The notes under the pieces are model-generated. The model searched no databases. It was not told where the DNA came from and was given only the letters and a program-made list of their open reading frames with translations. Of a stretch of 64,000 bases of DNA, positions 1 to 64,000 are shown piece after piece; positions within the stretch are counted from its first letter, which is position 1; every line of letters begins with the position of its first letter. Both the position numbers and the translations under genes were made by a program. The DNA is from Capnocytophaga cynodegmi DSM 19736 (lineage in GTDB: Bacteria > Bacteroidota > Bacteroidia > Flavobacteriales > Flavobacteriaceae), in assembly GCF_000379185.1 (NCBI RefSeq), contig NZ_KB900704.1, positions 62,001-126,000 of the forward strand, read 5' to 3'.

Positions 1-1
1 C

Positions 2-67
2 GAAGCAAACTACCAAGATATGCTTAACTACGCTGTTTTTGCATTAATCCACCTAACTGAATCATAG
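2..67 (+). CDS. C-terminal end of a DUF1599-like protein (partial)
   Basis: Only the last 21 codons and the TAG stop lie inside the window, reading EANYQDMLNYAVFALIHLTE then S. The composition (acidic start, DMLNYAVFALI helix) resembles the C-terminus of DUF1599 (nucleotide-modification-associated) proteins, which in Flavobacteriia often sit just before the DoxX/BT_3928 gene found here. That assignment rests on recalled gene order and a short match, so it is tentative. The gene lacks its 5' part because of the window edge, not because of mutation. Confidence 0.5.
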   Translation, partial: EANYQDMLNYAVFALIHLTES

Positions 68-107
68 AATTACACAATCAATCACTATCATTAATTATTA
101 TCTGAAT

Positions 108-1202
108 ATGAGATATATTACACATTTTGTCCGTTTTATCGTAGGCGTACTATTTATCATTAGCGGACTTATCAAACTCAATGACCCTATCGGGTTTTCA
201 TTTAAGTTAGAAGAATACTTTAGCGAACCTGTACTAAATCTGCCTTTCTTAGAACCTTTCGCTCTTTGGTTAGCAATTGCTGTTTGTATAGTAGAAGTAC
301 TTTTAGGGGTAATGTTACTTGTTGGCTACAAAACAAAACTTACGTTGTGGTCATTACTTGCTATGCTGATATTCTTTGGCTTCCTTACCTTCTACTCTGC
401 TTATTTTAATAAAGTTACAGATTGTGGCTGCTTTGGTGATGTTATCAAATTCACTCCTTGGCAATCCTTCGGAAAAGATGTGTTTCTATTGGTATTAACT
501 TTAATCCTCTTTATTGGTCAAAAGTATATTACGCCCATCATAAAAGGGAACACTCCTTTAGTTATCAGTGTATTATCTTTAATAGGTTGTATTGCTTTTG
601 TACACCACGTTTATAATCATTTGCCTGTGGGAGACTTCAGAGCTTACAAGATAGGCACAAACATTCCCGAGGGGATGATTGTTCCTGAAGGGGCTCCCCT
701 ACCAAAGTATGATTATCACTGGAAATTCAACGTAAACGGAAAAGAGGAAGTATTTGTAACACAAGGTAATTACCCAAAAGTAGATGGAGAGTTCGTGTCT
801 TTTGATACAAAATTAATAGATCCTGGCTATACGCCTCCCATTCACGATTTCTTCATAGAAAAAAATGGTGAAAGTTACTTTGACGAAATGATGGATAAAG
901 AAAAGCTACTTGTAGTGACTTCTTATCGTATTGATAAATCTGACAAAGAAGCATTTAAAGCCATCAAAAAGGTAACAGATAAAGCATTAAAACAGGGATA
1001 CACCGTAATCGGCTTAACTTCTATCATTGAACAAGTTGAACAAATTAAAAAAGATTACGAACTAAATTTCGACTTTTATTTTAACGACGAAACTACTTTA
1101 AAAACAATGATTCGTTCTAATCCTGGAGTTATTACACTCAAAAAAGGGAATATCACGGACAAAAAGCACTTTAACGATGTGGATAAATTGCAATTACATT
1201 AA
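108..1202 (+). CDS. DoxX / BT_3928-family membrane protein with C-terminal thioredoxin-like region
   Basis: A 364-residue inner-membrane protein. The first half is a DoxX-type four-helix bundle (helices around residues 5-20, 50-72, 78-98 and 124-140) with the usual GLIKLNDP motif after helix 1 and a CGCFGD motif near residue 105. A further helix lies near 150-170. The last 120 residues are soluble and look like a degenerate thioredoxin-fold segment (LLVVTSYRIDKSDKEAF), without a CxxC pair. BT_3928-family proteins in Bacteroidetes share this layout; their function is not established. It starts 40 bp after the preceding stop and is followed by a hairpin terminator, so it probably ends that transcription unit. 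Confidence 0.8.
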   Translation: MRYITHFVRFIVGVLFIISGLIKLNDPIGFSFKLEEYFSEPVLNLPFLEPFALWLAIAVCIVEVLLGVMLLVGYKTKLTLWSLLAMLIFFGFLTFYSAYFNKVTDCGCFGDVIKFTPWQSFGKDVFLLVLTLILFIGQKYITPIIKGNTPLVISVLSLIGCIAFVHHVYNHLPVGDFRAYKIGTNIPEGMIVPEGAPLPKYDYHWKFNVNGKEEVFVTQGNYPKVDGEFVSFDTKLIDPGYTPPIHDFFIEKNGESYFDEMMDKEKLLVVTSYRIDKSDKEAFKAIKKVTDKALKQGYTVIGLTSIIEQVEQIKKDYELNFDFYFNDETTLKTMIRSNPGVITLKKGNITDKKHFNDVDKLQLH

Positions 1203-1238
1203 TATTTTTGCAAATCACAAACATACAATTTAACACAT

Positions 1239-1275
1239 AAAGGGAAGCAATACAAAATTGTTTCCCTTTCTTATT
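1239..1275 (+). terminator. Rho-independent terminator after the DoxX gene
   Basis: AAAGGGAA and TTCCCTTT form the outer stem, with CAAT/ATTG continuing the stem inside, followed by a T-rich stretch. It lies 36 bp after the stop codon. Confidence 0.75.
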
Positions 1276-1404
1276 TTGACACAAAACACTAATTATAAGA
1301 TTTTTACACATCAGTCATAACAATCTATTTTAACATATTCGAAAGAAATTTTGTTTATTCTATTTTTAATTCTTAATTTGCGTTGTAATTTTAAATGAAA
1401 AGCT

Positions 1405-3177
1405 ATGAATGCTGTTACGCGTTTGTTTGATATTCCTTATCATCAATTGAAAAATTCTCCATCAGAAGCGGCTTTCGTTACAAAATACAACGGAAAATGG
1501 GAAAAAACTTCAACTCAGGAATATATCGATAAATTCAATAAAATTAGTCGTGGGTTGTTGCGTCTGGGTGTCGAAAAAAACGATAAAATTGCTGTCATTT
1601 CGTCAAATAATCGTACAGAATGGCACGTTCTTGATATGGGAATTCTGCAAATTGGAGCTCAAAATGTTCCTGTTTATCCTACCATTTCTTTAGAAGATTA
1701 TGAGTATATATTCAATCACGCTGAATGCAAATATTGCTTTGTTTCAGATAAAGAATTGCTTGACAAAATAACTTCAATTCAAGATAAACTTCCAAATCTT
1801 AAAGGTGTATATACATTTGATGATGTCCCTTATGCCCATAGCTGGAAAGAAATATTAGATTTGGGAGAAGATAGCAGTAATCAAAAGGAAGTAGAAAGAC
1901 TCAAAACCAGCATTCAACCCAATGATTTAGCTACAATTATCTACACTTCAGGAACTACTGCTCGTCCAAAAGGAGTGATGCTTTCACATAATAATATCAT
2001 CTCAAATGTAATTGATTGCCAAGATAGACTACCCGTTGCCCAAGGTTCTCGTTGCTTGAGCTTTCTTCCTGTATGTCACATATTTGAGAGAATGCTGACG
2101 TACTTCTACCAATACAACTTTATGCGAATTTATTTTGCTGAATCTATTGATAAAATGGGTGAAAACATCAAAGAAGTTAAGCCTCACTTAATGACAGTTG
2201 TACCCAGAGTAGTTGAAAAAGTATATGATAAGATTTATGCTAAAGGAGCAGAATTAAAAGGAATATCTAAACGTTTGTTTTTTTGGGCATTAGAATTAGG
2301 GTTGAAATATGAACCGTACGGAGTTAATGGCTGGTGGTACAGTTTCCAATTAGGAATCGCAAGAAAATTAATTTTCAAAAAATGGAAAGAAGCCCTTGGC
2401 GGAGAACTCGAAATGATGGTATCAGGGAGTGCCGCCTTACAACCTCGACTGGCAAGAGTATTTTCGGCTGCGGGGCTCGATATAATGGAAGGTTACGGGC
2501 TTACAGAAACTTCTCCCGTTATTGCTGTTAACAGAAAATCAGGTAAATACTGGAAAATAGGAACTGTTGGTAAACCTATCAATAATATCGAAGTAAAAAT
2601 AGCTGAAGATGGCGAAATACTATGTAAAGGAGCAAATGTTATGTTAGGGTATTACAAAGACCCTGAGCTCACAAAAGATTCTATTACAGATGGTTTCTTC
2701 CATACAGGAGACATAGGCGAACTCGACAGCGACGGTTTTTTAAAAATCACGGATAGAAAAAAAGAAATTTTCAAAACATCAGGAGGAAAATATATCGCCC
2801 CACAAACAATTGAAAATCTACTAAAACAATCTCGGTTTATTGAGCAAGCAATGGTGGTAGGCGAAGGAGAAAAAATGCCAGCAGCCATCATACAACTAAA
2901 TTTCTCTTTTGTTAAAGAATGGGCAAAAAGACGTAACATCAATTTGGGAGAATCAAACGAAGAAGTCATCAAAAACCCAGAACTTTTCAAAAGAATTGAA
3001 AAGGAAGTAGAAAAGGTAAACAATAACTTAGGAAAATGGGAAAAAATAAAACTTTTTGCCTTCACACCCGATGAATGGAGCATTGATACGGGAGAACTTA
3101 CCCCAACATTAAAGCTTAAACGCCGTAATATCAAGGAAAAATATATTCATATTTATAACTCTTTTTACAATCAGTAG
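1405..3177 (+). CDS. Long-chain fatty acid--CoA ligase (AMP-binding)
   Basis: A 590-residue adenylate-forming enzyme that would activate fatty acids to acyl-CoA via an acyl-AMP intermediate. The P-loop-like A3 motif YTSGTTARPKG is at residues 180-190, the A5 motif MEGYGLTETSPV near 365, and the A7/A8 region HTGDIGELDSDGFLKITDRKKEIFK near 430-455, all intact. The length and the insert between A3 and A5 fit the long-chain (FadD/FAA) type of Bacteroidetes. No signal peptide is present, so it is cytosolic or membrane-associated. It precedes ribF and a thiolase on the same strand; the thiolase would consume its beta-oxidation products, though no hydratase/dehydrogenase genes are nearby. Confidence 0.93.
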   Translation: MNAVTRLFDIPYHQLKNSPSEAAFVTKYNGKWEKTSTQEYIDKFNKISRGLLRLGVEKNDKIAVISSNNRTEWHVLDMGILQIGAQNVPVYPTISLEDYEYIFNHAECKYCFVSDKELLDKITSIQDKLPNLKGVYTFDDVPYAHSWKEILDLGEDSSNQKEVERLKTSIQPNDLATIIYTSGTTARPKGVMLSHNNIISNVIDCQDRLPVAQGSRCLSFLPVCHIFERMLTYFYQYNFMRIYFAESIDKMGENIKEVKPHLMTVVPRVVEKVYDKIYAKGAELKGISKRLFFWALELGLKYEPYGVNGWWYSFQLGIARKLIFKKWKEALGGELEMMVSGSAALQPRLARVFSAAGLDIMEGYGLTETSPVIAVNRKSGKYWKIGTVGKPINNIEVKIAEDGEILCKGANVMLGYYKDPELTKDSITDGFFHTGDIGELDSDGFLKITDRKKEIFKTSGGKYIAPQTIENLLKQSRFIEQAMVVGEGEKMPAAIIQLNFSFVKEWAKRRNINLGESNEEVIKNPELFKRIEKEVEKVNNNLGKWEKIKLFAFTPDEWSIDTGELTPTLKLKRRNIKEKYIHIYNSFYNQ

Positions 3178-3236
3178 TCGAAACCTTAAACAAAAATTGA
3201 TTGAGAATTCAACTTTAAAAACGCTTTATTTCATAA

Positions 3237-4175
3237 ATGAAAGAAATTACAGACATCTCTAATTTTACGGCAGAAAAAGGCAGTGTTGTTACTATCGGTA
3301 CGTTCGATGGAATTCATTTAGGACATCAAAAAATTATAAAGAAACTTGTAGAAAATGCAAAAAAACAGGATTTATTAGCTACTATTTTTACTTTTTTTCC
3401 ACATCCAAGAATGATTATCCAAAAAGATGACAGCTTAAAGTTAATTCACACACTTGAAGAAAAAAAACAAATGTTAGAGTCATTAGGAGTTGACCAGTTG
3501 GTAATTTGTCCTTTCAATGAATCGTTCTCAAAAATGTCTGCAGAAAAGTTTGTAGAAGAACTTTTAGTTAACAGGCTGAAAGCGAAGAAAGTTATTATTG
3601 GATATGACCACCGATTTGGGAAAAACAGAAACGCTGACATCAATGATATGAAGCTGTTCGGGAAAAAATTTGGCTTTGAAGTAGAAGAAATTCCTGCACA
3701 AGAAATCAACGAAGTATCAGTAAGTTCTACAAAAATAAGACAAGCCTTACACGAAGGAGATGTTAAAAAGGCTTGGGAATATCTAGGAACTCCTTTTTGC
3801 ATCAAAGGAAAGGTGGTACACGGATTGAAAATAGGCAGAACCATCGGATTTCCAACAGCTAATATTCAAGTCAAAGAATCTTACAAAATCATTCCAAAAG
3901 ATGGGATTTACCTAGTTTATAGCATCTTTAGCAAAAAGAAAATTTATGGAATGATGAGCATTGGGAAAAACCCAACTATTGAAGGAAAGGGAGCGACCAT
4001 AGAAGTATACTACTTTGATTTTAAACAAGATATATACGAAAACAACGTAACAATATATTTTTTGGAACATCTTCGTGATGAGCAAAAGTTTGAATCAGTT
4101 GAAAAACTTAAAGAACAATTACAAATTGATGAAATCACTTCAAGGAAACTTATAAAAGAAAATTTCTTGAATTAA
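3237..4175 (+). CDS. ribF: Bifunctional riboflavin kinase / FAD synthetase
   Basis: A 312-residue enzyme that phosphorylates riboflavin to FMN and adenylylates FMN to FAD. The N-terminal nucleotidyltransferase half shows TIGTFDGIHLGHQ (about residues 20-32) and the VSSTKIRQAL motif near 162-171. The C-terminal flavokinase half begins GKVVHGLKIGRTIGFPTAN near 190 and contains a typical GIYLV strand. The size matches the family. It starts 60 bp after the acyl-CoA ligase, so cotranscription is possible. Confidence 0.95.
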   Translation: MKEITDISNFTAEKGSVVTIGTFDGIHLGHQKIIKKLVENAKKQDLLATIFTFFPHPRMIIQKDDSLKLIHTLEEKKQMLESLGVDQLVICPFNESFSKMSAEKFVEELLVNRLKAKKVIIGYDHRFGKNRNADINDMKLFGKKFGFEVEEIPAQEINEVSVSSTKIRQALHEGDVKKAWEYLGTPFCIKGKVVHGLKIGRTIGFPTANIQVKESYKIIPKDGIYLVYSIFSKKKIYGMMSIGKNPTIEGKGATIEVYYFDFKQDIYENNVTIYFLEHLRDEQKFESVEKLKEQLQIDEITSRKLIKENFLN

Positions 4176-4270
4176 TATAATTCTTTGTAAAAATATCTTT
4201 TTGAAAATAAAAAATAGTTAATAACCCTTTGAATAGTAAGTATTTTTCTATTCGCTAAAAACAAAAGCCT

Positions 4271-5449
4271 ATGAAAACAACTTATGTAGTAAAAGCATAT
4301 CGCACGGCTGTGGGGAAAGCCCCTCGTGGATTGTTGCGTTTCAAACGCCCCGATGAATTGGCAGCTGAAACCATTGCATATATGATGGCACAATTACCCA
4401 ATTTCGATAAAACTCTGATTGATGATGTTATTGTAGGAAATGCTATGCCCGAAGCCGAACAAGGATTGAACATTGGTCGTATCATTTCACTTATGGGGCT
4501 CCAAACTGACCAAGTTCCTGGAGTAACTGTAAACAGGTATTGTGCTTCAGGGTTGGAAACCATTGCTATGGGAATGGCTAAAATCCAATCAGGAATGGCA
4601 GATTGCATAATTGTTGGTGGAGTAGAAAGTATGAGTTACATTCCTTTCGGAGGATATCGACCGTCTCCAGATTACAAAGCTGTTAAAGAAGGTAACGAAG
4701 ATTTTTATTGGGGAATGGGACTTACTGCTGAAAAAGTTGCCAATCAGTTCAAGATTTCACGTGAGGATCAAGATTTTTTTGCCTTTCAGTCACATCAAAA
4801 AGCTTTGAAAGCCTTAGCAGAAAATAGATTTGAAAAACAAATTGTTCCCATCGAAATAGAAGAAATATTACTCGAAAACGGAAAACGCACAACTAAAAAG
4901 TACACTTTCAAAGTTGATGAGGGTCCTCGTATTGACACTTCATTGGAAGCGTTAGCCAAACTCAAGCCCGTTTTTGCTCAGAACGGAACGGTTACTGCTG
5001 GAAATTCATCACAAACTAGCGACGGAGCAGCTTTTTTGCTATTAATGAGTGAAGAAATGGTAAAGAAATTGAATCTTGAACCCATCGCACGACTGATGAC
5101 TTATGCAGTAGCTGGAGTTCCGCCAAGTATAATGGGCATTGGACCTGTAAAAGCTGTACCTAAAGCATTAAAACAAGCAGGAATGAGCATTAATGACCTC
5201 CAACTTATTGAATTAAACGAAGCTTTTGCTTCACAATCCTTGGCTGTTATTCGAGAATTAGACTTAAATCCCGAAATAATCAATGTAAATGGAGGAGCGA
5301 TAGCTTTGGGACATCCTTTGGGATGTACTGGAGCAAAATTATCAGTACAACTTTTCGATGAGTTAAAGCAGCGTAACCAAAAGTATGGAATGGTAACAAT
5401 GTGTGTAGGAACGGGACAGGGAGCTGCAGGGATTTACGAAGTGTTCTGA
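4271..5449 (+). CDS. Acetyl-CoA C-acyltransferase (thiolase)
   Basis: A 392-residue type-II thiolase for the last step of beta-oxidation, or acetoacetyl-CoA formation. The acylated cysteine is C91 in NRYCASGLET; the active-site histidine is in GGAIALGHPLGCTGAK near 345, and the second cysteine is in MCVGTGQGA near 380. All three regions are intact. Proteins of this type in Flavobacteriia usually lie next to a FadB-like multifunctional enzyme, which is absent from this window; whether it acts as FadA or as an acetyl-CoA acetyltransferase cannot be decided from sequence alone. Confidence 0.93.
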   Translation: MKTTYVVKAYRTAVGKAPRGLLRFKRPDELAAETIAYMMAQLPNFDKTLIDDVIVGNAMPEAEQGLNIGRIISLMGLQTDQVPGVTVNRYCASGLETIAMGMAKIQSGMADCIIVGGVESMSYIPFGGYRPSPDYKAVKEGNEDFYWGMGLTAEKVANQFKISREDQDFFAFQSHQKALKALAENRFEKQIVPIEIEEILLENGKRTTKKYTFKVDEGPRIDTSLEALAKLKPVFAQNGTVTAGNSSQTSDGAAFLLLMSEEMVKKLNLEPIARLMTYAVAGVPPSIMGIGPVKAVPKALKQAGMSINDLQLIELNEAFASQSLAVIRELDLNPEIINVNGGAIALGHPLGCTGAKLSVQLFDELKQRNQKYGMVTMCVGTGQGAAGIYEVF

Positions 5450-5473
5450 CAAAATCAAAATATTACAATACAA

Positions 5474-5501
5474 AATAGGCTCTCGCGGTCTATTTTTTTT
5501 A
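5474..5501 (+). terminator. Probable terminator after the thiolase gene
   Basis: AATAG and CTATT enclose an 11-base segment that can add one or two weak pairs, followed by eight T residues. The stem is short, so this is only probable. Confidence 0.5.
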
Positions 5502-5652
5502 CCAAATCAACAAATGTAAATTCCTTTCTTTAATTGTTAAAAAGACAATAAAATCATAGAATTAAATATTTCCATTTTCAGTACAAAATTTGCTGAAACA
5601 TATATTGCACAATATTTTTTACGATTTACTCCCTTTTTATCATTAATTTTTT

Positions 5653-5660
5653 TACTTTTG
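5653..5660 (+). promoter_or_regulatory. Bacteroidetes -7 box for the 5696/trmD pair
   Basis: TACTTTTG matches the TAnnTTTG consensus 35 bp before the start codon. No clear TTG element is seen at the expected spacing upstream. Confidence 0.5.
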
Positions 5661-5695
5661 TTTTTTGAAAATAATTTAATCGTAAAAATATAAAA

Positions 5696-6307
5696 ATGAG
5701 GAAACAATTAGTTGTAGGAGCATTAACAGTTTTCTTTTCGTTTACATCTGCAATAAATGCTCAAGAGCAAAGTTTAGATAGTGTAAATGTTCAAGTTAAG
5801 AAAAAACAAAATACACTTAATGAACAGTTTGAAACTTTGGTTGAAAAAGCAAACTCTTGGCAAAGTTACAAAATTATTGACCGAGCTAAATTAGGTAGTT
5901 ATCAAAAGAATGTTATCGACAGCCTACAAAGTATCAAGTCTAAAATACAAGCTCAACAAGATATTATAAACGGACACGAAGAAGAAGTCAAAAAGTTAAA
6001 TGAAAAAATATCTGAATTAGAAAACAACCTTGAAAAAACTCAAAATGAGAAAGATAGTGTAAACTTTTTAGGCTTTTTACTTCCAAAATCAACTTATTCT
6101 TTAATGATGTGGAGCTTTTTGTTAGTACTGGCTTGCTTGTTATTCTTCTATGTATATAAATATGTAAACGGAAGTGCAATTACTAAAAAATCACTTCAGG
6201 ATTTACGTGAACTTCAGGAAGAGTACGAAAATTATAGAAAATCAGCTATAGAAAGAGAGCAAAAAGTACGTCGCCAACTTCAGGACGAAATCAACAAACA
6301 TAGGTAA
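5696..6307 (+). CDS. Secreted coiled-coil protein with one membrane helix, paired with trmD
   Basis: A 203-residue protein of unknown function. It has an N-terminal signal peptide (hydrophobic residues 7-21, cleavage after INA), a long charged coiled coil at about 85-125, one strong transmembrane helix at about 137-158, and a second basic/acidic coiled coil to the end. It stops 3 bp before trmD, so the two are certainly cotranscribed. Similar short proteins before trmD in Flavobacteriia are sometimes named after trmD by mistake; nothing in it resembles a methyltransferase. Confidence 0.8.
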   Translation: MRKQLVVGALTVFFSFTSAINAQEQSLDSVNVQVKKKQNTLNEQFETLVEKANSWQSYKIIDRAKLGSYQKNVIDSLQSIKSKIQAQQDIINGHEEEVKKLNEKISELENNLEKTQNEKDSVNFLGFLLPKSTYSLMMWSFLLVLACLLFFYVYKYVNGSAITKKSLQDLRELQEEYENYRKSAIEREQKVRRQLQDEINKHR

Positions 6308-6310
6308 TTG

Positions 6311-6988
6311 ATGCGTATTGATATTATTTCAGTAGTTCCTGAACTTTTGGAAAGCCCTTTCAATGCTTCAATTATGAAAAGAGCCATTGAAAAAGGATTA
6401 GTTGAGGTTCATTTTCATAATTTAAGAGATTATAGTACAGGAAGTTATCGACAAGTAGATGATTATCAGTTTGGTGGAGGAGCTGGAATGGTTTTGATGG
6501 TTGAACCTATTGACAAGTGCATTTCTGGACTAAAGTCGCAACGCCATTACGATGAAATCATTTATATGACGCCTGATGGGGAGACATTCAACCAAAAAAC
6601 GGCAAATAAAATGTCTCTTCAGGAAAACATAATAATTCTTTGCGGACACTACAAGGGAGTTGATCAGCGCGTTCGTGACCACTTCATTACCAAAGAAATA
6701 TCAATAGGAGATTATGTTATTTCAGGAGGCGAATTGGGAGCCTTGATTATTTGTGATGCAATTATTCGGCTGATTCCTGGAGTTTTAGGAGATGAAACTT
6801 CTGCATTGACTGACTCTTTTCAGGATAATTTATTAGCACCTCCCGTTTATACACGTCCTGCCTCCTACAAAGGATGGGAAGTACCTGAAATATTACTCAG
6901 TGGAAACTTTCCTGAAATAGAACAATGGCGAGAAGATGAAGCCTACAAACACACCAAAAATAGGAGACCCGATTTACTCGAAAATTAA
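6311..6988 (+). CDS. trmD: tRNA (guanine-N1)-methyltransferase
   Basis: A 225-residue SPOUT methyltransferase that forms m1G37 in tRNAs reading CUN, CCN and CGG codons, preventing frameshifts. Recognisable blocks are [13 protein letters not shown] at the start, [14 protein letters not shown] near 55-68, the knot region [16 protein letters not shown] near 110-125 and [19 protein letters not shown] near 130-150, and the C-terminal RRPDLL. An in-frame TTG lies one codon upstream, but ATG at 6311 gives the family-typical N-terminus. A terminator follows directly. Confidence 0.97.
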
Positions 6989-6992
6989 TCAT

Positions 6993-7023
6993 ATAAAAAG
7001 GCTACCAAAAGGTAGCCTTTTCA
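6993..7023. terminator. Bidirectional terminator between trmD and the HU gene
   Basis: AAAAGGCTACC and GGTAGCCTTTT form a perfect stem around an AAAA loop, with A and T runs on the two sides. It sits between convergent genes and can serve both. Confidence 0.85.
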
Positions 7024-7028
7024 CTTTC

Positions 7029-7307
7029 TTACTTCGTATTTACTGCATCAGATAACTCAGAACCAGGTTTGAATTTAACCACATTTTTAGCGGCTACTTT
7101 AATAATTTCATTGGTACGAGGGTTTCTTGCCTCACGAGCTTCTTTTTTAGCAACTGACCAAGAACCAAAGCCTACAATTGAAACCTTGTCCCCTTTTTTC
7201 AGAGTTTTTTCTACATTCGCAAAAAAAGATTCCAATGCTTTCTTTGCATCTACTTTTGTGATTCCTGCATCAGCAGCAATAGCATCAATTAATTCTGTTT
7301 TATTCAT
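7029..7307 (-). CDS. HU family DNA-binding protein
   Basis: A 92-residue nucleoid protein of the bacterial HU/IHF family, starting MNKTELIDAIAADAGI, with the helical dimerisation part followed by VSIVGFGSWSVAKKEAREARNPRTNE, the canonical GFG turn and the beta-arm with the DNA-intercalating proline (RNPRT). The length is exactly that of classical HU. It has its own promoter and a shared terminator. A second, longer HU-related protein is encoded at 41999-42370. Confidence 0.97.
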   Translation of the reverse strand: MNKTELIDAIAADAGITKVDAKKALESFFANVEKTLKKGDKVSIVGFGSWSVAKKEAREARNPRTNEIIKVAAKNVVKFKPGSELSDAVNTK

Positions 7308-7336
7308 AGTATTGACTTTAATACAATTAATAAGGA

Positions 7337-7366
7337 CAAAGATAATAATATATTTAAACCACGCAA
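7337..7366 (-). promoter_or_regulatory. Promoter of the HU gene
   Basis: On the minus strand, TTG (7366-7364), a 19-bp spacer and TATCTTTG (7344-7337) match the Bacteroidetes housekeeping promoter. The -7 box is 30 bp before the start codon. Confidence 0.75.
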
Positions 7367-7447
7367 TATACTTTTTAATAAAAAGACTATATTTTAAATA
7401 AAAATTAACATATTAATTGTATTTCACTAAAAGATTCATAAAAAACT

Positions 7448-9553
7448 TCATTTCTCTTTAATACTCATAGCAAATCCTCCGCTAGGGGCTAACCAAATTT
7501 TCATCTTTTTTCCACTATTAACCTTCTTTTTACTAATAACATAACTTTGAGGATTGGTTTGCCAATGGGCGTCCTTCGCATCGGCATAAATTATTACTTC
7601 GTACGTTTTATCCGAAGGAAGAAAGCTAAAATCAACATATGCTTCACGTGAGTTTTCATCAGTGATTCCTCCTACAAACCATTCATTCTTATTTTTAGCT
7701 TTCCGAGCAATAGTTACATAATCACCTGGTTCTGCTTCTAAAATATACGTTTTATCCCAATCCACTGCCACATCTTTTATAAACTGAAAGGCATCGGAAA
7801 AACGCCCATAATTCTCAATTAAATCTGCCGCCATTTGCAACGGACTATACATCGTCACATAAAGTGCTAATTGTTTGGTGAGTGTAGTACTCAATTTGGC
7901 TTTATTGGAACCATATACGGACAAATCCCCCTGAAAAATTCCTGGTGTATAGTCCATTGGCCCTCCTTTCAATCGGGTAAAAGGTAATATGGTTGTATGG
8001 TCAGGATGATTTCCGTTGAAGGACTCAAACTCTGTACCTCGAGCCGACTCTTGAGCAATCCAATTTGGAAAAGTACGACAAAGCCCCGTCGGACGAACTG
8101 CTTCGTGTGAATTGACCATAATCTTATATTCCGAAGCCGTTTTTACGACATAATTATAATGATTTACCATCCATTGTCCATCGTGATATTCGCTTCGTGG
8201 AATAATAGGTCCCACATATCCTGTTTTTACTGAATTATATCCATTGTCTACCATAAACTTGAAAGCCTTATGCAACTGACGTTCATAATCTATTACAGAA
8301 GAAGTAGTTTCATGATGTATTATGATTTTCACTCCTTTACTTTGTGCATAATTTTGCAGTTCTTTAACATCAAAATCAGGATATGATTTGGTGAAACTAT
8401 AAATTTTCTCTTTATGATATGCTACATTATCCTCCCAACCTTCATTCCAACCTTCAACTAATACAGCATCAAATCCATTTTTAGAAGCAAAATCAATATA
8501 CTTTTTAACGTGACTGGTATTTGCTCCGTGATGCCCATTTGATGGAAGTGTTGAGTAATCAGTTTTTCCAATAGTAATATCTTTAAAATCAGTGTAAGCC
8601 CAAGAAGACCCACTCCCGATAAAATATTCCCACCAAACACCCAAATATTTCATTGGTTTTATCCAAGAAGTATCTTCAAAATCGCAAGGTTCGTTGAGAT
8701 TTAGTATCAAGTTAGAAGCTAAAATATCACGAGCATCATCACTGACAATAATTGTACGCCAAGGAGTTGTGTTTCCTGTTTGAAAATAAACTTTATTGCC
8801 GTTTTTGTCTGGAGTCAAGTGTACACTTAAAGAAAAAGATTTTCCATCAACATTTAAAAACATTGCAGAGTAATTTATCAAAGCCGCTTCGTGGATATTG
8901 ATATACAAATCATCCTTAGTTTTTAGCATCAGAGGTGTTTGTACGGCTACATTTGGCGAAGGTGCTTTAGCAGCTAATGGCTCCTTACGAACATTTTCTA
9001 TCAAAGCATCAATTTCTGATAACTGAGATGTAGTAATTGGAAATTCGTTTGTATCATAATCAGCAGGAATCCAGAAAACTTTATGATTACCCGTAAGATT
9101 GAATTCCGTTAGTTCCTCTTTTATTATGAAATGTCGAAGTTCTTTTTGTGTTGGAAATTCGTAACGAAACCCAAGTCCGTCATTAAACAATCGAAAACGA
9201 ATATTTACTTTCCAGTTATTAGTTTTATGCACTAAAAACAACAGCATTTCATTATAATTATCCCGTATTTCACTATTTTCTCCCCATACGGGCTTCCAAA
9301 TAGTATCCGAAGACGTATTTTCTGTTCTGATTACCGAAAAATTTTCTGAAAAATACAAAAAATCATTTAGGATAAAGCCCATTTTACTTTCTTCAATTAC
9401 TTTTTTACCCTTATAATTGAGTTCGTATACTGGCTTTCCTCCTTCTTTTAACACAAAAGAAAGTCTTAAATGTTTATCTGGAGAATAAACTACTTGTGCA
9501 AATGCCATTTTTACAAATAAAAAAAGCATAAAAAATATTAATACCCTTTTCAT
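7448..9553 (-). CDS. GH97 alpha-glucosidase (SusB-like)
   Basis: A 701-residue secreted or periplasmic glycoside hydrolase. The start is placed at MKRVLIFFML because it gives a signal peptide ending AFAQ; an upstream 16-codon extension is basic and unlike a start. The (beta/alpha)8 domain carries VLVEGWNEGWED, HHETTSS, NSHEAVRP and ESARGTEFE. The three glutamates E415, E484 and E508 have the same spacing (69 and 24 residues) as E439, E508 and E532 of the inverting SusB enzyme as I recall it, so alpha-glucosidase rather than the retaining alpha-galactosidase branch is likely. No SusC/SusD genes adjoin; the gene stands alone between HU and ettA. Confidence 0.92.
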   Translation of the reverse strand: MKRVLIFFMLFLFVKMAFAQVVYSPDKHLRLSFVLKEGGKPVYELNYKGKKVIEESKMGFILNDFLYFSENFSVIRTENTSSDTIWKPVWGENSEIRDNYNEMLLFLVHKTNNWKVNIRFRLFNDGLGFRYEFPTQKELRHFIIKEELTEFNLTGNHKVFWIPADYDTNEFPITTSQLSEIDALIENVRKEPLAAKAPSPNVAVQTPLMLKTKDDLYINIHEAALINYSAMFLNVDGKSFSLSVHLTPDKNGNKVYFQTGNTTPWRTIIVSDDARDILASNLILNLNEPCDFEDTSWIKPMKYLGVWWEYFIGSGSSWAYTDFKDITIGKTDYSTLPSNGHHGANTSHVKKYIDFASKNGFDAVLVEGWNEGWEDNVAYHKEKIYSFTKSYPDFDVKELQNYAQSKGVKIIIHHETTSSVIDYERQLHKAFKFMVDNGYNSVKTGYVGPIIPRSEYHDGQWMVNHYNYVVKTASEYKIMVNSHEAVRPTGLCRTFPNWIAQESARGTEFESFNGNHPDHTTILPFTRLKGGPMDYTPGIFQGDLSVYGSNKAKLSTTLTKQLALYVTMYSPLQMAADLIENYGRFSDAFQFIKDVAVDWDKTYILEAEPGDYVTIARKAKNKNEWFVGGITDENSREAYVDFSFLPSDKTYEVIIYADAKDAHWQTNPQSYVISKKKVNSGKKMKIWLAPSGGFAMSIKEK

Positions 9554-9598
9554 ATTTATACATTTATTAAAATCATTCTTTTCTTTTTTAATTATATA

Positions 9599-9606
9599 CA
9601 AAATTA
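9599..9606 (-). promoter_or_regulatory. Candidate -7 box for the GH97 gene
   Basis: The minus strand reads TAATTTTG, matching TAnnTTTG, 46 bp before the chosen start codon. No convincing -33 TTG is visible. Confidence 0.4.
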
Positions 9607-9639
9607 AGAATTTATATGCATTTGCTTACCTACATTTAT

Positions 9640-9675
9640 AAAAAATTAGGAGAAATGAATAATTCATTTCTCCTA
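9640..9675 (-). terminator. Terminator after ettA
   Basis: A perfect 13-bp inverted repeat (TAGGAGAAATGAA / TTCATTTCTCCTA, 9647-9675) is followed on the minus strand by a run of T residues. Confidence 0.8.
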
Positions 9676-9714
9676 TAACATATTAATTTTTGTAGGTACA
9701 TATCAAAATAATTA

Positions 9715-11406
9715 TTACCTCACTAATTTTTTATATTTAATTCTGGTTGGGGTAACTTCTTTGCCAAGACGTTTACGTTTATTTTCCTCATATTCAGAGA
9801 AACTTCCTTCAAAGAAATATACTTGAGAATCTCCTTCAAAAGCTAAAATATGCGTACAAATTCTGTCCAAGAACCATCGGTCGTGTGAGATGACCACTGC
9901 ACAACCTGCAAAGTTTTCCAAGCCTTCCTCCAAAGCTCGTAACGTATTCACATCTAAATCGTTGGTCGGCTCGTCGAGTAAAAGTACGTTTCCTTCTTCT
10001 TTTAAGGTCATTGCTAAATGTAATCGGTTGCGTTCTCCACCTGAGAGTGTAGCCACTTTTTTGTTTTGGTCACTTCCGCTGAAGTTAAAACGACTCAGAT
10101 AAGCTCTGGAATTCACCTGATGTCCCCCCATCATAATTAAGTCTTGTCCGTCAGAGAAATTCTCCCAGATGGATTTGTTAGGGTCGATATTTTTATGCGT
10201 TTGGTCTACATACGCAATTTTAACCGTATCCCCGATGATAAATTCCCCAGCATCAGGTTTTTCCTCTCCCATAATCATACGGAAAATGGTCGATTTACCC
10301 GCTCCGTTAGGTCCAATCACTCCGACAATTCCCGCTTGTGGCAATACAAAATTCAAATTATCATACAAAAGTTTATCTCCAAAAGCTTTGGCAACTCCTT
10401 TTGCTTCAATTACGTTGGTTCCTAAACGAGGTCCGTTCGGGATGTAGATTTCTAACTTTTCATCCAATTGTTTTTGATCTTCATTCAAAAGTCGGTCGTA
10501 ATTTTGCAAACGTGCTTTTTGCTTGGTTTGACGTCCTTTTGCACCCTGACGCACCCATTCCAACTCTCTTTCAAGAATTTTACGTCGTTTGGAAGCCGTT
10601 TTTTCCTCTTGCTCTAATCGTTTTGCCTTTTGGTCGAGCCAAGAAGAGTAATTTCCTTTCCAAGGAATTCCTTCTCCCCTATCCAATTCCAAAATCCAAC
10701 CCGCAACATTATCCAAAAAGTATCGGTCGTGAGTGACAGCAATTAAAGTTCCTGCATATTGTTGTAAATGTTGTTCTAACCATAATACAGACTCAGCATC
10801 AAGGTGGTTGGTTGGCTCATCAAGCAACAGAACATCAGGTTGTTGCAATAGTAAACGACACAACGCCACACGACGACGCTCTCCCCCTGATAAAACCTTG
10901 ATAGGCGTATCCGGTTCTGGCGTTCTGAGGGCGTCCATTGCTATTTCCAGCTTATTGTCTATCTCCCAACCGCCACAAGCATCAATTTTATCTTGTAATT
11001 CAGCCTGTTTGTCCATCAATTTTTGCATTTTATCGGGGTCGGAATAGATTTCTTCAAGCCCAAACATATCATTTATCTTGTTGAACTCTTCCAAAATGGC
11101 AATTGTTTCAGCAGCTCCCTCGCGAACCACTTCGATCACCGTTTTATTTTCGTCCAATTGAGGTTCTTGTTCCAGATAACCAACCGTATAGCCAGGAGCG
11201 AACACCACATCGCCTTGATGATTTTTATCAACTCCTGCAATTATTTTCAAAAGAGAAGATTTTCCAGAGCCATTAAGCCCTAAAATACCTATTTTAGCCC
11301 CATAAAAGAAACTCAAATAAATATCCTTAAGCACTTGTTTATTCGTCGAAGCGTAAGTTTTACTCACCTTTGACATCGAAAAAATTACTTTCTTATCGTC
11401 TGACAT
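9715..11406 (-). CDS. ettA: Energy-dependent translational throttle protein EttA (ABC-F)
   Basis: A 563-residue soluble protein with two ABC ATPase domains and no membrane segment. The first domain has GLNGSGKSSLLK near 42-53, signature LSGGERRRVAL and LLLDEPTNHLD; an arginine/lysine-rich linker with the EttA-type sequence AKGRQTKQKARLQNYDRL follows near 290; the second has GPNGAGKSTIFR, LSGGERNRLHL and [11 protein letters not shown]. In the family, EttA binds the ribosomal E site and gates entry into elongation according to ATP/ADP ratio. A different ABC-F paralogue lies at 51241-52863. Confidence 0.94.
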   Translation of the reverse strand: MSDDKKVIFSMSKVSKTYASTNKQVLKDIYLSFFYGAKIGILGLNGSGKSSLLKIIAGVDKNHQGDVVFAPGYTVGYLEQEPQLDENKTVIEVVREGAAETIAILEEFNKINDMFGLEEIYSDPDKMQKLMDKQAELQDKIDACGGWEIDNKLEIAMDALRTPEPDTPIKVLSGGERRRVALCRLLLQQPDVLLLDEPTNHLDAESVLWLEQHLQQYAGTLIAVTHDRYFLDNVAGWILELDRGEGIPWKGNYSSWLDQKAKRLEQEEKTASKRRKILERELEWVRQGAKGRQTKQKARLQNYDRLLNEDQKQLDEKLEIYIPNGPRLGTNVIEAKGVAKAFGDKLLYDNLNFVLPQAGIVGVIGPNGAGKSTIFRMIMGEEKPDAGEFIIGDTVKIAYVDQTHKNIDPNKSIWENFSDGQDLIMMGGHQVNSRAYLSRFNFSGSDQNKKVATLSGGERNRLHLAMTLKEEGNVLLLDEPTNDLDVNTLRALEEGLENFAGCAVVISHDRWFLDRICTHILAFEGDSQVYFFEGSFSEYEENKRKRLGKEVTPTRIKYKKLVR

Positions 11407-11426
11407 ATTTTTAAAACTTTAAGGCT

Positions 11427-11434
11427 CAAATTTA
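11427..11434 (-). promoter_or_regulatory. Candidate -7 box for ettA
   Basis: The minus strand reads TAAATTTG, 21 bp before the start codon. No clear -33 element. Confidence 0.4.
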
Positions 11435-11584
11435 CAGCTAAATATTGAAAAAGAAAAATATAATTTATTTCATAACAGATTATAAAATTTATTTTTGTAC
11501 AAATCAATGGTAAATGATAGTTATTAAACCACAAACATTAATAAAATCACTATCTCTGTCATATAAACGCCAAATCAAATCATA

Positions 11585-12058
11585 ATGAGATTCTTTTTTA
11601 TTACAATGCTTTTGATATTTTCAATTAATATAAACGCTCAGAAAATTAAGGAAATAGCTAACCACACAGCTATAAGTGTAGGATATGATTATCAGGGAAG
11701 AAATAGCCTTGCCGCTGGGCTTGAATACAATCTACCAATTGACAGTAATAATTGGCACGGATATAACTTCGGCTTGGCTGTTCGTTATTTTAAAGGAAAA
11801 GACGGTCATCAATATTTTGTCCCAGAAGTGAAATTGACTTATCGGAAAAGTGGACTTATATTTGGTTTTCAATCTTCTACAAAGAATTTTTCACCCATTG
11901 TGGGAGTCAATTTTATGAATGCTTTACACCTTTATAGTGGATATAGCTTTCCTTTTGATAAAACTAACACGAACTTAAAGGGGATAGTTTTTGGGGTTAG
12001 AATTTTTATTTCTCCTTTTGAAGGAAAATTCTATGATAAGTTAAAAATTGGATTTTGA
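11585..12058 (+). CDS. Small secreted beta-rich protein of unknown function
   Basis: A 157-residue protein with a signal peptide (hydrophobic core to ININA, mature from about Q19). The rest alternates short amphipathic strands ending in aromatic residues (ISVGYDYQ, FGLAVRYF, VKLTYR, LIFGFQS, LHLYSGYSF, GIVFGVRIFI), which suggests a small outer-membrane barrel of roughly eight strands. I recognise no family. It stands alone on the plus strand between two minus-strand genes; a TATTTTTG box at 11490-11497 could be its promoter, and it shares a bidirectional terminator with ackA. Confidence 0.7.
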   Translation: MRFFFITMLLIFSININAQKIKEIANHTAISVGYDYQGRNSLAAGLEYNLPIDSNNWHGYNFGLAVRYFKGKDGHQYFVPEVKLTYRKSGLIFGFQSSTKNFSPIVGVNFMNALHLYSGYSFPFDKTNTNLKGIVFGVRIFISPFEGKFYDKLKIGF

Positions 12059-12065
12059 TAATCAG

Positions 12066-12110
12066 GCAAAAAAACAGCCAAATTTTTAAAAATTTGGCTG
12101 TTTTTTTTAT
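12066..12110. terminator. Bidirectional terminator between 11585 gene and ackA
   Basis: A long perfect stem, AACAGCCAAATTTTT with AAAAATTTGGCTGTT, is flanked by an A run on the left and eight T on the right, serving both converging genes. Confidence 0.9.
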
Positions 12111-12119
12111 TATCAACTC

Positions 12120-13322
12120 CTAACCAATCAATTCTACTACTTCATTGGCTATCTGTAACTCCTCATTGGTAGGAATGATAAGAATTTTTACACGACTTTT
12201 ATCCCTTTGAATTTCAACAACTCCTTTAGGACGGTTAAGTTCTTTGTTTTTATTCTCATCAATTTCTATTCCTAAAAAATCCATTTCTTGACACGCAAGT
12301 AAGCGAATTAAATCATCGTTTTCGCCTAAACCTGCCGTAAAAGTGATGCTATCCAATCCGTTCAAAATAGCGGCATATGCACCAATAAATTTCTTAATTC
12401 GGTAGGCATACATCTCATAACAAAGGATTGCATTTGCATCTCCTGCAAAATATTTATCTGATACATCTCGTGCATCGGAACTACCTGTAAGTCCGAACAT
12501 TCCACTTTTCTTGTTGAGAATTGTACTAATTTCATCGGAAGTTAGGTTCAATCGGTCAGCAAGATAAAAAATTACTCCTGCATCAATATTTCCACAACGT
12601 GTTCCCATTACTAATCCGTCAAGAGGTGTAAGCCCCATTGTTGTATCCATACAGCTACCATTCTCATTTACAGCAGCCATACTTGACCCATTCCCTAAAT
12701 GTATCGTAATATTTTTTATATTTTCATTCAAATATTTACGTGCTTGTGCATCAACATATTTGTGGCTGGTTCCGTGAAATCCATACGCTCTTACACCATA
12801 ATCCTTATAATATTCATTCGGAATTGCATATCGGAATGCTTTGGAAGGCATAGTTTGATGAAAAGCAGTATCGAAGACAGCTACGTGATTCGCCTTTTTA
12901 AAAATCTTTTCTGCACTACGAATACCTTCCAAACAAGCTGGATTGTGCAAAGGCGACAAAGGAATAAGTTTCTCAATCTCCTTTTTAACTTCTTCATTTA
13001 TAAGTGTTGGCTGTACAAATTTCTCCCCTCCGTGAACCACACGATGCCCCACAGCTTTAATATCATCTGGGTTACTGATAACTCCAACCTCTGTGTCTGT
13101 AAGCAAATCAGTCACTTGTTTCATTGCTTCCTCGTGGTTACGAATAGGTAATTGTTTCTTTATTTCTGTTTCTTTACCATTTTTCAATGCAACATATTTG
13201 ATTGTACTTCCATCAATCCCGATTCTATCAACAAGTCCTTTTACTTTTGAAACTCCTTCTCTTGAATCAATTAATTGATACTTCAATGAAGAGCTTCCTG
13301 AATTTATTATTAATATTTCCAT
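12120..13322 (-). CDS. ackA: Acetate kinase
   Basis: A 400-residue ASKHA-fold kinase that converts acetyl phosphate and ADP to acetate and ATP, the energy-yielding end of acetate fermentation. Visible signatures are MEILIINSGSSSLKYQL at the start, AVGHRVVHGGEKF near 85, VFDTAFHQTMP near 148, YGFHGTSHKYV near 178, the phosphate-binding HLGNGSSMAAV near 208 and FTAGLGENDDLIR near 330. Complete and of normal length. Its usual partner pta lies upstream but is separated by an ICMT-like gene and a terminator-like hairpin, so ackA has its own promoter. Confidence 0.97.
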   Translation of the reverse strand: MEILIINSGSSSLKYQLIDSREGVSKVKGLVDRIGIDGSTIKYVALKNGKETEIKKQLPIRNHEEAMKQVTDLLTDTEVGVISNPDDIKAVGHRVVHGGEKFVQPTLINEEVKKEIEKLIPLSPLHNPACLEGIRSAEKIFKKANHVAVFDTAFHQTMPSKAFRYAIPNEYYKDYGVRAYGFHGTSHKYVDAQARKYLNENIKNITIHLGNGSSMAAVNENGSCMDTTMGLTPLDGLVMGTRCGNIDAGVIFYLADRLNLTSDEISTILNKKSGMFGLTGSSDARDVSDKYFAGDANAILCYEMYAYRIKKFIGAYAAILNGLDSITFTAGLGENDDLIRLLACQEMDFLGIEIDENKNKELNRPKGVVEIQRDKSRVKILIIPTNEELQIANEVVELIG

Positions 13323-13428
13323 ATGTATTTTTATTAAAAACGATTACATAAATTAATTCGAAAATTTTTCAGACATTCTTTCTTTCCGTAAACAATCTCT
13401 TAGTAAAAGAAAATCGTAAAACAAACCA

Positions 13429-13461
13429 CAAAGCTACGGAAACTTTTTCATTTAATTACAA
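13429..13461 (-). promoter_or_regulatory. Probable ackA promoter
   Basis: The minus strand has TTG (13461-13459), 22 bp, then TAGCTTTG (13436-13429). This leaves a 5' untranslated region of roughly 100 bases before ackA. Confidence 0.6.
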
Positions 13462-13506
13462 ATATATTTTTACTTTATAACTACAATTAAAAATCATCAA
13501 CTGAAA

Positions 13507-14019
13507 TCATAGCAAATGCTTCATTACTGCCTCTTCCTGTCGAATCCGAATAGTTAAAATTACTGCATAAATAGGCAACATAACACAAAGTGTTGTATAG
13601 GCTTTACACAGAAGAGCGATTCCTACGAGTTCAGGTAGAATGTTTAAAAAATAATTAGGATGTTTTATCCATTTGAATAAGAAAGACTTATTGATTTTAT
13701 GATTAGGCAATATGTATATTTTTAGTGTCCAAATTTCTTTGAGCTGGTAAATCACATAAAACAATATTAAATAGGCAAAAACAAGCAAAGCAACTCCCAT
13801 TTTTGAGGTAGAATCTAAAGAAAAATGCTCTTTCCAAATGGCTTCAAACAAACATAAAAAATAAAAGGAAACGTGAGCTGATGTGAGCAACATCGAATTA
13901 AATTTTCCGTATTGAATTCCTCCCATTTCCTTAATTCTTTTTTCGTTTCTAATTGAAATCGCCAAGGAAACTAATCTTAGTGCAAAAAAACAAACAAAAA
14001 TAATAATAACTTCTTTCAT
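13507..14019 (-). CDS. Isoprenylcysteine carboxylmethyltransferase (ICMT)-family membrane protein
   Basis: A 170-residue integral membrane protein with about five helices (residues 3-20, 43-60, 74-94, 128-142, 145-162). The C-terminal half carries the family's conserved WIKHPNYF and the ending RIRQEEA, which in ICMT/phospholipid-methyltransferase-like enzymes form the S-adenosylmethionine pocket. Bacteria lack prenylated CaaX proteins, so the substrate is unknown; a lipid or quinone-like small molecule is possible. It lies between pta (99 bp upstream, with a hairpin between) and ackA (184 bp downstream) on the same strand; I see no functional link to acetate metabolism. Confidence 0.8.
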   Translation of the reverse strand: MKEVIIIFVCFFALRLVSLAISIRNEKRIKEMGGIQYGKFNSMLLTSAHVSFYFLCLFEAIWKEHFSLDSTSKMGVALLVFAYLILFYVIYQLKEIWTLKIYILPNHKINKSFLFKWIKHPNYFLNILPELVGIALLCKAYTTLCVMLPIYAVILTIRIRQEEAVMKHLL

Positions 14020-14059
14020 ACAATGAATTATAATTTAAAATTTAAAAATAATAATTGGT

Positions 14060-14093
14060 CAAAAAATTTGCCAAAGCTTTTGGACTTTGGCAA
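14060..14093 (-). terminator. Terminator after pta
   Basis: TTGCCAAAG and CTTTGGCAA form a 9-bp stem (14068-14093), followed on the minus strand by AATTTTTT. It should separate pta from the ICMT-like gene. Confidence 0.75.
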
Positions 14094-14118
14094 AAAACAT
14101 ATTTTTTCAAAATTAATT

Positions 14119-16203
14119 CTATTCCTCCATAACTGATTGAATAGCTGTAATCAACACCGTATTGTAAATATCAGGAATGGTCGCCCCTCTACTCAAATCG
14201 TTTACAGGTTTTTTAAGCCCTTGCAACATCGGACCAATAGCTAATGCTCCTGTTTCACGTTGCACCGCTTTGTACGTGTTATTTCCAGTATTCAAATCAG
14301 GGAAAATAAGTACATTTGCTTGTCCAGCTACTTTTGAATTAGGCATTTTGCTTTTTCCTACTTTAGGGTCAACCGCAGCATCGTACTGAATAGGTCCTTC
14401 AACAAGTAATTCAGGATGTTGTGATTTGACAATTTCAGTAGCTTCACGCACTTTATCCACATCAGCACCGCTTCCAGAACTTCCTGATGAATACGAAAGT
14501 AAAGCAACTTTTGGCTCAATTCCGAATGCTTTTGCTGACTCAGCTGACGAAATGGCTATTTCAGCCAATTGTGCTGCCGTTGGGTTCGGAACAATTGCAC
14601 AATCTCCATAAACAAGAACTCTGTCATTGAGCAACATAAAGAATACTGAAGAAACTGTATTAACGTTGGGTTTCGTTTTTACAAATTGTAACGAAGGCCG
14701 AATTGTGTGTGCCGTTGTGTTTACTGCCCCCGAAACCATTCCATCTGCATCACCTAAAAATACCATCATTGTACCAAAATACGAAACATCAAGCATTAAA
14801 TCACGTGCTTGTGAAAGTTCCATCCCTTTGGATTTACGAAGTTCGTACAATTTCTCCGCATATAAACTATACTTAGGGCTTTCTATTGGGTTGACAATTG
14901 ATATGCGATTTTCGTCCCAACGCAAACCAAGCTCATTGGCTCGTGCAACTATTTTCTCTGGCTCTCCAAGAATAGTCAGATAAACCAATTCATCAGAAGC
15001 TAATTGTGATGCTGCCGTAAGAATACGATCATCTGTTCCTTCAGGTAAAACAATGTGTTTTTGTGCATTACGAGCTTTTTGAACCATATTGTATTGGAAC
15101 ATACGCGGCGTGATGGTTTCTGACTTGAAAGAAGAAATTCTTTTGTTTAAATCCTCTACATCAGCGTATTTTTCAAATAATTGCATACACAATTTGATTT
15201 TCTCAAAACTTTCAGGATAGATTTTCGATTTAATATTCCCAATACGATTAGCTGTCTCAAAAGTACCTAACTTCGAAACCATAATAGGAATCATCTTTTG
15301 TGTTCCATCAAGAATTTTTACAATAGATTTCTCAGGTGTAAGAGCTCCTGAAAGCACTATCCCCGCCACACGTGGATAGTTGGACGAAATGTGAGCAGCC
15401 AATGTTCCAATAATCAAATCGGAGCGGTCAGCAGGTATTACAGCTAAGCAACTCTCTGACAAATGATTAAGAAAATTATGCAACTGCATTCCACCTACAA
15501 TAGTTTTTTTGGTAATTATATCCACTTCATCTCCTTTGTAAAGAAAACGAGCTCCTAATTCATCGGCAACCTCCTTCACTGTTGGACGACTCAAATCACC
15601 TTCTTTTGGAATAAACGTGAAATGAATATTTTTGTATTCTTGTTGAAGTTTTTGTTTTATTCCATCAACGTAATACTTTGCTTTATTGATAAATACGCCC
15701 AAGATTTGGACTTCTTGTTCAAGTAAAGAATTTACCTCTATTTGTATGTGATTAATCAGCTCATCTTCCGAAGAGAAATTATCTTTCAATACAATAAGTG
15801 CTGGAATATTCAAACTTTGAGCTAAAGAAGCATTGAAATTAATATCAAATACATTGCTTTCCTCCAATAAATCTGTTCCTTCCACAAGTACAAAGTCATA
15901 CTTGCTTTCCAATGCTTTGTATCTTTTGATAATTGTATCGTAAACCTCGCCTATCTTTCCCTTATTTTTAAGACTTGCTACCTCACTGCGTGAAAAAACA
16001 TACGCATCATCATATTCCATATCCAACTGAAAATGAGAAAGAATCGTCATTATATGATTATCTTTCTGAGTTTTACTTTCCAAAATCGGTTTGAAATATG
16101 CTACTTTGGTTGTGTTTCGCATAATCATCTGCATTACTCCTAAAGTAACTAATGACTTTCCGCTATAGGTGTCAGATGTAATAATATATACTGATTTGTT
16201 CAT
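14119..16203 (-). CDS. pta: Phosphate acetyltransferase
   Basis: A 694-residue long-form Pta that interconverts acetyl-CoA and acetyl phosphate. Three parts are seen: an N-terminal P-loop/BioD-like domain beginning MNKSVYIITSDTYSGKSLVTLGV with a GxxxGKS-like loop; a DRTGG regulatory domain about 215-330; and the catalytic PTA_PTB domain from about 370 (KHIVLPEGTDDRIL) to the end, including GMVSGAVNTTAHTIRP and SYSSGSSGSGADVDKV. Long forms of this type are usually allosterically regulated. It has its own promoter and terminator. Confidence 0.96.
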   Translation of the reverse strand: MNKSVYIITSDTYSGKSLVTLGVMQMIMRNTTKVAYFKPILESKTQKDNHIMTILSHFQLDMEYDDAYVFSRSEVASLKNKGKIGEVYDTIIKRYKALESKYDFVLVEGTDLLEESNVFDINFNASLAQSLNIPALIVLKDNFSSEDELINHIQIEVNSLLEQEVQILGVFINKAKYYVDGIKQKLQQEYKNIHFTFIPKEGDLSRPTVKEVADELGARFLYKGDEVDIITKKTIVGGMQLHNFLNHLSESCLAVIPADRSDLIIGTLAAHISSNYPRVAGIVLSGALTPEKSIVKILDGTQKMIPIMVSKLGTFETANRIGNIKSKIYPESFEKIKLCMQLFEKYADVEDLNKRISSFKSETITPRMFQYNMVQKARNAQKHIVLPEGTDDRILTAASQLASDELVYLTILGEPEKIVARANELGLRWDENRISIVNPIESPKYSLYAEKLYELRKSKGMELSQARDLMLDVSYFGTMMVFLGDADGMVSGAVNTTAHTIRPSLQFVKTKPNVNTVSSVFFMLLNDRVLVYGDCAIVPNPTAAQLAEIAISSAESAKAFGIEPKVALLSYSSGSSGSGADVDKVREATEIVKSQHPELLVEGPIQYDAAVDPKVGKSKMPNSKVAGQANVLIFPDLNTGNNTYKAVQRETGALAIGPMLQGLKKPVNDLSRGATIPDIYNTVLITAIQSVMEE

Positions 16204-16271
16204 ATTTAATTTGTTTATTGATTGAGAAGTTATTATCTAAAAATCATCAGAATTTCTCAAATTCGATCGCA

Positions 16272-16303
16272 CAAAGGTAGGGATTTTTGAAAAAAGAACA
16301 CAA
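16272..16303 (-). promoter_or_regulatory. pta promoter
   Basis: The minus strand has TTG (16303-16301), 21 bp, then TACCTTTG (16279-16272), a good match to the Bacteroidetes consensus. Confidence 0.7.
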
Positions 16304-16346
16304 ATTTTCTATTATAAAAAAGGTAAAAATCTCTAGTAGAAATTAA

Positions 16347-17672
16347 TTACAGAAAATCAAATCGTACTATTCCGTCAGAATCAATTTTAGTGAGTTTTAC
16401 TTTATGCAGTGTATTAACTAATTCAGGATTCCAAGGCGTTTTTACCTTTACGTAATTTTCTGTAAATCCGTGAATGTATCCTTGTTTGTTTTCACCTTCA
16501 AAAAGAACAATTCGTTCTGTTCCCAACTGACTTTGATAAAACGCATTTCTTTTTTTAGCAGAAAGCCCACGCAGCATTTTACTTCGTTTTGCACGAACCA
16601 CATCAGGCACAACACCTTCCATCAATACAGCCTCAGTATTATCCCTTTCCGAATATGTGAAAACGTGTAAATAAGATACCTCCAACTCACTCAAAAAATG
16701 ATATGTTTCCAAAAAAAGTTCGTCAGTTTCACCAGGAAATCCTACAATAACATCTACACCAATACAAGCGTGAGGCATTGCTTCTTTTATTTTTTCAACC
16801 CTATCAACATAAACTTCTCGCAAATAACGACGCTTCATTTTCTTGAGAATTTCATTACTTCCACTTTGCAAAGGCACGTGAAAATGAGGAACAAACGCAT
16901 TACTTTTTGACACAAAATCAATAATTTCATCTTTTAACAGGTTGGGTTCAATAGAAGAAATACGCAAACGCTCAATACCTTCTACCTCATCTAAGGCTTT
17001 TACCAAATCAAGGAAGGTATGTTCGTGTTTTTTATTACCAAACTCACCTTTGCCGTAATCACCTATGTTTACACCCGTTAAAACGATTTCTTTTATACCC
17101 TGTTCGGAAATTTTTTGTGCATTTTTGAGAATATTATCAATCGTATCGCTACGTGAGATACCACGAGCCATCGGAATTGTACAGTACGTACATTTGTAAT
17201 CACAACCATCTTGAACCTTCAAAAAGGCACGTGTACGATCACCAATTGAATAACTCCCTACATAAAAATCTGTTTCCGAAATTTCGCAAGAATGTACCTG
17301 ACCTTCATTATTTTTGGTCAAATCATCAATATATTGTGTTATATCGAACTTTTCCTTTGCTCCCAACACCAAATCTACACCATCAACAGAAGCCAATTCT
17401 TCTGGCTTAAGCTGAGCGTAACAGCCCACCGCCGCAATGAAAGCCTTATCATTTGTTTTCAGAGCTTTGCGAACTATTTGCTTAAATTGCCTATCTGCAT
17501 TTTCCGTTACAGAACAGGTATTTATTACGTATATATCAGCAGGTTGTTCAAAATCAACTCGTTCAAATCCTTCCGTTTCAAAACTACGAGCTATGGTTGA
17601 AGTTTCTGAAAAATTTAACTTACAACCCAATGTGTAGAATGCAACCTTTTTTCTTTCTTCTGATGAAGTCAT
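16347..17672 (-). CDS. mtaB: tRNA t6A37 methylthiotransferase
   Basis: A 441-residue radical-SAM enzyme that adds a methylthio group to t6A37 of ANN-decoding tRNAs. The start is set at MTSSEERKKVAFYTLGCKLN; a 40-codon upstream extension would overlap the neighbouring gene and is not family-like. The N-terminal UPF0004 cluster cysteines are C17, C53 and C84; the radical-SAM CDYKCTYC gives C157, C161 and C164; a TRAM-like region occupies the C-terminus. The YTLGCKLN start distinguishes MtaB from MiaB and RimO. Confidence 0.94.
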   Translation of the reverse strand: MTSSEERKKVAFYTLGCKLNFSETSTIARSFETEGFERVDFEQPADIYVINTCSVTENADRQFKQIVRKALKTNDKAFIAAVGCYAQLKPEELASVDGVDLVLGAKEKFDITQYIDDLTKNNEGQVHSCEISETDFYVGSYSIGDRTRAFLKVQDGCDYKCTYCTIPMARGISRSDTIDNILKNAQKISEQGIKEIVLTGVNIGDYGKGEFGNKKHEHTFLDLVKALDEVEGIERLRISSIEPNLLKDEIIDFVSKSNAFVPHFHVPLQSGSNEILKKMKRRYLREVYVDRVEKIKEAMPHACIGVDVIVGFPGETDELFLETYHFLSELEVSYLHVFTYSERDNTEAVLMEGVVPDVVRAKRSKMLRGLSAKKRNAFYQSQLGTERIVLFEGENKQGYIHGFTENYVKVKTPWNPELVNTLHKVKLTKIDSDGIVRFDFL

Positions 17673-17696
17673 TTTTATCTTTAGTTTTTTGGGTGG

Positions 17697-17704
17697 CAAA
17701 GATA
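17697..17704 (-). promoter_or_regulatory. -7 box of mtaB
   Basis: The minus strand reads TATCTTTG 24 bp before the chosen ATG, which supports that start over the longer frame. Confidence 0.5.
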
Positions 17705-17748
17705 TGTTTTTTTTCACAATCTCGGAGAGATAAGCCTCATTACAAGTA

Positions 17749-18111
17749 TTATTCTTCCTGAAAAAAGCCCATATTTTCAAAATACTGAACAATTGCTTCT
17801 TTCATTAAAATGGATTGCTCCCCCGCCTTCAAAGCTGGAAGTTGTTCTACCAAAGAATAATGAGGCCAACCATCAGAATCGGTATAATCAAATTTGTAAT
17901 AACCATAAGGCTCAAGCAGTTTGCAAATAGCAATGTGCATCAAATTTACCTTTTCGTCCTTCTTATATTTTGATTTTATTTGCCCTAATTCCTGAATACC
18001 AACAAGATATATAATCGCTTCCAAATCAAGTTTCTCTCCATCGGCAAAGGTTTTTGATAGTTCTTCCACTACTTTTTCCCATCGAGCCTTTAACACTTCA
18101 TCTCTTGCCAT
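17749..18111 (-). CDS. Small conserved Bacteroidetes protein, function unknown
   Basis: A 120-residue cytosolic, acidic and mostly helical protein (MARDEVLKARWEKVVEELSK...). It contains no signal peptide or membrane helix. The strings LEAIIYLVGIQELGQI and KFDYTDSDGWPHY look conserved-type, and I believe homologues are common in Flavobacteriia, but no function is known to me. A TACTTTTG box on the minus strand at 18129-18136 lies 17 bp before the start. mtaB follows it on the same strand 76 bp downstream with its own -7 box. Confidence 0.8.
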   Translation of the reverse strand: MARDEVLKARWEKVVEELSKTFADGEKLDLEAIIYLVGIQELGQIKSKYKKDEKVNLMHIAICKLLEPYGYYKFDYTDSDGWPHYSLVEQLPALKAGEQSILMKEAIVQYFENMGFFQEE

Positions 18112-18340
18112 ATTTTATATTTTAGTTGCAAAAGTATGAAGATTTTTTTATTAATTCTTGGTTAAACTACTCTTTCAGTTTTGTTTAAAGAAATTGAGAG
18201 CATTTATCGTTTTGTTCGTTATAATCAAAAAATAACTAAAGAAATACGTATATAAAAATTTTTAGCCTTTATTTTTTTCAACTCAATGAAATTCTTTTAA
18301 AATTTAACATAAAAAATTATCTTCTTTGCTTTTCTTTTTG

Positions 18341-18348
18341 TAGCTTTG
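18341..18348 (+). promoter_or_regulatory. -7 box of the DASS transporter
   Basis: TAGCTTTG, 35 bp before the start codon; the -33 element is not clear. The remaining part of the 272-bp gap between the divergent genes shows only AT-rich sequence. Confidence 0.5.
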
Positions 18349-18383
18349 GCGGAAGTTTTAACCATCTTTTTAAATTATAAACT

Positions 18384-19829
18384 ATGGCAGATTCTAGACA
18401 TTATTCGTTTCAAATCTTGTCGCGTATTCAAAAAGTAGTTGACATACAGCGCAGAATTATTTACTTTTTGCTAAGTGCGATACTGGCTTTTGGGCTTACG
18501 TATTGGCTGTACGAACCAGAGCTTAACAGAGCTCAAATTTATGTTCTGTTCATTTTGTTTTTAGCCATTGGGCTATGGGTAACGGAGGCAATCCCACCGT
18601 TTGCTACGGGGCTTTTTATCTTCGGATTTCTTATTTTTGCCACCAATAGTTATTACTCAGAATTAGACCCTGAAAATGCTAAATCGTACTATCAAGAATA
18701 CGTAAATACGTGGTCAAATAGTGTGATTTGGTTAATGTTAGGAGGTTTTTTCATTGCCTACGCTATGCAAAAAACACATCTGGACAGAATCGTATTTAAA
18801 ATGTCCATCTCACGATTTGGAAAAACTCCAGATAAAATCCTTTTAGGACTGATGCTTACTACGGCTACTTTTTCAATGATTATGTCCAACACGGCAACTA
18901 CGGCTATGATGGTAGCTTCAGTGGCGGCTTTCCTAAAAACGCTTCCGAAAGATTCTACCTTAAGTAAAGCATTGTTGATTGGTATTGCCGCTGCGGCTTC
19001 TTTTGGAGGTATGGGAACGTTAATCGGTTCACCACCAAATGCTATCGCCGTTGATGCTCTTTCTGACAAAGGTATCGGATTTCTTGAGTGGATGTACGTA
19101 GGAATGCCCGTTTCCATTATCTTAACAGTGACCGCGTGGTATCTATTAAAAATCAAGTACATTAAAGTAAATACGCCTATCCACATACAATTGGACGATG
19201 AACTAACTGAAGAGGAAAAACAGGAAAGTCCAACTATTTTGAAAATGAAAAAAAATGTGGTTCTGGCAATTCTTTCCGTTACGCTTTTGTTATGGCTTAC
19301 CGAGAAATTACACAATATACCTGCCGCTATCGTTTCTTTCATTCCTATTATGTTATTAACGATGTTAGGAATTGTTAACGGACACGACGTTCGCAAATTA
19401 CCTTGGGATACACTGATGCTCGTAGCAGGAGGTTTAGCCTTAGGTATGGCGATTAAAGAAACAGGACTGGCACAGCATTATGTAGATAAACTTCAGCAAG
19501 TTAATTTGAATTTTTATGTATTAGTGATTGTTTTTGCTCTACTGACAGTTTTGATGTCCAACGTGATGAGTAATACGGCTACGGCTACCATTTTAATTCC
19601 GATTGCGGCTATCTTGACACATCAACATCCTATTGTTTTGCCTATCGTTATTGGGCTTAGTGCATCTACTGCGTTATTTTTACCAATATCCACGCCACCC
19701 AATGCCATTGTTTATAGTACGGGTTACTTACAACAGAAAGATTTCAGATATATTGGATTAATCGCTGGAGTTGTAGGTCCTTTGGTTACCTGTCTTATCA
19801 CGATATTGATATTTATGGTAATTTTCTAA
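18384..19829 (+). CDS. DASS-family (SLC13) sodium:anion symporter
   Basis: A 481-residue integral membrane protein of the divalent anion:sodium symporter family, which takes up dicarboxylates such as succinate or malate, or sulfate or phosphate in some members. About 11-12 hydrophobic segments are visible. The two family signature loops are present: SNTATTAMM near 170 with GGMGTLIGSPPNAIA near 210, and the repeat-related SNVMSNTATATILIPIA near 390 with LPISTPPNAIVYSTGYL near 435. The paired SNT motifs bind Na+ and substrate. The substrate cannot be decided. A clear terminator follows. Confidence 0.92.
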   Translation: MADSRHYSFQILSRIQKVVDIQRRIIYFLLSAILAFGLTYWLYEPELNRAQIYVLFILFLAIGLWVTEAIPPFATGLFIFGFLIFATNSYYSELDPENAKSYYQEYVNTWSNSVIWLMLGGFFIAYAMQKTHLDRIVFKMSISRFGKTPDKILLGLMLTTATFSMIMSNTATTAMMVASVAAFLKTLPKDSTLSKALLIGIAAAASFGGMGTLIGSPPNAIAVDALSDKGIGFLEWMYVGMPVSIILTVTAWYLLKIKYIKVNTPIHIQLDDELTEEEKQESPTILKMKKNVVLAILSVTLLLWLTEKLHNIPAAIVSFIPIMLLTMLGIVNGHDVRKLPWDTLMLVAGGLALGMAIKETGLAQHYVDKLQQVNLNFYVLVIVFALLTVLMSNVMSNTATATILIPIAAILTHQHPIVLPIVIGLSASTALFLPISTPPNAIVYSTGYLQQKDFRYIGLIAGVVGPLVTCLITILIFMVIF

Positions 19830-19849
19830 CTATCCTTGTAATAAAATAA

Positions 19850-19901
19850 ATCCTCAGGAATGTTAATCATTTGATTTTGTTCCTGAGGTTTTGTTTTTTG
19901 T
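19850..19901 (+). terminator. Terminator after the DASS gene
   Basis: CCTCAGGAA (19852-19860) and TTCCTGAGG (19880-19888) form a 9-bp stem with a 19-base loop, followed by a T-rich tract. Confidence 0.8.
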
Positions 19902-19930
19902 CTACTATTATTTAAAAAATTTTTCATCAA

Positions 19931-20360
19931 TATACTGAATGAAAAACACTTTCAAAAACTATTTTTTAATGAAATCTCGTTGGGCAAAGCAATCAGAAAA
20001 TATTTTTTAGTAAAATCTCATTAGGCAAAGCAACCGGAAAATATTTTTTAATAAAATCTCATTGGGCGAAGCAACCGGAAAATATTTTTTAGTAAAATCT
20101 CATTGGGCAAAGCAACCGGAAAATATTTTTTAGTAAAATCTCGTTGGGCAAAACAATCGGAAAATATTTTTGAGTAAAATCTCGTTGGGCAAAACAATCG
20201 AAAAATATTTTTTAGCAAAATCTCGTTAGGCGAAGCAACCAGAAAGTATTTTTTAATGAAATCTCATTGAGCAAAGCAACCAGAAAGTATTTTTTAATGA
20301 AATCTCGTTGGGCAAAGCAATCGGAAAATATTTTTTAATAAAATTTTAAGGCAAAATAAC
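19931..20360. repeat. 41-bp tandem repeat array (nine full units plus degenerate ends)
   Basis: Nine consecutive units of exactly 41 bp begin at 19972, 20013, 20054, 20095, 20136, 20177, 20218, 20259 and 20300, with a degraded unit before (19931-19971) and a truncated one after (20341-20360). Each contains the core AAATCTCrTTGGGC, then AAAGCAAyC and GGAAAATATTTTTTA. Units differ by only 1-5 transitions. The unit length is not a multiple of three and no open frame runs through it. It fills the space between the convergent DASS gene and priA. Confidence 0.95.
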
Positions 20361-20380
20361 TAAATAAAAATCTTCGGTAT

Positions 20381-22831
20381 TTATTCCACATTGAAGATTA
20401 CTCGAACAGACCTAAAATTAGCAACAGATTGAAAGCTGATTTCTGTCCTCAAAATATATTTTTTAACGCTTTCAACGGAAATTTCTGGCGGAATTTTCAC
20501 TAAAATATCCTTTATATACTCATTACGAATGCGAGAAACTAACGGAAATTCAGGTCCCAACACTTGCAAAAGTTGCTGCTGCGAAAACCCTTGACGTAGT
20601 GCCTCTGCAAACCACTCCGCTCCTTCATTTACTTTATTAAAGTCAGAATGTTTGAACGTTATTTTAATTAATCGAACGAAAGGAGGATAATGAAATTCTT
20701 TACGTTCCTTAATTTGACTTTGGAACATTTCCTTAAAATTGTTGTGCAAAACTTGTTGCAAAACAGGATGTTTCGGACTATAAGTCTGAATTAAAACCTT
20801 TCCTTTTTGGGAACTACGCCCTGCCCTACCCGATATCTGTACCAATAACTGAAAGCTACGCTCATAAGCTCTGAAATCTGGAAAATGGATAAATGAATCG
20901 GCATTCATAACCCCTACCAACCCAACATTTTCAAAATCTAAACCTTTGCTAATCATTTGTGTTCCTACCAAAATTTGTGTTTCTCGCTGTTCAAACTTTG
21001 ATAATATTTTTTCATAGCCGTATTTTCCGCTGGTAGTATCTTGATCCATTCTATCAATGGTCACATCAGGGAATAATTCTGTAAGTTCTTTTGCAATTTG
21101 CTCCGTTCCAACGCCTTTTGTTATTAAATCTGTACTTCCACAAGCTATGCAAACTTCAGGTTTTGCTATAGCATAGCCGCAGTAGTGGCATCGCAATTGA
21201 TTTCTTCCTTGATGATACGTTAAACTAACATCACAATGAGGACATTGAGGTACTGTCGCACACGATTTACATTGAATTACAGGAGCATAGCCTCTCTGAT
21301 TTTGAAATAATATAACTTGATTTCCCTTTTGGAGTGTCTTCCCAATTTCTTCGATAAGTTCATCAGAAAAATGCCCTGTCATTTGTTTTCTAAAATGCTT
21401 ATCTTTAATATCAATAATTTCGATATCAGGAACTTGAAAGTCACCAAAACGCTTTGAAAGATATACATATCCGTATTTTTCTCGCTTTGCATTGTAAAGA
21501 CTCTCCAATGAAGGAGTTGCTGAACCCAATAACACTTTGGCTTTATGTATTTTAGATAGAACTATTGCTGCATCACGAGTATGAAAACGCGGAGCTGGTT
21601 CAAATTGGCGGTAAGAAGTATCGTGTTCTTCATCAACAATGACTAATCCTAAGTTTGAAAAAGGTAAAAAGACAGATGAACGAACTCCCACAACAAGCTG
21701 ATTTTTAGTATTTCCGTTCAGGACATTATTCCAGACTTCAACTCGCTCATTAGTTGTATATTTGGAATGATAAACCCCCATTTTATCTCCAAAATATTTC
21801 TTTAATCTATTGATTAAATGTATTGTAAGTCCTATTTCAGGAAGCAAGTACAGAACTTGTTTTCCTGATTTTAACACTTGGTCAATAAGTTCAATGTAAA
21901 TTTCTGTTTTTCCTGAAGCTGTAACTCCCTGAAAAAGAACAATCTCTTTTTCCTCAAACTGATTTTGAATTTCAAGAAAAGATTCTTGTTGAGCATCACT
22001 CAATATTTTTTTTTCGTACAAATCTCCAGTGAAATTGATGCGGTCTTTTTGAATAAAATATTCTTCAAAAATTCCTTTTTCAACCACAGACTTTAAAACA
22101 CTCGCAGAAACATTCGCTTGTGAAAGTAATTTCTCTGCTTTTAAAGCTCCTTTTTCTTTATTAATACAATTGAAATACGCAACAATAAGTTGTTTTTGTT
22201 TCGTTGTTTTCGAGAGAATGTCAAAAGCTTTTTTTATTCCTTCATCAGATTGATATTCAGTAGATAATCTAATATATTTCACTAACTTTGGAACATACTT
22301 TTCAAATATTTTTTCGGAAATTTTTATTGCATTTTTGTCTACTAATCCTTTCAGAACTTTCAAGGCTTTTTTATTTCCTACTATCTTAGCAACTTCATTT
22401 CCTGTTAATGCAGTTTTAAAATTAAGAGCTTCATAAATCAACCATTCATCATCTGTTAATTCATTAATTTCCAATTCTCTGGAAATCTTTTCGATGATTG
22501 TTTCACTTTCCAGCAAAAAAGAAGAAGGCATTGCCATTTTAAAAACCTCGCCCAGTGAACACATATAAAATTCGGAAATCCATTGCCAATGCTGTAATTG
22601 TAACTGATTTACAACAGGAGTTTCATCTAAGATATATTCAATATCCTTAGTTTGATATGTTGGCTGATTAGTATGTACTTGAAAAACTAAAGCAGTATAA
22701 ACCTTTGATTTACCGAAAGATACAGCAACTCGCATTCCTGATTTTAAAAAATGTGCCTCATCTTGATTCACACCATAGGTAAACAATTTCCGAAGAGGAA
22801 TTGGAAGAATTACATCAACAAAATAAGACAT
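20381..22831 (-). CDS. priA: Primosomal protein N' (replication restart helicase)
   Basis: An 816-residue superfamily-2 helicase that reloads the replisome at stalled forks. The N-terminal 3'-end-binding domain occupies about 1-105; the helicase core has GVTASGKTEIY near residue 300, the DEEH Walker B, and LLGSATPSLESL. The zinc-binding insert has eight cysteines in pairs (CKSCATVPQCPHC ... CHYCGYAIAKPEVCIACGS), and the second helicase lobe contains ILVGTQMISKGLDFENV and the QISGRAGR motif. Complete. Its start codon abuts the stop codon of the upstream yihY-like gene with no gap, so the two are cotranscribed. Confidence 0.96.
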   Translation of the reverse strand: MSYFVDVILPIPLRKLFTYGVNQDEAHFLKSGMRVAVSFGKSKVYTALVFQVHTNQPTYQTKDIEYILDETPVVNQLQLQHWQWISEFYMCSLGEVFKMAMPSSFLLESETIIEKISRELEINELTDDEWLIYEALNFKTALTGNEVAKIVGNKKALKVLKGLVDKNAIKISEKIFEKYVPKLVKYIRLSTEYQSDEGIKKAFDILSKTTKQKQLIVAYFNCINKEKGALKAEKLLSQANVSASVLKSVVEKGIFEEYFIQKDRINFTGDLYEKKILSDAQQESFLEIQNQFEEKEIVLFQGVTASGKTEIYIELIDQVLKSGKQVLYLLPEIGLTIHLINRLKKYFGDKMGVYHSKYTTNERVEVWNNVLNGNTKNQLVVGVRSSVFLPFSNLGLVIVDEEHDTSYRQFEPAPRFHTRDAAIVLSKIHKAKVLLGSATPSLESLYNAKREKYGYVYLSKRFGDFQVPDIEIIDIKDKHFRKQMTGHFSDELIEEIGKTLQKGNQVILFQNQRGYAPVIQCKSCATVPQCPHCDVSLTYHQGRNQLRCHYCGYAIAKPEVCIACGSTDLITKGVGTEQIAKELTELFPDVTIDRMDQDTTSGKYGYEKILSKFEQRETQILVGTQMISKGLDFENVGLVGVMNADSFIHFPDFRAYERSFQLLVQISGRAGRSSQKGKVLIQTYSPKHPVLQQVLHNNFKEMFQSQIKERKEFHYPPFVRLIKITFKHSDFNKVNEGAEWFAEALRQGFSQQQLLQVLGPEFPLVSRIRNEYIKDILVKIPPEISVESVKKYILRTEISFQSVANFRSVRVIFNVE

Positions 22832-23749
22832 TTAGTTTGATTTTTTTAATTGTAATAAAGCTGCATTTAGTTCAAATCCCAACAATAAAATGTTTGAATT
22901 AAGCCAAATATAAAACAAAAAAATCAATAAAGCCCCAATAGAACCATAAAGTTGATTGTATTGAGAAAAATTTTCAATGTAAATACCGAAGAAATAAGTA
23001 GTTAAACCAAAAAGTAACACCGTAAAGATAGAACCTACTGAGAAAAACCTGCTTTTCTTTCCTTCGTGAGTACCAAAAAAGAAAAGAATTGATGTTCCAA
23101 AATACGTTATTATAGAAATAAATCCTATTTTCGACCATTTGATTAGTGTTTCATAATCGTACAAAAGTCCCCATTCTTCCAAATAAGGAAGAAAATAAAT
23201 TTCATACGAAATGAACATTGCAACAACTACTAATATCAGCAATCCCAGCACGATAGCTACAATTAAGGATACAATATACTGCTTTATAAAAGTTCGGGTA
23301 ATTTTAACGTGATATGAAAATTCAAAACCTCCGAAAATAGCTACAACCCCATTGGTCATCAAGAAGATAGACAACAAAAAAACTGAAGAAAGAAGTCCTC
23401 CTCTGGGAGTGTCAGCAATATCAAAGAAAATATCTGCAAAAAACTCATTCGTACCAGGAGGCAACAAACTGTTTATAAAATTCCAAACATCTATTTGAAA
23501 ATTATCAATAGGAATATAAGGAATCAGATTCAAAATGAATAACAAAAAAGGGAACATAGCAATGAAAAAACTATAAGAAATAGCACTTGCCCTGTGTGTT
23601 AAAGCACCTTTTATAATTCCAACAATATAAAGCTCAAGCAAATCATATAAAGAAAAAGCATTACTTGATAATGGAATTTTTTTCAGGAAAGAAACTCCAT
23701 TACGAATGATAGGAATTTTCTGTAATTTTTCTTCTATAACCGCTGACAT
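22832..23749 (-). CDS. YihY/BrkB-family inner membrane protein
   Basis: A 305-residue membrane protein with six predicted helices (about 62-83, 113-137, 157-180, 203-225, 238-260, 270-290) and the family signature RASAISYSFFIAMFPF near 55-70 and the end LLLGFELNAAL. The ATG at 23749 is preferred to an in-frame TTG two codons upstream. The family was once called ribonuclease BN by error; its function is unknown. Directly adjacent to priA. Confidence 0.9.
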   Translation of the reverse strand: MSAVIEEKLQKIPIIRNGVSFLKKIPLSSNAFSLYDLLELYIVGIIKGALTHRASAISYSFFIAMFPFLLFILNLIPYIPIDNFQIDVWNFINSLLPPGTNEFFADIFFDIADTPRGGLLSSVFLLSIFLMTNGVVAIFGGFEFSYHVKITRTFIKQYIVSLIVAIVLGLLILVVVAMFISYEIYFLPYLEEWGLLYDYETLIKWSKIGFISIITYFGTSILFFFGTHEGKKSRFFSVGSIFTVLLFGLTTYFFGIYIENFSQYNQLYGSIGALLIFLFYIWLNSNILLLGFELNAALLQLKKSN

Positions 23750-23841
23750 AAGCAAAATATTAAAACAAGAAAAGGACCTCTACAAAAGATTTTCTTTCAT
23801 AGAGACCTAATCAAAATATATTTTTAAAAAGCTACCTAGTA

Positions 23842-24012
23842 TTACTGACGTTTTGCCTTTCTGGCTTCTCTTTTTTCTTTAATGGCTTCCATAATGGCTC
23901 CACCAACCCAATAAGGAACTACGAAGGTAAGCAAAAAAGCCATCAACCAGAAGCCAATCATCGCAATACCTAAAAACACTAAAAATCCTAAATATTGATC
24001 AAATTCAAACAT
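23842..24012 (-). CDS. 56-residue single-pass or hairpin membrane protein
   Basis: A short frame of 56 codons, starting MFEFDQYLGFLVFLGIAMIG. It has one long hydrophobic stretch (about 8-40, possibly two short helices, with WLMAFLLTFVVPYWVG) and a very basic tail, KEKREARKAKR before the final Q. A minus-strand TATCTTTG box at 24035-24028 lies 16 bp before the ATG, and codon use is like the neighbours', so it is likely real. No family recognised. It sits 92 bp before the yihY-like gene on the same strand and may be cotranscribed with it. Confidence 0.75.
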   Translation of the reverse strand: MFEFDQYLGFLVFLGIAMIGFWLMAFLLTFVVPYWVGGAIMEAIKEKREARKAKRQ

Positions 24013-24027
24013 AACTTAAATTTTGCC

Positions 24028-24035
24028 CAAAGATA
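24028..24035 (-). promoter_or_regulatory. -7 box for the 56-residue membrane protein gene
   Basis: The minus strand reads TATCTTTG, 16 bp upstream of the start codon. Confidence 0.45.
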
Positions 24036-24120
24036 TATCTTTTTTCTATACTTCTGATTTTCAAAATTATTTTTTTACAACCAGTAAGTTCAATTTATAT
24101 TCAATTTAAATAATAATCTC

Positions 24121-24486
24121 CTATTTTTCGACAGGTTTACCCGCCTCCAACCAACGTAAGATTCCTCCATCTAAGTGAATTAAATTCTTATACCCCTTAC
24201 CTTCAAGTATTTGAACCGCCTTTGTACTTCTTCCTCCACTTTTACAATGGATATAGATGGTATCATTTTTATCAAACTCCTTTTCAAAATTTGAGACAAA
24301 ATCCTCATCAAAGAAATTTATATTTACAGCATTTTCTAAATGCCCTTCAGAAAATTCCTCAGGAGTTCGGATATCTACAAGAATACCCTCTGAACTAGGT
24401 TCATATTTTTCCATAGCAATATGTTTAGAAGAATCTCCTAATTGACAAGAAGATAACCCCATCATTAAAATAAATACGCGTTTCAT
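24121..24486 (-). CDS. Rhodanese-domain lipoprotein
   Basis: A 121-residue lipoprotein with a very short signal (MKRVFILMMGLSSC, lipidated C14). The remaining sequence is a single rhodanese domain: GILVDIRTPEEFSEGHLENAVNI near 34-56 and the active-site loop CKSGGRS with catalytic C81. Such extracytoplasmic rhodaneses may transfer sulfane sulfur or have redox roles; the substrate is unknown. It lies 15 bp downstream of the flavo-iron-sulfur reductase gene, so the two are probably one operon. Confidence 0.9.
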   Translation of the reverse strand: MKRVFILMMGLSSCQLGDSSKHIAMEKYEPSSEGILVDIRTPEEFSEGHLENAVNINFFDEDFVSNFEKEFDKNDTIYIHCKSGGRSTKAVQILEGKGYKNLIHLDGGILRWLEAGKPVEK

Positions 24487-24501
24487 ATTAAATTACATTT
24501 T

Positions 24502-25542
24502 TTATATATCATATTCAATTTTCAATTTGTCTGTCACAGCATACGCCTGACAGGTAAGTATCAATCCTTCCGAGATTTCCTTTTCAACCAAAGTTTCATT
24601 TTTCGCCATTCTTGCTTCCCCTTCTGTAATTTTGCCTATACAACTACTACAAACCCCATTTAAGCACGAATATGGTACATCTATTCCCTGTGAGCGTATT
24701 CCTTCTAAAAGTGATTGATTTTTAGGAATTTGAAATACTTTCTCTTCTCCTTTTAAAACACAAGAGACAACAACTTCTCCTTGCAAATGAGAAAAGTTAG
24801 TGCTTTCAGATGATGTTACTTCAAAAAGTTCAGTGAAAATATAATCTTGATGTATCCCCTTATTGATAATGTATTCTTTCACGTTGGAAACCATCTGATT
24901 AGGACCACAAAGATAATAATATCCTAAATCAAAGTTGCTGTATTTTTGAAAAATAAAGTCAACTACTTTATTATCAATTCTTCCCGAAATATGTTCACCC
25001 CACACTTGCTGACTGAAAACGTAATGTACCCAAAATCTATTAGGATATCTTTCTCTAAGTTGCTCAATTTCATCAAAAAAGAGTGAATCTTCCTTCGTTT
25101 TATTTCCGTAAACGAACACAACATTCACATTTGTTTTGGTCAACGCTGTTTTAGCTATGCTCATCATAGGGGTTACGCCACTTCCTGCAGAAAAAAGCAC
25201 GATATCTCCATCTCCGAAAATATCAAGAAAAACAAATCTTCCTTCTGGAGGCATTACTTCAATAATATCTCCTTTCTTAAGTTTCGTAGTTGCATACGTA
25301 GAAAAAATCCCATTCGGAATCCGCTTTACAGCCACACTTAATTCAATTTCATCTACACCTGAACAAATTGAATACGCTCTTCTTATTTTCTGATTATCAA
25401 TATCTTGTTGTAAGGTAAGATATTGACCAGCTTCATACGAAAATATTTTTTTCAGAAATTCGGGCAAAGCAAAAGTAATCTTAACGGAATCTTCCGTTAA
25501 TTTTTTTATTTCTGATACTGTTAATCTGTAAAATTTACTCAT
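24502..25542 (-). CDS. Ferredoxin--NAD(P)H reductase with C-terminal 2Fe-2S domain (PaaE-like)
   Basis: A 346-residue cytosolic electron-transfer protein. Domain order: FAD-binding barrel (1-100) with RRAYSICS for flavin and GIFSTYATTKL; NAD(P)-binding domain (105-240) with LFSAGSGVTPMMSIA and YYLCGPNQMV; plant-type 2Fe-2S domain (260-346) with CLNGVCSSCIGK and LTCQAY supplying four cysteines. This is the layout of phenylacetyl-CoA epoxidase reductase PaaE, but no other paa gene is nearby, so another partner oxygenase or desaturase is more likely. Cotranscribed with the rhodanese lipoprotein. Confidence 0.88.
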   Translation of the reverse strand: MSKFYRLTVSEIKKLTEDSVKITFALPEFLKKIFSYEAGQYLTLQQDIDNQKIRRAYSICSGVDEIELSVAVKRIPNGIFSTYATTKLKKGDIIEVMPPEGRFVFLDIFGDGDIVLFSAGSGVTPMMSIAKTALTKTNVNVVFVYGNKTKEDSLFFDEIEQLRERYPNRFWVHYVFSQQVWGEHISGRIDNKVVDFIFQKYSNFDLGYYYLCGPNQMVSNVKEYIINKGIHQDYIFTELFEVTSSESTNFSHLQGEVVVSCVLKGEEKVFQIPKNQSLLEGIRSQGIDVPYSCLNGVCSSCIGKITEGEARMAKNETLVEKEISEGLILTCQAYAVTDKLKIEYDI

Positions 25543-25579
25543 CCTGAAACCAGAAAATAGAATTAAAATTGATTTTCAA

Positions 25580-27076
25580 CTATTTATACATTTCATTGGC
25601 TGCAAAATTGAATGATTTTGAGTGAATAAAACCTTTTGCAGGTATTTCCGGTTGACTTGGCAAACGTTTGTCTGTTATTCCTGTAATAGTTTGAATTGCT
25701 TTTGCTAACAAAGGTTCTTTTTCATCGCCCAAAACTCCGTAGTTTGCTAAATCTTCTTCCATTTGGAATGTTGGACGTAAGCCACTTGTGTAGTCTCCTT
25801 CTCCTTTTGCATTTTCAATTTTCAAAACCAATGGTTGCATTGCCCATTTATGTTTTGGATTTCTATTACTATTATCATCAATCCAATCATAAACCGTTAT
25901 AGAGCCTTGATTTTTCCCCACAGTTACATCTCCAATCTGAACTACATCAATATAGGCTTTTAAACCATTGATTACCAACTCACTTGCTGAGGCTGTTCTA
26001 CCTGAAGTTAATATATATATCTTACTCAAATTCAGACTATTAATCATCAGTTTTTCTTTACTTTCTGTAACCATTTCATCTGTAAAGAAATTATCCACAC
26101 CTCCTCTTTTTTCAGCAACAGGCTGTAACTTTCTGTTCCAACGTTCTTTAGCAAAAATTTGCCCTTTAAACTGCCCTGTAATCATTGAGGCTAAGTAAAT
26201 TGCGGAAGAAATACGCCCTCCTCCATTGTAACGTAAGTCCAAAACAAAATCAGTAACTCCCTGACTTTTAAACTCTCCAAATGCTTCGTTGAGTTGTTTG
26301 TCAAAATTAGCAACGAATCCGTTGTACATCAAATAACCTATTTTGTGGTTGTCTTTTTCAATTACCTTTTTCACAAGTATCGGATTTTCAGTAATTTCTT
26401 TTTTCGCCATTACTACCGATTTATTGGTTTTTTGGATAGTTGGTTGTCCGTTTACATTTTCTAATCTGTAAATTTCAATAGCCATTGATGTTTTGTCGTT
26501 GAACAACAACGTGCCATAATTGCTGACTGTCAAGGGAGTACCATCTACAGCTAAGAATAAATCTCCTCTTTGTACACCTTTTTGTTCCGCTTCAGAGCCA
26601 GGAAGTACATACTGAACAAATCCTAAAATACCTCCTTCTTTTCCGTACCTTGTCAAACCAAATTGCATACCCGTACTAAGAGAAATTCCTTGAAAATCAC
26701 GTTCCAATTTTGTATAATCATCTGTAATATAGCTAAATCGGTCAATAGCTCCTTCTCTTCCGTGTATTCTTTGGGATTTATTCAATAAATTATAAAATAA
26801 TTCTTCAGGCGTTTTATAATTCTTCAAAAAATCAGAATAGGCAGTGTTTGTGAAATTAGTTTGTTGTACGTTCGAAGCAAAACGCGTATCTGCCAAATTC
26901 GGCACATCTGACTGCCACAAGTAGAATGTGTTAAGCCCTTTCCAGACGAAGTCTTTGATTTGCAAATTTAACAATTCTCTATCCTTTACATTGTCTGGTT
27001 TTGGAGTGTCATCATTATCTTTTTTACAAGATAAAAAACTAAAAATCAACAAAGTAGGCAATAATATTCTTTTCAT
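25580..27076 (-). CDS. S41-family (C-terminal processing type) peptidase lipoprotein
   Basis: A 498-residue lipoprotein: signal MKRILLPTLLIFSFLSC, then a charged KKDNDDTPKPD linker. An N-terminal helical cap runs from about 35 to 125, a PDZ-like domain about 130-225 (GSEAEQKGVQRGDLFLAVDGTPL), and the S41 serine protease domain follows: DFVLDLRYNGGGRISSA, then the nucleophile in ILTSGRTASASELV, and the lysine-containing VGKNQGS. The catalytic Ser/Lys pair is present. It probably trims proteins in the periplasm. Divergent from the sigma-factor operon. Confidence 0.9.
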   Translation of the reverse strand: MKRILLPTLLIFSFLSCKKDNDDTPKPDNVKDRELLNLQIKDFVWKGLNTFYLWQSDVPNLADTRFASNVQQTNFTNTAYSDFLKNYKTPEELFYNLLNKSQRIHGREGAIDRFSYITDDYTKLERDFQGISLSTGMQFGLTRYGKEGGILGFVQYVLPGSEAEQKGVQRGDLFLAVDGTPLTVSNYGTLLFNDKTSMAIEIYRLENVNGQPTIQKTNKSVVMAKKEITENPILVKKVIEKDNHKIGYLMYNGFVANFDKQLNEAFGEFKSQGVTDFVLDLRYNGGGRISSAIYLASMITGQFKGQIFAKERWNRKLQPVAEKRGGVDNFFTDEMVTESKEKLMINSLNLSKIYILTSGRTASASELVINGLKAYIDVVQIGDVTVGKNQGSITVYDWIDDNSNRNPKHKWAMQPLVLKIENAKGEGDYTSGLRPTFQMEEDLANYGVLGDEKEPLLAKAIQTITGITDKRLPSQPEIPAKGFIHSKSFNFAANEMYK

Positions 27077-27094
27077 AAAATAAAATTTTTCCTA

Positions 27095-27102
27095 CAAATG
27101 TA
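27095..27102 (-). promoter_or_regulatory. -7 box of the S41 peptidase gene
   Basis: The minus strand reads TACATTTG 18 bp before the start codon. Confidence 0.45.
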
Positions 27103-27153
27103 ACATTTTTTTCATATATTCGTCTTTTGTATGAAGAAAATTATGATTTTTGT

Positions 27154-27654
27154 ATGACACACAAAGCTTTTTTAGAACATATTCGTCCGTTTCAGGATAA
27201 GATTTATCGTTTCGCAAAGCGGTTGCTTATCTCAAAAGATGAAGCTGAAGATACATCGCAAGAAATTCTGCTAAAATTGTGGCAACAAAACCAAAAAATA
27301 AAAGATATACAAAATTTAGAAGCCTACACAATGACACTAACCAAAAATCTGTGTTATGATAAATTAAAAGCAAAAAGTTCTGAAAATGTGTCTCTTACAA
27401 GTATAAAATATGAAACTAAAAATCATATCTCATTACAAAAAGAAATAGAAACAACCGATATGCTGGAAAAAGTAAAAAATATAATCAATGAACTGACTGA
27501 TCAACAGCGTATGGTTATGCAACTACGTGATATAGAACAATATGAATTTGAAGAAATTGAAAAAATAACTGGAATAAAAGAGGCTACCATTCGGGTAATT
27601 CTGTCAAGAGCTAGGAAAGCAGTGCGTGAAAAATTATTAACATTTGAATATTAA
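27154..27654 (+). CDS. ECF-type RNA polymerase sigma factor
   Basis: A 166-residue sigma-70 family factor. Region 2 includes FAKRLLISKDEAEDTSQEILLKLWQ (the -10 recognition helix) and region 4 includes LTDQQRMVMQLRDIEQYEFEEIEKITGIKEATIRVILSRARKAVRE, a classic helix-turn-helix. The ATG at 27154 is chosen; the longer frame starts at a TTG. It is followed after 10 bp by a small membrane protein with anti-sigma features and by two DUF4252 genes, the usual order for this group in Flavobacteriia. Target genes are unknown; autoregulation of the operon is likely by analogy. Confidence 0.92.
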   Translation: MTHKAFLEHIRPFQDKIYRFAKRLLISKDEAEDTSQEILLKLWQQNQKIKDIQNLEAYTMTLTKNLCYDKLKAKSSENVSLTSIKYETKNHISLQKEIETTDMLEKVKNIINELTDQQRMVMQLRDIEQYEFEEIEKITGIKEATIRVILSRARKAVREKLLTFEY

Positions 27655-27664
27655 AAATAAAAAT

Positions 27665-28102
27665 ATGACAAAAAAAATTGAATTATTATTAGAAAAATAT
27701 TTTGAGGGAGAAACTTCTCTGCAAGAAGAAAAAGAATTGCAAGAATATTTCAATTCTGAAAATGTAGATGCTTCTTTAGAAAAATATAGACCAATGTTTT
27801 CATACTTTCAAAAAGCTGGATTAGAAGAATTTAAGCAGAAAGAATTCCCTATAAAAGTTTCTAAAAAAAGAAAATTATTTTGGAAAATTGGAATTGCGGC
27901 AACATTTTTGAGTATTTTATTTGGAGTCAGTTACTATCTCAAGCAACAAAAACAACAACAAGAAGCCGAAGTTGCCTTTGAACAAGTGAAAGAAGCCTTA
28001 CAAATGATTTCTTTCAATTATAATAAAGGAACAAAAAAAATAGAATACTTAAAAGATTTTGAAACAACAACAAACAAAATAATAAATTTGAACGAATTTT
28101 AA
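27665..28102 (+). CDS. Putative anti-sigma factor with one membrane helix
   Basis: A 145-residue protein: N-terminal soluble part MTKKIELLLEKYFEGETSLQEEKELQEYF, which is the short zinc-less motif typical of Bacteroidetes anti-sigma proteins, then a transmembrane helix at about 76-93 (LFWKIGIAATFLSILFGVSYYL) and a helical periplasmic tail. ATG 27665 is used; the longer frame would begin with TTG within the sigma gene. Position just after the ECF sigma gene supports the role, which is inferred and not shown. Confidence 0.8.
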   Translation: MTKKIELLLEKYFEGETSLQEEKELQEYFNSENVDASLEKYRPMFSYFQKAGLEEFKQKEFPIKVSKKRKLFWKIGIAATFLSILFGVSYYLKQQKQQQEAEVAFEQVKEALQMISFNYNKGTKKIEYLKDFETTTNKIINLNEF

Positions 28103-28132
28103 TAAATAATAATCACAATAAAAGTAAATCAT

Positions 28133-28648
28133 ATGAAGACAAAATTAATTCTTTTAGTAAATATCTTTTTGATATCAATGAGTGTAGTCGGACAATCTGC
28201 GTTCGACAAATTTGAAGAAAATGATGAGGTAACGACTGTAGTAGTTTCTCAGAAAATGTTTCAAATGCTTTCCAAAATTGACAGCAAAGATTCTGAAGCA
28301 AAGGAATTTATGGAAATTGCCAATAAATTAACAGGTTTAAAAGTATTCACTACAGAAAATAAAACCGTAGCTCAGAGTATGAAAAAAGAAGTTCAAAACT
28401 ATCTGAGTAAATCTACATTAACGGAATTGATGCGAGTGAAAGACAAAGCTACCAACGTTAAGTTTTACGTAAAGCAAGGAAAAAATGCTGATCACGTTTC
28501 TGAACTATTAATGTTTATTGAAGATGGAGGAAGTTCAAATAAAGCAGTGATTTTAAGCTTAGTAGGGGACATTGACCTTAATAAAATAGGCGTTCTGACA
28601 AAAAATATAAACTTGCCAGAAGAAATTAAAGAAGTAAAAACAAAATAA
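28133..28648 (+). CDS. DUF4252 secreted protein (first copy)
   Basis: A 171-residue protein with a signal peptide (to VVGQS). The mature part has FDKFEENDEVTTVVVSQKMFQML and LTGLKVFTTEN, which identify DUF4252, and repeats a two-part fold (strand-helix, then LLMFIEDGGSSNKAVILSLVGDIDLNKI). The function is unknown. It is 30 bp after the anti-sigma gene and 11 bp before the second copy; the two probably arose by duplication. Confidence 0.88.
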   Translation: MKTKLILLVNIFLISMSVVGQSAFDKFEENDEVTTVVVSQKMFQMLSKIDSKDSEAKEFMEIANKLTGLKVFTTENKTVAQSMKKEVQNYLSKSTLTELMRVKDKATNVKFYVKQGKNADHVSELLMFIEDGGSSNKAVILSLVGDIDLNKIGVLTKNINLPEEIKEVKTK

Positions 28649-28659
28649 TAATTATTAAA

Positions 28660-29184
28660 ATGCGAATCTTGATTTTATTCGGATTGCTACTTACGTTTGC
28701 TTCTTGTCAGCAGGAAAGTATACAGCAGTACATCGTTAAAAATTCAGAAAATCCAAACTTTGTTTCAATGAACATCGCTCCAAAGGATTTTTTAGGAAAT
28801 GTTCCTACTGAAAAAGAGAACATATTCAACATTATTAACAGAGTTAACTTCCTAATATTTAACAAAAATGATAGTTTAGAGCTTAAAAAAGAATACAAAA
28901 AGGTAACTTCAATTTTAAAAGATGAGAAGTATCAAGATTTAATCCGAACTACTAATAAAGGTACTAAATTTCAGATTGATTATGTTGGTACAGAAGAAAA
29001 TATAAAAGAAGTAATCGTTCTGATAGTTGAAAAAAAGGAAAAAATGGCTCTTATGAGAATTCTTGCTAATGGCTTAGATGTGACTCAACTTTCAAAAATT
29101 TCAACTGCTTTGAATGACAATTCTGTTGATGAAGAAGGTTTAAAAAATTTATTAGAAAAAATTTCAACTACTTTAAAACAATAA
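28660..29184 (+). CDS. DUF4252 lipoprotein (second copy)
   Basis: A 174-residue lipoprotein: signal MRILILFGLLLTFASC with the lipidated cysteine at 16. The mature sequence is diverged from the first copy but keeps its order: NPNFVSMNIAPKDFLG, two strand-helix repeats, and a C-terminal helix. Unlike its neighbour it would be anchored to a membrane. Function unknown; it closes a sigma/anti-sigma/DUF4252/DUF4252 operon. Confidence 0.85.
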   Translation: MRILILFGLLLTFASCQQESIQQYIVKNSENPNFVSMNIAPKDFLGNVPTEKENIFNIINRVNFLIFNKNDSLELKKEYKKVTSILKDEKYQDLIRTTNKGTKFQIDYVGTEENIKEVIVLIVEKKEKMALMRILANGLDVTQLSKISTALNDNSVDEEGLKNLLEKISTTLKQ

Positions 29185-29193
29185 CATACAAGA

Positions 29194-29943
29194 ATGAAAA
29201 TAGGTATCATAGGATGTGGCTGGTTGGGTTTTCGATTAGCAAACCATTTAAAAACAAACAATACAATCTACACAACAACTCGAAGTACAGACAAAAACAA
29301 GTTTTTAAGCTCCTATTTTCATTCTTTTATTATAGATTTTGATGATTCTGAAGTAAAAAAATGGGAAATTCTCACCGAATTGGACTGTATCATCATAGCA
29401 ATTCCATTTGGAAGACATCTCGACAGCAATATTTTAAATAAAAGACTAAAAAATATTTGTATTTTCATTGAAAACTTTGAAAAACAATTATTTTTCACCA
29501 GTTCCGTAGGAATCTATCCACAAATTAACGCAGAAATAAATGAAGATTTTCCTTGCGAACTATTAGACTCAAAATTACTATATGTTGAAAATTTTCTGAA
29601 AAATCAATTTCCTCAAACGAATATTTTACGATTAGGTGGGTTAATGGGAGACAACCACATATTTAGCAAATACAACGTTTCAGAAACCAGTCAGATAGTA
29701 AATCACATTCATTATCAGGATATTTGTTTGATAATTGAAAAAATGATTTCATTAAATTTACAATCAAAATTGTATAATGTAGTAGCTCCAAAGCACCCTA
29801 CCAAACAAGAAATCATTAATCATCAAAAAGGAACGAAAATCGCGATTGATAGAACTCCCTCTGGAAAGATAGTACTTTCAGACAGACTAAAAACGGAATT
29901 AAGCTACCAATTTCTATATCCTAATCCTATTTACTTCAATTAA
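29194..29943 (+). CDS. NAD(P)-binding Rossmann-fold protein (YeeZ/GDP-L-fucose-like SDR)
   Basis: A 249-residue extended short-chain dehydrogenase. The dinucleotide-binding loop is IGIIGCGWLGFRLANHL at 3-19 (GxGxxG variant GCGWLG). The segment FFTSSVGIYPQ near 98-108 corresponds to the SDR strand before the active site, and HYQDICLIIEKMI matches the conserved region of YeeZ-type proteins. The catalytic YxxxK is not obvious, so the reaction is uncertain. Nine bases after the second DUF4252 gene, so probably cotranscribed. Confidence 0.8.
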   Translation: MKIGIIGCGWLGFRLANHLKTNNTIYTTTRSTDKNKFLSSYFHSFIIDFDDSEVKKWEILTELDCIIIAIPFGRHLDSNILNKRLKNICIFIENFEKQLFFTSSVGIYPQINAEINEDFPCELLDSKLLYVENFLKNQFPQTNILRLGGLMGDNHIFSKYNVSETSQIVNHIHYQDICLIIEKMISLNLQSKLYNVVAPKHPTKQEIINHQKGTKIAIDRTPSGKIVLSDRLKTELSYQFLYPNPIYFN

Positions 29944-29953
29944 AATCAATCGT

Positions 29954-31030
29954 TTATATATTTTTAGTCATCAATTCAACCAATTTATTATTAGGTAAAA
30001 ACTCTTTCAAAACTACTTTCAAAACTGTATAGGCTGGTACTGCTATTACCATTCCAACAATTCCTAAAAGGCTTCCCGTAATCAATATCACCAAAAATAT
30101 CTCTAAAGGACTTGATTTCACAGAATTAGAGAATATAAGAGGCTGAGAAAAAACATTATCAATGAATTGTCCTATCAGAAATCCTATCAGAACATAAATT
30201 GTAGTAGGAAGCGTAACAGCCATAAAATCACTACTTATATTACTACTCATCGTTAAAAAAGTCATCAAAACAAATCCTATAATAGGTCCTATGTAAGGAA
30301 TTATGTTCAAAAATGCACATAAAAAAGCAATAATGAAGGCATTTTGTACTCCAAAAATGAGCAATGTAGTTGTATATATTACAAATAAAATGGTAAGTTG
30401 CAAAACGAGTCCAACAAAATAACGAGATAGCAAGTCATTGATTTTGTGAACTGAAACTCTTGTTTTTCGAGCATTTTTTGCAGAAACCAATGAAAGTATT
30501 GAACCAAACATACTACTTCCATCTTTTATAAAAAAGAATGAAATAAATAAAACCGAAAAAACTCCTGCTCCAAAACTACCTATGAAAGAAATAAACGTAT
30601 TCAAAAAGTTGGGAATATCAATAAAATTAAGCACTTCGGAAGCACTCATTTCATAATTTTCTTTGTTAATTCCTAAATTATCAAAAAACTGTGAAGTTAA
30701 GCCGTCCAAATTCGCACGTAAAAGTTCTATGTTCAATCCTGATAAATTTTTTCCCTGTGAAATTAGCAATGGAACAAATAAACTAAATGTTCCCAAACTC
30801 AAAATAACAAAAATACCCATCGTTATCAAAATTCTGATGGTTTGATTCCTTATTTTCAGTTTTTTTGCAAAAAAATAATTTAATGGTTTGGCTATCAGAG
30901 CAACAACTAACGCTAATACTATATAAACTATTATTGACCTTACCAAATATAAGGCATACAGCAACAAAACTACCAACACCATTACCCCAACGGCTCGTAG
31001 TATTCCATTAGCTATCATTTTAGAATTCAT
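29954..31030 (-). CDS. AI-2E family transporter (UPF0118)
   Basis: A 358-residue inner-membrane protein with about eight helices: a pair at 11-45, one near 62-80, a soluble segment (90-150), then four to five more. The signatures FLNIIPYIGPIIGF near 255-268 and the final GSLLGIVGMVIAVPAYTVLKVVLKE define the family. Members have been reported to export AI-2 or indole-like compounds or to exchange Na+/H+; specificity cannot be read. ATG 31030 is chosen over a TTG three codons earlier. No luxS is nearby. Confidence 0.88.
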   Translation of the reverse strand: MNSKMIANGILRAVGVMVLVVLLLYALYLVRSIIVYIVLALVVALIAKPLNYFFAKKLKIRNQTIRILITMGIFVILSLGTFSLFVPLLISQGKNLSGLNIELLRANLDGLTSQFFDNLGINKENYEMSASEVLNFIDIPNFLNTFISFIGSFGAGVFSVLFISFFFIKDGSSMFGSILSLVSAKNARKTRVSVHKINDLLSRYFVGLVLQLTILFVIYTTTLLIFGVQNAFIIAFLCAFLNIIPYIGPIIGFVLMTFLTMSSNISSDFMAVTLPTTIYVLIGFLIGQFIDNVFSQPLIFSNSVKSSPLEIFLVILITGSLLGIVGMVIAVPAYTVLKVVLKEFLPNNKLVELMTKNI

Positions 31031-31054
31031 ATTCTTCAATTTCTTATTGTAATT

Positions 31055-31771
31055 TTATTTCAAATTGGAACAAATCGCCACAAAATCACAAGCTACAATT
31101 CCTGCAGTTTCTGTTCGTAATCGATTGTCTCCGAGAGAAATTGGTTGAAAGTTTTTTTGCAAAGCTATTTTTATCTCTTCTGATGAAAAATCGCCTTCAG
31201 GTCCTATCAAAACCATTATTTTTTTAGGAAATGGACTAAGTTTTTCCGAAAACAAATATTTAGTATCCTCCTGACAATGAGCTATAAATTTCACAGAATC
31301 ATCATTTAATTGCTTAAAAAAATCCATTGAAGATATGGCAGGATTCAACTTGGGTAAATAACATTGTAATGATTGCTTCATTGCTGAATGTATAATTTTT
31401 TCAAAACGTTCAGCCTTAATCACAGTTCTTTCGGAATGATGACAAATTATTGGAGTGATTTCATCTACTCCAATTTCAACTGCTTTCTCCAAAAACCACT
31501 CATACCGCTCATTCATTTTTGTTGGAGCTACTACCAAGTGTAAATAGTAAGAACGAGGTGATTTGCGTTCATATTTCAATATCGAAACTTCACACTGCTT
31601 TGGAGAAGCAAAAGTGATTTCCGTTTGAAAAAGTAAGCCCTTTCCGTTTGTAACATACAGAAAATCACCTTGTTTCTTACGGAGAACTTTTACGATGTGC
31701 TGACTCTCCTCCTTATCGAAAAAGAAAGATTTTGAGTTCTCGTCTATCTCAGAATAATAAAAAAGTTGCAT
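31055..31771 (-). CDS. rsmE: 16S rRNA (uracil-1498-N3)-methyltransferase
   Basis: A 238-residue SPOUT methyltransferase that makes m3U1498 in the small-subunit rRNA. N-terminal PUA-like domain MQLFYYSEID...EESQHIVKVLRKKQGD; the trefoil-knot region reads VLIGPEGDFSSEEI near 188-202 and ISLGDNRLRTETAGIVACDF near 210-230. Complete. Confidence 0.95.
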   Translation of the reverse strand: MQLFYYSEIDENSKSFFFDKEESQHIVKVLRKKQGDFLYVTNGKGLLFQTEITFASPKQCEVSILKYERKSPRSYYLHLVVAPTKMNERYEWFLEKAVEIGVDEITPIICHHSERTVIKAERFEKIIHSAMKQSLQCYLPKLNPAISSMDFFKQLNDDSVKFIAHCQEDTKYLFSEKLSPFPKKIMVLIGPEGDFSSEEIKIALQKNFQPISLGDNRLRTETAGIVACDFVAICSNLK

Positions 31772-31815
31772 TACAGAAAAACGTCAAAAAGCCACAAATT
31801 TCCCTACAAGTAATA

Positions 31816-33195
31816 CTATTTTTTTAACCAATTGTTAGAAAATTCACATTTTTTGTACTCTCCATTAACCATAATGTGTGTTTTTTCAATATTTTCACTT
31901 ATCCACTTGGCTATAACTTTGAGTTGTTTTTCTTTTAAGGCTAAATCCTGAATTTTTACATAATCTTTCACAAAATCGGCTTTATGCTCCTCGTGGCGAT
32001 TTGTTACTTGATAAATTTTATAGCTCTTTTTCCCTGTTTCATCTTCATCAAGATACGGAACAGAAACCTCTCCATCTTGCAATTTTGCAACTTTATTATA
32101 CATAGCTGGTTCCAATCGTGTAAGTTCAAAACGTGAAGAAAGATCTTCTGGATTAACAAGCTGACCTCCATCACCTCGAGTTTCTTTTTCATCAGATAAG
32201 CTACGAGCAGCTTCATCAAAAGTAAGTTCGTTATTGATTATTCTTTCACGAATTTTATCAATCTTTTCTCTGGCTTCTACTAATGACTCGCGGGGTACAT
32301 TAGGCATTAATAAGATATGTCGCACTGTTACTTCTTTTCCCCTAATATCAACCATTTCTATGATATGCCAACCAAAACTTGATTCAAAAGGTTTAGAAAT
32401 TTCGCCTTCTTGCAAACTGAAAGCTACATCTTTAAATGCTTTATCAAAATGTGAAGAACGATTGAAAGTAAGCGTTTGCCCACCAGTTGCACGGTCTTTT
32501 GAGTAAAGTATTGCTTTAGTAGCAAAACTTACTCCATTTTGCTCCACATCGGCTTTTATTTCATTTAACTGGTCTATTACTTTCTGAATTTCCTCCTTAG
32601 GAGCCACAGGATTTATAACAATTTGAGCTATCTCAAGTTCTGTATTAAAAACTGGACGTTCTTCTTCAGGAATAGCATTAAAAAATTGACGCACCTCTTC
32701 TGGAGTGACTTCCACTTTTTCAACTACTTTCGAACGCATTTGTTGGGAAAGCATATTCAGTTTAAAAATATCAAAAAGTTCCTCACGCATTGATTGCTCA
32801 TCTTCTTTCTTATAGAATTCAAGCAACTTTTTCATATCGCCTCCCAGTCTTGATAATAAACCTTCTATTTGCTGATTTACAGCCTCTCGAACTCTACTAT
32901 CCGCAACCGAAATACTATCTTGAACTGCCTGATGAGCATACAATCTGTCCTCCATCAATTTACCTAAAACTTGACAACGAGTGAAGTTCTTTGTATCTAC
33001 ATTCTGATTTTGCAGCTCAATAAAAGTCTTGTCTATATCCGATTCTAAAATTAAATGGTCGCCAACTACAGCTGCAACGCCATCAACTTTCAAACGTTTT
33101 TGAACTACTTCTTTACTAGCAACTGTATCATTTTGAGCATATAACCCAAAAGTTAAAAATAACATTCCGACAGCGGATACAATTTTTCTATTCAT
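31816..33195 (-). CDS. SurA-like periplasmic peptidylprolyl isomerase
   Basis: A 459-residue exported chaperone. The start is set at MNRKIVSAVGM because it gives a proper signal peptide (to LYAQN); a TTG four codons upstream is the alternative. An N-terminal SurA_N-like helical domain (about 30-170) is followed by two parvulin (PpiC) domains, the first near 175-285 (ATGGQTLTFNRSSHFDKAFKDVAFSLQEGEISKPFESSFGWHIIEM) and a second near 288-400 (VRHILLM, DGGQLVNPEDLS). It should help outer-membrane proteins fold. The first 8 bp overlap the end of the upstream PPIase-like gene, so the two are translationally coupled. Confidence 0.9.
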   Translation of the reverse strand: MNRKIVSAVGMLFLTFGLYAQNDTVASKEVVQKRLKVDGVAAVVGDHLILESDIDKTFIELQNQNVDTKNFTRCQVLGKLMEDRLYAHQAVQDSISVADSRVREAVNQQIEGLLSRLGGDMKKLLEFYKKEDEQSMREELFDIFKLNMLSQQMRSKVVEKVEVTPEEVRQFFNAIPEEERPVFNTELEIAQIVINPVAPKEEIQKVIDQLNEIKADVEQNGVSFATKAILYSKDRATGGQTLTFNRSSHFDKAFKDVAFSLQEGEISKPFESSFGWHIIEMVDIRGKEVTVRHILLMPNVPRESLVEAREKIDKIRERIINNELTFDEAARSLSDEKETRGDGGQLVNPEDLSSRFELTRLEPAMYNKVAKLQDGEVSVPYLDEDETGKKSYKIYQVTNRHEEHKADFVKDYVKIQDLALKEKQLKVIAKWISENIEKTHIMVNGEYKKCEFSNNWLKK

Positions 33196-34051
33196 AAATA
33201 ATTTCAAATTGTTTTTTCTTTATACCTGTGTTTATAATATCTGTTTCGAGTTTTTTAACAAACTCTAATTTCCTCTGATTCAATATAATTTGTTGTAAAG
33301 TAGGCAAAACATATTCCATAGGAGCCTGTTCATTTCTTCGCAAAACATCGCAAATCTGCACGAAATAAATTCCAGAAGAATCTCTATGACTGACAAATGA
33401 TTGCCTGTTATTTTCCATCTCTTTTTCCAAAAAAGGAAGCTTTTTCAATACACTTTCAGCCTTAACCCAAGTGGAATCGTTCAAGTAAACAGATGTAAAG
33501 TGTAATGATAGAGAATCTAACTCTCTTTTATCAGAATTTTCAAAACGCTTTAATTTTTCTTCAAAAGCACTTATTTTTTTCTTCTTTTCATTCAATGAAA
33601 CTTGAATATATCTCAATTTCATCAGAGTTTCATTCAATTTAAAAACTTCCTTGTTTTTCTCATAAAAGAATTGCATTTCTTTCTCATTAACAACAGTATC
33701 TATCGCATTGTTAATCAGCCCTTCTTTATAAAAATTAATATACAAATCTGCTCGATAATCACTCACTAAACGTTCAAAATTTTCTTTTTCTTGGTCGTTT
33801 ATGTTTCGTTCAGCATTTACAAGCATCAGTTCTTTTATTGCCCAATTATTGATGTATTTTTCAGCTATGCTTATGCTATCTTCCTTTGTGTAATCGACTG
33901 GCATAATGGCAGCTATATCTTCCTTATAGAGATATTTTTCGCCAACTCGGGCAATGGCATACTGAGGCACTTCCTTTGAAAAATATTCACAAGAAGATAT
34001 CAAAACCATTATAAAAGATAGATACAAACTATTTTTAATCTGCCTAAGCAT
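33188..34051 (-). CDS. Parvulin-like lipoprotein preceding surA
   Basis: A 287-residue lipoprotein (MLRQIKNSLYLSFIMVLISSC, lipidated C21). The sequence is helical with a SurA_N-type N-terminus (ARVGEKYLYKEDIAAI), LMKLRYIQVSL in place of the usual parvulin HILV strand, and GIYFVQICDVLRRNE near the end as the last parvulin strand. Between them the glycine-rich part of a PPIase domain is missing, so I expect chaperone rather than isomerase activity. It overlaps the SurA-like gene by 8 bp. Confidence 0.75.
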   Translation of the reverse strand: MLRQIKNSLYLSFIMVLISSCEYFSKEVPQYAIARVGEKYLYKEDIAAIMPVDYTKEDSISIAEKYINNWAIKELMLVNAERNINDQEKENFERLVSDYRADLYINFYKEGLINNAIDTVVNEKEMQFFYEKNKEVFKLNETLMKLRYIQVSLNEKKKKISAFEEKLKRFENSDKRELDSLSLHFTSVYLNDSTWVKAESVLKKLPFLEKEMENNRQSFVSHRDSSGIYFVQICDVLRRNEQAPMEYVLPTLQQIILNQRKLEFVKKLETDIINTGIKKKQFEIIYE

Positions 34052-34202
34052 TTCTATAACAACATAAATATCAGAAATATAGCACTAAAAAACCTTTCTC
34101 TAAAAGAGAAAAATAACAAAAGAGGTGCAATTTACAGATTATTTTTGAATTAAATCGAAAAAATCTTAATTAAACAAAAAAATTGAATATGACATACAAC
34201 AT

Positions 34203-35414
34203 TTAATTATCTTTTCGCATTCTTACCATATAAAATCCGTCGTACCCCGATTGACTGGCAAAAATTTTATCTTCCTCCTCAAAAACAAATCCTCTCCCCT
34301 CTTCTGATTTTAAAAAATCTTCTACTTGCTTTTGGTTTTCAGATGGAAGAATTGAACAAGTAGCATATACTAATTTTCCTCCTGATTTCACCAATTTGCT
34401 GTAATTTTGCAAAATTTCCTGTTGAGTTTTGCGTATTTGTTCTAAAAATTCGGGTTTTAGTTTCCATTTTGCATCAGGATTTCTCCTCAAAACTCCCAAA
34501 CCACTACAAGGGGCATCAATTAAAACTCTATCAGCCATATTTTGCATACGTTTTAGCTGTTTGGAATCAATGAGCTTTGTTTCTATATTAAAAGCTTCAT
34601 TGCGTCGAGCTCTTCTTTTAAGTTCTTGCAACTTATTTTCATAAATATCCATTGCAATTATTTGTCCTTTGTTCTTCATTAAAGAAGCCAAATGCAGAGT
34701 TTTTCCTCCAGCTCCAGCACAAGTGTCCACTACACGCATACCTGAAACCACCTGCAAAAATGGAGCCACTTTTTGCGATGAAGCGTCTTGCACCTCGAAA
34801 AAACCATTTGAAAATGCTTTTGTGGAAAAAACATTAACCCGTTCGGAAAGTACCAAAGCATCAGGATAATTTTTTAACAAATTTGCCTCTACACCTTCAT
34901 CTTCTAACACATTTTTTAATTGTTGTGCGGATATCTTCAGTGTGTTAGCTCGTAAAACCACAGGAGCTAATGTATTGAGTGCGTGAATTTCGTCATTCCA
35001 AAAAAGTTCTCCTAATTCTTCAACTCCAAGATTATCAAGCCAATCAGGTATCGACTCTCTAAATTTTCTAACTTTTGAAAGTTCATCAAATTTTCCTTTT
35101 ATACGACGTTGAGGGGTGTTTTCAAAGTATGACCAATTGGGTAAAGAAATGCCTTTCAAAACCGCCCAAACGGCAAACATTCGGCGTAAATCTTGAACAG
35201 AAAAAGGTTGTTTTACTTCGGCAATCTCAGCATACAAACGCTTCCAACGGACAATTTCATACGTAGTTTCGGCGATAAAAGCCCTATCACGAGCTCCCCA
35301 ACGTTTATCTTTTTTTAGCTGTCTTTCAACTACTTTATCAGCATAATGATTCTCATTGAAAATAAAACTCAACCCTTCAATTACTGCATCTGTCAAATTT
35401 TTATGTAATCGCAT
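34203..35414 (-). CDS. RsmB/NOP2-family RNA cytosine-5 methyltransferase
   Basis: A 403-residue methyltransferase. A NusB-like helical N-terminal region (1-150) precedes the Rossmann domain: VVDTCAGAGGKTLHLASLM (motif I) near 230, DRVLIDAPCSGLGVLRRNPDAKWK near 300 with motif IV cysteine, and VYATCSILPSEN near 350 with the catalytic motif VI cysteine. It should form m5C in rRNA, similar to RsmB at 967, although the exact site cannot be inferred. The downstream gap to 34202 carries no obvious terminator. Confidence 0.93.
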   Translation of the reverse strand: MRLHKNLTDAVIEGLSFIFNENHYADKVVERQLKKDKRWGARDRAFIAETTYEIVRWKRLYAEIAEVKQPFSVQDLRRMFAVWAVLKGISLPNWSYFENTPQRRIKGKFDELSKVRKFRESIPDWLDNLGVEELGELFWNDEIHALNTLAPVVLRANTLKISAQQLKNVLEDEGVEANLLKNYPDALVLSERVNVFSTKAFSNGFFEVQDASSQKVAPFLQVVSGMRVVDTCAGAGGKTLHLASLMKNKGQIIAMDIYENKLQELKRRARRNEAFNIETKLIDSKQLKRMQNMADRVLIDAPCSGLGVLRRNPDAKWKLKPEFLEQIRKTQQEILQNYSKLVKSGGKLVYATCSILPSENQKQVEDFLKSEEGRGFVFEEEDKIFASQSGYDGFYMVRMRKDN

Positions 35415-35446
35415 TTTTGCCTTTTCTAAATTTAATCGTTAAACAA

Positions 35447-36355
35447 CTACCCTCCATATCGGAAACCCGCCGCAAAGTACGAAGAAAGTTTATTATCTCC
35501 TATTACGTTATAATAAAATTTGAATGTTTTTTCGTCAAAATATGTACTTCTTGAAAAAGAAACCCCTAATGTAATAGGAATATAAAAATTTTTCCCAATT
35601 TTAAATTCAGAACGAACCCCTCCGTGACCAAATTGAGTCACAAAAGAGGCTTCTTTTTCTTCTTTATTATAGAGCCCTAAAAGTACTTCTCCCTCAGCTA
35701 CCAAACTCAATTTGAAGTTTTCAGAGATTTTTCTACTGAATTCAAAATCAAAATAATTATAATAAAAGACACTCAATTTATGTTTGTCATCAATCTTCCA
35801 ATTTAGCAAAAATGCGGGTGTAATCATTGCATAATCATACGAATTATTGATAGAAGCCCCTATACCCCAATCAAACTTTGAGCTTTCTTTCCTCAACATC
35901 ATCGCTCCTCCTTGTAAAAAAGCAGATTTTTGAGAAAATTTCGGAAAATTGGTTGTGAAAATTCCTCCCCCTGCCATTACCAAAAGCGACCATTTTTTAG
36001 TTATTGGTAATAATTGTCCGAAAGTTAATGAAACATTTGAGATATCCGAAATAGAATATTCTTTCGATAAGAGTCTGTTATTCAATGACGCATATGTTCC
36101 CCAAAGCGATACAAACGTAGCTTTAATAGTCTCATCATTTTCATTTTTTTGCATTGCTAACGGAACACGAATCATTACGTCTGCAACTTTTAAGTCGCCG
36201 CCTTGTGCCAAATTATTGCCTTGATTATCTTTCACTTGTGAAGCTCCAATATATTCCGACTTAATCTGAATTTGTGCCTTCATCAATCCCGACACTAAAA
36301 AAAACAATAAACACAAAGCAATTTTTATCTGATTTAAAAAATAATTTTCTCCCAT
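35447..36355 (-). CDS. Outer-membrane barrel protein (DUF6268-like)
   Basis: A 302-residue protein with a signal peptide (MGENYFLNQIKIALCLLFFLVSG, cleavage near MKAQ). The mature part is built of amphipathic strands with aromatic ends (FSVFYYNYFDFEF, NFKLSLVAEGEVLLGLY, FYYNVIGDN, SSYFAAGFRYGG as C-terminus), consistent with a 12-14-strand barrel. I associate the pattern with DUF6268; function is unknown. 32 bp upstream of the RsmB/NOP2 gene and on the same strand. Confidence 0.75.
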   Translation of the reverse strand: MGENYFLNQIKIALCLLFFLVSGLMKAQIQIKSEYIGASQVKDNQGNNLAQGGDLKVADVMIRVPLAMQKNENDETIKATFVSLWGTYASLNNRLLSKEYSISDISNVSLTFGQLLPITKKWSLLVMAGGGIFTTNFPKFSQKSAFLQGGAMMLRKESSKFDWGIGASINNSYDYAMITPAFLLNWKIDDKHKLSVFYYNYFDFEFSRKISENFKLSLVAEGEVLLGLYNKEEKEASFVTQFGHGGVRSEFKIGKNFYIPITLGVSFSRSTYFDEKTFKFYYNVIGDNKLSSYFAAGFRYGG

Positions 36356-36469
36356 AATTTATAAGCCAAGTAGTTAGTTCGCAAACCTATATATTTTTAA
36401 GCACATACACAAATAAAAATAAATGTTAAGTACGACAATGACAAAAAAAAAAATTAAATTTTCACTTAC

Positions 36470-36490
36470 ATACATAAGAATTTTATGTAT
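36470..36490 (+). promoter_or_regulatory. Candidate PadR operator
   Basis: A perfect inverted repeat ATACATAA-GAATT-TTATGTAT. Its right arm overlaps the -7 box TATATTTG (36488-36495) of the padR gene. PadR regulators typically bind ATGT/ACAT-type dyads at their own promoter, so autorepression is likely (inference). Confidence 0.7.
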
Positions 36491-36495
36491 ATTTG
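36488..36495 (+). promoter_or_regulatory. -7 box of the padR operon
   Basis: TATATTTG, 20 bp before the start codon, overlapping the operator palindrome. No clear -33 TTG, as expected for a regulated promoter. Confidence 0.6.
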
Positions 36496-36515
36496 CAGCA
36501 TAAATATATAAGATA

Positions 36516-36860
36516 ATGAAAAAACAAAATTCAGCACTCTATAAAGGAAGTCTGAGTACCATCATTATGAAGCTGTTACAGGACAACGGACGAATGTATG
36601 GCTACGAAATTACACAAAAAGTAAAACAACTAACGCAGGGTGAAATTTCCATAACGGAAGGAGCTTTGTATCCTACACTTCACAAATTGGAAGCCCAAGG
36701 ATTGCTCACTCCCGAAATAGAACAAGTGGATAACCGAATACGAAAATATTACAAAATCACAGAAAGTGGCATTAAAGAGACTGAAAAGCAGATATCTGAA
36801 ATACAAACTTTTATAGAATCTTTACAACGAATTATAACACCAGAAATAAAATTAACCTAA
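36516..36860 (+). CDS. PadR-family transcriptional regulator
   Basis: A 114-residue winged-helix regulator: LYKGSLSTIIMKLLQDNGRMYGYEITQKVKQLTQGEISITEGALYPTLHKLEAQGLL is the family core, followed by the wing and a dimerisation helix (GIKETEKQISEIQTFIESLQRII). The operator-like palindrome at its promoter suggests it represses itself and the three genes that follow. In Flavobacteriia such regulators are commonly followed by a membrane protein with a short helical prefix domain, as seen here in triplicate. Confidence 0.94.
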   Translation: MKKQNSALYKGSLSTIIMKLLQDNGRMYGYEITQKVKQLTQGEISITEGALYPTLHKLEAQGLLTPEIEQVDNRIRKYYKITESGIKETEKQISEIQTFIESLQRIITPEIKLT

Positions 36861-36873
36861 AACCATTCCTTAT

Positions 36874-37587
36874 ATGAAAACCGTAACCCCAAAACAAATC
36901 GAACGTCTGTACGAATTTACGCATCAGTGTCAGGTGAAATACTTTGACGTACAAACTGAACTGGTTGACCATCTGGCAAATGCTATCGAAACGCATTGGC
37001 AAGAATTTCCTGATGACGATTTTGAAATCCTTTTAATACAAGAAGCTCAAAAGTTTGGTACTTTTGGTTTTAAGGAAATTACAGAAGAGAAAGAAAAACA
37101 ACTGCGTAAACGATATAAGAACATTATTTGGAAAGAAATAATCGCTTTTTTCTCGTTCCCCAAAATTATAATGACAATAATTCTGACAATGTCATTATTT
37201 ATTTTGTTAAACCTATCTTCTGACAAAGGAACCGTTGTTAATGTGCTGTTTATGAGTACCTATTTAACAATTATTTCTTTCTTCATCCAACAATATATCA
37301 GGAAGAAAAGACAGAATCAAAACGACAAAAAATGGATTTTGAAGGATATTATTTTTAATAATGGTTGGTGTGCTTCTCTTTTAGTAATCATACTTAACAC
37401 ACTTTCTATGGCTAATATTCATCATACTGAGTATATTGAAAATAAATATTTTATAAGCATATTTTCTTTTGTCATAGTCCTTATTTATATTTTTTGCTAT
37501 TTGGTGTTATTTCATATTCCTTTCAAGAGTGAAAAATATCTTACAGAAACATATAAAGAATACAAAGTAGCAAAACTTACATCGTAA
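36874..37587 (+). CDS. PadR-associated membrane protein, copy A
   Basis: A 237-residue protein. The N-terminal 75 residues form a soluble, acidic helical prefix (TPKQIERLYEFT, then YFDVQTELVDHLANAIETHW), like the HAAS/permease-prefix domains that accompany PadR regulators. Then come four predicted transmembrane helices (about 93-112, 118-136, 160-178, 190-214) with a basic loop RKKRQNQNDKKW. The helix part is unlike copies B and C in sequence but alike in layout. It starts 13 bp after padR. A possible role is sensing or modulating membrane stress with PadR; this is not shown. Function unknown. Confidence 0.85.
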   Translation: MKTVTPKQIERLYEFTHQCQVKYFDVQTELVDHLANAIETHWQEFPDDDFEILLIQEAQKFGTFGFKEITEEKEKQLRKRYKNIIWKEIIAFFSFPKIIMTIILTMSLFILLNLSSDKGTVVNVLFMSTYLTIISFFIQQYIRKKRQNQNDKKWILKDIIFNNGWCASLLVIILNTLSMANIHHTEYIENKYFISIFSFVIVLIYIFCYLVLFHIPFKSEKYLTETYKEYKVAKLTS

Positions 37588-37687
37588 AAGTAATGCGAGT
37601 TTGTTACAAGTCAGAAAATTACAATGAAAAGTAATTCCGAATAGAAATACCCAAATAAAAACACATAAACTAAAATCGAAAAATTTT

Positions 37688-38383
37688 ATGAAAACCATAA
37701 CCCCAAAGCAAATCGAACGTCTGTATGAATTTACGCGTCACCATTACGTGGAATACTTTGACGTACAAACTGAACTGGTTGACCATTTAGCAAATGCTAT
37801 CGAAACGTATTGGCAAAAATTTCCTGATGACGATTTTGAAACGGCTTTGCAGAAAGAATTCCGTAAATTCGGGGTGTTTGGGTTTAATGATATTGTGGAG
37901 GAGAAAACAAAACAGATGGAAAAATTGTACAAAAGAGTGCTTTGGAAGAAAAAAATTGAGTTCTTCACCTTTCCTAAAATACTACTTACTCTTTTTATAT
38001 CAGCTGTAATATATACATTACTTTCCGCTTTCAATACTATGTGGATACCTTTCTTAGGAATTATCATTGCGTTTTATATTTTCAAAGGTGCCATTTTTAT
38101 GAAAACTAAATCTATTTACAAAAGAAAATCAAACAAACAATGGCTCTTTAAAAACATCTTTCTGTATCAGGATAATTATCCTTTGTTGCTACATTCTTCC
38201 GTGCACACCATATCTTATTATTGGCTGTTCGTTCAAAAGCAGCATATCCCTATTTTATTTATTGTTATAGGCTTTACACTTCAATTTATCTACACGTATA
38301 TTATAAGCTATCATATTCCGAAAAATAGTGACCGCTACTTTCTGGAAATGTTCCCCGAATACAAATTTGAACTCTTAAACTAA
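37688..38383 (+). CDS. PadR-associated membrane protein, copy B
   Basis: A 231-residue paralogue of the neighbours on both sides. Its first 75 residues match copy C almost residue for residue (LYEFTRHHYVEYFDVQTELVDHLANAIE) and continue identical in ALQKEFRKFGVFGF; the four-helix membrane part (from about residue 97) has its own sequence. The basic loop between helices 2 and 3 is FMKTKSIYKRKSNKQW. It lies 100 bp after copy A and 9 bp before copy C. Confidence 0.85.
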   Translation: MKTITPKQIERLYEFTRHHYVEYFDVQTELVDHLANAIETYWQKFPDDDFETALQKEFRKFGVFGFNDIVEEKTKQMEKLYKRVLWKKKIEFFTFPKILLTLFISAVIYTLLSAFNTMWIPFLGIIIAFYIFKGAIFMKTKSIYKRKSNKQWLFKNIFLYQDNYPLLLHSSVHTISYYWLFVQKQHIPILFIVIGFTLQFIYTYIISYHIPKNSDRYFLEMFPEYKFELLN

Positions 38384-38392
38384 GTTTCTACT

Positions 38393-39076
38393 ATGAAAAA
38401 AGTAACCCCAAAACAAATCGAACGTCTGTATGAATTTACACGTCAGCATTACGTGGAATACTTTGACGTACAAACTGAACTGGTTGACCATCTGGCAAAT
38501 GCTATCGAAACGCATTGGCAAGAATTTCCTGACGACGATTTTGAAACGGCCTTGCAGAAAGAATTCCGAAAATTCGGGGTGTTTGGATTTATGGATATAT
38601 TAGAAGAAAAAACCAAACAAATGAATAAACGTTACAATCGCATTCTTTGGCAAAAAACTAAAGAGTTCTTCACTATCCCGAAAGTACTGCTAACCTTATG
38701 CATCGGACTTGCTTTCTATACACTGCTTTCTTTGTTAGGACACGTAAAAATACTTATTCCGTTGATTTTATGTACTATTTTCATTGTTTATGTTATTAGC
38801 TTTATCAGAAACAAACGTCTTTTTAAGAAAAGTACCAATAAGAGATGGCTTTTTGAAGATATTATTATGCAATCAAACGGATATGGCTTTACAATGTTTT
38901 TTCCTTTGCAAATGAGTATCCAATTTGCAAAGCATCTTCCTGAAAACCAAACATTCATCGCTTTTTGTTCTGCCTTTTTTGCTTTTTACATTGTCTTGAT
39001 GTATGTGTCAGCCGTGTACTTACCAAAAAACAGAGAAAAATACCTTTCAGAAATTTATCCCCAGTACGTCGATTAA
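38393..39076 (+). CDS. PadR-associated membrane protein, copy C
   Basis: A 227-residue paralogue. The DNA segment 38457-38532 is identical over 76 bp to 36938-37013 in copy A, although the rest of the two genes is strongly diverged. The N-terminal prefix domain is followed by four transmembrane helices with a basic loop RNKRLFKKSTNKRW at the same position as in A and B. The C-terminal ending (LPKNREKYLSEIYPQYVD) resembles that of B (IPKNSDRYFLEMFPEYKF). Last gene of the putative padR operon. Confidence 0.85.
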   Translation: MKKVTPKQIERLYEFTRQHYVEYFDVQTELVDHLANAIETHWQEFPDDDFETALQKEFRKFGVFGFMDILEEKTKQMNKRYNRILWQKTKEFFTIPKVLLTLCIGLAFYTLLSLLGHVKILIPLILCTIFIVYVISFIRNKRLFKKSTNKRWLFEDIIMQSNGYGFTMFFPLQMSIQFAKHLPENQTFIAFCSAFFAFYIVLMYVSAVYLPKNREKYLSEIYPQYVD

Positions 39077-39214
39077 CCTCACACTGTAATTCTCGCAATT
39101 GCTTCACGATTGGTTTGCTTTTTCTACAGTCAATAAAGAAATTTTTAGACGCTTTCTTCTGTAGGAAAAGTATTTATATTAGGAGAAAAAAACCGTTTTC
39201 CAAAATTTATATTG

Positions 39215-39222
39215 TATCTTTG
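39215..39222 (+). promoter_or_regulatory. -7 box upstream of the GH27 gene
   Basis: TATCTTTG matches the consensus and lies 90 bp before the start codon, implying an untranslated leader of about 80 bases. Confidence 0.5.
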
Positions 39223-39312
39223 TATGGTCTTTCTTTGCGTTAAGACAGACTTTCATTAACCGCAGCATTCAAATTTTTATTAGTACATAATTAATTTTTA
39301 AAAACTTAAATT

Positions 39313-40542
39313 ATGATGAGAAAACATCTATTTTTAGGAGTTATGTTACTACTTATGGTTACAAACTCCCTCGCACAACGAGCTACAGCCGAAATACCAC
39401 CTATGGGGTTTATGACTTGGAACTATTTTGCTGAGAACATTTCTGAAAGTCAACTCAAAGAAGTTGTTGATGCAATGGTAAGTACAGGATTACGTGATGC
39501 TGGGTACAACTTTATTTTTATTGATGATGGTTGGCAAGGAGGAAGAGACGCTAAAAATAATCTTATTCCTGACCCTAAAAAATTTCCTTCAGGAATGAAG
39601 GCTTTTGCCGACTATGTTCATAGTAAAGGAATGAAATTGGGAATTTACTCTAACGCTGCTGAACTTACTTGTGCAGGTTATACTGGAAGTTATGGCTTTG
39701 AGGAAAAAGATGCTAAAACTTTTGCTCAATGGGGCATTGATTACCTGAAATATGATTACTGTCACGCTCCTTCCGATTGGAAAGTTGCTATTGAGCGTTA
39801 TGAAAAGATGGCAATCGCTTTACAAAACAGTGGTAGAGAAATCACTTTTGCTATCTGTGAATGGGGTGACCGAGAGCCTTGGTTGTGGGGGAAAAAAGCG
39901 GGAGGACAACTTTGGAGAACCACAGCCGACGTTCGTGATAAATGGAAAAGCATAGAACCTTACAAGAATGCAAAAGAACTTCACAGAGTAGGAGCAGGTA
40001 TTTTAGACATTGTGAATCGAAATGCAGAACTCAGCTCTTATGCAGGAATCAACGGTTGGAACGATGCCGATATGCTCGTTATTGGATTATATGGCAAGAA
40101 AGGACCTTCTGGTGATTTAGGAGGTGTAGGTTGCACCGATACAGAATATCGTTCACAAATGTCGCTTTGGTGTTTAATGGCTGCCCCTCTAATGATTACC
40201 TGTGATGTCAGAAATATGAACGAAACCACACACAAAATCTTAATGAATCACGATGTAATTAAAATTAATCAAGATAAACTTGGTAAACAAGCCTCACGAA
40301 TCGTGAATAGCAACGACTGGCAAATATTCCTAAAACCATTGCAAAATGGAGATATAGCTATCGGGATTTTAAATACTGCTGATAATAAACGTAGCTTCAA
40401 TCTGAAATTAGATGAATTAGGAATCACGGGCAAAACAACCGCCAAAGACCTTTGGACGAAAAAAGCATCGGCTATTAAAAACAACCAAATGAAGATTACG
40501 GCAGACTCGCACGAAACAATTTTGTTACGTCTTTCAAAATAA
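39313..40542 (+). CDS. GH27 alpha-galactosidase
   Basis: A 409-residue exported glycosidase that releases terminal alpha-galactose (or alpha-N-acetylgalactosamine in some members). Signal peptide to SLAQ (residue 21). The barrel begins PPMGFMTWNYF; IFIDDGWQGGRDA lies near 68-80. The nucleophile is D148 in YLKYDYC and the acid/base is D206 in TTADVRDKW, as in the family. ICEWGDREPW near 181 (in place of the usual SLCEWG/SCEW variants) is the loop that separates galactosidase from N-acetylgalactosaminidase activity, so the substrate needs testing. A C-terminal beta-sandwich (from about 320) completes it. Confidence 0.92.
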   Translation: MMRKHLFLGVMLLLMVTNSLAQRATAEIPPMGFMTWNYFAENISESQLKEVVDAMVSTGLRDAGYNFIFIDDGWQGGRDAKNNLIPDPKKFPSGMKAFADYVHSKGMKLGIYSNAAELTCAGYTGSYGFEEKDAKTFAQWGIDYLKYDYCHAPSDWKVAIERYEKMAIALQNSGREITFAICEWGDREPWLWGKKAGGQLWRTTADVRDKWKSIEPYKNAKELHRVGAGILDIVNRNAELSSYAGINGWNDADMLVIGLYGKKGPSGDLGGVGCTDTEYRSQMSLWCLMAAPLMITCDVRNMNETTHKILMNHDVIKINQDKLGKQASRIVNSNDWQIFLKPLQNGDIAIGILNTADNKRSFNLKLDELGITGKTTAKDLWTKKASAIKNNQMKITADSHETILLRLSK

Positions 40543-40593
40543 AAATTATTTTCTTACCGCTTAGTTTAGCAAATAAGAGCTTTTATAAAGAAG

Positions 40594-40637
40594 AAAACAC
40601 TGTAGAAGTTAAAAAACTTTTACAGTGTTTTTTTGTT
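40594..40637. terminator. Bidirectional terminator between GH27 and the lipoprotein gene
   Basis: AAAACACTGTA and TACAGTGTTTT form the stem (40594-40631), with GAAG/CTTT extending it, flanked by A and T runs. It lies between converging genes. Confidence 0.85.
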
Positions 40638-40654
40638 ATTTTGTTATGTATTTT

Positions 40655-41809
40655 CTAATAGTTTATCTGGTAATTTGTAACCATCTTCGAGCGGAAAAAG
40701 ATATGCAAATCAAATCTTTCATAAGTACGCACCCCGTTATTTTCGGTATAATTCATAGTATGCTTATACACCTTATCTGTCAATAAATCTATAGGTTTTC
40801 CGTTAGAATCTTTGGTTATCTTCATTGATTGTATAATTTCAAAAGTTAGTTTTCCATCTTTATCACTTACAAGTTTGTACGTAAAACCTTTTTCTGTTCC
40901 TTTTTTTACACGTTCAACAAAGTTTCTAAACATCTCTGAATTTGTAATTCCTTCAACATAAGTATTTCCTGATGTCCCCCCTTCCCTTCCATATCCTTGC
41001 TCTGTAATACCAGTTACATAACCTTCGTTATCATACACATAAGTGTAATCATTTTTGAAAATTTCTACTTTATCCAAGTTAAATACAATTGATTTTACCA
41101 AATTTTTGGTAGCGATTCCGTAAGGGAGTCCTATACCTCTATCAAAATACAAGCTATATGTTGTATATAACATTCCTTCTACATCCCAAAGCAAGAACTT
41201 ATTTCTATTAGGCTTATCCGTATAGTAGGAAAAATGATACTCAAAAACTTCCTTTTCTCTTGGTTTTATACGCTCTTTCTCTAGTTTCAATATATTTCCA
41301 TTTTCCCAAGTAAGTTTTTCGTCTTCCCTTTGTATCAATTGACCTTCACTATTAAAAATAAATCCTTCAATCACAGGATTTTTATCTTTATCAAATTGAA
41401 CTTTGTAACTTTCCAATTCTCCTTTGTCATTTTTAGAGGTTATGGTCATTTCATTTTCTGCGTATGAAAACTGTGTTACACGGTCTTCTCTACCTTCATC
41501 TGATTCGGTAAGTTTTGTAATTTTACCTGCTTCGTTGTATTCATAACTTACTTTCGCCGTTTTTAATGTGTAGCTTTTGTTTATTTTTTCATTATAAATA
41601 TCACTCCAATTTTGAGTAGTGTGCGGATTTGTTATCAAGTCAATAGTAGGAACGTAATCACTGTCTATATAGGTAAAATTCACCTCTTTAATTCTCTTCA
41701 TTGGCGTTTTATCCTCTGGTGTGATAGGAGTATCGCTATCGCTTTTACCGCACGAAGCTACCCACAAAGTAAGCAGTGCTGTCATTGTTAATAGTACATT
41801 TCTTTTCAT
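40655..41809 (-). CDS. Lipoprotein with YD-type repeats (DUF4595-like)
   Basis: A 384-residue lipoprotein; signal MKRNVLLTMTALLTLWVASC, lipidated C20, then an acidic GKSDSDTPITPEDKTP linker. The rest has short beta repeats of the pattern YEYNEAGKITKL, VYDNEGYVTGIT, which recall YD/RHS-like strands and DUF4595 proteins of Bacteroidetes. The protein at 50039-50788 shares the linker style and the ending motif EYEFDKEGYVTKITE, so they are paralogues. Surface location is plausible, function unknown. Confidence 0.75.
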   Translation of the reverse strand: MKRNVLLTMTALLTLWVASCGKSDSDTPITPEDKTPMKRIKEVNFTYIDSDYVPTIDLITNPHTTQNWSDIYNEKINKSYTLKTAKVSYEYNEAGKITKLTESDEGREDRVTQFSYAENEMTITSKNDKGELESYKVQFDKDKNPVIEGFIFNSEGQLIQREDEKLTWENGNILKLEKERIKPREKEVFEYHFSYYTDKPNRNKFLLWDVEGMLYTTYSLYFDRGIGLPYGIATKNLVKSIVFNLDKVEIFKNDYTYVYDNEGYVTGITEQGYGREGGTSGNTYVEGITNSEMFRNFVERVKKGTEKGFTYKLVSDKDGKLTFEIIQSMKITKDSNGKPIDLLTDKVYKHTMNYTENNGVRTYERFDLHIFFRSKMVTNYQINY

Positions 41810-41914
41810 TTTACAATCTTATTATAATTAAACGTTGCAAAGAAACGAAAAAATAATTATGCTCCAAATTTTTTAACTTTTACTCTGCTTTAAACTAACA
41901 AAACGTTAATTATT

Positions 41915-41944
41915 TTGTTTTATTACAGAAAATGAGTACATTTG
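41915..41944 (+). promoter_or_regulatory. Promoter of the HU-related gene
   Basis: TTG (41915-41917), 19 bp, TACATTTG (41937-41944): a near-consensus Bacteroidetes promoter 55 bp before the start codon. Confidence 0.75.
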
Positions 41945-41998
41945 GTAGCGAAAAGTTACTTTTCAAACAATATTGTTTCACTTAAAAAACATACAACT

Positions 41999-42370
41999 AT
42001 GAAGTATCATTTAGTACAGAAAGTAAATCCACAAGACCGCTCCAAAAAGAAATGGTATGCCAATGCGGTAATTTCGAGTAAAGTAGAACAAAAGGATATC
42101 GCTAAGAACATTTCGTCCAAATCGTCACTCACGGCTGGGGACATCGCCAATGTAATTCAGAATTTACTTGAAGAATTGCCCAAAGAATTGGTAAAAGGAA
42201 ACAGCGTAAAGCTGGGTGATTTCGGAACATTCCGCATCTCCATTAGCAGTGAAGGCGTCGAAAATGAAAAGGACTTCAACGCCTCGATGATTAAAGATGT
42301 ACGTATTATCTTTACCCCTGGGGTAGAAATGAAAAAGGCTATTGAAGGAATTTCTTTTGAAAAATCGTAA
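41999..42370 (+). CDS. HU-related DNA-binding protein with extended N-terminus
   Basis: A 123-residue protein of the Bacteroidetes HU-related type (the TIGR01201 style as I recall it). It begins MKYHLVQKVNPQDRSKKKWYANAV, absent from classical HU, then has the HU core (DIAKNISSKSSLTAGDIANVIQNLLEEL, VKLGDFGTFRISISSEGVE) with the GDFGTF turn. The arm is EKDFNASMIKDVRIIFTPG, without the RNPRT of HU, so DNA binding may differ. ATG 41999 is chosen because the upstream 19 codons are not family-like and the promoter ends at 41944. Confidence 0.9.
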   Translation: MKYHLVQKVNPQDRSKKKWYANAVISSKVEQKDIAKNISSKSSLTAGDIANVIQNLLEELPKELVKGNSVKLGDFGTFRISISSEGVENEKDFNASMIKDVRIIFTPGVEMKKAIEGISFEKS

Positions 42371-42388
42371 AACAAACTTTTGAACCTT

Positions 42389-42419
42389 ACGGCTGTATTT
42401 GTTATACAGCCGTTTTTTT
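42389..42419 (+). terminator. Terminator after the HU-related gene
   Basis: ACGGCTGTAT and ATACAGCCGT form a 10-bp perfect stem with a 4-base loop, followed by seven T. Confidence 0.9.
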
Positions 42420-42469
42420 ATAGCTTTTGGCACGAAAAATATTTTCTTTCAGTAGATAGGAAAAAAACT

Positions 42470-42540
42470 GACGTGAGAAAAAAAATTTCTTAACGTCAAG
42501 AAATTTTTTTTCTCACGTCAAGAAATTTTTAAATTGACGG
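42470..42540. repeat. Perfect 22-bp inverted repeat with a third partial copy
   Basis: The left arm (42470-42491: GACGTGAG, eight A, TTTCTT) is an exact reverse complement of the right arm (42498-42519), around a loop AACGTC. The string ACGTCAAGAAATTTTT appears at 42493 and again at 42515, and TTGACG (inverse orientation) follows at 42534. The rest of the 323-bp gap between 42371 and 42693 contains a terminator and a promoter -7 box only. Confidence 0.9.
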
Positions 42541-42652
42541 AAATAACAATATTGCAAAACTATTCCTCTTAAAAATCAAATACAAAACAACTATAAATCA
42601 ATCATTTATAAACAAAATATAGCACTGAAAACACATTACTTAAAAAAAGGGT

Positions 42653-42660
42653 TATATTTG
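42653..42660 (+). promoter_or_regulatory. -7 box of the 42694 gene
   Basis: TATATTTG, 33 bp before the start codon, no obvious -33 element. Confidence 0.5.
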
Positions 42661-42693
42661 CCATACACTTAATAAAAAAAGTATTTTTTAAAT

Positions 42694-43269
42694 ATGAAAA
42701 AATTACAATTTACCCTATCGAAAAAAAATTATCTAATAGGAGTTATTTTTTGGGGATTACCTTTCTTTACATACGCTCAATCTGATTTGCAAAGGCAGTT
42801 CAGTTTGGAAGCCTCAATAATATCGTTAGGCATTGCCTATGAACAACCTCTTTTAAAAAATACTGAAGCTGAATTGTCCGCAGGAATTATTGATTTTTTT
42901 AAATCAGAAACGGGATACTCAATAAATTCACTAACTGAAAAATTTTCACCCTATACCAAAGTTGCTCTTCGTCATTATTACAATCGTAATCATCGTGAAC
43001 GTAAAGGAAAAGATAATTCCTTTAATAAAGGAAATTTCATTGCCTTTCAAAATAAAATACTATACGGAGCTACTCGCGATAATGACATAAGAATGATTAA
43101 CGAAGTACATTGGGGCGTACAAACACAACTCATTAAAAAATTACTTTTTACCTTTCATATCGGTATAGGGCATTATTATCGCAAATCGTACATTAAGCAA
43201 GAAAGTAATAGTAAATACTGGCTTTTCGCTCCTACTTTGGGGTTAAAATTAAAATATGTTTTGTTTTAA
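42694..43269 (+). CDS. Secreted barrel-like protein, function unknown
   Basis: A 191-residue protein with a signal peptide (basic KKLQFTLSKKNY, hydrophobic LIGVIFWGLPFFTYA, mature from about Q30). Strand-like aromatic segments (FSLEASIISLGIAYEQ, YTKVALRHYYNR, EVHWGVQTQLI, LFTFHIGIGHYYRK, LGLKLKYVLF) with a phenylalanine at the end suggest a small outer-membrane barrel. No family recognised. Its own promoter; possibly cotranscribed with the lipoprotein that follows after 105 bp. Confidence 0.7.
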   Translation: MKKLQFTLSKKNYLIGVIFWGLPFFTYAQSDLQRQFSLEASIISLGIAYEQPLLKNTEAELSAGIIDFFKSETGYSINSLTEKFSPYTKVALRHYYNRNHRERKGKDNSFNKGNFIAFQNKILYGATRDNDIRMINEVHWGVQTQLIKKLLFTFHIGIGHYYRKSYIKQESNSKYWLFAPTLGLKLKYVLF

Positions 43270-43374
43270 AAAAGTTTTTTAATACTACATAAGTTAAAAA
43301 TACATAGTTAAACATAAAGATTAAAAACTACAAAAACACATAACACACACCTATAAAATAAAAACAAAAAAACG

Positions 43375-44031
43375 ATGAAAAAACTCAGTTTAATTGTTAC
43401 CTTTGTGGCTCTGATAGCGTGTAAACAATCCTATGAACGTAAACAAGCGATGAGTAATAGGTCAGAAAATGAAACCCAAAGCGTAGAAAATGACAGCTTG
43501 GCACTGCTTAATCTCACGCGTAATGCCTACAAATGGTTGGAAAAGGAATATTCTTATGAAGATTTTGTGCCTGTTGCCAACCTTAATGATACCTTATATA
43601 ATGGTATAGATTTCGCTATCCACGATGCACAGATACGCAAACTTGAAAAATCGGGCTTCTTCGGAAGAGATTTTATCAACCTGTATGACGAAATAGGTCA
43701 CAATATAGATTTTGCTTTGCGAGAGCATCACGTAAAATGGGCAGTGGGTGATATTTCTCCATTTGACAAGGAAACGAACGATTGGTGCCTATGTCGGGAC
43801 ATTCCTTCATACGATTATTATGAGCGAATGACCATTGAAAACATAAAGATTGAAGAGGATACTGCCAGTTTTCAGTGGCGATGGGCTGAACGTTTTTGGA
43901 ATACATCTGTTTACAAAGTCCGAGCAAAAAAAGAAGACGGACAATGGAAAATTGCTTGGCTTGAAGGGTTTGATGAAACGAATCAATGGGTTCGCACCTT
44001 AGTTCTGAATAGTGAAAATGACGATTTATAA
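43375..44031 (+). CDS. Lipoprotein, function unknown
   Basis: A 218-residue lipoprotein: MKKLSLIVTFVALIAC, lipidated C16, acidic mature part. The middle region (YEDFVPVANLNDTLYNGIDFAIHDAQIRKLEKSGFFGRDFINLYDEIGHNID) and the ending FQWRWAERFWNTSVYKVRAKKEDGQWKIAWLEGFD resemble small SnoaL/NTF2-like proteins used as immunity or scaffold lipoproteins in Bacteroidetes, but the link is weak. I recognise no function. Confidence 0.75.
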   Translation: MKKLSLIVTFVALIACKQSYERKQAMSNRSENETQSVENDSLALLNLTRNAYKWLEKEYSYEDFVPVANLNDTLYNGIDFAIHDAQIRKLEKSGFFGRDFINLYDEIGHNIDFALREHHVKWAVGDISPFDKETNDWCLCRDIPSYDYYERMTIENIKIEEDTASFQWRWAERFWNTSVYKVRAKKEDGQWKIAWLEGFDETNQWVRTLVLNSENDDL

Positions 44032-44256
44032 ATAGTCTGCTATAATTTTCCTACTGAAGTAATCAAAATCAAATGAAGCAATAAATTATTTTGCTCACTA
44101 TAAGAAAGACATTAATTACATAACCAAATACAAAAAACAACTATAAGAAAGAAATTTTTTATTGGGAAGTAATCAAAAAATATAGCGTATCAGTATGCTT
44201 TATCTATGAGATAAATATATAAAAAATGCCGTAAAAAGTATCGCAATCATTGCAGT

Positions 44257-44282
44257 TGTCAGACTGAGCGAAATCGAAGTCT
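44257..44282. repeat. Bacteroidetes interspersed palindromic repeat
   Basis: TGTCAGACTGAGCGAAATCG followed by AAGTCT; AGACT and AGTCT are the arms. The pattern closely follows the widely spread Bacteroidetes element of the form TGTCA-nn-CTGAGCGAAGTCGAAG. It lies in the 372-bp gap 44032-44403, where I see no gene or other element except AT-rich sequence. Confidence 0.6.
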
Positions 44283-44403
44283 TACAATCCTAAAACTTTG
44301 ATTTTACTTAGCTTTACACAGAATGCTTTTCTGTTTTACAGCATATTTTCGTACATATTTACTACCCAATTACTAATTTCTACTGCTTAAATAAAACATT
44401 CAT

Positions 44404-45171
44404 ATGGAACTAAAACTATCAAAACCGATTTGTTTCTTCGATTTGGAAACCACTGGAACAGACATTACTAAAGACCGCATTGTTGAAATCTCCATACTAA
44501 AAGTATATCCTAATGGGAATAAAGAAAGTAAAACGTGGTTGGTAAATCCTACAATTCCGATACCCAAAGGAGCAAGTGATGTACACGGAATTACCAATGA
44601 ACGCGTAGCCAACGAACCCACTTTCAAGGAACTTGCCAAAACCATTCATAATATGATTAAAGATTCGGACTTGGCAGGTTACAATTCCGACCGCTTCGAT
44701 ATTCCTCTTTTAGCGGAAGAAATGCTCCGTGCCGACGTCGATTTTGATTTAGGAAACCGCGTAACGGTAGATGTACAAACCATCTTCCACAAAATGGAAC
44801 AACGCACCCTGAGTGCCGCTTATAAGTTCTACTGCGGAAAAACATTGGACAACGCGCACTCAGCAGCAGCGGACACCAATGCCACCTATGAGATACTAAA
44901 ATCACAACTCGACCGATACAGCGAACTCGAAAACGATATGAAAAAACTCAGCGAGTTCACCACTCGAAAACAAGCGGTAGACTTTGCTGGATTTATTGCA
45001 CTGAACGACAAAAATGAAACCATTTTCACCTTCGGAAAGCACAAAGGCAGAAAAGTAGAAGAAATACTGGAAGAAGAACCTGGTTACTTCGGCTGGATTT
45101 TGAATGCTGACTTTCCGCTGTACACCAAAAAGGTACTAACAGCCATCAAACTAAAAGGATTTTCAAAATAA
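44404..45171 (+). CDS. DnaQ-type 3'-5' exonuclease with ExoX-like C-terminal domain
   Basis: A 255-residue DEDDh exonuclease. ExoI motif FFDLETTGTD gives D13 and E15; ExoII is GYNSDRFDIPLL with D99; ExoIII is AHSAAADTNATY with H152 and D157, so all catalytic residues are present. The C-terminal region (about 200-255, FTFGKHKGRKVEEILEEEPGYFGWILNADFP) matches the short domain found at the end of exodeoxyribonuclease X-like proteins. It may act in repair or nucleic-acid turnover; polymerase proofreading is less likely because no polymerase gene is nearby. Confidence 0.9.
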   Translation: MELKLSKPICFFDLETTGTDITKDRIVEISILKVYPNGNKESKTWLVNPTIPIPKGASDVHGITNERVANEPTFKELAKTIHNMIKDSDLAGYNSDRFDIPLLAEEMLRADVDFDLGNRVTVDVQTIFHKMEQRTLSAAYKFYCGKTLDNAHSAAADTNATYEILKSQLDRYSELENDMKKLSEFTTRKQAVDFAGFIALNDKNETIFTFGKHKGRKVEEILEEEPGYFGWILNADFPLYTKKVLTAIKLKGFSK

Positions 45172-45248
45172 TTTAGCTGAAATCTTTTCCAAATAAAACG
45201 CAAAAATTATTGCGTACGTCCTATAAAAAACCTAAAAATAAACCTACT

Positions 45249-45866
45249 ATGAAAAAATTTATCTTTGGAATGCTCACCGCTGTAGCCGTATTGCTACTTG
45301 TTAAGTTCTTTTGGGACAGAAAGGAAGCAAGGGAAACATTGGAGGCAGATTCGGCTCTGATTCAAACACAAATAGCCAATGTTAGCAAACTTGTAGTAAC
45401 AGAAGGGCATTTTGCTGAGGTGATTTCTTACACTGATAGCCAGAAGTATTTTATGGACTTGCTTTCATTCGATAAAAAGATTCTAATCGTTGTCAATGCA
45501 GATGTTACCGTTTCTTACGATTTGCATAAGATAGTTTACGACATTGATGAGGTCAATAAAAAAGTGATTATCAAGTCTATCCCTGATGCCGAACTTAAGA
45601 TTTATCCCAAAATGAAGTACTACGATGTTAGTCAGAACCCAGTAAATCCGTTCGGAACTGATGATGTTAATAAAATCCAACGCCAAGTGAACGCCGAATT
45701 GGAGAAGAAGATTGCACAATCCAACCTAAAGAAAAATGCAGAAAATCGCCTAATTTCAGAATTAGCAAACATCATTTTCTTAACAAAATCCATCGGTTGG
45801 ACGTTGGAATACAACAGTTTGCCTATTGAAAACGCAAGCGATTTAAAAGTCATCGAAAAGAATTAA
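45249..45866 (+). CDS. DUF4230 membrane-anchored protein
   Basis: A 205-residue protein starting MKKFIFGMLTAVAVLLLVKFF, a single N-terminal transmembrane anchor without a cleavage site, then an extracytoplasmic mixed alpha/beta domain (FAEVISYTDSQKYF, ILIVVNADVTVSYDL, KVIIKSIPDAELKIYPKMKYYDV) typical of DUF4230. The upstream in-frame ATG would add 13 basic residues and is not used. Function unknown; its neighbours do not suggest a role. Confidence 0.85.
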   Translation: MKKFIFGMLTAVAVLLLVKFFWDRKEARETLEADSALIQTQIANVSKLVVTEGHFAEVISYTDSQKYFMDLLSFDKKILIVVNADVTVSYDLHKIVYDIDEVNKKVIIKSIPDAELKIYPKMKYYDVSQNPVNPFGTDDVNKIQRQVNAELEKKIAQSNLKKNAENRLISELANIIFLTKSIGWTLEYNSLPIENASDLKVIEKN

Positions 45867-45913
45867 GCAAAATAAATATCGTAACAAAAACACACATATT
45901 AACCTGATAGTAT

Positions 45914-46525
45914 ATGAAAATCATCTGTGTAGGAAAAAATTACATCGACCATATTAAAGAATTTGATGGGAAACAACCCGATAATATGGTATTATTCCTA
46001 AAACCCGATACTGCTATTCATAATCCTGAAATGCCGTATTACATTCCCGATTTCACCAACGATTTACATCACGAAATTGAGGTAATCCTGAAAATTAATC
46101 AGAACGGGAAGCACATTTCGGAGAAGTTCGCACACAAATATTACGATGAAATTGGTTTAGGAATTGACTTTACAGCTCGTGATGTACAAGCACAACTTCG
46201 AAAAGAAGGACTTTCGTGGGAAAAAGCCAAAGCATTTGATGGCTCGGCGATTATAGGGAATTTTATCGAAAAGTCACGCTTTCCTGATTTAAATTCACTT
46301 GCTTTCCGATTGGAAAAGAACGGACAAAAAGTTCAAGAAAGCAGCACAAATTTAATGATTTGGAAGTTTGACCAAATCATTTCAGAAGCATCAAAATTTT
46401 TCACTCTACGCAAAGGCGACATTATCTTCACAGGGACACCCGCTGGAGTGGGCAGTGTAGCTCCCAACGATGTACTTGAAGGATTTTTGGAAAATCAGAA
46501 GATGTTTGAAGTTAATATCAAGTAA
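45914..46525 (+). CDS. Fumarylacetoacetate hydrolase family protein
   Basis: A 203-residue single-domain FAH-fold enzyme. The conserved MKIICVGKNYIDH start, VLFLKPDTAI, HHEIEVILKI (metal-binding H and E), GLGIDFTARDVQ, and IIFTGTPAGVG near 175-185 are all present. Such proteins act as acylpyruvate hydrolases or oxaloacetate decarboxylases; the exact substrate is unknown. It is followed by a hairpin terminator. Confidence 0.92.
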   Translation: MKIICVGKNYIDHIKEFDGKQPDNMVLFLKPDTAIHNPEMPYYIPDFTNDLHHEIEVILKINQNGKHISEKFAHKYYDEIGLGIDFTARDVQAQLRKEGLSWEKAKAFDGSAIIGNFIEKSRFPDLNSLAFRLEKNGQKVQESSTNLMIWKFDQIISEASKFFTLRKGDIIFTGTPAGVGSVAPNDVLEGFLENQKMFEVNIK

Positions 46526-46536
46526 CTTGATAATTG

Positions 46537-46596
46537 AAAAACCTCGAAACGAAATTTTTCTTCTTAAGAAAAAACTTCATTTCGAGGTTTTCTATA
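46537..46596 (+). terminator. Terminator after the FAH gene
   Basis: AAAACCTCGAAA and TTTCGAGGTTTT (46537-46591) form the outer stem with further A/T pairing inside. It also occupies much of the gap to the next gene; downstream (46597-46759) I see nothing else. Confidence 0.8.
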
Positions 46597-46759
46597 TAAA
46601 GACGTACGTCAGAAAATTCCTAACAGAACTTAAAGCTACGTCGCTCAACACTCAATCTTTTTCGTACCATTGAGTCTAATTTTACGAATTTCACTTGCTT
46701 TTTATTCAGATTTTTTTGGATTTCTTTATAAAGCAAACAGCGATAAAGCGAAAATGGTG

Positions 46760-47521
46760 TTACCAGCTTCCACTGGCTCCTCCGCCTCCGCCCATTCCAC
46801 CGCCGAAGCCTCCAAAACCTCCTGAACTTCCTCCACCGCCGAAGCCTCCGCCAAAACCGCCAGAGTTTCGCCCCATACTGGAAAGAATTATCATATCAAA
46901 AAGGTCAAAACCACCGCCTCCACGACTATTATTTCCGCCTTTACCTCCTTTTGACAAAGCTATAATCAGTAAAAGCATTGCAATTCCAAAAATAACTATC
47001 ACCGAGAAAGGTATGCCCTGCGTTGAGGTAACGTCATTCTTGTACGTACCTGAAAGCACCTGCATTATCGAAGTTGTGGCACTATCAAAACCCGCATAAT
47101 AATTCCCTTGCCTGAAATGAGGAATCATATCTTGTGTGATAATTTGCTTACTCAGTGCATCGGTTAGGTATTCTTCTACCCCATAACCTGTTGATATTGC
47201 TACCTTTCGTTGCTCAGAAGCCATTAATATCAGTACGCCATTATCCTTTCCTTTTTGTCCAATTTTCCATTCGGAAAGAATTTCAGCTGCCTGAAAATTA
47301 ATATCATCATTGGTTGTTGGAACAATTGCAATGACAATTCCTGTGGAAGTAGAATCTGCGTAATGAGCTAACTTTGTATTAAGAAACATTCTTTCTTGAT
47401 CGGAAAGTACGTTGGCATAATCCTGCACTGCTTCATTCGGATTCTTTAACTTAGGAACTTGTGCCAAAAGCAATGGCTGAATGGCAAAAAGCAATATGAT
47501 ACAATAATATAATTTCTTCAT
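46760..47521 (-). CDS. TPM-domain protein with Gly-rich tail (YgcG family)
   Basis: A 253-residue membrane-anchored protein. Signal MKKLYYCIILLFAIQPLLLAQ, TPM phosphatase-like domain about 25-150 (VQDYANVLSDQERMFLNTKLA, LIMASEQRKVAISTGYGVE, DMIPHFRQGNYYAGFDSA), a transmembrane helix about 168-187, then a low-complexity tail of glycine, serine and phenylalanine repeats ending GGASGSW. The stop of the preceding TPM gene overlaps its ATG by one base, so they are coupled. The family is tied to LemA proteins and photosystem or membrane-protein maintenance; the role here is unknown. Confidence 0.92.
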   Translation of the reverse strand: MKKLYYCIILLFAIQPLLLAQVPKLKNPNEAVQDYANVLSDQERMFLNTKLAHYADSTSTGIVIAIVPTTNDDINFQAAEILSEWKIGQKGKDNGVLILMASEQRKVAISTGYGVEEYLTDALSKQIITQDMIPHFRQGNYYAGFDSATTSIMQVLSGTYKNDVTSTQGIPFSVIVIFGIAMLLLIIALSKGGKGGNNSRGGGGFDLFDMIILSSMGRNSGGFGGGFGGGGSSGGFGGFGGGMGGGGGASGSW

Positions 47522-47964
47522 CAAATTTCTCCTTTTGAAATATCATCAGGAAGCTCATTAACATCTTCTTTCTGATATGGAAAATAACGTTTCAACTCTT
47601 CACCAGCTTTAAGAATGCCCTCAATAATTCCCTGACAGAATTGTCCTTTCTGGAAATGCAACCGCATTTGGTTTTTTGTAGTTTCCCAAAAATCTGGTGG
47701 AACTAATTTGTTAATGCCTTCATCTCCATAGATGGCAAATTTCTTATCCTGAACAGCAAAATAGAACAGCACACCATTACGCTGGGTTGTAGTGTCCATT
47801 TTCAATAAATGAAAAACCTCCACAGCTCTTTCAAGAGGTTCTGTGGAAGTTTTAGCTTCTAAATGCACACGTATTTCGCCCGAAGTAGTTTTTTCGGCAA
47901 CACGAATGGCTTCTATAATTTCTTTTTCTTCTTGCGAAGTTAAAAAATCTTCAATTCTTGGCAT
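47521..47964 (-). CDS. Second TPM-domain protein
   Basis: A 147-residue protein without a signal peptide or membrane helix, made of one TPM domain (FLTSQEEKEIIEAIRVAEKTTSGEIRVHLEAK, GVLFYFAVQDKKFAIYGDEGINKLV, FQKGQFCQGIIEGILKAGEEL). It has no gap to the upstream LemA gene and a one-base overlap with the downstream TPM gene. Confidence 0.9.
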   Translation of the reverse strand: MPRIEDFLTSQEEKEIIEAIRVAEKTTSGEIRVHLEAKTSTEPLERAVEVFHLLKMDTTTQRNGVLFYFAVQDKKFAIYGDEGINKLVPPDFWETTKNQMRLHFQKGQFCQGIIEGILKAGEELKRYFPYQKEDVNELPDDISKGEI

Positions 47965-48552
47965 TTATTTAAAATCAAAGTTAACTTCTGGTGCGTTTTC
48001 AGCTCCTTCTTTTGCTTTGAACAAAGGCATTTTTGAGCGGCCTGTAAATCCTGCAATCAAGCTGTTAGGGAATAACTCAATGTATACATTATATTCTTTA
48101 GCTGAAGCATTAAAACGATTACGAGCCACATTAATTCTGTTCTCAGTACCTTCAATTTGTGATTGTAATTGTAAAAAATTCTGGTTTGCTTTCAAATCAG
48201 GATAGCGTTCCACAGTTACTAACAATCGAGACAAAGCTGAAGTAAGCCCAGCTTGTGCTTCTTGAAACTGATTGATGGCTTCAGGAGTTAAATTAGAGGC
48301 ATCTACATTTACAGAAGTAGCTTTAGAACGAGCTTCAATAACTTGTGTTAATGTTCCTCTTTCAAAGTCGGCAGCTCCTTGAACTGTTTTTACCAAATTG
48401 CCGATAAGGTCAGAACGACGTTGGTATGAACTTTCCACATCTGCCCACTCTTTTTCGGCTTCTCCTTTAAGACGCACCATTTGGTTATTTTTACTAACGC
48501 CCCAAAATCCTACAACGGCAAGTATTGCCACAATAATAATCCACTTTTTCAT
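47965..48552 (-). CDS. LemA family protein
   Basis: A 195-residue protein with an N-terminal membrane anchor (IIIVAILAVVGFWGV) and the LemA helical domain: DVESSYQRRSDLIGNLVKTVQGAADFERGTL, RYPDLKANQNFLQLQSQIEGTENRINVARNRFNASAKEYNVYIELFPNSLIA. First gene of a tight lemA-TPM-TPM operon. A candidate -7 box reading TAGATTTG on the minus strand lies at 48580-48573. Function of the family is unknown. Confidence 0.93.
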   Translation of the reverse strand: MKKWIIIVAILAVVGFWGVSKNNQMVRLKGEAEKEWADVESSYQRRSDLIGNLVKTVQGAADFERGTLTQVIEARSKATSVNVDASNLTPEAINQFQEAQAGLTSALSRLLVTVERYPDLKANQNFLQLQSQIEGTENRINVARNRFNASAKEYNVYIELFPNSLIAGFTGRSKMPLFKAKEGAENAPEVNFDFK

Positions 48553-48677
48553 ATGTTTACAATTTTAAAAGGCAAATCTAATAAATATAATTTACAATCC
48601 TAATGATATTCTGTATTTTATTTTAAATTTTCAAAAGAAAATAAACAAAAAGCTAATCAACTCAAAGAATTGATTTA

Positions 48678-49628
48678 TTATTGTTTTACCTTATTTTCAT
48701 TTGGGCGATAACCTTCTAATAAATCATCGTTTTCAAATATAAATGGAATTGACGTAGGTTGATTCCATTCTACATCGTAACGATGCATCAAAAAATCGTT
48801 TAGCTCAGTACGATTGTTAAATTTCACCGCTTGGTAAGGCTCTTGGAAAGATAATTTTTCGATAAAAATAAGTTTGTTATCCGTTGTTGGAACTAAAACC
48901 CCCACGTGACCTACAAATAATTCACTTTCCTCAGGAGTAATCGCCGAATGAAAAAAAACCGAAATGAGCGACGCTTTGGCTCTATCATTTTTATGAGGAA
49001 ACGTGATGCCTTTCTCTTTCCAATTTTTTCGTGCATTTTCAATATGCTTTTGAGTATCAGAAACGTACGGAGTTGGGAAATTGGTGTATAAATTCATAAA
49101 AACTTCCTTTTCCCTCTCAGAAAATACCCTTTTAGGATTGTTCTCCAATGCATCATTATCCACAAATAGATTTAAACCAACGTTAGTTTTAGGCTCTTTA
49201 ACCTCCACAAAATCACGTAATAAATCCAAAGAAGTAATTCTACAATTGTAACCAGGAAAATTAGGGTGTTTTTTATCCCAACGTTCTATAACACTAACTT
49301 GGTCATACTTAGGAGTTAAGTTATCCGAAGTAGAAAACCCTTGCTGAACCAATCCTACATCGCCTACCAAATTATTAAAATAGTTCACATTTTCAAAGAA
49401 AGCTTCAATATTAGCTTGAGCAATTCCAGCATTGGCAAGTGCCTGTTTTACTTCTTCCTGACTGGCTTTATCCACCAAATTGGAATATTCCATTTGTTTT
49501 AAAAAAGGCTGATTTTCAATATTTTCTTGTTTGGTAAGTGAATTTATGTTTGTTGTCTGTTTATTTTGTTGATTACAAGCTACAAAAGCAACTGCCAACC
49601 CCATAATTAAAATACTTTTTCCTTTCAT
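48678..49628 (-). CDS. DUF4300-family lipoprotein
   Basis: A 316-residue lipoprotein starting MKGKSILIMGLAVAFVAC, lipidated C18, then NQQNKQTTNINSLTK. The remaining sequence (EYSNLVDKASQEEVKQALANAGI, YNCRITSLDLLRDFVEV, FFHSAITPEESELFVGHVGVLVP, FIEKLSFQEPYQAVKF) fits DUF4300, also found in Gram-positive pathogens such as streptococci, where the role is unknown. The longer frame upstream lacks a good start context, and the chosen start gives a proper lipobox. Confidence 0.85.
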   Translation of the reverse strand: MKGKSILIMGLAVAFVACNQQNKQTTNINSLTKQENIENQPFLKQMEYSNLVDKASQEEVKQALANAGIAQANIEAFFENVNYFNNLVGDVGLVQQGFSTSDNLTPKYDQVSVIERWDKKHPNFPGYNCRITSLDLLRDFVEVKEPKTNVGLNLFVDNDALENNPKRVFSEREKEVFMNLYTNFPTPYVSDTQKHIENARKNWKEKGITFPHKNDRAKASLISVFFHSAITPEESELFVGHVGVLVPTTDNKLIFIEKLSFQEPYQAVKFNNRTELNDFLMHRYDVEWNQPTSIPFIFENDDLLEGYRPNENKVKQ

Positions 49629-49767
49629 AATGATTTCCTTAAGATTTAAAGTGCTAATGTAAATTATTTTTTTGATTTTCAAAGCAATATTTTTATTATT
49701 TCCCACAGAATCCCCAGATATTCACTAATTCCTATTTCATTCAAAACAATACAAAAATATACTAATG

Positions 49768-49893
49768 ACAATATTTTAGGTTATGATGAGTATTTTTTAG
49801 GTTCAAGAAACAATATTTTAGCTTCCAATGACTATTTTTTAGATTCAGAAAGCAATAATTTAGATTTTGATTAGTATTTTTATTCTTCAATAA
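49768..49893. repeat. 21-bp tandem repeat array, copy 1 (six units)
   Basis: Six units of 21 bp start at 49768, 49789, 49810, 49831, 49852 and 49873, with the pattern ACAATATTTTAG-CTTCCAATG. The array lies in the 410-bp gap 49629-50038, where I see no gene. Array 2 of the same family is at 50881-51132. Confidence 0.9.
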
Positions 49894-50038
49894 AGATATT
49901 CCATATCAATTGAAGTCTAATAAATTAATTTGATTGCTTTATCATACTATTTTTTTCGTTTCGATTCTTAAAAGTAGAAGGGAAAAATTAAAAAAGATTC
50001 TATACATTTGTGCTTTCAACAGATAAAAATTGAGTAAA

Positions 50039-50788
50039 ATGAAAAAAAGTGTTTTAAAAATGATTTTTTTAGTAGTGTCATTAGCTACTATTTCTTGTGG
50101 AAAGGATACCGATAGTCCAAAACCTAATGAAAATGATTCAACTCCCGTAAAACTTATTAAGTCAATAAAAATCAACGGCGGAGAAGAGAATTTAAAAGAA
50201 GCTATAATTCATTATACATACAATAATGAAAATAAAATTACTAAAATAGGTGATGTAATTGATATATCTTACTCAAAAAATAAGATTGAGATTGGAGTAT
50301 TTAAGGTATCAGCTACAATTAACGAAAAAGGAAATGTCGTTTCTTTAATAAAAAAAGAAACTTACGATAAAAAATATGAATATAAATACAATGCTGAGAA
50401 TCAATTGATTCAAGAAATCAACAAAGCAGCTGAAGGAACCATCGATAAAGATGAAATATATGATTATCATTGGGAAAATGGTAATTTTGTAGCTTTAGGG
50501 GACAAAAATAATCCTGCTGTAAGAATTGAATATGGAAAAAATGTCAATAAAAATAATTTTTCATTAATTTTAAGTCGTTCTCATTATTATAAAATGTTTT
50601 TAATTTATTTACCTTTTCCTGTAGGAAAAAACTCAAAAATGCTTCCTACTAAAGTTTCTTCAGATGTATATACTTACACTTATGAATACGAATTCGATAA
50701 GGAAGGCTATGTTACCAAAATCACTGAAAATTACGAAAATACTCGGAATAAAGAAAAATACGTAACTACAATCGAAATCAATTACTAA
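50039..50788 (+). CDS. Lipoprotein, paralogue of the 40655 lipoprotein
   Basis: A 249-residue lipoprotein: MKKSVLKMIFLVVSLATISC, lipidated C20, then GKDTDSPKPNENDSTPVK, the same kind of acidic linker as in the 384-residue paralogue at 40655-41809. The body carries YD-type repeats (HYTYNNENKITKI, YEYKYNAENQLIQE, YEYEFDKEGYVTKITE). It is shorter than its paralogue by a deletion in the middle. The gene lies between two 21-bp repeat arrays and ends with a terminator. ATG 50039 is used; the longer frame starts with TTG. Confidence 0.75.
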   Translation: MKKSVLKMIFLVVSLATISCGKDTDSPKPNENDSTPVKLIKSIKINGGEENLKEAIIHYTYNNENKITKIGDVIDISYSKNKIEIGVFKVSATINEKGNVVSLIKKETYDKKYEYKYNAENQLIQEINKAAEGTIDKDEIYDYHWENGNFVALGDKNNPAVRIEYGKNVNKNNFSLILSRSHYYKMFLIYLPFPVGKNSKMLPTKVSSDVYTYTYEYEFDKEGYVTKITENYENTRNKEKYVTTIEINY

Positions 50789-50807
50789 ATAAAATATCAA
50801 AGTAGGG

Positions 50808-50845
50808 AAAAGGTTATCAATTCAGAAAGAATGATAACCTTTTTT
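50808..50845 (+). terminator. Terminator after the 50039 lipoprotein
   Basis: AAAAGGTTATC and GATAACCTTTT form an 11-bp stem, followed by T residues. Confidence 0.85.
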
Positions 50846-50880
50846 CTTTTAGCTTTTTTTAAAATAAAATTGTTTTTAAA

Positions 50881-51132
50881 ACAATATTTTAGATTCCAAT
50901 GACTAAAATTTAGATTCCATAATCAATATTTTAAATTCTGATGACTATTTTTTAGATTCAGAAAGCAATAATTTAGATTCCGAAAACAATATTTTTGATT
51001 CCAGAAGCAATATTTTAGATTCTGATGACTATTTTTTAGCTTCCGATGACAATATTTTAGCTTCCGATGACTAAAATTTAGATTCCAAAGACAATATTTT
51101 AGATTCCAGAACCTATTTTTTATCTTCTTTAA
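50881..51132. repeat. 21-bp tandem repeat array, copy 2 (twelve units)
   Basis: Twelve units of exactly 21 bp from 50881 to 51132, with the pattern ACAATATTTTAG or ACTATTTTTTAG, then ATTCCGATG or similar. The stretch ATGACTATTTTTTAGATTCA and on to 50979 is identical over 39 bp to 49828-49866 in the first array. An 87-codon minus-strand frame exists through it with seven-residue periodicity, but I do not call it a gene. It occupies most of the 452-bp gap 50789-51240, which also holds two terminators. Confidence 0.92.
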
Positions 51133-51167
51133 ATTCTTTAAGTTCTTTTTTGCTTTTCTTTCAGTGT

Positions 51168-51205
51168 ATAAAAAAACTCCGAACACAAAATATGCATTCG
51201 GAGTT
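51168..51205 (-). terminator. Terminator after the 51241 ABC-F gene
   Basis: AACTCCGAA (51175-51183) and TTCGGAGTT (51197-51205) form a 9-bp stem, followed on the minus strand by a T run. Confidence 0.8.
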
Positions 51206-51240
51206 GTTTATTGTACTTATTTTTTAGTTTCTGAAAGCGT

Positions 51241-52875
<1,635 letters not shown>

Positions 52876-52998
52876 TTAAATCGGGTGCAAAGATATTATT
52901 ATTAAATGAAAGAGAAAAGTTTGTACACAAAAAAGCCGACTTACGTAACTGTAAATCGGCAAAAAAGAACGTTCTCATACGTGAATAACCTTTTTTCC

Positions 52999-55464
52999 TC
53001 AAAACTCCATCTCTGTATCCTCCATTGTGTTATCACGTTGATTTTTGCGTTCTTTTTGTTGCCCTTTGATGTTTCCAAATCGGTATGTAAAATTGAGCAT
53101 TATTTGACGCTGACGCCATTGCATTTCGGAATGGGTAATGACTCTTGCTGTTTGGGTATCTGCAATCATCTTTCGTGAATTGAATAAATCACTCACATTC
53201 AATGAAATATTTCCTTTCTTATTGAATATTTCCTTACTTAAAGCTAAATTCGCTGATAAATTTCCTTCGATTTCAGATTGAGCTGATTTTCTGGGAGCAC
53301 TGTATGTAACATTTATTTGAAAATCAATATTATATATTAAAGGTAACTTCGCCGTAAAACGACTTGACCACGAATTAGCTTCTGTATCAAAATTCTGTGT
53401 AGTTGTAATATTCTTATAGTTTGTATATGTATAAGAACCACTTGATTTATAATGATAAAAATTCATATTTAGCGAAAAACGCCAATTCTTTTTTGGTGTA
53501 TAATTAGCGGTAAACTCAACCCCTACCCTATCTTCATCTGAAAGATTAATTGGGCGACGCATCATAACTGGAACCGAAAGCCCGTTTACTGTAATAAAAT
53601 CACCTGTTTCCAAAGAAATCATTTCAAAAACTTCTGTAGAATGATTGTAATACACAGAAGTATTCAAACTAACTTTATCCCATCTTTTTAAATATGCAAC
53701 ATCAAAGGCATTTGTGTACGTTGGGTCCAAATCGGGATTTCCGCTAAATAAATTTGTATTACTTGAACGAGATACAAACGGATTGATAAAACGTGACCAA
53801 GGACGACGCAAACGACGACTATAACTTACACTAAGTTGCTGTTCTTCAGAAAATTCATATCCTAAATAAACCGATGGAAATAAACCCGAATATTTTTTGG
53901 AATAATTTTCATTTGTATCTTTCAACAACGAAATAACTTTGGTATGTTCAAAACGCAAACCTCCCATAAAATTCCATTTACCTAATTTTGTACCCAATTG
54001 CGAATAAAAAGCATTGATGTATTGTTCGTAAAAGAAATGATTGCTAAAGTTTGGATTTCGAATTAAATTTCCTACAGCATCAAAAATTCCTGCGGTAAAA
54101 TCAATATCGGTTTCATCAAGTGTTCCTCGATAACCTGCCTCGAACTGCGATTTATTATTTTCACCAAACGGAAGTACATAATCTATCTGAGCCAAGTGTT
54201 TTATACCTTTCTCTTTTCCAATGGTTTGTTCAGTTTCTAAATCTGTATTCGTTGTCAAATTTCTCTCCTTAATAATGGCATTTTCATCTTCTTTTGATGA
54301 AGAAAATTGATAATCAGCTGTTAATTTATGTCCATCATTATTGAACTTATGCTCAAAATTGAGTGAATACTGAAAACGAAAATCATCATCTGATTCTGTA
54401 TTATTTCTGTAACGTTTTGCTGTAAGCACCCGATTAACATCGTAATTAAAAAAATCAGTATCTGTTGTGTTTTTTCCCTTACTTGAGCCTAAAACAAAGC
54501 TATTTGTAATTGAAGATTGCTCATTAATACGATATTCTGCTCCAAAATTGAAATTATAACCATTTCTAAAACGATTTGTTTTACGATTTTCATCTTGAAA
54601 ATTGGCTACTTTTCCCAAATCATTCAAATTTTGCTGACTAAACTTCGTATTTCCAGGAGAATTTCTATCGCGATACGATACATTTGTGAAAAAAGTCCAA
54701 TCTTTTTTACGCAAACTCAAATTTGTACCAACTTCATACGCTTCTGGATTTCCTACCGAAGCCGTTACTGAGCCCATAAACCCTACTGCACTTCCTTTTT
54801 TAAGGATAATATTGATGATTCCCGCTGTTCCTTCCGCATCGTATCGCGAAGAAGGATTTGAAATAACTTCCACTCTTTCAATGGATTCTGCAGGAAGCTG
54901 ACGCAATGCTTCGTCATTCACTCCCGACAAGGCAGAAGGCTTTCCGTTAATCAAAATTTGGACACTTTCATTACCTCGAAAACTTACTTTTCCTTCAGTA
55001 TCAACCGAAACGGAAGGCACATTGTCCAAAACATCAGAAACTGAACCTCCTTTCACGGTCATATCCTGCCCTACATTGTACACTTTTTTATCCAAATGCA
55101 ACTCCACTGTAGTTCGCTCAGCAACAACCTCAACTCCACTTAGTTCCTCCACATCAATCTTCAAAATAATATTTCCTAACTTTTTGTTTTCGTTTAGGTT
55201 AAAGTTTTTCACTTCATACGTTTTGAATGAAAAAAACTGAACTTTCAAATGATACACTCCTTTGGGAGCTTTTACATTAAATTCTCCTTTTTCATTAGTT
55301 ACACCTCCTGTTATTTTGCTGGGATTGTTCAATGACTCCAATACAATAGTTGCATACTCCAAAGGGGTTTTAGTCTCATTATCAATCACTTTTCCTGATA
55401 TGGAAAACTCTTGTCCCCAAGCCGAAAAAGTAATAAAAGTAAATAGAAATACCAATTTCTTCAT
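52999..55464 (-). CDS. TonB-receptor-like outer-membrane barrel with carboxypeptidase-like N-domain
   Basis: An 821-residue outer-membrane protein. Signal MKKLVFLFTFITFSAWGQ; a CarboxypepD_reg-like domain (FSISGKVIDNETKTPLEYATIVLES) at 20-105; a plug domain about 115-225 (VSDVLDNVPSVSVDTEGKVSFRGNESVQILINGKP, ERVEVISNPSSRYDAEGTAGIINIIL); and the OMP_b-brl_3-type barrel from 230, ending in an acidic, glutamine-rich tail. It lacks a SusD partner. Start ATG 55464 is chosen for its signal peptide; the longer frame adds 26 residues with no signal. Substrate unknown. Confidence 0.9.
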   Translation of the reverse strand: MKKLVFLFTFITFSAWGQEFSISGKVIDNETKTPLEYATIVLESLNNPSKITGGVTNEKGEFNVKAPKGVYHLKVQFFSFKTYEVKNFNLNENKKLGNIILKIDVEELSGVEVVAERTTVELHLDKKVYNVGQDMTVKGGSVSDVLDNVPSVSVDTEGKVSFRGNESVQILINGKPSALSGVNDEALRQLPAESIERVEVISNPSSRYDAEGTAGIINIILKKGSAVGFMGSVTASVGNPEAYEVGTNLSLRKKDWTFFTNVSYRDRNSPGNTKFSQQNLNDLGKVANFQDENRKTNRFRNGYNFNFGAEYRINEQSSITNSFVLGSSKGKNTTDTDFFNYDVNRVLTAKRYRNNTESDDDFRFQYSLNFEHKFNNDGHKLTADYQFSSSKEDENAIIKERNLTTNTDLETEQTIGKEKGIKHLAQIDYVLPFGENNKSQFEAGYRGTLDETDIDFTAGIFDAVGNLIRNPNFSNHFFYEQYINAFYSQLGTKLGKWNFMGGLRFEHTKVISLLKDTNENYSKKYSGLFPSVYLGYEFSEEQQLSVSYSRRLRRPWSRFINPFVSRSSNTNLFSGNPDLDPTYTNAFDVAYLKRWDKVSLNTSVYYNHSTEVFEMISLETGDFITVNGLSVPVMMRRPINLSDEDRVGVEFTANYTPKKNWRFSLNMNFYHYKSSGSYTYTNYKNITTTQNFDTEANSWSSRFTAKLPLIYNIDFQINVTYSAPRKSAQSEIEGNLSANLALSKEIFNKKGNISLNVSDLFNSRKMIADTQTARVITHSEMQWRQRQIMLNFTYRFGNIKGQQKERKNQRDNTMEDTEMEF

Positions 55465-55704
55465 AATAAATAATTTCACTTTATAAAAATACAACTCATT
55501 AGACATCAAAAAAAATAAATGGTTTAATGAAAACAAAAACAATAATTTTTATTTTTTAAAACATCAACCTTAAAAGCTTAAAAATCATACACTTATCAAA
55601 TATTAATTTTTTTAAATAATCTTCATTTAGAATTATTTTTTATGAAACTCATTGTTTATTACATTTTTTCATTAGTTTTGCTCAACAAAATAAAGAAGAA
55701 AACT

Positions 55705-56148
55705 ATGATTACATTTTTAACAAAAGAGCTCATTACGCCCGTAATTGAGCAAGATGCTCGTGATTTATTCTCCCTACTTAGTAAAAGAAAACAACTTCCT
55801 CTTTCTGAAGTTTTTAACAATGAAAAAGAAGCTCCTTTTATTGCCTGTTACATTGAAAATGGAAGGCTTTTAGGAATGGCTTCAATGGCAGTTTACAAAG
55901 TTATTTCTGGACATAAGGGTTGGATTGAGGATGTGGTTGTCAGTGAATCGCAACGCGGAAAAAAGATAGGCAAACAACTTATTCAAGCTCTCATTGAAAA
56001 GGGGAAATCTTTGGATTTAGGAGAAATTCTTCTTTTCACTTCTGCTGATAAGGTTGGAGCTATAAAACTCTATGAGCAAGAAGAATTTAAAGACAAAGGT
56101 GTTTTGGTATATGTGAAAGCACTGAAAGAAATTTATCCAAAACAATAA
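55705..56148 (+). CDS. GNAT-family N-acetyltransferase
   Basis: A 147-residue acetyltransferase. The acetyl-CoA loop reads VVVSESQRGKKIGKQLIQALIEKGKSL (R-x-x-G-x-G/A variant QRGKKIG), preceded by the strand GWIEDVVV and followed by LLFTSADKVGAIKLYEQEEFKDKGV. Start at ATG 55705, with AAAGAAGAAA before it; an earlier in-frame ATG at 55642 would add 21 hydrophobic residues. The substrate is unknown. Terminator follows. Confidence 0.88.
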   Translation: MITFLTKELITPVIEQDARDLFSLLSKRKQLPLSEVFNNEKEAPFIACYIENGRLLGMASMAVYKVISGHKGWIEDVVVSESQRGKKIGKQLIQALIEKGKSLDLGEILLFTSADKVGAIKLYEQEEFKDKGVLVYVKALKEIYPKQ

Positions 56149-56192
56149 AAAAAAGAATAGTTAGAATTAAATATTCTAACTATTCTTTTTCT
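56146..56192. terminator. Bidirectional terminator between the GNAT gene and the acyltransferase
   Basis: AAAGAATAGTTAGAAT and ATTCTAACTATTCTTT make a 16-bp stem, flanked by A and T runs; it overlaps the end of the acyltransferase coding sequence slightly. Confidence 0.85.
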
Positions 56193-56941
56193 AAATTCTT
56201 AACTTTCAAAAACGATTCGTGTTGCTCAATTGCCATTTCTATTTTCTCAACAATTTGTTCAACACTTTCATTCTCATAATCAATTTGTAGGGGTGATTTT
56301 ATAACCATTGATTGTCGTACGCCCTTCTTTTTAATATTGATTCCTTTCTTATCAAACGAACGGCGAAAACCATCAATAACGATAGGTACAACAACGGGTT
56401 TGTATTGTTTTATTAAGTGAGCCGTTCCTTTACGAATGGGTTTCCAAGGTGATGTCGTTCCTTGCGGAAAGGTAATTACCCAGCCGTCATTTAAGGCAAT
56501 GCCTATGTTTTCAACATCGCTTTGTTTGACTTCACGCTGAATTTCTTTACCCTTTTCCCGCCAAGTTCTATCCACAGGAATAGCCCCAACGTAACTCAAA
56601 ATTTTGGGAAGCAAACCCGACTTCATCGTTTCGGAAGCCGCTATGTAATAAATATTTAGCTTCGGATTCCACAAATAACCTATGTTCTTAATCGTATTTA
56701 CTCTCCCTTTCAAACTTGCATTAAAAACGTGAAGCATTGCAGCCACATCAGCAAAGTAAGTTTGATGATTTGAAATAAACAAAACATTTGCCTCAGGAAG
56801 ATTTCTAATAACGTCCGAACCTTCTATCTTGAGCTGATTAAATCCGTTGTAACGGCTATGTGTAACAACCCCAAAAATCCTTATTAACCAGCGTTTTATC
56901 CACAATATCTGTCCGAAAGGACTTCTTTTAAACAATTTCAT
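56180..56941 (-). CDS. 1-acyl-sn-glycerol-3-phosphate acyltransferase-like (PlsC family)
   Basis: A 253-residue membrane-associated acyltransferase of phospholipid synthesis. The catalytic block is FISNHQTYFADVA (NHxxxxD type) near 51-63, followed by GAIPVDRTW near 120 and VITFPQGTTSPWKPIRKGTAHLI near 155 (the second motif FPQGT), with VVPIVIDGFRRSF near 187. All motifs agree with the family, although other substrates than lyso-PA are possible. Confidence 0.9.
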   Translation of the reverse strand: MKLFKRSPFGQILWIKRWLIRIFGVVTHSRYNGFNQLKIEGSDVIRNLPEANVLFISNHQTYFADVAAMLHVFNASLKGRVNTIKNIGYLWNPKLNIYYIAASETMKSGLLPKILSYVGAIPVDRTWREKGKEIQREVKQSDVENIGIALNDGWVITFPQGTTSPWKPIRKGTAHLIKQYKPVVVPIVIDGFRRSFDKKGINIKKKGVRQSMVIKSPLQIDYENESVEQIVEKIEMAIEQHESFLKVKNLEKE

Positions 56942-57038
56942 CTTTTAATAAATCTTCAATCAAAATAGAAAATACAATTTGAAAGTTTTTCTTATTTAAT
57001 TCTCTTTTTTAAGATTTTTATAAAATATTTTCTTTTTT

Positions 57039-58232
57039 CTAAGCAATTACTCCACTGCCAACAAGTTCATCATTATCATACCAAACAGCAAATTGCCCTT
57101 CGGTAACAGCACTTTGAGGCTCTTCAAAATGAACAAAAAGCCCATTTTCCGTTTTGTACAAAATAGCTTTTTGCAAAGGCTGACGATAACGAATCCTTAC
57201 CATAAAATCCCTCTTTTCACCTACTTGCAAAGCCAAATCTTCACGAACCCAATGCACATCACACTCCTTTATGAAGAGAGCTTTACGAAAGAAACCTCTG
57301 TGATTATGCCCTTGTCCTACATAAATAACATTATGATTTACATCGGTTTCTATTACAAAAAGTGGCTCAGGTGTACCTCCCACATGCAGTCCTTTTCGTT
57401 GTCCTTTTGTAAAGTAATGTGCTCCCTGATGTGTTCCTACTTTTTTCCCATCAGAAAACTGATATTTGAATCGTTTTGAAAGATATTTTAATTCATCTTC
57501 ATAAGTTTCAAAGAGTTTTAAACTATCAAACGAATTGTATCCCTCCCAATCATTTGAAATTTCGATAATGTCTCCCATTTTAGGTTGCAATTGTTGTTGT
57601 AAAAATTCAGGCAAACGCACTTTCCCTACAAAACAAAGTCCTTGAGAATCTTTCTTTTCAGCAGTAACCAAATTTTGTTGTGCTGCAATGGCTCTAACCT
57701 CTGATTTTTGCAGTTCACCTATCGGAAAAAGAGCTTTACTCAATTGTTTTTGTGACAATTGACATAAAAAATAAGATTGGTCTTTATTTGTGTCTTTTCC
57801 TGAAAGTAAACGATAGATTTTTTTGCCGTCAACAACAATTTCCTCTTTCCTACAATAATGACCAGTTGCCACGTAATCAGCCCCAAGTGAAAGGGCCAAA
57901 TTCATAAACACATCAAACTTTATCTCTCTGTTACACAACACATCAGGATTAGGAGTACGACCATTTTCATACTCGCGAAACATATAATCCACAATACGTT
58001 GCTTGTACGGTTCACTCATATCAATCGTTTGAAAAGGAATTCCTAATTTTTCAGCGACCAAAAGAGCGTCATTACTATCTTCCAGCCACGGACATTCATT
58101 GGAAATAGTAACCGAATCATCGTGCCAATTCTTCATAAACAAGCCAATTACCTCATAACCTTGTTGTTGCAAAAGATATGCAGCAACACTGCTATCCACA
58201 CCGCCTGAAAGTCCTACTACTACTTTTTTCAT
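57039..58232 (-). CDS. mnmA: tRNA 2-thiouridylase MnmA
   Basis: A 397-residue PP-loop ATPase that makes s2U34 in tRNA(Lys, Glu, Gln). The start is [21 protein letters not shown]; the PP-loop is SGGVDSS, the catalytic cysteines lie in [13 protein letters not shown] near 105 and [10 protein letters not shown] near 205. The upstream 15 codons of the longer frame are not family-like. A TAGCTTTG box on the minus strand at 58282-58275 lies 43 bp before the start. Confidence 0.96.
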
Positions 58233-58344
58233 TTTCTCTACGATACTACTTCGTTTATTGAAATAATTAAAGTGCAAAGCTACTATTTTTTTATGATTTA
58301 TCTGTATTAATAAAATATGTGATTCTCCATTGGGTTAAAATTCA

Positions 58345-58352
58345 TACCTTTG
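58345..58352 (+). promoter_or_regulatory. -7 box of the 58415 gene
   Basis: TACCTTTG, 62 bp before the start codon. Spacing to the nearest TTG (58330) is too short to be a good -33 element. Confidence 0.45.
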
Positions 58353-58414
58353 CACACATTTTTTCTTAATTTAATTCACAATAAATTTTTGTGTAAGTAT
58401 CTAATCAAAAAATT

Positions 58415-59551
58415 ATGAAAGCAGAATTACTAAAACAAAAACAAGCTATCATTAAGCAGATGGAAGCTGAATTTGAGGCTACTTCCGAAGAAAACAGATA
58501 TTTTTCAATTGAAAATATTCAAAAATGTGATGATGATTTAACTCAATTTATTGAAAGACTAAGCAATTTAGACAGAAACAAACTTTCACAAACCGATTTT
58601 GAACCTATCATATATGAAATCTGTAAAAATTTAGCAACTTTCAACCAAAATTATGAAGAAATCGAGTATTTACACGGATTTTTGTACAACGGTTACACAC
58701 AAGAACTTAGCAATTTCATTCGTAAAGCCATTTTCGGTTTTGGATATCAGTTGCCTACTCCCATAAGTATTCCAACCAAAGTATTTTCCCTAAAACATTC
58801 ACCTAAATTTCAATTTGAATATTTTTCGGTATACATTGGAAATGACAGCAAGGAAAGTGTAAGTTTAATCTATAACAATAACAATCAATGTTTTGAGTAC
58901 GACGAAAATCCGTATGGAGATTGCTATCTTTTACCTATTTATAATTTCCAAATAAATTCTCAACACACTGAAATTTCTTTCGAAGTACTTTCAGAAGGGC
59001 AATACAAAGTTATAAAACTAATCTCCCAACACCCAAAAGATGCAATTTGGTTTAAAACATTAGTTTATTTACATCAAAATAAAATTTTTACGGGAGAAAT
59101 CCCTCCTTACTTATCCCAAATCACTTTAATAACAAGGCTTGGTAAATTGTACGAATTTCGTAGTTCAAACTACACTGCTGAAGGAGAAATCATTTCGATG
59201 TACTCAGAAGGCACTGGAACTAATATTTTTGCAGGAAATCTTGATGAAAAAGGAAATGCAAAACACTTCTCATCAATTGAAGAAGATACACCGCAGAGAC
59301 TTTTTCTGATTCATGCCGTTCCTACTTGGAAACGCTTTGAAGTTGATAATCTGTATTTTAAAGACAATAAACTCGTAGTTATTACCCAAAGTAATTATCA
59401 TTTTTATAAAGAAGAATGGAAACTTGATATACAACTTTCTGAGCCACAAACATTTGAATTTCCAGTAAAGACGCTTCCCTTTATGCTTACATTTTTACAG
59501 GAAATACTTGCGGAAAAACCTTTTGTAAAAGAAGAAGAATCCAGAAATTAG
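58415..59551 (+). CDS. Uncharacterised cytosolic protein
   Basis: A 378-residue protein with no signal peptide or membrane helix. The first 110 residues are helical (AELLKQKQAIIKQMEAEFEATSEENRYFSIENIQKCDDDLTQFIERLSNL), and the rest is beta-rich with paired aromatic strands (FQFEYFSVYIGNDSKESVSLIYNN, VIKLISQHPKDAIWFKTLVYLHQN). I recognise no domain. It lies between mnmA (divergent) and uvrA (77 bp downstream). Codon use is like its neighbours. Confidence 0.75.
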   Translation: MKAELLKQKQAIIKQMEAEFEATSEENRYFSIENIQKCDDDLTQFIERLSNLDRNKLSQTDFEPIIYEICKNLATFNQNYEEIEYLHGFLYNGYTQELSNFIRKAIFGFGYQLPTPISIPTKVFSLKHSPKFQFEYFSVYIGNDSKESVSLIYNNNNQCFEYDENPYGDCYLLPIYNFQINSQHTEISFEVLSEGQYKVIKLISQHPKDAIWFKTLVYLHQNKIFTGEIPPYLSQITLITRLGKLYEFRSSNYTAEGEIISMYSEGTGTNIFAGNLDEKGNAKHFSSIEEDTPQRLFLIHAVPTWKRFEVDNLYFKDNKLVVITQSNYHFYKEEWKLDIQLSEPQTFEFPVKTLPFMLTFLQEILAEKPFVKEEESRN

Positions 59552-59580
59552 TTTATAAATTTAATCAACGAAAAAATTAC

Positions 59581-59588
59581 TATTTTTG
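59581..59588 (+). promoter_or_regulatory. -7 box of uvrA
   Basis: TATTTTTG, 39 bp before the start codon; -33 element not clear. The SOS box type of Bacteroidetes is not obvious here. Confidence 0.4.
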
Positions 59589-59627
59589 CCAAAGTTTGCT
59601 TTTTCGGCAAAGATTCGATAACAACGT

Positions 59628-62456
59628 ATGGAAAACAAAATTGAAGTTCAAGGGGCAAGAGCTCACAACCTTAAAAATATAGACATTGACATTCCCAGAG
59701 AGCAACTTGTAGTAATTACAGGGCTTTCAGGAAGCGGGAAATCATCACTTGCTTTTGACACTATTTATGCCGAAGGACAACGACGCTATATCGAAACTTT
59801 TTCAGCATACGCAAGGCAGTTCTTAGGAGGGCTTGAACGACCTGATGTTGATAAAATCGACGGACTTTCGCCAGTTATCGCCATCGAACAGAAAACAACT
59901 TCCAAATCGCCCCGCTCTACTGTGGGAACAATAACCGAAATTTACGACTTTTTGAGGCTTCTTTTCGCTCGTGCATCCGATGCGTACAGCTACAAGACGG
60001 GCGAAAAAATGGTAAGTTACAGCGATGCTCAAATTCAGGAACTTATCACAGAAAAATATCACGAAAAAAGGATAAATATTCTCGCTCCAGTGGTGCAATC
60101 ACGTAAAGGACATTATCGCGAACTTTTTGAACAAATTGCTAAACAAGGATTTGTGAAAGTGCGTACCAATGGCGAAATTCGGGATATTGAAAAAGGAATG
60201 AAACTCGACCGATACAAAACGCACGATATTGAAATAGTGGTCGATAGACTTCTTATCGATTCAAATAAAGATACCCAAAGTCGATTACAGGAATCCATAA
60301 AAGTAGCAATGCAATACGGCGACGGAGTGCTGATGGTTTTAGACCAAGAAACGGAAAAAATTCAGTTTTTCAGTCGTAATTTGATGTGTCCAAGCACGGG
60401 AATTTCATATCCGATGCCCGAACCAAACACATTTTCGTTCAATTCGCCCAAAGGAATGTGTCCGCATTGCAACGGATTAGGAGAAGTGCAGGAAGTCAAT
60501 CTTTCTAAAATCATTCCTAATCCAAAAATGTCCATAAAAATTGGGGCTATTGTTGCTATAGGCGAACAAAAAAACACTTGGATATTTAAACAACTTGAGA
60601 TTATCCTTCACAAATTCGGTGCAAAACTATCTGATAATGTAGAAGACCTTCCGCAAGAAGCCATCGATATCATTCTATACGGAGCAAAAGAAAAATATGC
60701 CATAAAATCAGACGTTTTAGGAATAACAAGAGAATATGAAATTGATTTTGAAGGAATTGTAAACTTCATAAAGAATCAGCACGACAATTCCGATTCTGTT
60801 TCCATCAAAAGATGGGCTTCCGACTTTATGGACACGCTTCCTTGCCCTGAATGTGAAGGAACTCGCATTCGCAAAGAGGCTCTTTTCTTCAAAATAAACG
60901 AGAAAAACATCGCCGAACTTTCCAAAATGGATATTTTAGAGCTTTCGGATTGGTTTGCTGTTCTTCCTGAAAAAATTTCAGAAAAACAACAGAAAATTGC
61001 ATCGGAAATTATCAAAGAAATAAGCACACGATTGCAATTTCTGGTAGATGTAGGTTTGACATATCTCTCTCTTAACCGAAGTTCAAAATCGTTATCAGGC
61101 GGGGAGGCTCAGCGAATTCGTTTGGCTACCCAAATCGGTTCACAACTAACGGGCGTACTTTACATCTTGGACGAACCCAGCATTGGGTTACATCAACGAG
61201 ATAACAAACGTCTTATCAATTCATTAAAAGCTCTTCGCGACATCGGAAACTCAGTTATTGTAGTGGAACACGACGAAGAAATGATTCTGGAGGCCGATTA
61301 TGTAATTGATATAGGACCAAAAGCGGGAAAAAATGGTGGTGAAATTATCTTTCAGGGGACTCCAAAGCAAATGATGGCTTCAAACACCATTACTGCTGAC
61401 TATATTAGTGGACGAAAACAAATAAATACCTCCAAAGAACGCAGAAAAGGTAACGGTAAGGAAATTATTTTGCGTGGCTGTACGGGAAATAACCTCAAAA
61501 ATGTGTCGGTAACTTTTCCTTTGGGAAAAATGATTGGCGTAACAGGGGTTTCGGGTAGCGGAAAGTCCACTTTGATAAATGAAACGCTTTATCCGATTTT
61601 AAACGCTCATTTTTTCAATGCGGTAAAGAAACCTATGCCTTATGAAAGCATCGAAGGACTTGAAAACATTGATAAAGTAATCGCTATAGACCAGTCGCCC
61701 ATCGGAAGAACGCCTCGTTCCAACCCTGCAACCTATACGGGAGTTTTTAGTGAAATCCGCACTCTTTTTACACAGACGCCAGAGGCTATGATACGCGGAT
61801 ACAAACCAGGTAGATTTAGCTTTAACGTGAAAGGCGGTAGGTGCGAAACGTGTGAAGGTTCAGGTCTGAAAGTTATCGAAATGAACTTTTTACCAGACGT
61901 TTATGTGGAGTGCGAAACCTGCAAAGGAAAACGTTTTAACCGAGAAACACTCGAAGTTCGTTACAAAGGAAAATCAATAGCCGATATTTTGGATATGACT
62001 ATCTCGGAAAGCGTTGTTTTTTTTGAAAATATTCCTAAAATACATCGAAAATTAAAAACTATTGAAGAAGTAGGACTCGGATACATCACTTTGGGACAAC
62101 AATCAACCACGCTTTCGGGTGGAGAAGCTCAACGAGTGAAATTAGCCACAGAACTTTCAAAAAAGGATACTGGAAATACGTTTTATATTCTTGATGAACC
62201 TACTACGGGCTTACATTTTGAAGATGTAAAAGTACTTTTAGACGTTTTGGATAAATTGGTCGATAAAGGAAATACCGTGCTTGTCATCGAACATAATATT
62301 GACGTTATCAAAAAAGTAGACTACATCATCGACATAGGCTATGAAGGCGGAAAAGGTGGCGGTGAAGTTGTCGCCTCTGGAACACCTGAAGAAGTAGCAA
62401 AAGACAAAAAAAGTTTTACAGCTGAATTTTTGAAAGAAACGAAGATACAGAAATAA
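59628..62456 (+). CDS. uvrA: Excinuclease ABC subunit A
   Basis: A 942-residue DNA-damage recognition ATPase of nucleotide excision repair. The first ATPase has [23 protein letters not shown] at about 33-55 and [12 protein letters not shown] near 487; the second has [17 protein letters not shown] near 640 and [12 protein letters not shown] near 830. Zinc motifs are visible: [10 protein letters not shown] near 280, [10 protein letters not shown], and C-terminal [29 protein letters not shown]. Complete and of normal length. Confidence 0.97.
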
Positions 62457-62510
62457 ACTCCTTACTCTATATTTTTGTTCAACAATTCTTAAAAAGAAGA
62501 ATATCGGTTC

Positions 62511-62541
62511 TTGTTTTTATATCTTTTTATTTGTACGTTTG
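62511..62541 (+). promoter_or_regulatory. lpdA promoter
   Basis: TTG (62511-62513), 20 bp, TACGTTTG (62534-62541), a good consensus match, 32 bp before the start codon. Confidence 0.75.
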
Positions 62542-62573
62542 CGATATTAATCATAAAATTTAAGTATTAAGTT

Positions 62574-63980
62574 ATGAAAACATATGATATTGTTGTAATA
62601 GGCTCAGGACCTGGAGGATATGTAGCTGCCATTCGTTCAGCACAGTTAGGATTCAAAACGGCTATTATTGAGAAATACGACACTTTGGGTGGCACTTGTT
62701 TGAATGTAGGTTGCATTCCTTCAAAAGCTTTATTAGATTCTTCTCATCATTACGAAGATGCTTTAAAACACTTTGAAACACACGGCATTGAAATTACTGG
62801 CGAAGTAAAAGTTAGCCTTAAAAAAATGATTGACAGAAAAAATTCTGTAGTAGAGCAAACTTGTTCAGGAATTAAATTCTTGATGGATAAAAACAAAATT
62901 GATGTTTTTCACGGATTGGGAAGTTTCGTAAATTCAACTCGAATCAAAATCACTTCAAAAGATGGTTCTTCTGAAGAAATTGAAGCTCAAAAAACAATTA
63001 TCGCTACAGGTTCTAAACCTTCCTCTTTACCATTCATAACTATTGATAAAGAACGTATTATAACTTCTACTGAAGCTCTTAAATTAACCGAAATTCCAAA
63101 GCATTTAATCGTTATTGGCGGTGGTGTCATTGGCTTGGAACTTGGGCAAGTTTACAAGCGATTGGGAGCTTCTGTTTCTGTTGTTGAATATATGGATAGT
63201 ATTCTTCCTACTATGGATAAAGGTTTAGGGAAGGAACTTACAAAAGTGCTTAAAAAACAAGGTTTTAAGTTCTATACAAGCCATCAAGTAAAAGAAGTTT
63301 CTCGTAATGGAAATATGGTAACTGTAAAAGCCACTACTCAAAAAGGAGAAGAAGTTGTACTTGAAGGTGATTATTGCTTGGTCGCTGTAGGAAGAAAACC
63401 TTATACTGATGGACTGAATTTGGAAGCTGTTGGTATCAAAACAGATGAACGTGGCAGAATTGAAGTAAACTCACATTTACAAACCAATGTATCAAACATT
63501 TATGCGATTGGCGATGTGGTTCGTGGTGCAATGTTAGCTCACAAAGCAGAGGAAGAAGGCGTTTTAGTTGCTGAGCGATTAGCTGGACAAAAACCTCATA
63601 TTGATTACAATCTAATACCTGGAGTTGTCTACACTTGGCCTGAAGTTGCTTCGGTAGGAAAAACAGAAGAACAACTTAAAGAAAAGGGTGTTACGTTCAA
63701 ATCGGGGCAATTCCCGATGCGTGCTTTAGGACGTTCAAGAGCAAGTATGGACACAGACGGATTTGTAAAAATATTAGCTGATGCCTCTACCGATGAAATT
63801 TTGGGAGTTCATATGATTGGTGCCAGAGCTGCTGATATGATAGCCGAAGCCGTAACAGCTATGGAATTCAGAGCAAGTGCTGAGGATATTTCACGCATCA
63901 GTCACGCACACCCAACCTTTACCGAAGCCATCAAAGAAGCTGCTTTGGCTGCCACAGATAATCGGGCTTTACATATATAA
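62574..63980 (+). CDS. lpdA: Dihydrolipoyl dehydrogenase
   Basis: A 468-residue flavoprotein (E3) that reoxidises dihydrolipoamide in 2-oxoacid dehydrogenase complexes. FAD-binding GSGPGGY at 10-16, redox-active pair C42 and C47 in GGTCLNVGCIPS, NAD-binding VIGGGVIGLELGQVYKRLG near 180, and the catalytic His446/Glu451 pair in the C-terminal HAHPTFTEAIKEA. Complete; no E1 or E2 gene is in the window. It has its own promoter. Confidence 0.96.
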   Translation: MKTYDIVVIGSGPGGYVAAIRSAQLGFKTAIIEKYDTLGGTCLNVGCIPSKALLDSSHHYEDALKHFETHGIEITGEVKVSLKKMIDRKNSVVEQTCSGIKFLMDKNKIDVFHGLGSFVNSTRIKITSKDGSSEEIEAQKTIIATGSKPSSLPFITIDKERIITSTEALKLTEIPKHLIVIGGGVIGLELGQVYKRLGASVSVVEYMDSILPTMDKGLGKELTKVLKKQGFKFYTSHQVKEVSRNGNMVTVKATTQKGEEVVLEGDYCLVAVGRKPYTDGLNLEAVGIKTDERGRIEVNSHLQTNVSNIYAIGDVVRGAMLAHKAEEEGVLVAERLAGQKPHIDYNLIPGVVYTWPEVASVGKTEEQLKEKGVTFKSGQFPMRALGRSRASMDTDGFVKILADASTDEILGVHMIGARAADMIAEAVTAMEFRASAEDISRISHAHPTFTEAIKEAALAATDNRALHI

Positions 63981-64000
63981 TCTTCACTATCTGGTGGATT

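Follow-up and report, generated by a model that had tools for sequence, protein, structure and literature searches.

Why should three neighbouring genes be almost identical at their 5' ends, silent sites included, and strongly diverged thereafter? The question was raised by a padR locus in a Capnocytophaga genome of 2.66 Mb (G000), which lies in the stretch of 64,000 nucleotides that was analysed as a whole and is called the window here. An earlier note had reported three paralogues after padR, and these were reproduced with the lengths listed below. The genes, named A, B and C, are located downstream of padR on the same strand, and no further copies of them were found elsewhere in the G000 genome.

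36470-36490, + strand: predicted PadR operator, palindrome ATACATAA-GAATT-TTATGTAT, near-identical before padR in most other Capnocytophaga/Flavobacteriaceae loci examined
36488-36495, + strand: putative -7 promoter element of Bacteroidota type, TATATTTG, with 3 bases in common with the operator; conserved beside the palindrome in most relatives
36516-36860, + strand: padR, PadR-family transcriptional regulator of 114 aa (PF03551, 74.2 bits against a cut-off of 27)
36874-37587, + strand: gene A, 237 aa, three-helix head followed by a membrane tail of four helices, tail type A (found in G003 and G006 too)
36874-37029, + strand: homogenised head of A, codons 1-52, change point at codon 52 against both B and C
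37688-38383, + strand: gene B, 231 aa, layout as in gene A, tail type B (found in C. canis G006 too)
37688-37888, + strand: head of B, homogenised with that of C over codons 1-67
38393-39076, + strand: gene C, 227 aa, tail type C1
38393-38593, + strand: head of C, homogenised with that of B over codons 1-67

Silent sites in heads and tails

The first ~65-75 residues of all three proteins had been described as nearly identical. This held for B and C, where the change point at codon 67 was close to the ~75 residues claimed, but not for A, whose head was homogenised in part only: its change point against both other genes was at codon 52, and residues 17-22 as well as everything past about residue 51 were A-specific. 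The stretches 36938-37013 and 38457-38532 were identical at 76 of 76 positions as the note had stated, and the match was maximal, with a mismatch at either side.

By the Nei-Gojobori method the proportion of differing silent sites (pS) in codons 1-50 was 0.14 for A-B, 0.12 for A-C and 0.19 for B-C, against saturated values of 0.73-0.78 among the three tails. At positions encoding the same amino acid the codon was identical in 91-93% of cases in the heads and in 41-58% in the tails (Fisher p = 2e-6 to 5e-4). Silent divergence along the genes, which the earlier note had wanted checked, was thus non-uniform, with about 0.75 in the tail, and took the form that gene conversion leaves, a local tract of low silent divergence with a saturated flank. 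The mosaic pattern of homogenised heads and diverged tails in the three paralogues was confirmed.

The strong conservation of the head protein would agree with ordinary old duplication in which the head is under purifying selection, or with codon bias or an RNA element constraining synonymous sites at the 5' end. The silent sites tell against this explanation. The heads of the single-copy genes in G016 and G019 were saturated at silent sites against all other Capnocytophaga heads (0.69-0.94), and because of this no silent-site constraint is seen at the 5' end. When one head was compared across different loci as a control, the mean codon identity was 0.52 (99th percentile 0.76; 2937 pairs), compared with 0.91-0.98 for heads sharing an array, either in the window genome or in C. 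canis. Synonymous constraint was ruled out by these two results, which point to recent shared DNA ancestry as the origin of the low silent divergence in the heads. According to the earlier note, single-copy orthologues of each tail with equally conserved heads would favour old duplication. In part this was found, as all tail types except C1 have an orthologue and the head protein is widely conserved, but the silent-site pattern is not explained thereby. Old duplication or synonymous constraint is already contradicted by the present results and we consider it very improbable.

Head and tail histories among Capnocytophaga species

Twenty Capnocytophaga genomes were compared, one genome per species, and the array was present in six of them. 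The letters for tail types are labels coined in the present analysis.

G000 (window genome): tail types A, B, C1
G003: tail types A, D, C2
G006 (C. canis): tail types A, B, D, C2
G008 (C. felis): tail type C3
G019: tail type C2-like, single copy
G016: tail type x, single copy

Across species the tails clustered strictly by type, and the heads did not. The C1 protein of G000 and the C2 protein of G003 had heads with a pS of 0.03 and saturated tails with a pS of 0.71; the head of C was 95-100% identical to that of the third gene of G003 over most of the first ~70 codons. For the D proteins of G003 and G006 the values were 0.22 in the heads and 0.05 in the tails. In the head tree the C1 protein of G000 and the C2 protein of G003 were sisters (97/93), a pairing rejected by the tail data (AU p = 0.0009), and the D-type grouping was in turn rejected by the head data (p = 0.0096). 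Judged from these trees and distances, head and tail have separate histories.

Tails common to different species differed at 4-10% of silent sites, compared with 73-88% for ordinary genes. For tails D and C2 the pS between G003 and G006 was 0.04-0.05, and three ordinary genes gave 0.73-0.88 for G003-G006 and 0.74-0.84 for G000-G006. The whole A-B stretch was 95% identical between G000 and G006, against 69-77% for ordinary genes. Being far closer than ordinary genes, tails D and C2 and the A-B stretch have moved recently between species. The padR gene itself was mosaic between G000 and G006. The chromosomal site was common to G000, G003 and G008, and the surroundings differed in G006, G016 and G019.

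The pS among heads was 0.12-0.19 within G000, 0.03-0.14 within G006 and 0.19-0.33 within G003, and 0.03-0.34 between these genomes, each species being represented by one genome. Since heads within a genome were no closer to each other than among G000, G003 and G006, exchange between species probably makes up a large part of the process. Recombination confined to the 5' end was strongly supported, by the non-uniform silent divergence, the discordant head and tail trees and the freedom of silent sites in other species; the ongoing gene conversion proposed in the earlier note was incomplete as an account, for it left out the interspecies component. That recombination limited to the head, partly between species, lies behind the pattern is well supported by the sequence comparisons.

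Some observations were also made in the neighbourhood of the array. A glycosidase-like gene (window 39313-40542, GH27-type by eye) directly follows it. In G003 and G008 the site lacks this gene, and C. canis G006 has a copy (C188:948-2225) with 94% identity beside its HU-like gene, which suggests that the 3' flank was also exchanged between species. At about 42469-42529 of the window a sequence of ~60 bp, probably a palindromic repeat element, matched both strands at many places in several Capnocytophaga genomes. Window positions 44404-45171 had 97.4% nucleotide identity to G016, whereas the rsmB-like gene at 34203-35414 had only 73%, which points to another recent transfer between Capnocytophaga species.

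Protein domains and the predicted operator

The structure model of the gene C product (pLDDT 90.8) placed the head helices at residues 6-18, 24-44 and 50-91 and the membrane helices at 97-115, 118-145, 161-177 and 186-212. A four-helix layout with a basic loop, noted earlier for all three proteins, agreed with this confident model and with the basic residues found between helices 2 and 3 in A, B and C. A model of the head alone likewise gave three helices (pLDDT 82). The homogenised part spans helices 1-2 and, for B-C, also the start of helix 3. E29, D32 and H33 (C numbering) were invariant or nearly so in 91 heads. Searches of the PDB by sequence and by fold, with the full protein and with the head, gave no significant match.

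When a profile of the 91 heads was aligned to that of permease prefix domain 1, hhalign returned a probability of 89% (E = 2e-6, 58 columns). The model of this domain, NF038403, matched 14 of the 91 heads directly at E<=0.1, the best at 4.9e-7; it did not match A, B or C, which stay below its curated score of 30 bits, and an array member from G198 reached 24.4 bits. Genes with prefix domain 1 had a padR-like gene nearby in 16 of 22 loci. The head thus resembles, and is probably related to, this PadR-partner domain, at scores below curated membership. Both have an N-terminal helical head with an E-L-x-x-H-L motif and a padR-like neighbour; prefix domain 1 proteins carry a large permease, whereas the window proteins have 227-237 aa in all and a tail of ~140 residues with four helices.

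The head had been called HAAS-like before, which was right in kind, but its detectable relative is permease prefix domain 1 and not HAAS. HAAS-PadR systems, for which fusions to 4TM domains have been reported, similarly pair a PadR with an adjoining membrane protein whose N-terminus forms a helical cytoplasmic domain (PMC11237479). The window heads differ from them: they had no Pfam match to PF22564, hhalign gave <1% against HAAS-like heads of the same genus (two head alignments), and the GxP motif that kinks helix 3 was absent, with FGVFGF or FGTFGF at residues 61-66 instead. The three consecutive helices of HAAS were present by count only, with no fold match in the PDB. With the Pfam, hhalign and GxP results all negative, HAAS membership was not supported. 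A second padR of G000 (C5:50482-51047) is followed by a long gene whose N-terminal part is HAAS-like (PF22564 hit below threshold), and this pair was conserved in most Capnocytophaga genomes examined.

Against Pfam the tails matched no family above its cut-off. Sub-threshold matches to STING_TM, DUF3671 and Na_Ca_ex were inconsistent and were taken as noise from hydrophobic composition. For orthologous tails the dN/dS, calculated from rounded values, was 0.19-0.38. By this measure, an average along the whole tail, selection on the tails is purifying, the diversifying selection suggested earlier is not supported, and the divergence between tail types is simply old.

Upstream of padR, TACAT-N9-ATGTA at 36471-36489, with its arms in the order ACAT..ATGT, forms a PadR-type inverted repeat at the gene's own promoter. 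The adjoining TATATTTG we take to be a -7 element from the TAnnTTTG consensus of Bacteroidota. A genome search with TACATN9ATGTA for a wider regulon gave 6 matches, and the full palindrome occurred only at 36470-36490. In the Flavobacteriaceae locus L027, half-sites upstream of padR at 3037 were three in a row (TATACATAA..TTATGTATA..TTATGTATA), possibly a double operator. Inverted repeats of the ATGT/ACAT type, spaced by 8-10 bases, are known to be used by PadR proteins (PMC3506622), and those of Listeria are repressors of the operons that encode them (PMC6624303). Together with the conserved promoter palindrome this makes autorepression of padR, as predicted from the operator, likely.

Recurrence across Flavobacteriaceae and possible function

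A profile of these proteins found members beyond the family, elsewhere in the order, and within Flavobacteriaceae in 99 of 397 genomes; padR with 1-4 such genes is present in roughly one Flavobacteriaceae genome in four. Among 91 fetched loci a padR relative was present within the stretch in 89, and the copy number was one in 22 loci, two in 36, three in 20 and four in 13, counts that are no population estimate as the loci were picked as rich in multi-copy arrays. The survey of copy number and tail variety proposed in the earlier note thus makes the window one case among many, and the triplication in itself is not unusual, tandem padR-linked sets of 2-4 copies being common in the family. Broken or truncated copies were seen in the arrays L132 (G295), L042 (G036) and L120 (G404), which suggests turnover of members.

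Strong homogenisation of heads recurred in two other genera, in G279, whose heads belong to another class, and in the congeneric G313 and G094, with change points at codons 56-63, head pS of 0.16-0.19 and tail pS of 0.64-0.85. Weaker or less certain cases include G422, G746, G618 and G697. Codon identity was head-biased at p<0.05 in 36 of 158 within-array pairs (about 8 expected) and tail-biased in none, a descriptive count since pairs inside one array are not independent. Many arrays had heads only ~30% identical inside one operon, and because such arrays persist, matching heads are not universally required. On the sequences compared, the process is a recurrent one, found in at least three genera, and the window holds one case of it.

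For the function of the locus we tentatively favour, at slightly less than an even chance, an autorepressed padR operon with a modular array of membrane proteins, in which the heads are homogenised by recombination for one PadR and the tails differ in specificity. By analogy with the B. cereus pair BC4206-BC4207 described below, we think it most likely that the four-helix tails would sense membrane-active compounds or protect the membrane from them, with every copy coupled to the single PadR. PadR would bind the palindrome at the promoter of its own gene. On contact of a tail with such a compound, for example a bacteriocin of oral competitors, the cytoplasmic heads would pass a signal to PadR or retain it, and derepression would yield more tails, which would also protect the membrane. 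Heads would be overwritten, and tails of different specificity would be kept, gained, lost or exchanged. We propose that the need of every copy to function with the same PadR keeps the head conserved enough to be a recombination anchor; the homogenisation itself may come either from selection for a common PadR interface or from passive conversion of the best-conserved segment. The wider proposal of a receptor array throughout the family, with one PadR, 1-4 proteins, heads actively kept interchangeable and tails as an exchangeable specificity repertoire common to species, seems to us rather unlikely. If true, it would give bacterial gene regulation a counterpart to constant/variable receptor families.

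Two further explanations accept the recombination and differ on its cause. In passive concerted evolution the head would be the slowest-evolving part of old tandem duplicates and the only one identical enough to recombine, homogenisation being a neutral by-product. Conservation of the head protein from locus to locus (61% identity on average), the ending of tracts where identity drops and the persistence of arrays with dissimilar heads all suit this explanation; the recurrence in different head classes and the lack of any reverse case among the 158 pairs fit it and the preferred reading alike. We regard it as doubtful, with a real share of the probability. A recombinational cassette store was also considered, whose heads would serve as anchors for crossovers and whose tails would pass from species to species under frequency-dependent selection, as toxin tips or immunity genes do. 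It draws on the variation in copy number (1-4) and tail type (A, B, C1, C2, C3, D, x) among the six Capnocytophaga species, on the near-identical tails common to distant species and on the differing chromosomal surroundings in G006, G016 and G019. Yet orthologous tails are under purifying selection by their dN/dS, and other genes, such as 44404-45171, also move between these species, so that the array locus may not be special. The cassette store appears improbable, more so than passive evolution.

PadR operons with a helical-prefix membrane partner are widespread, and how the partner signals to PadR is unsettled. The present family is a natural experiment in which recombination holds the heads equal and the tails are left free; from it one would predict that the head faces PadR and that specificity lies in the tail. 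It also shows cleanly how recombination, partly between oral species, can be restricted to a single protein domain.

Systems in which a constant head and a variable tail recombine include polymorphic toxin tips and surface antigen families. They share with the present array a common 5' segment and exchangeable 3' segments, but the window has intact, co-oriented membrane proteins in one regulated operon, and a search of the genome found no silent cassettes. A literature search on 5'-limited conversion in bacterial tandem paralogues gave no paper combining all these features, which is not proof of absence. The Listeria LstR/LltR operons resemble the locus in layout, with an autoregulated PadR and membrane-protein genes, two of them in the lltR operon; a head/tail mosaic is not reported in the parts of that study consulted (PMC6624303). 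In B. cereus, the PadR BC4206 and the four-TM protein BC4207 are induced by enterocin AS-48 and give resistance to AS-48, not to nisin or bacitracin (PMC2774856). There padR adjoins a single membrane gene, unlike the three of the window. Among experimentally tested systems this pair is the nearest in design: the gene beside padR encodes a four-segment membrane protein, and an operator-like inverted repeat lies at the promoter (PMC2774856, PMC3506622).
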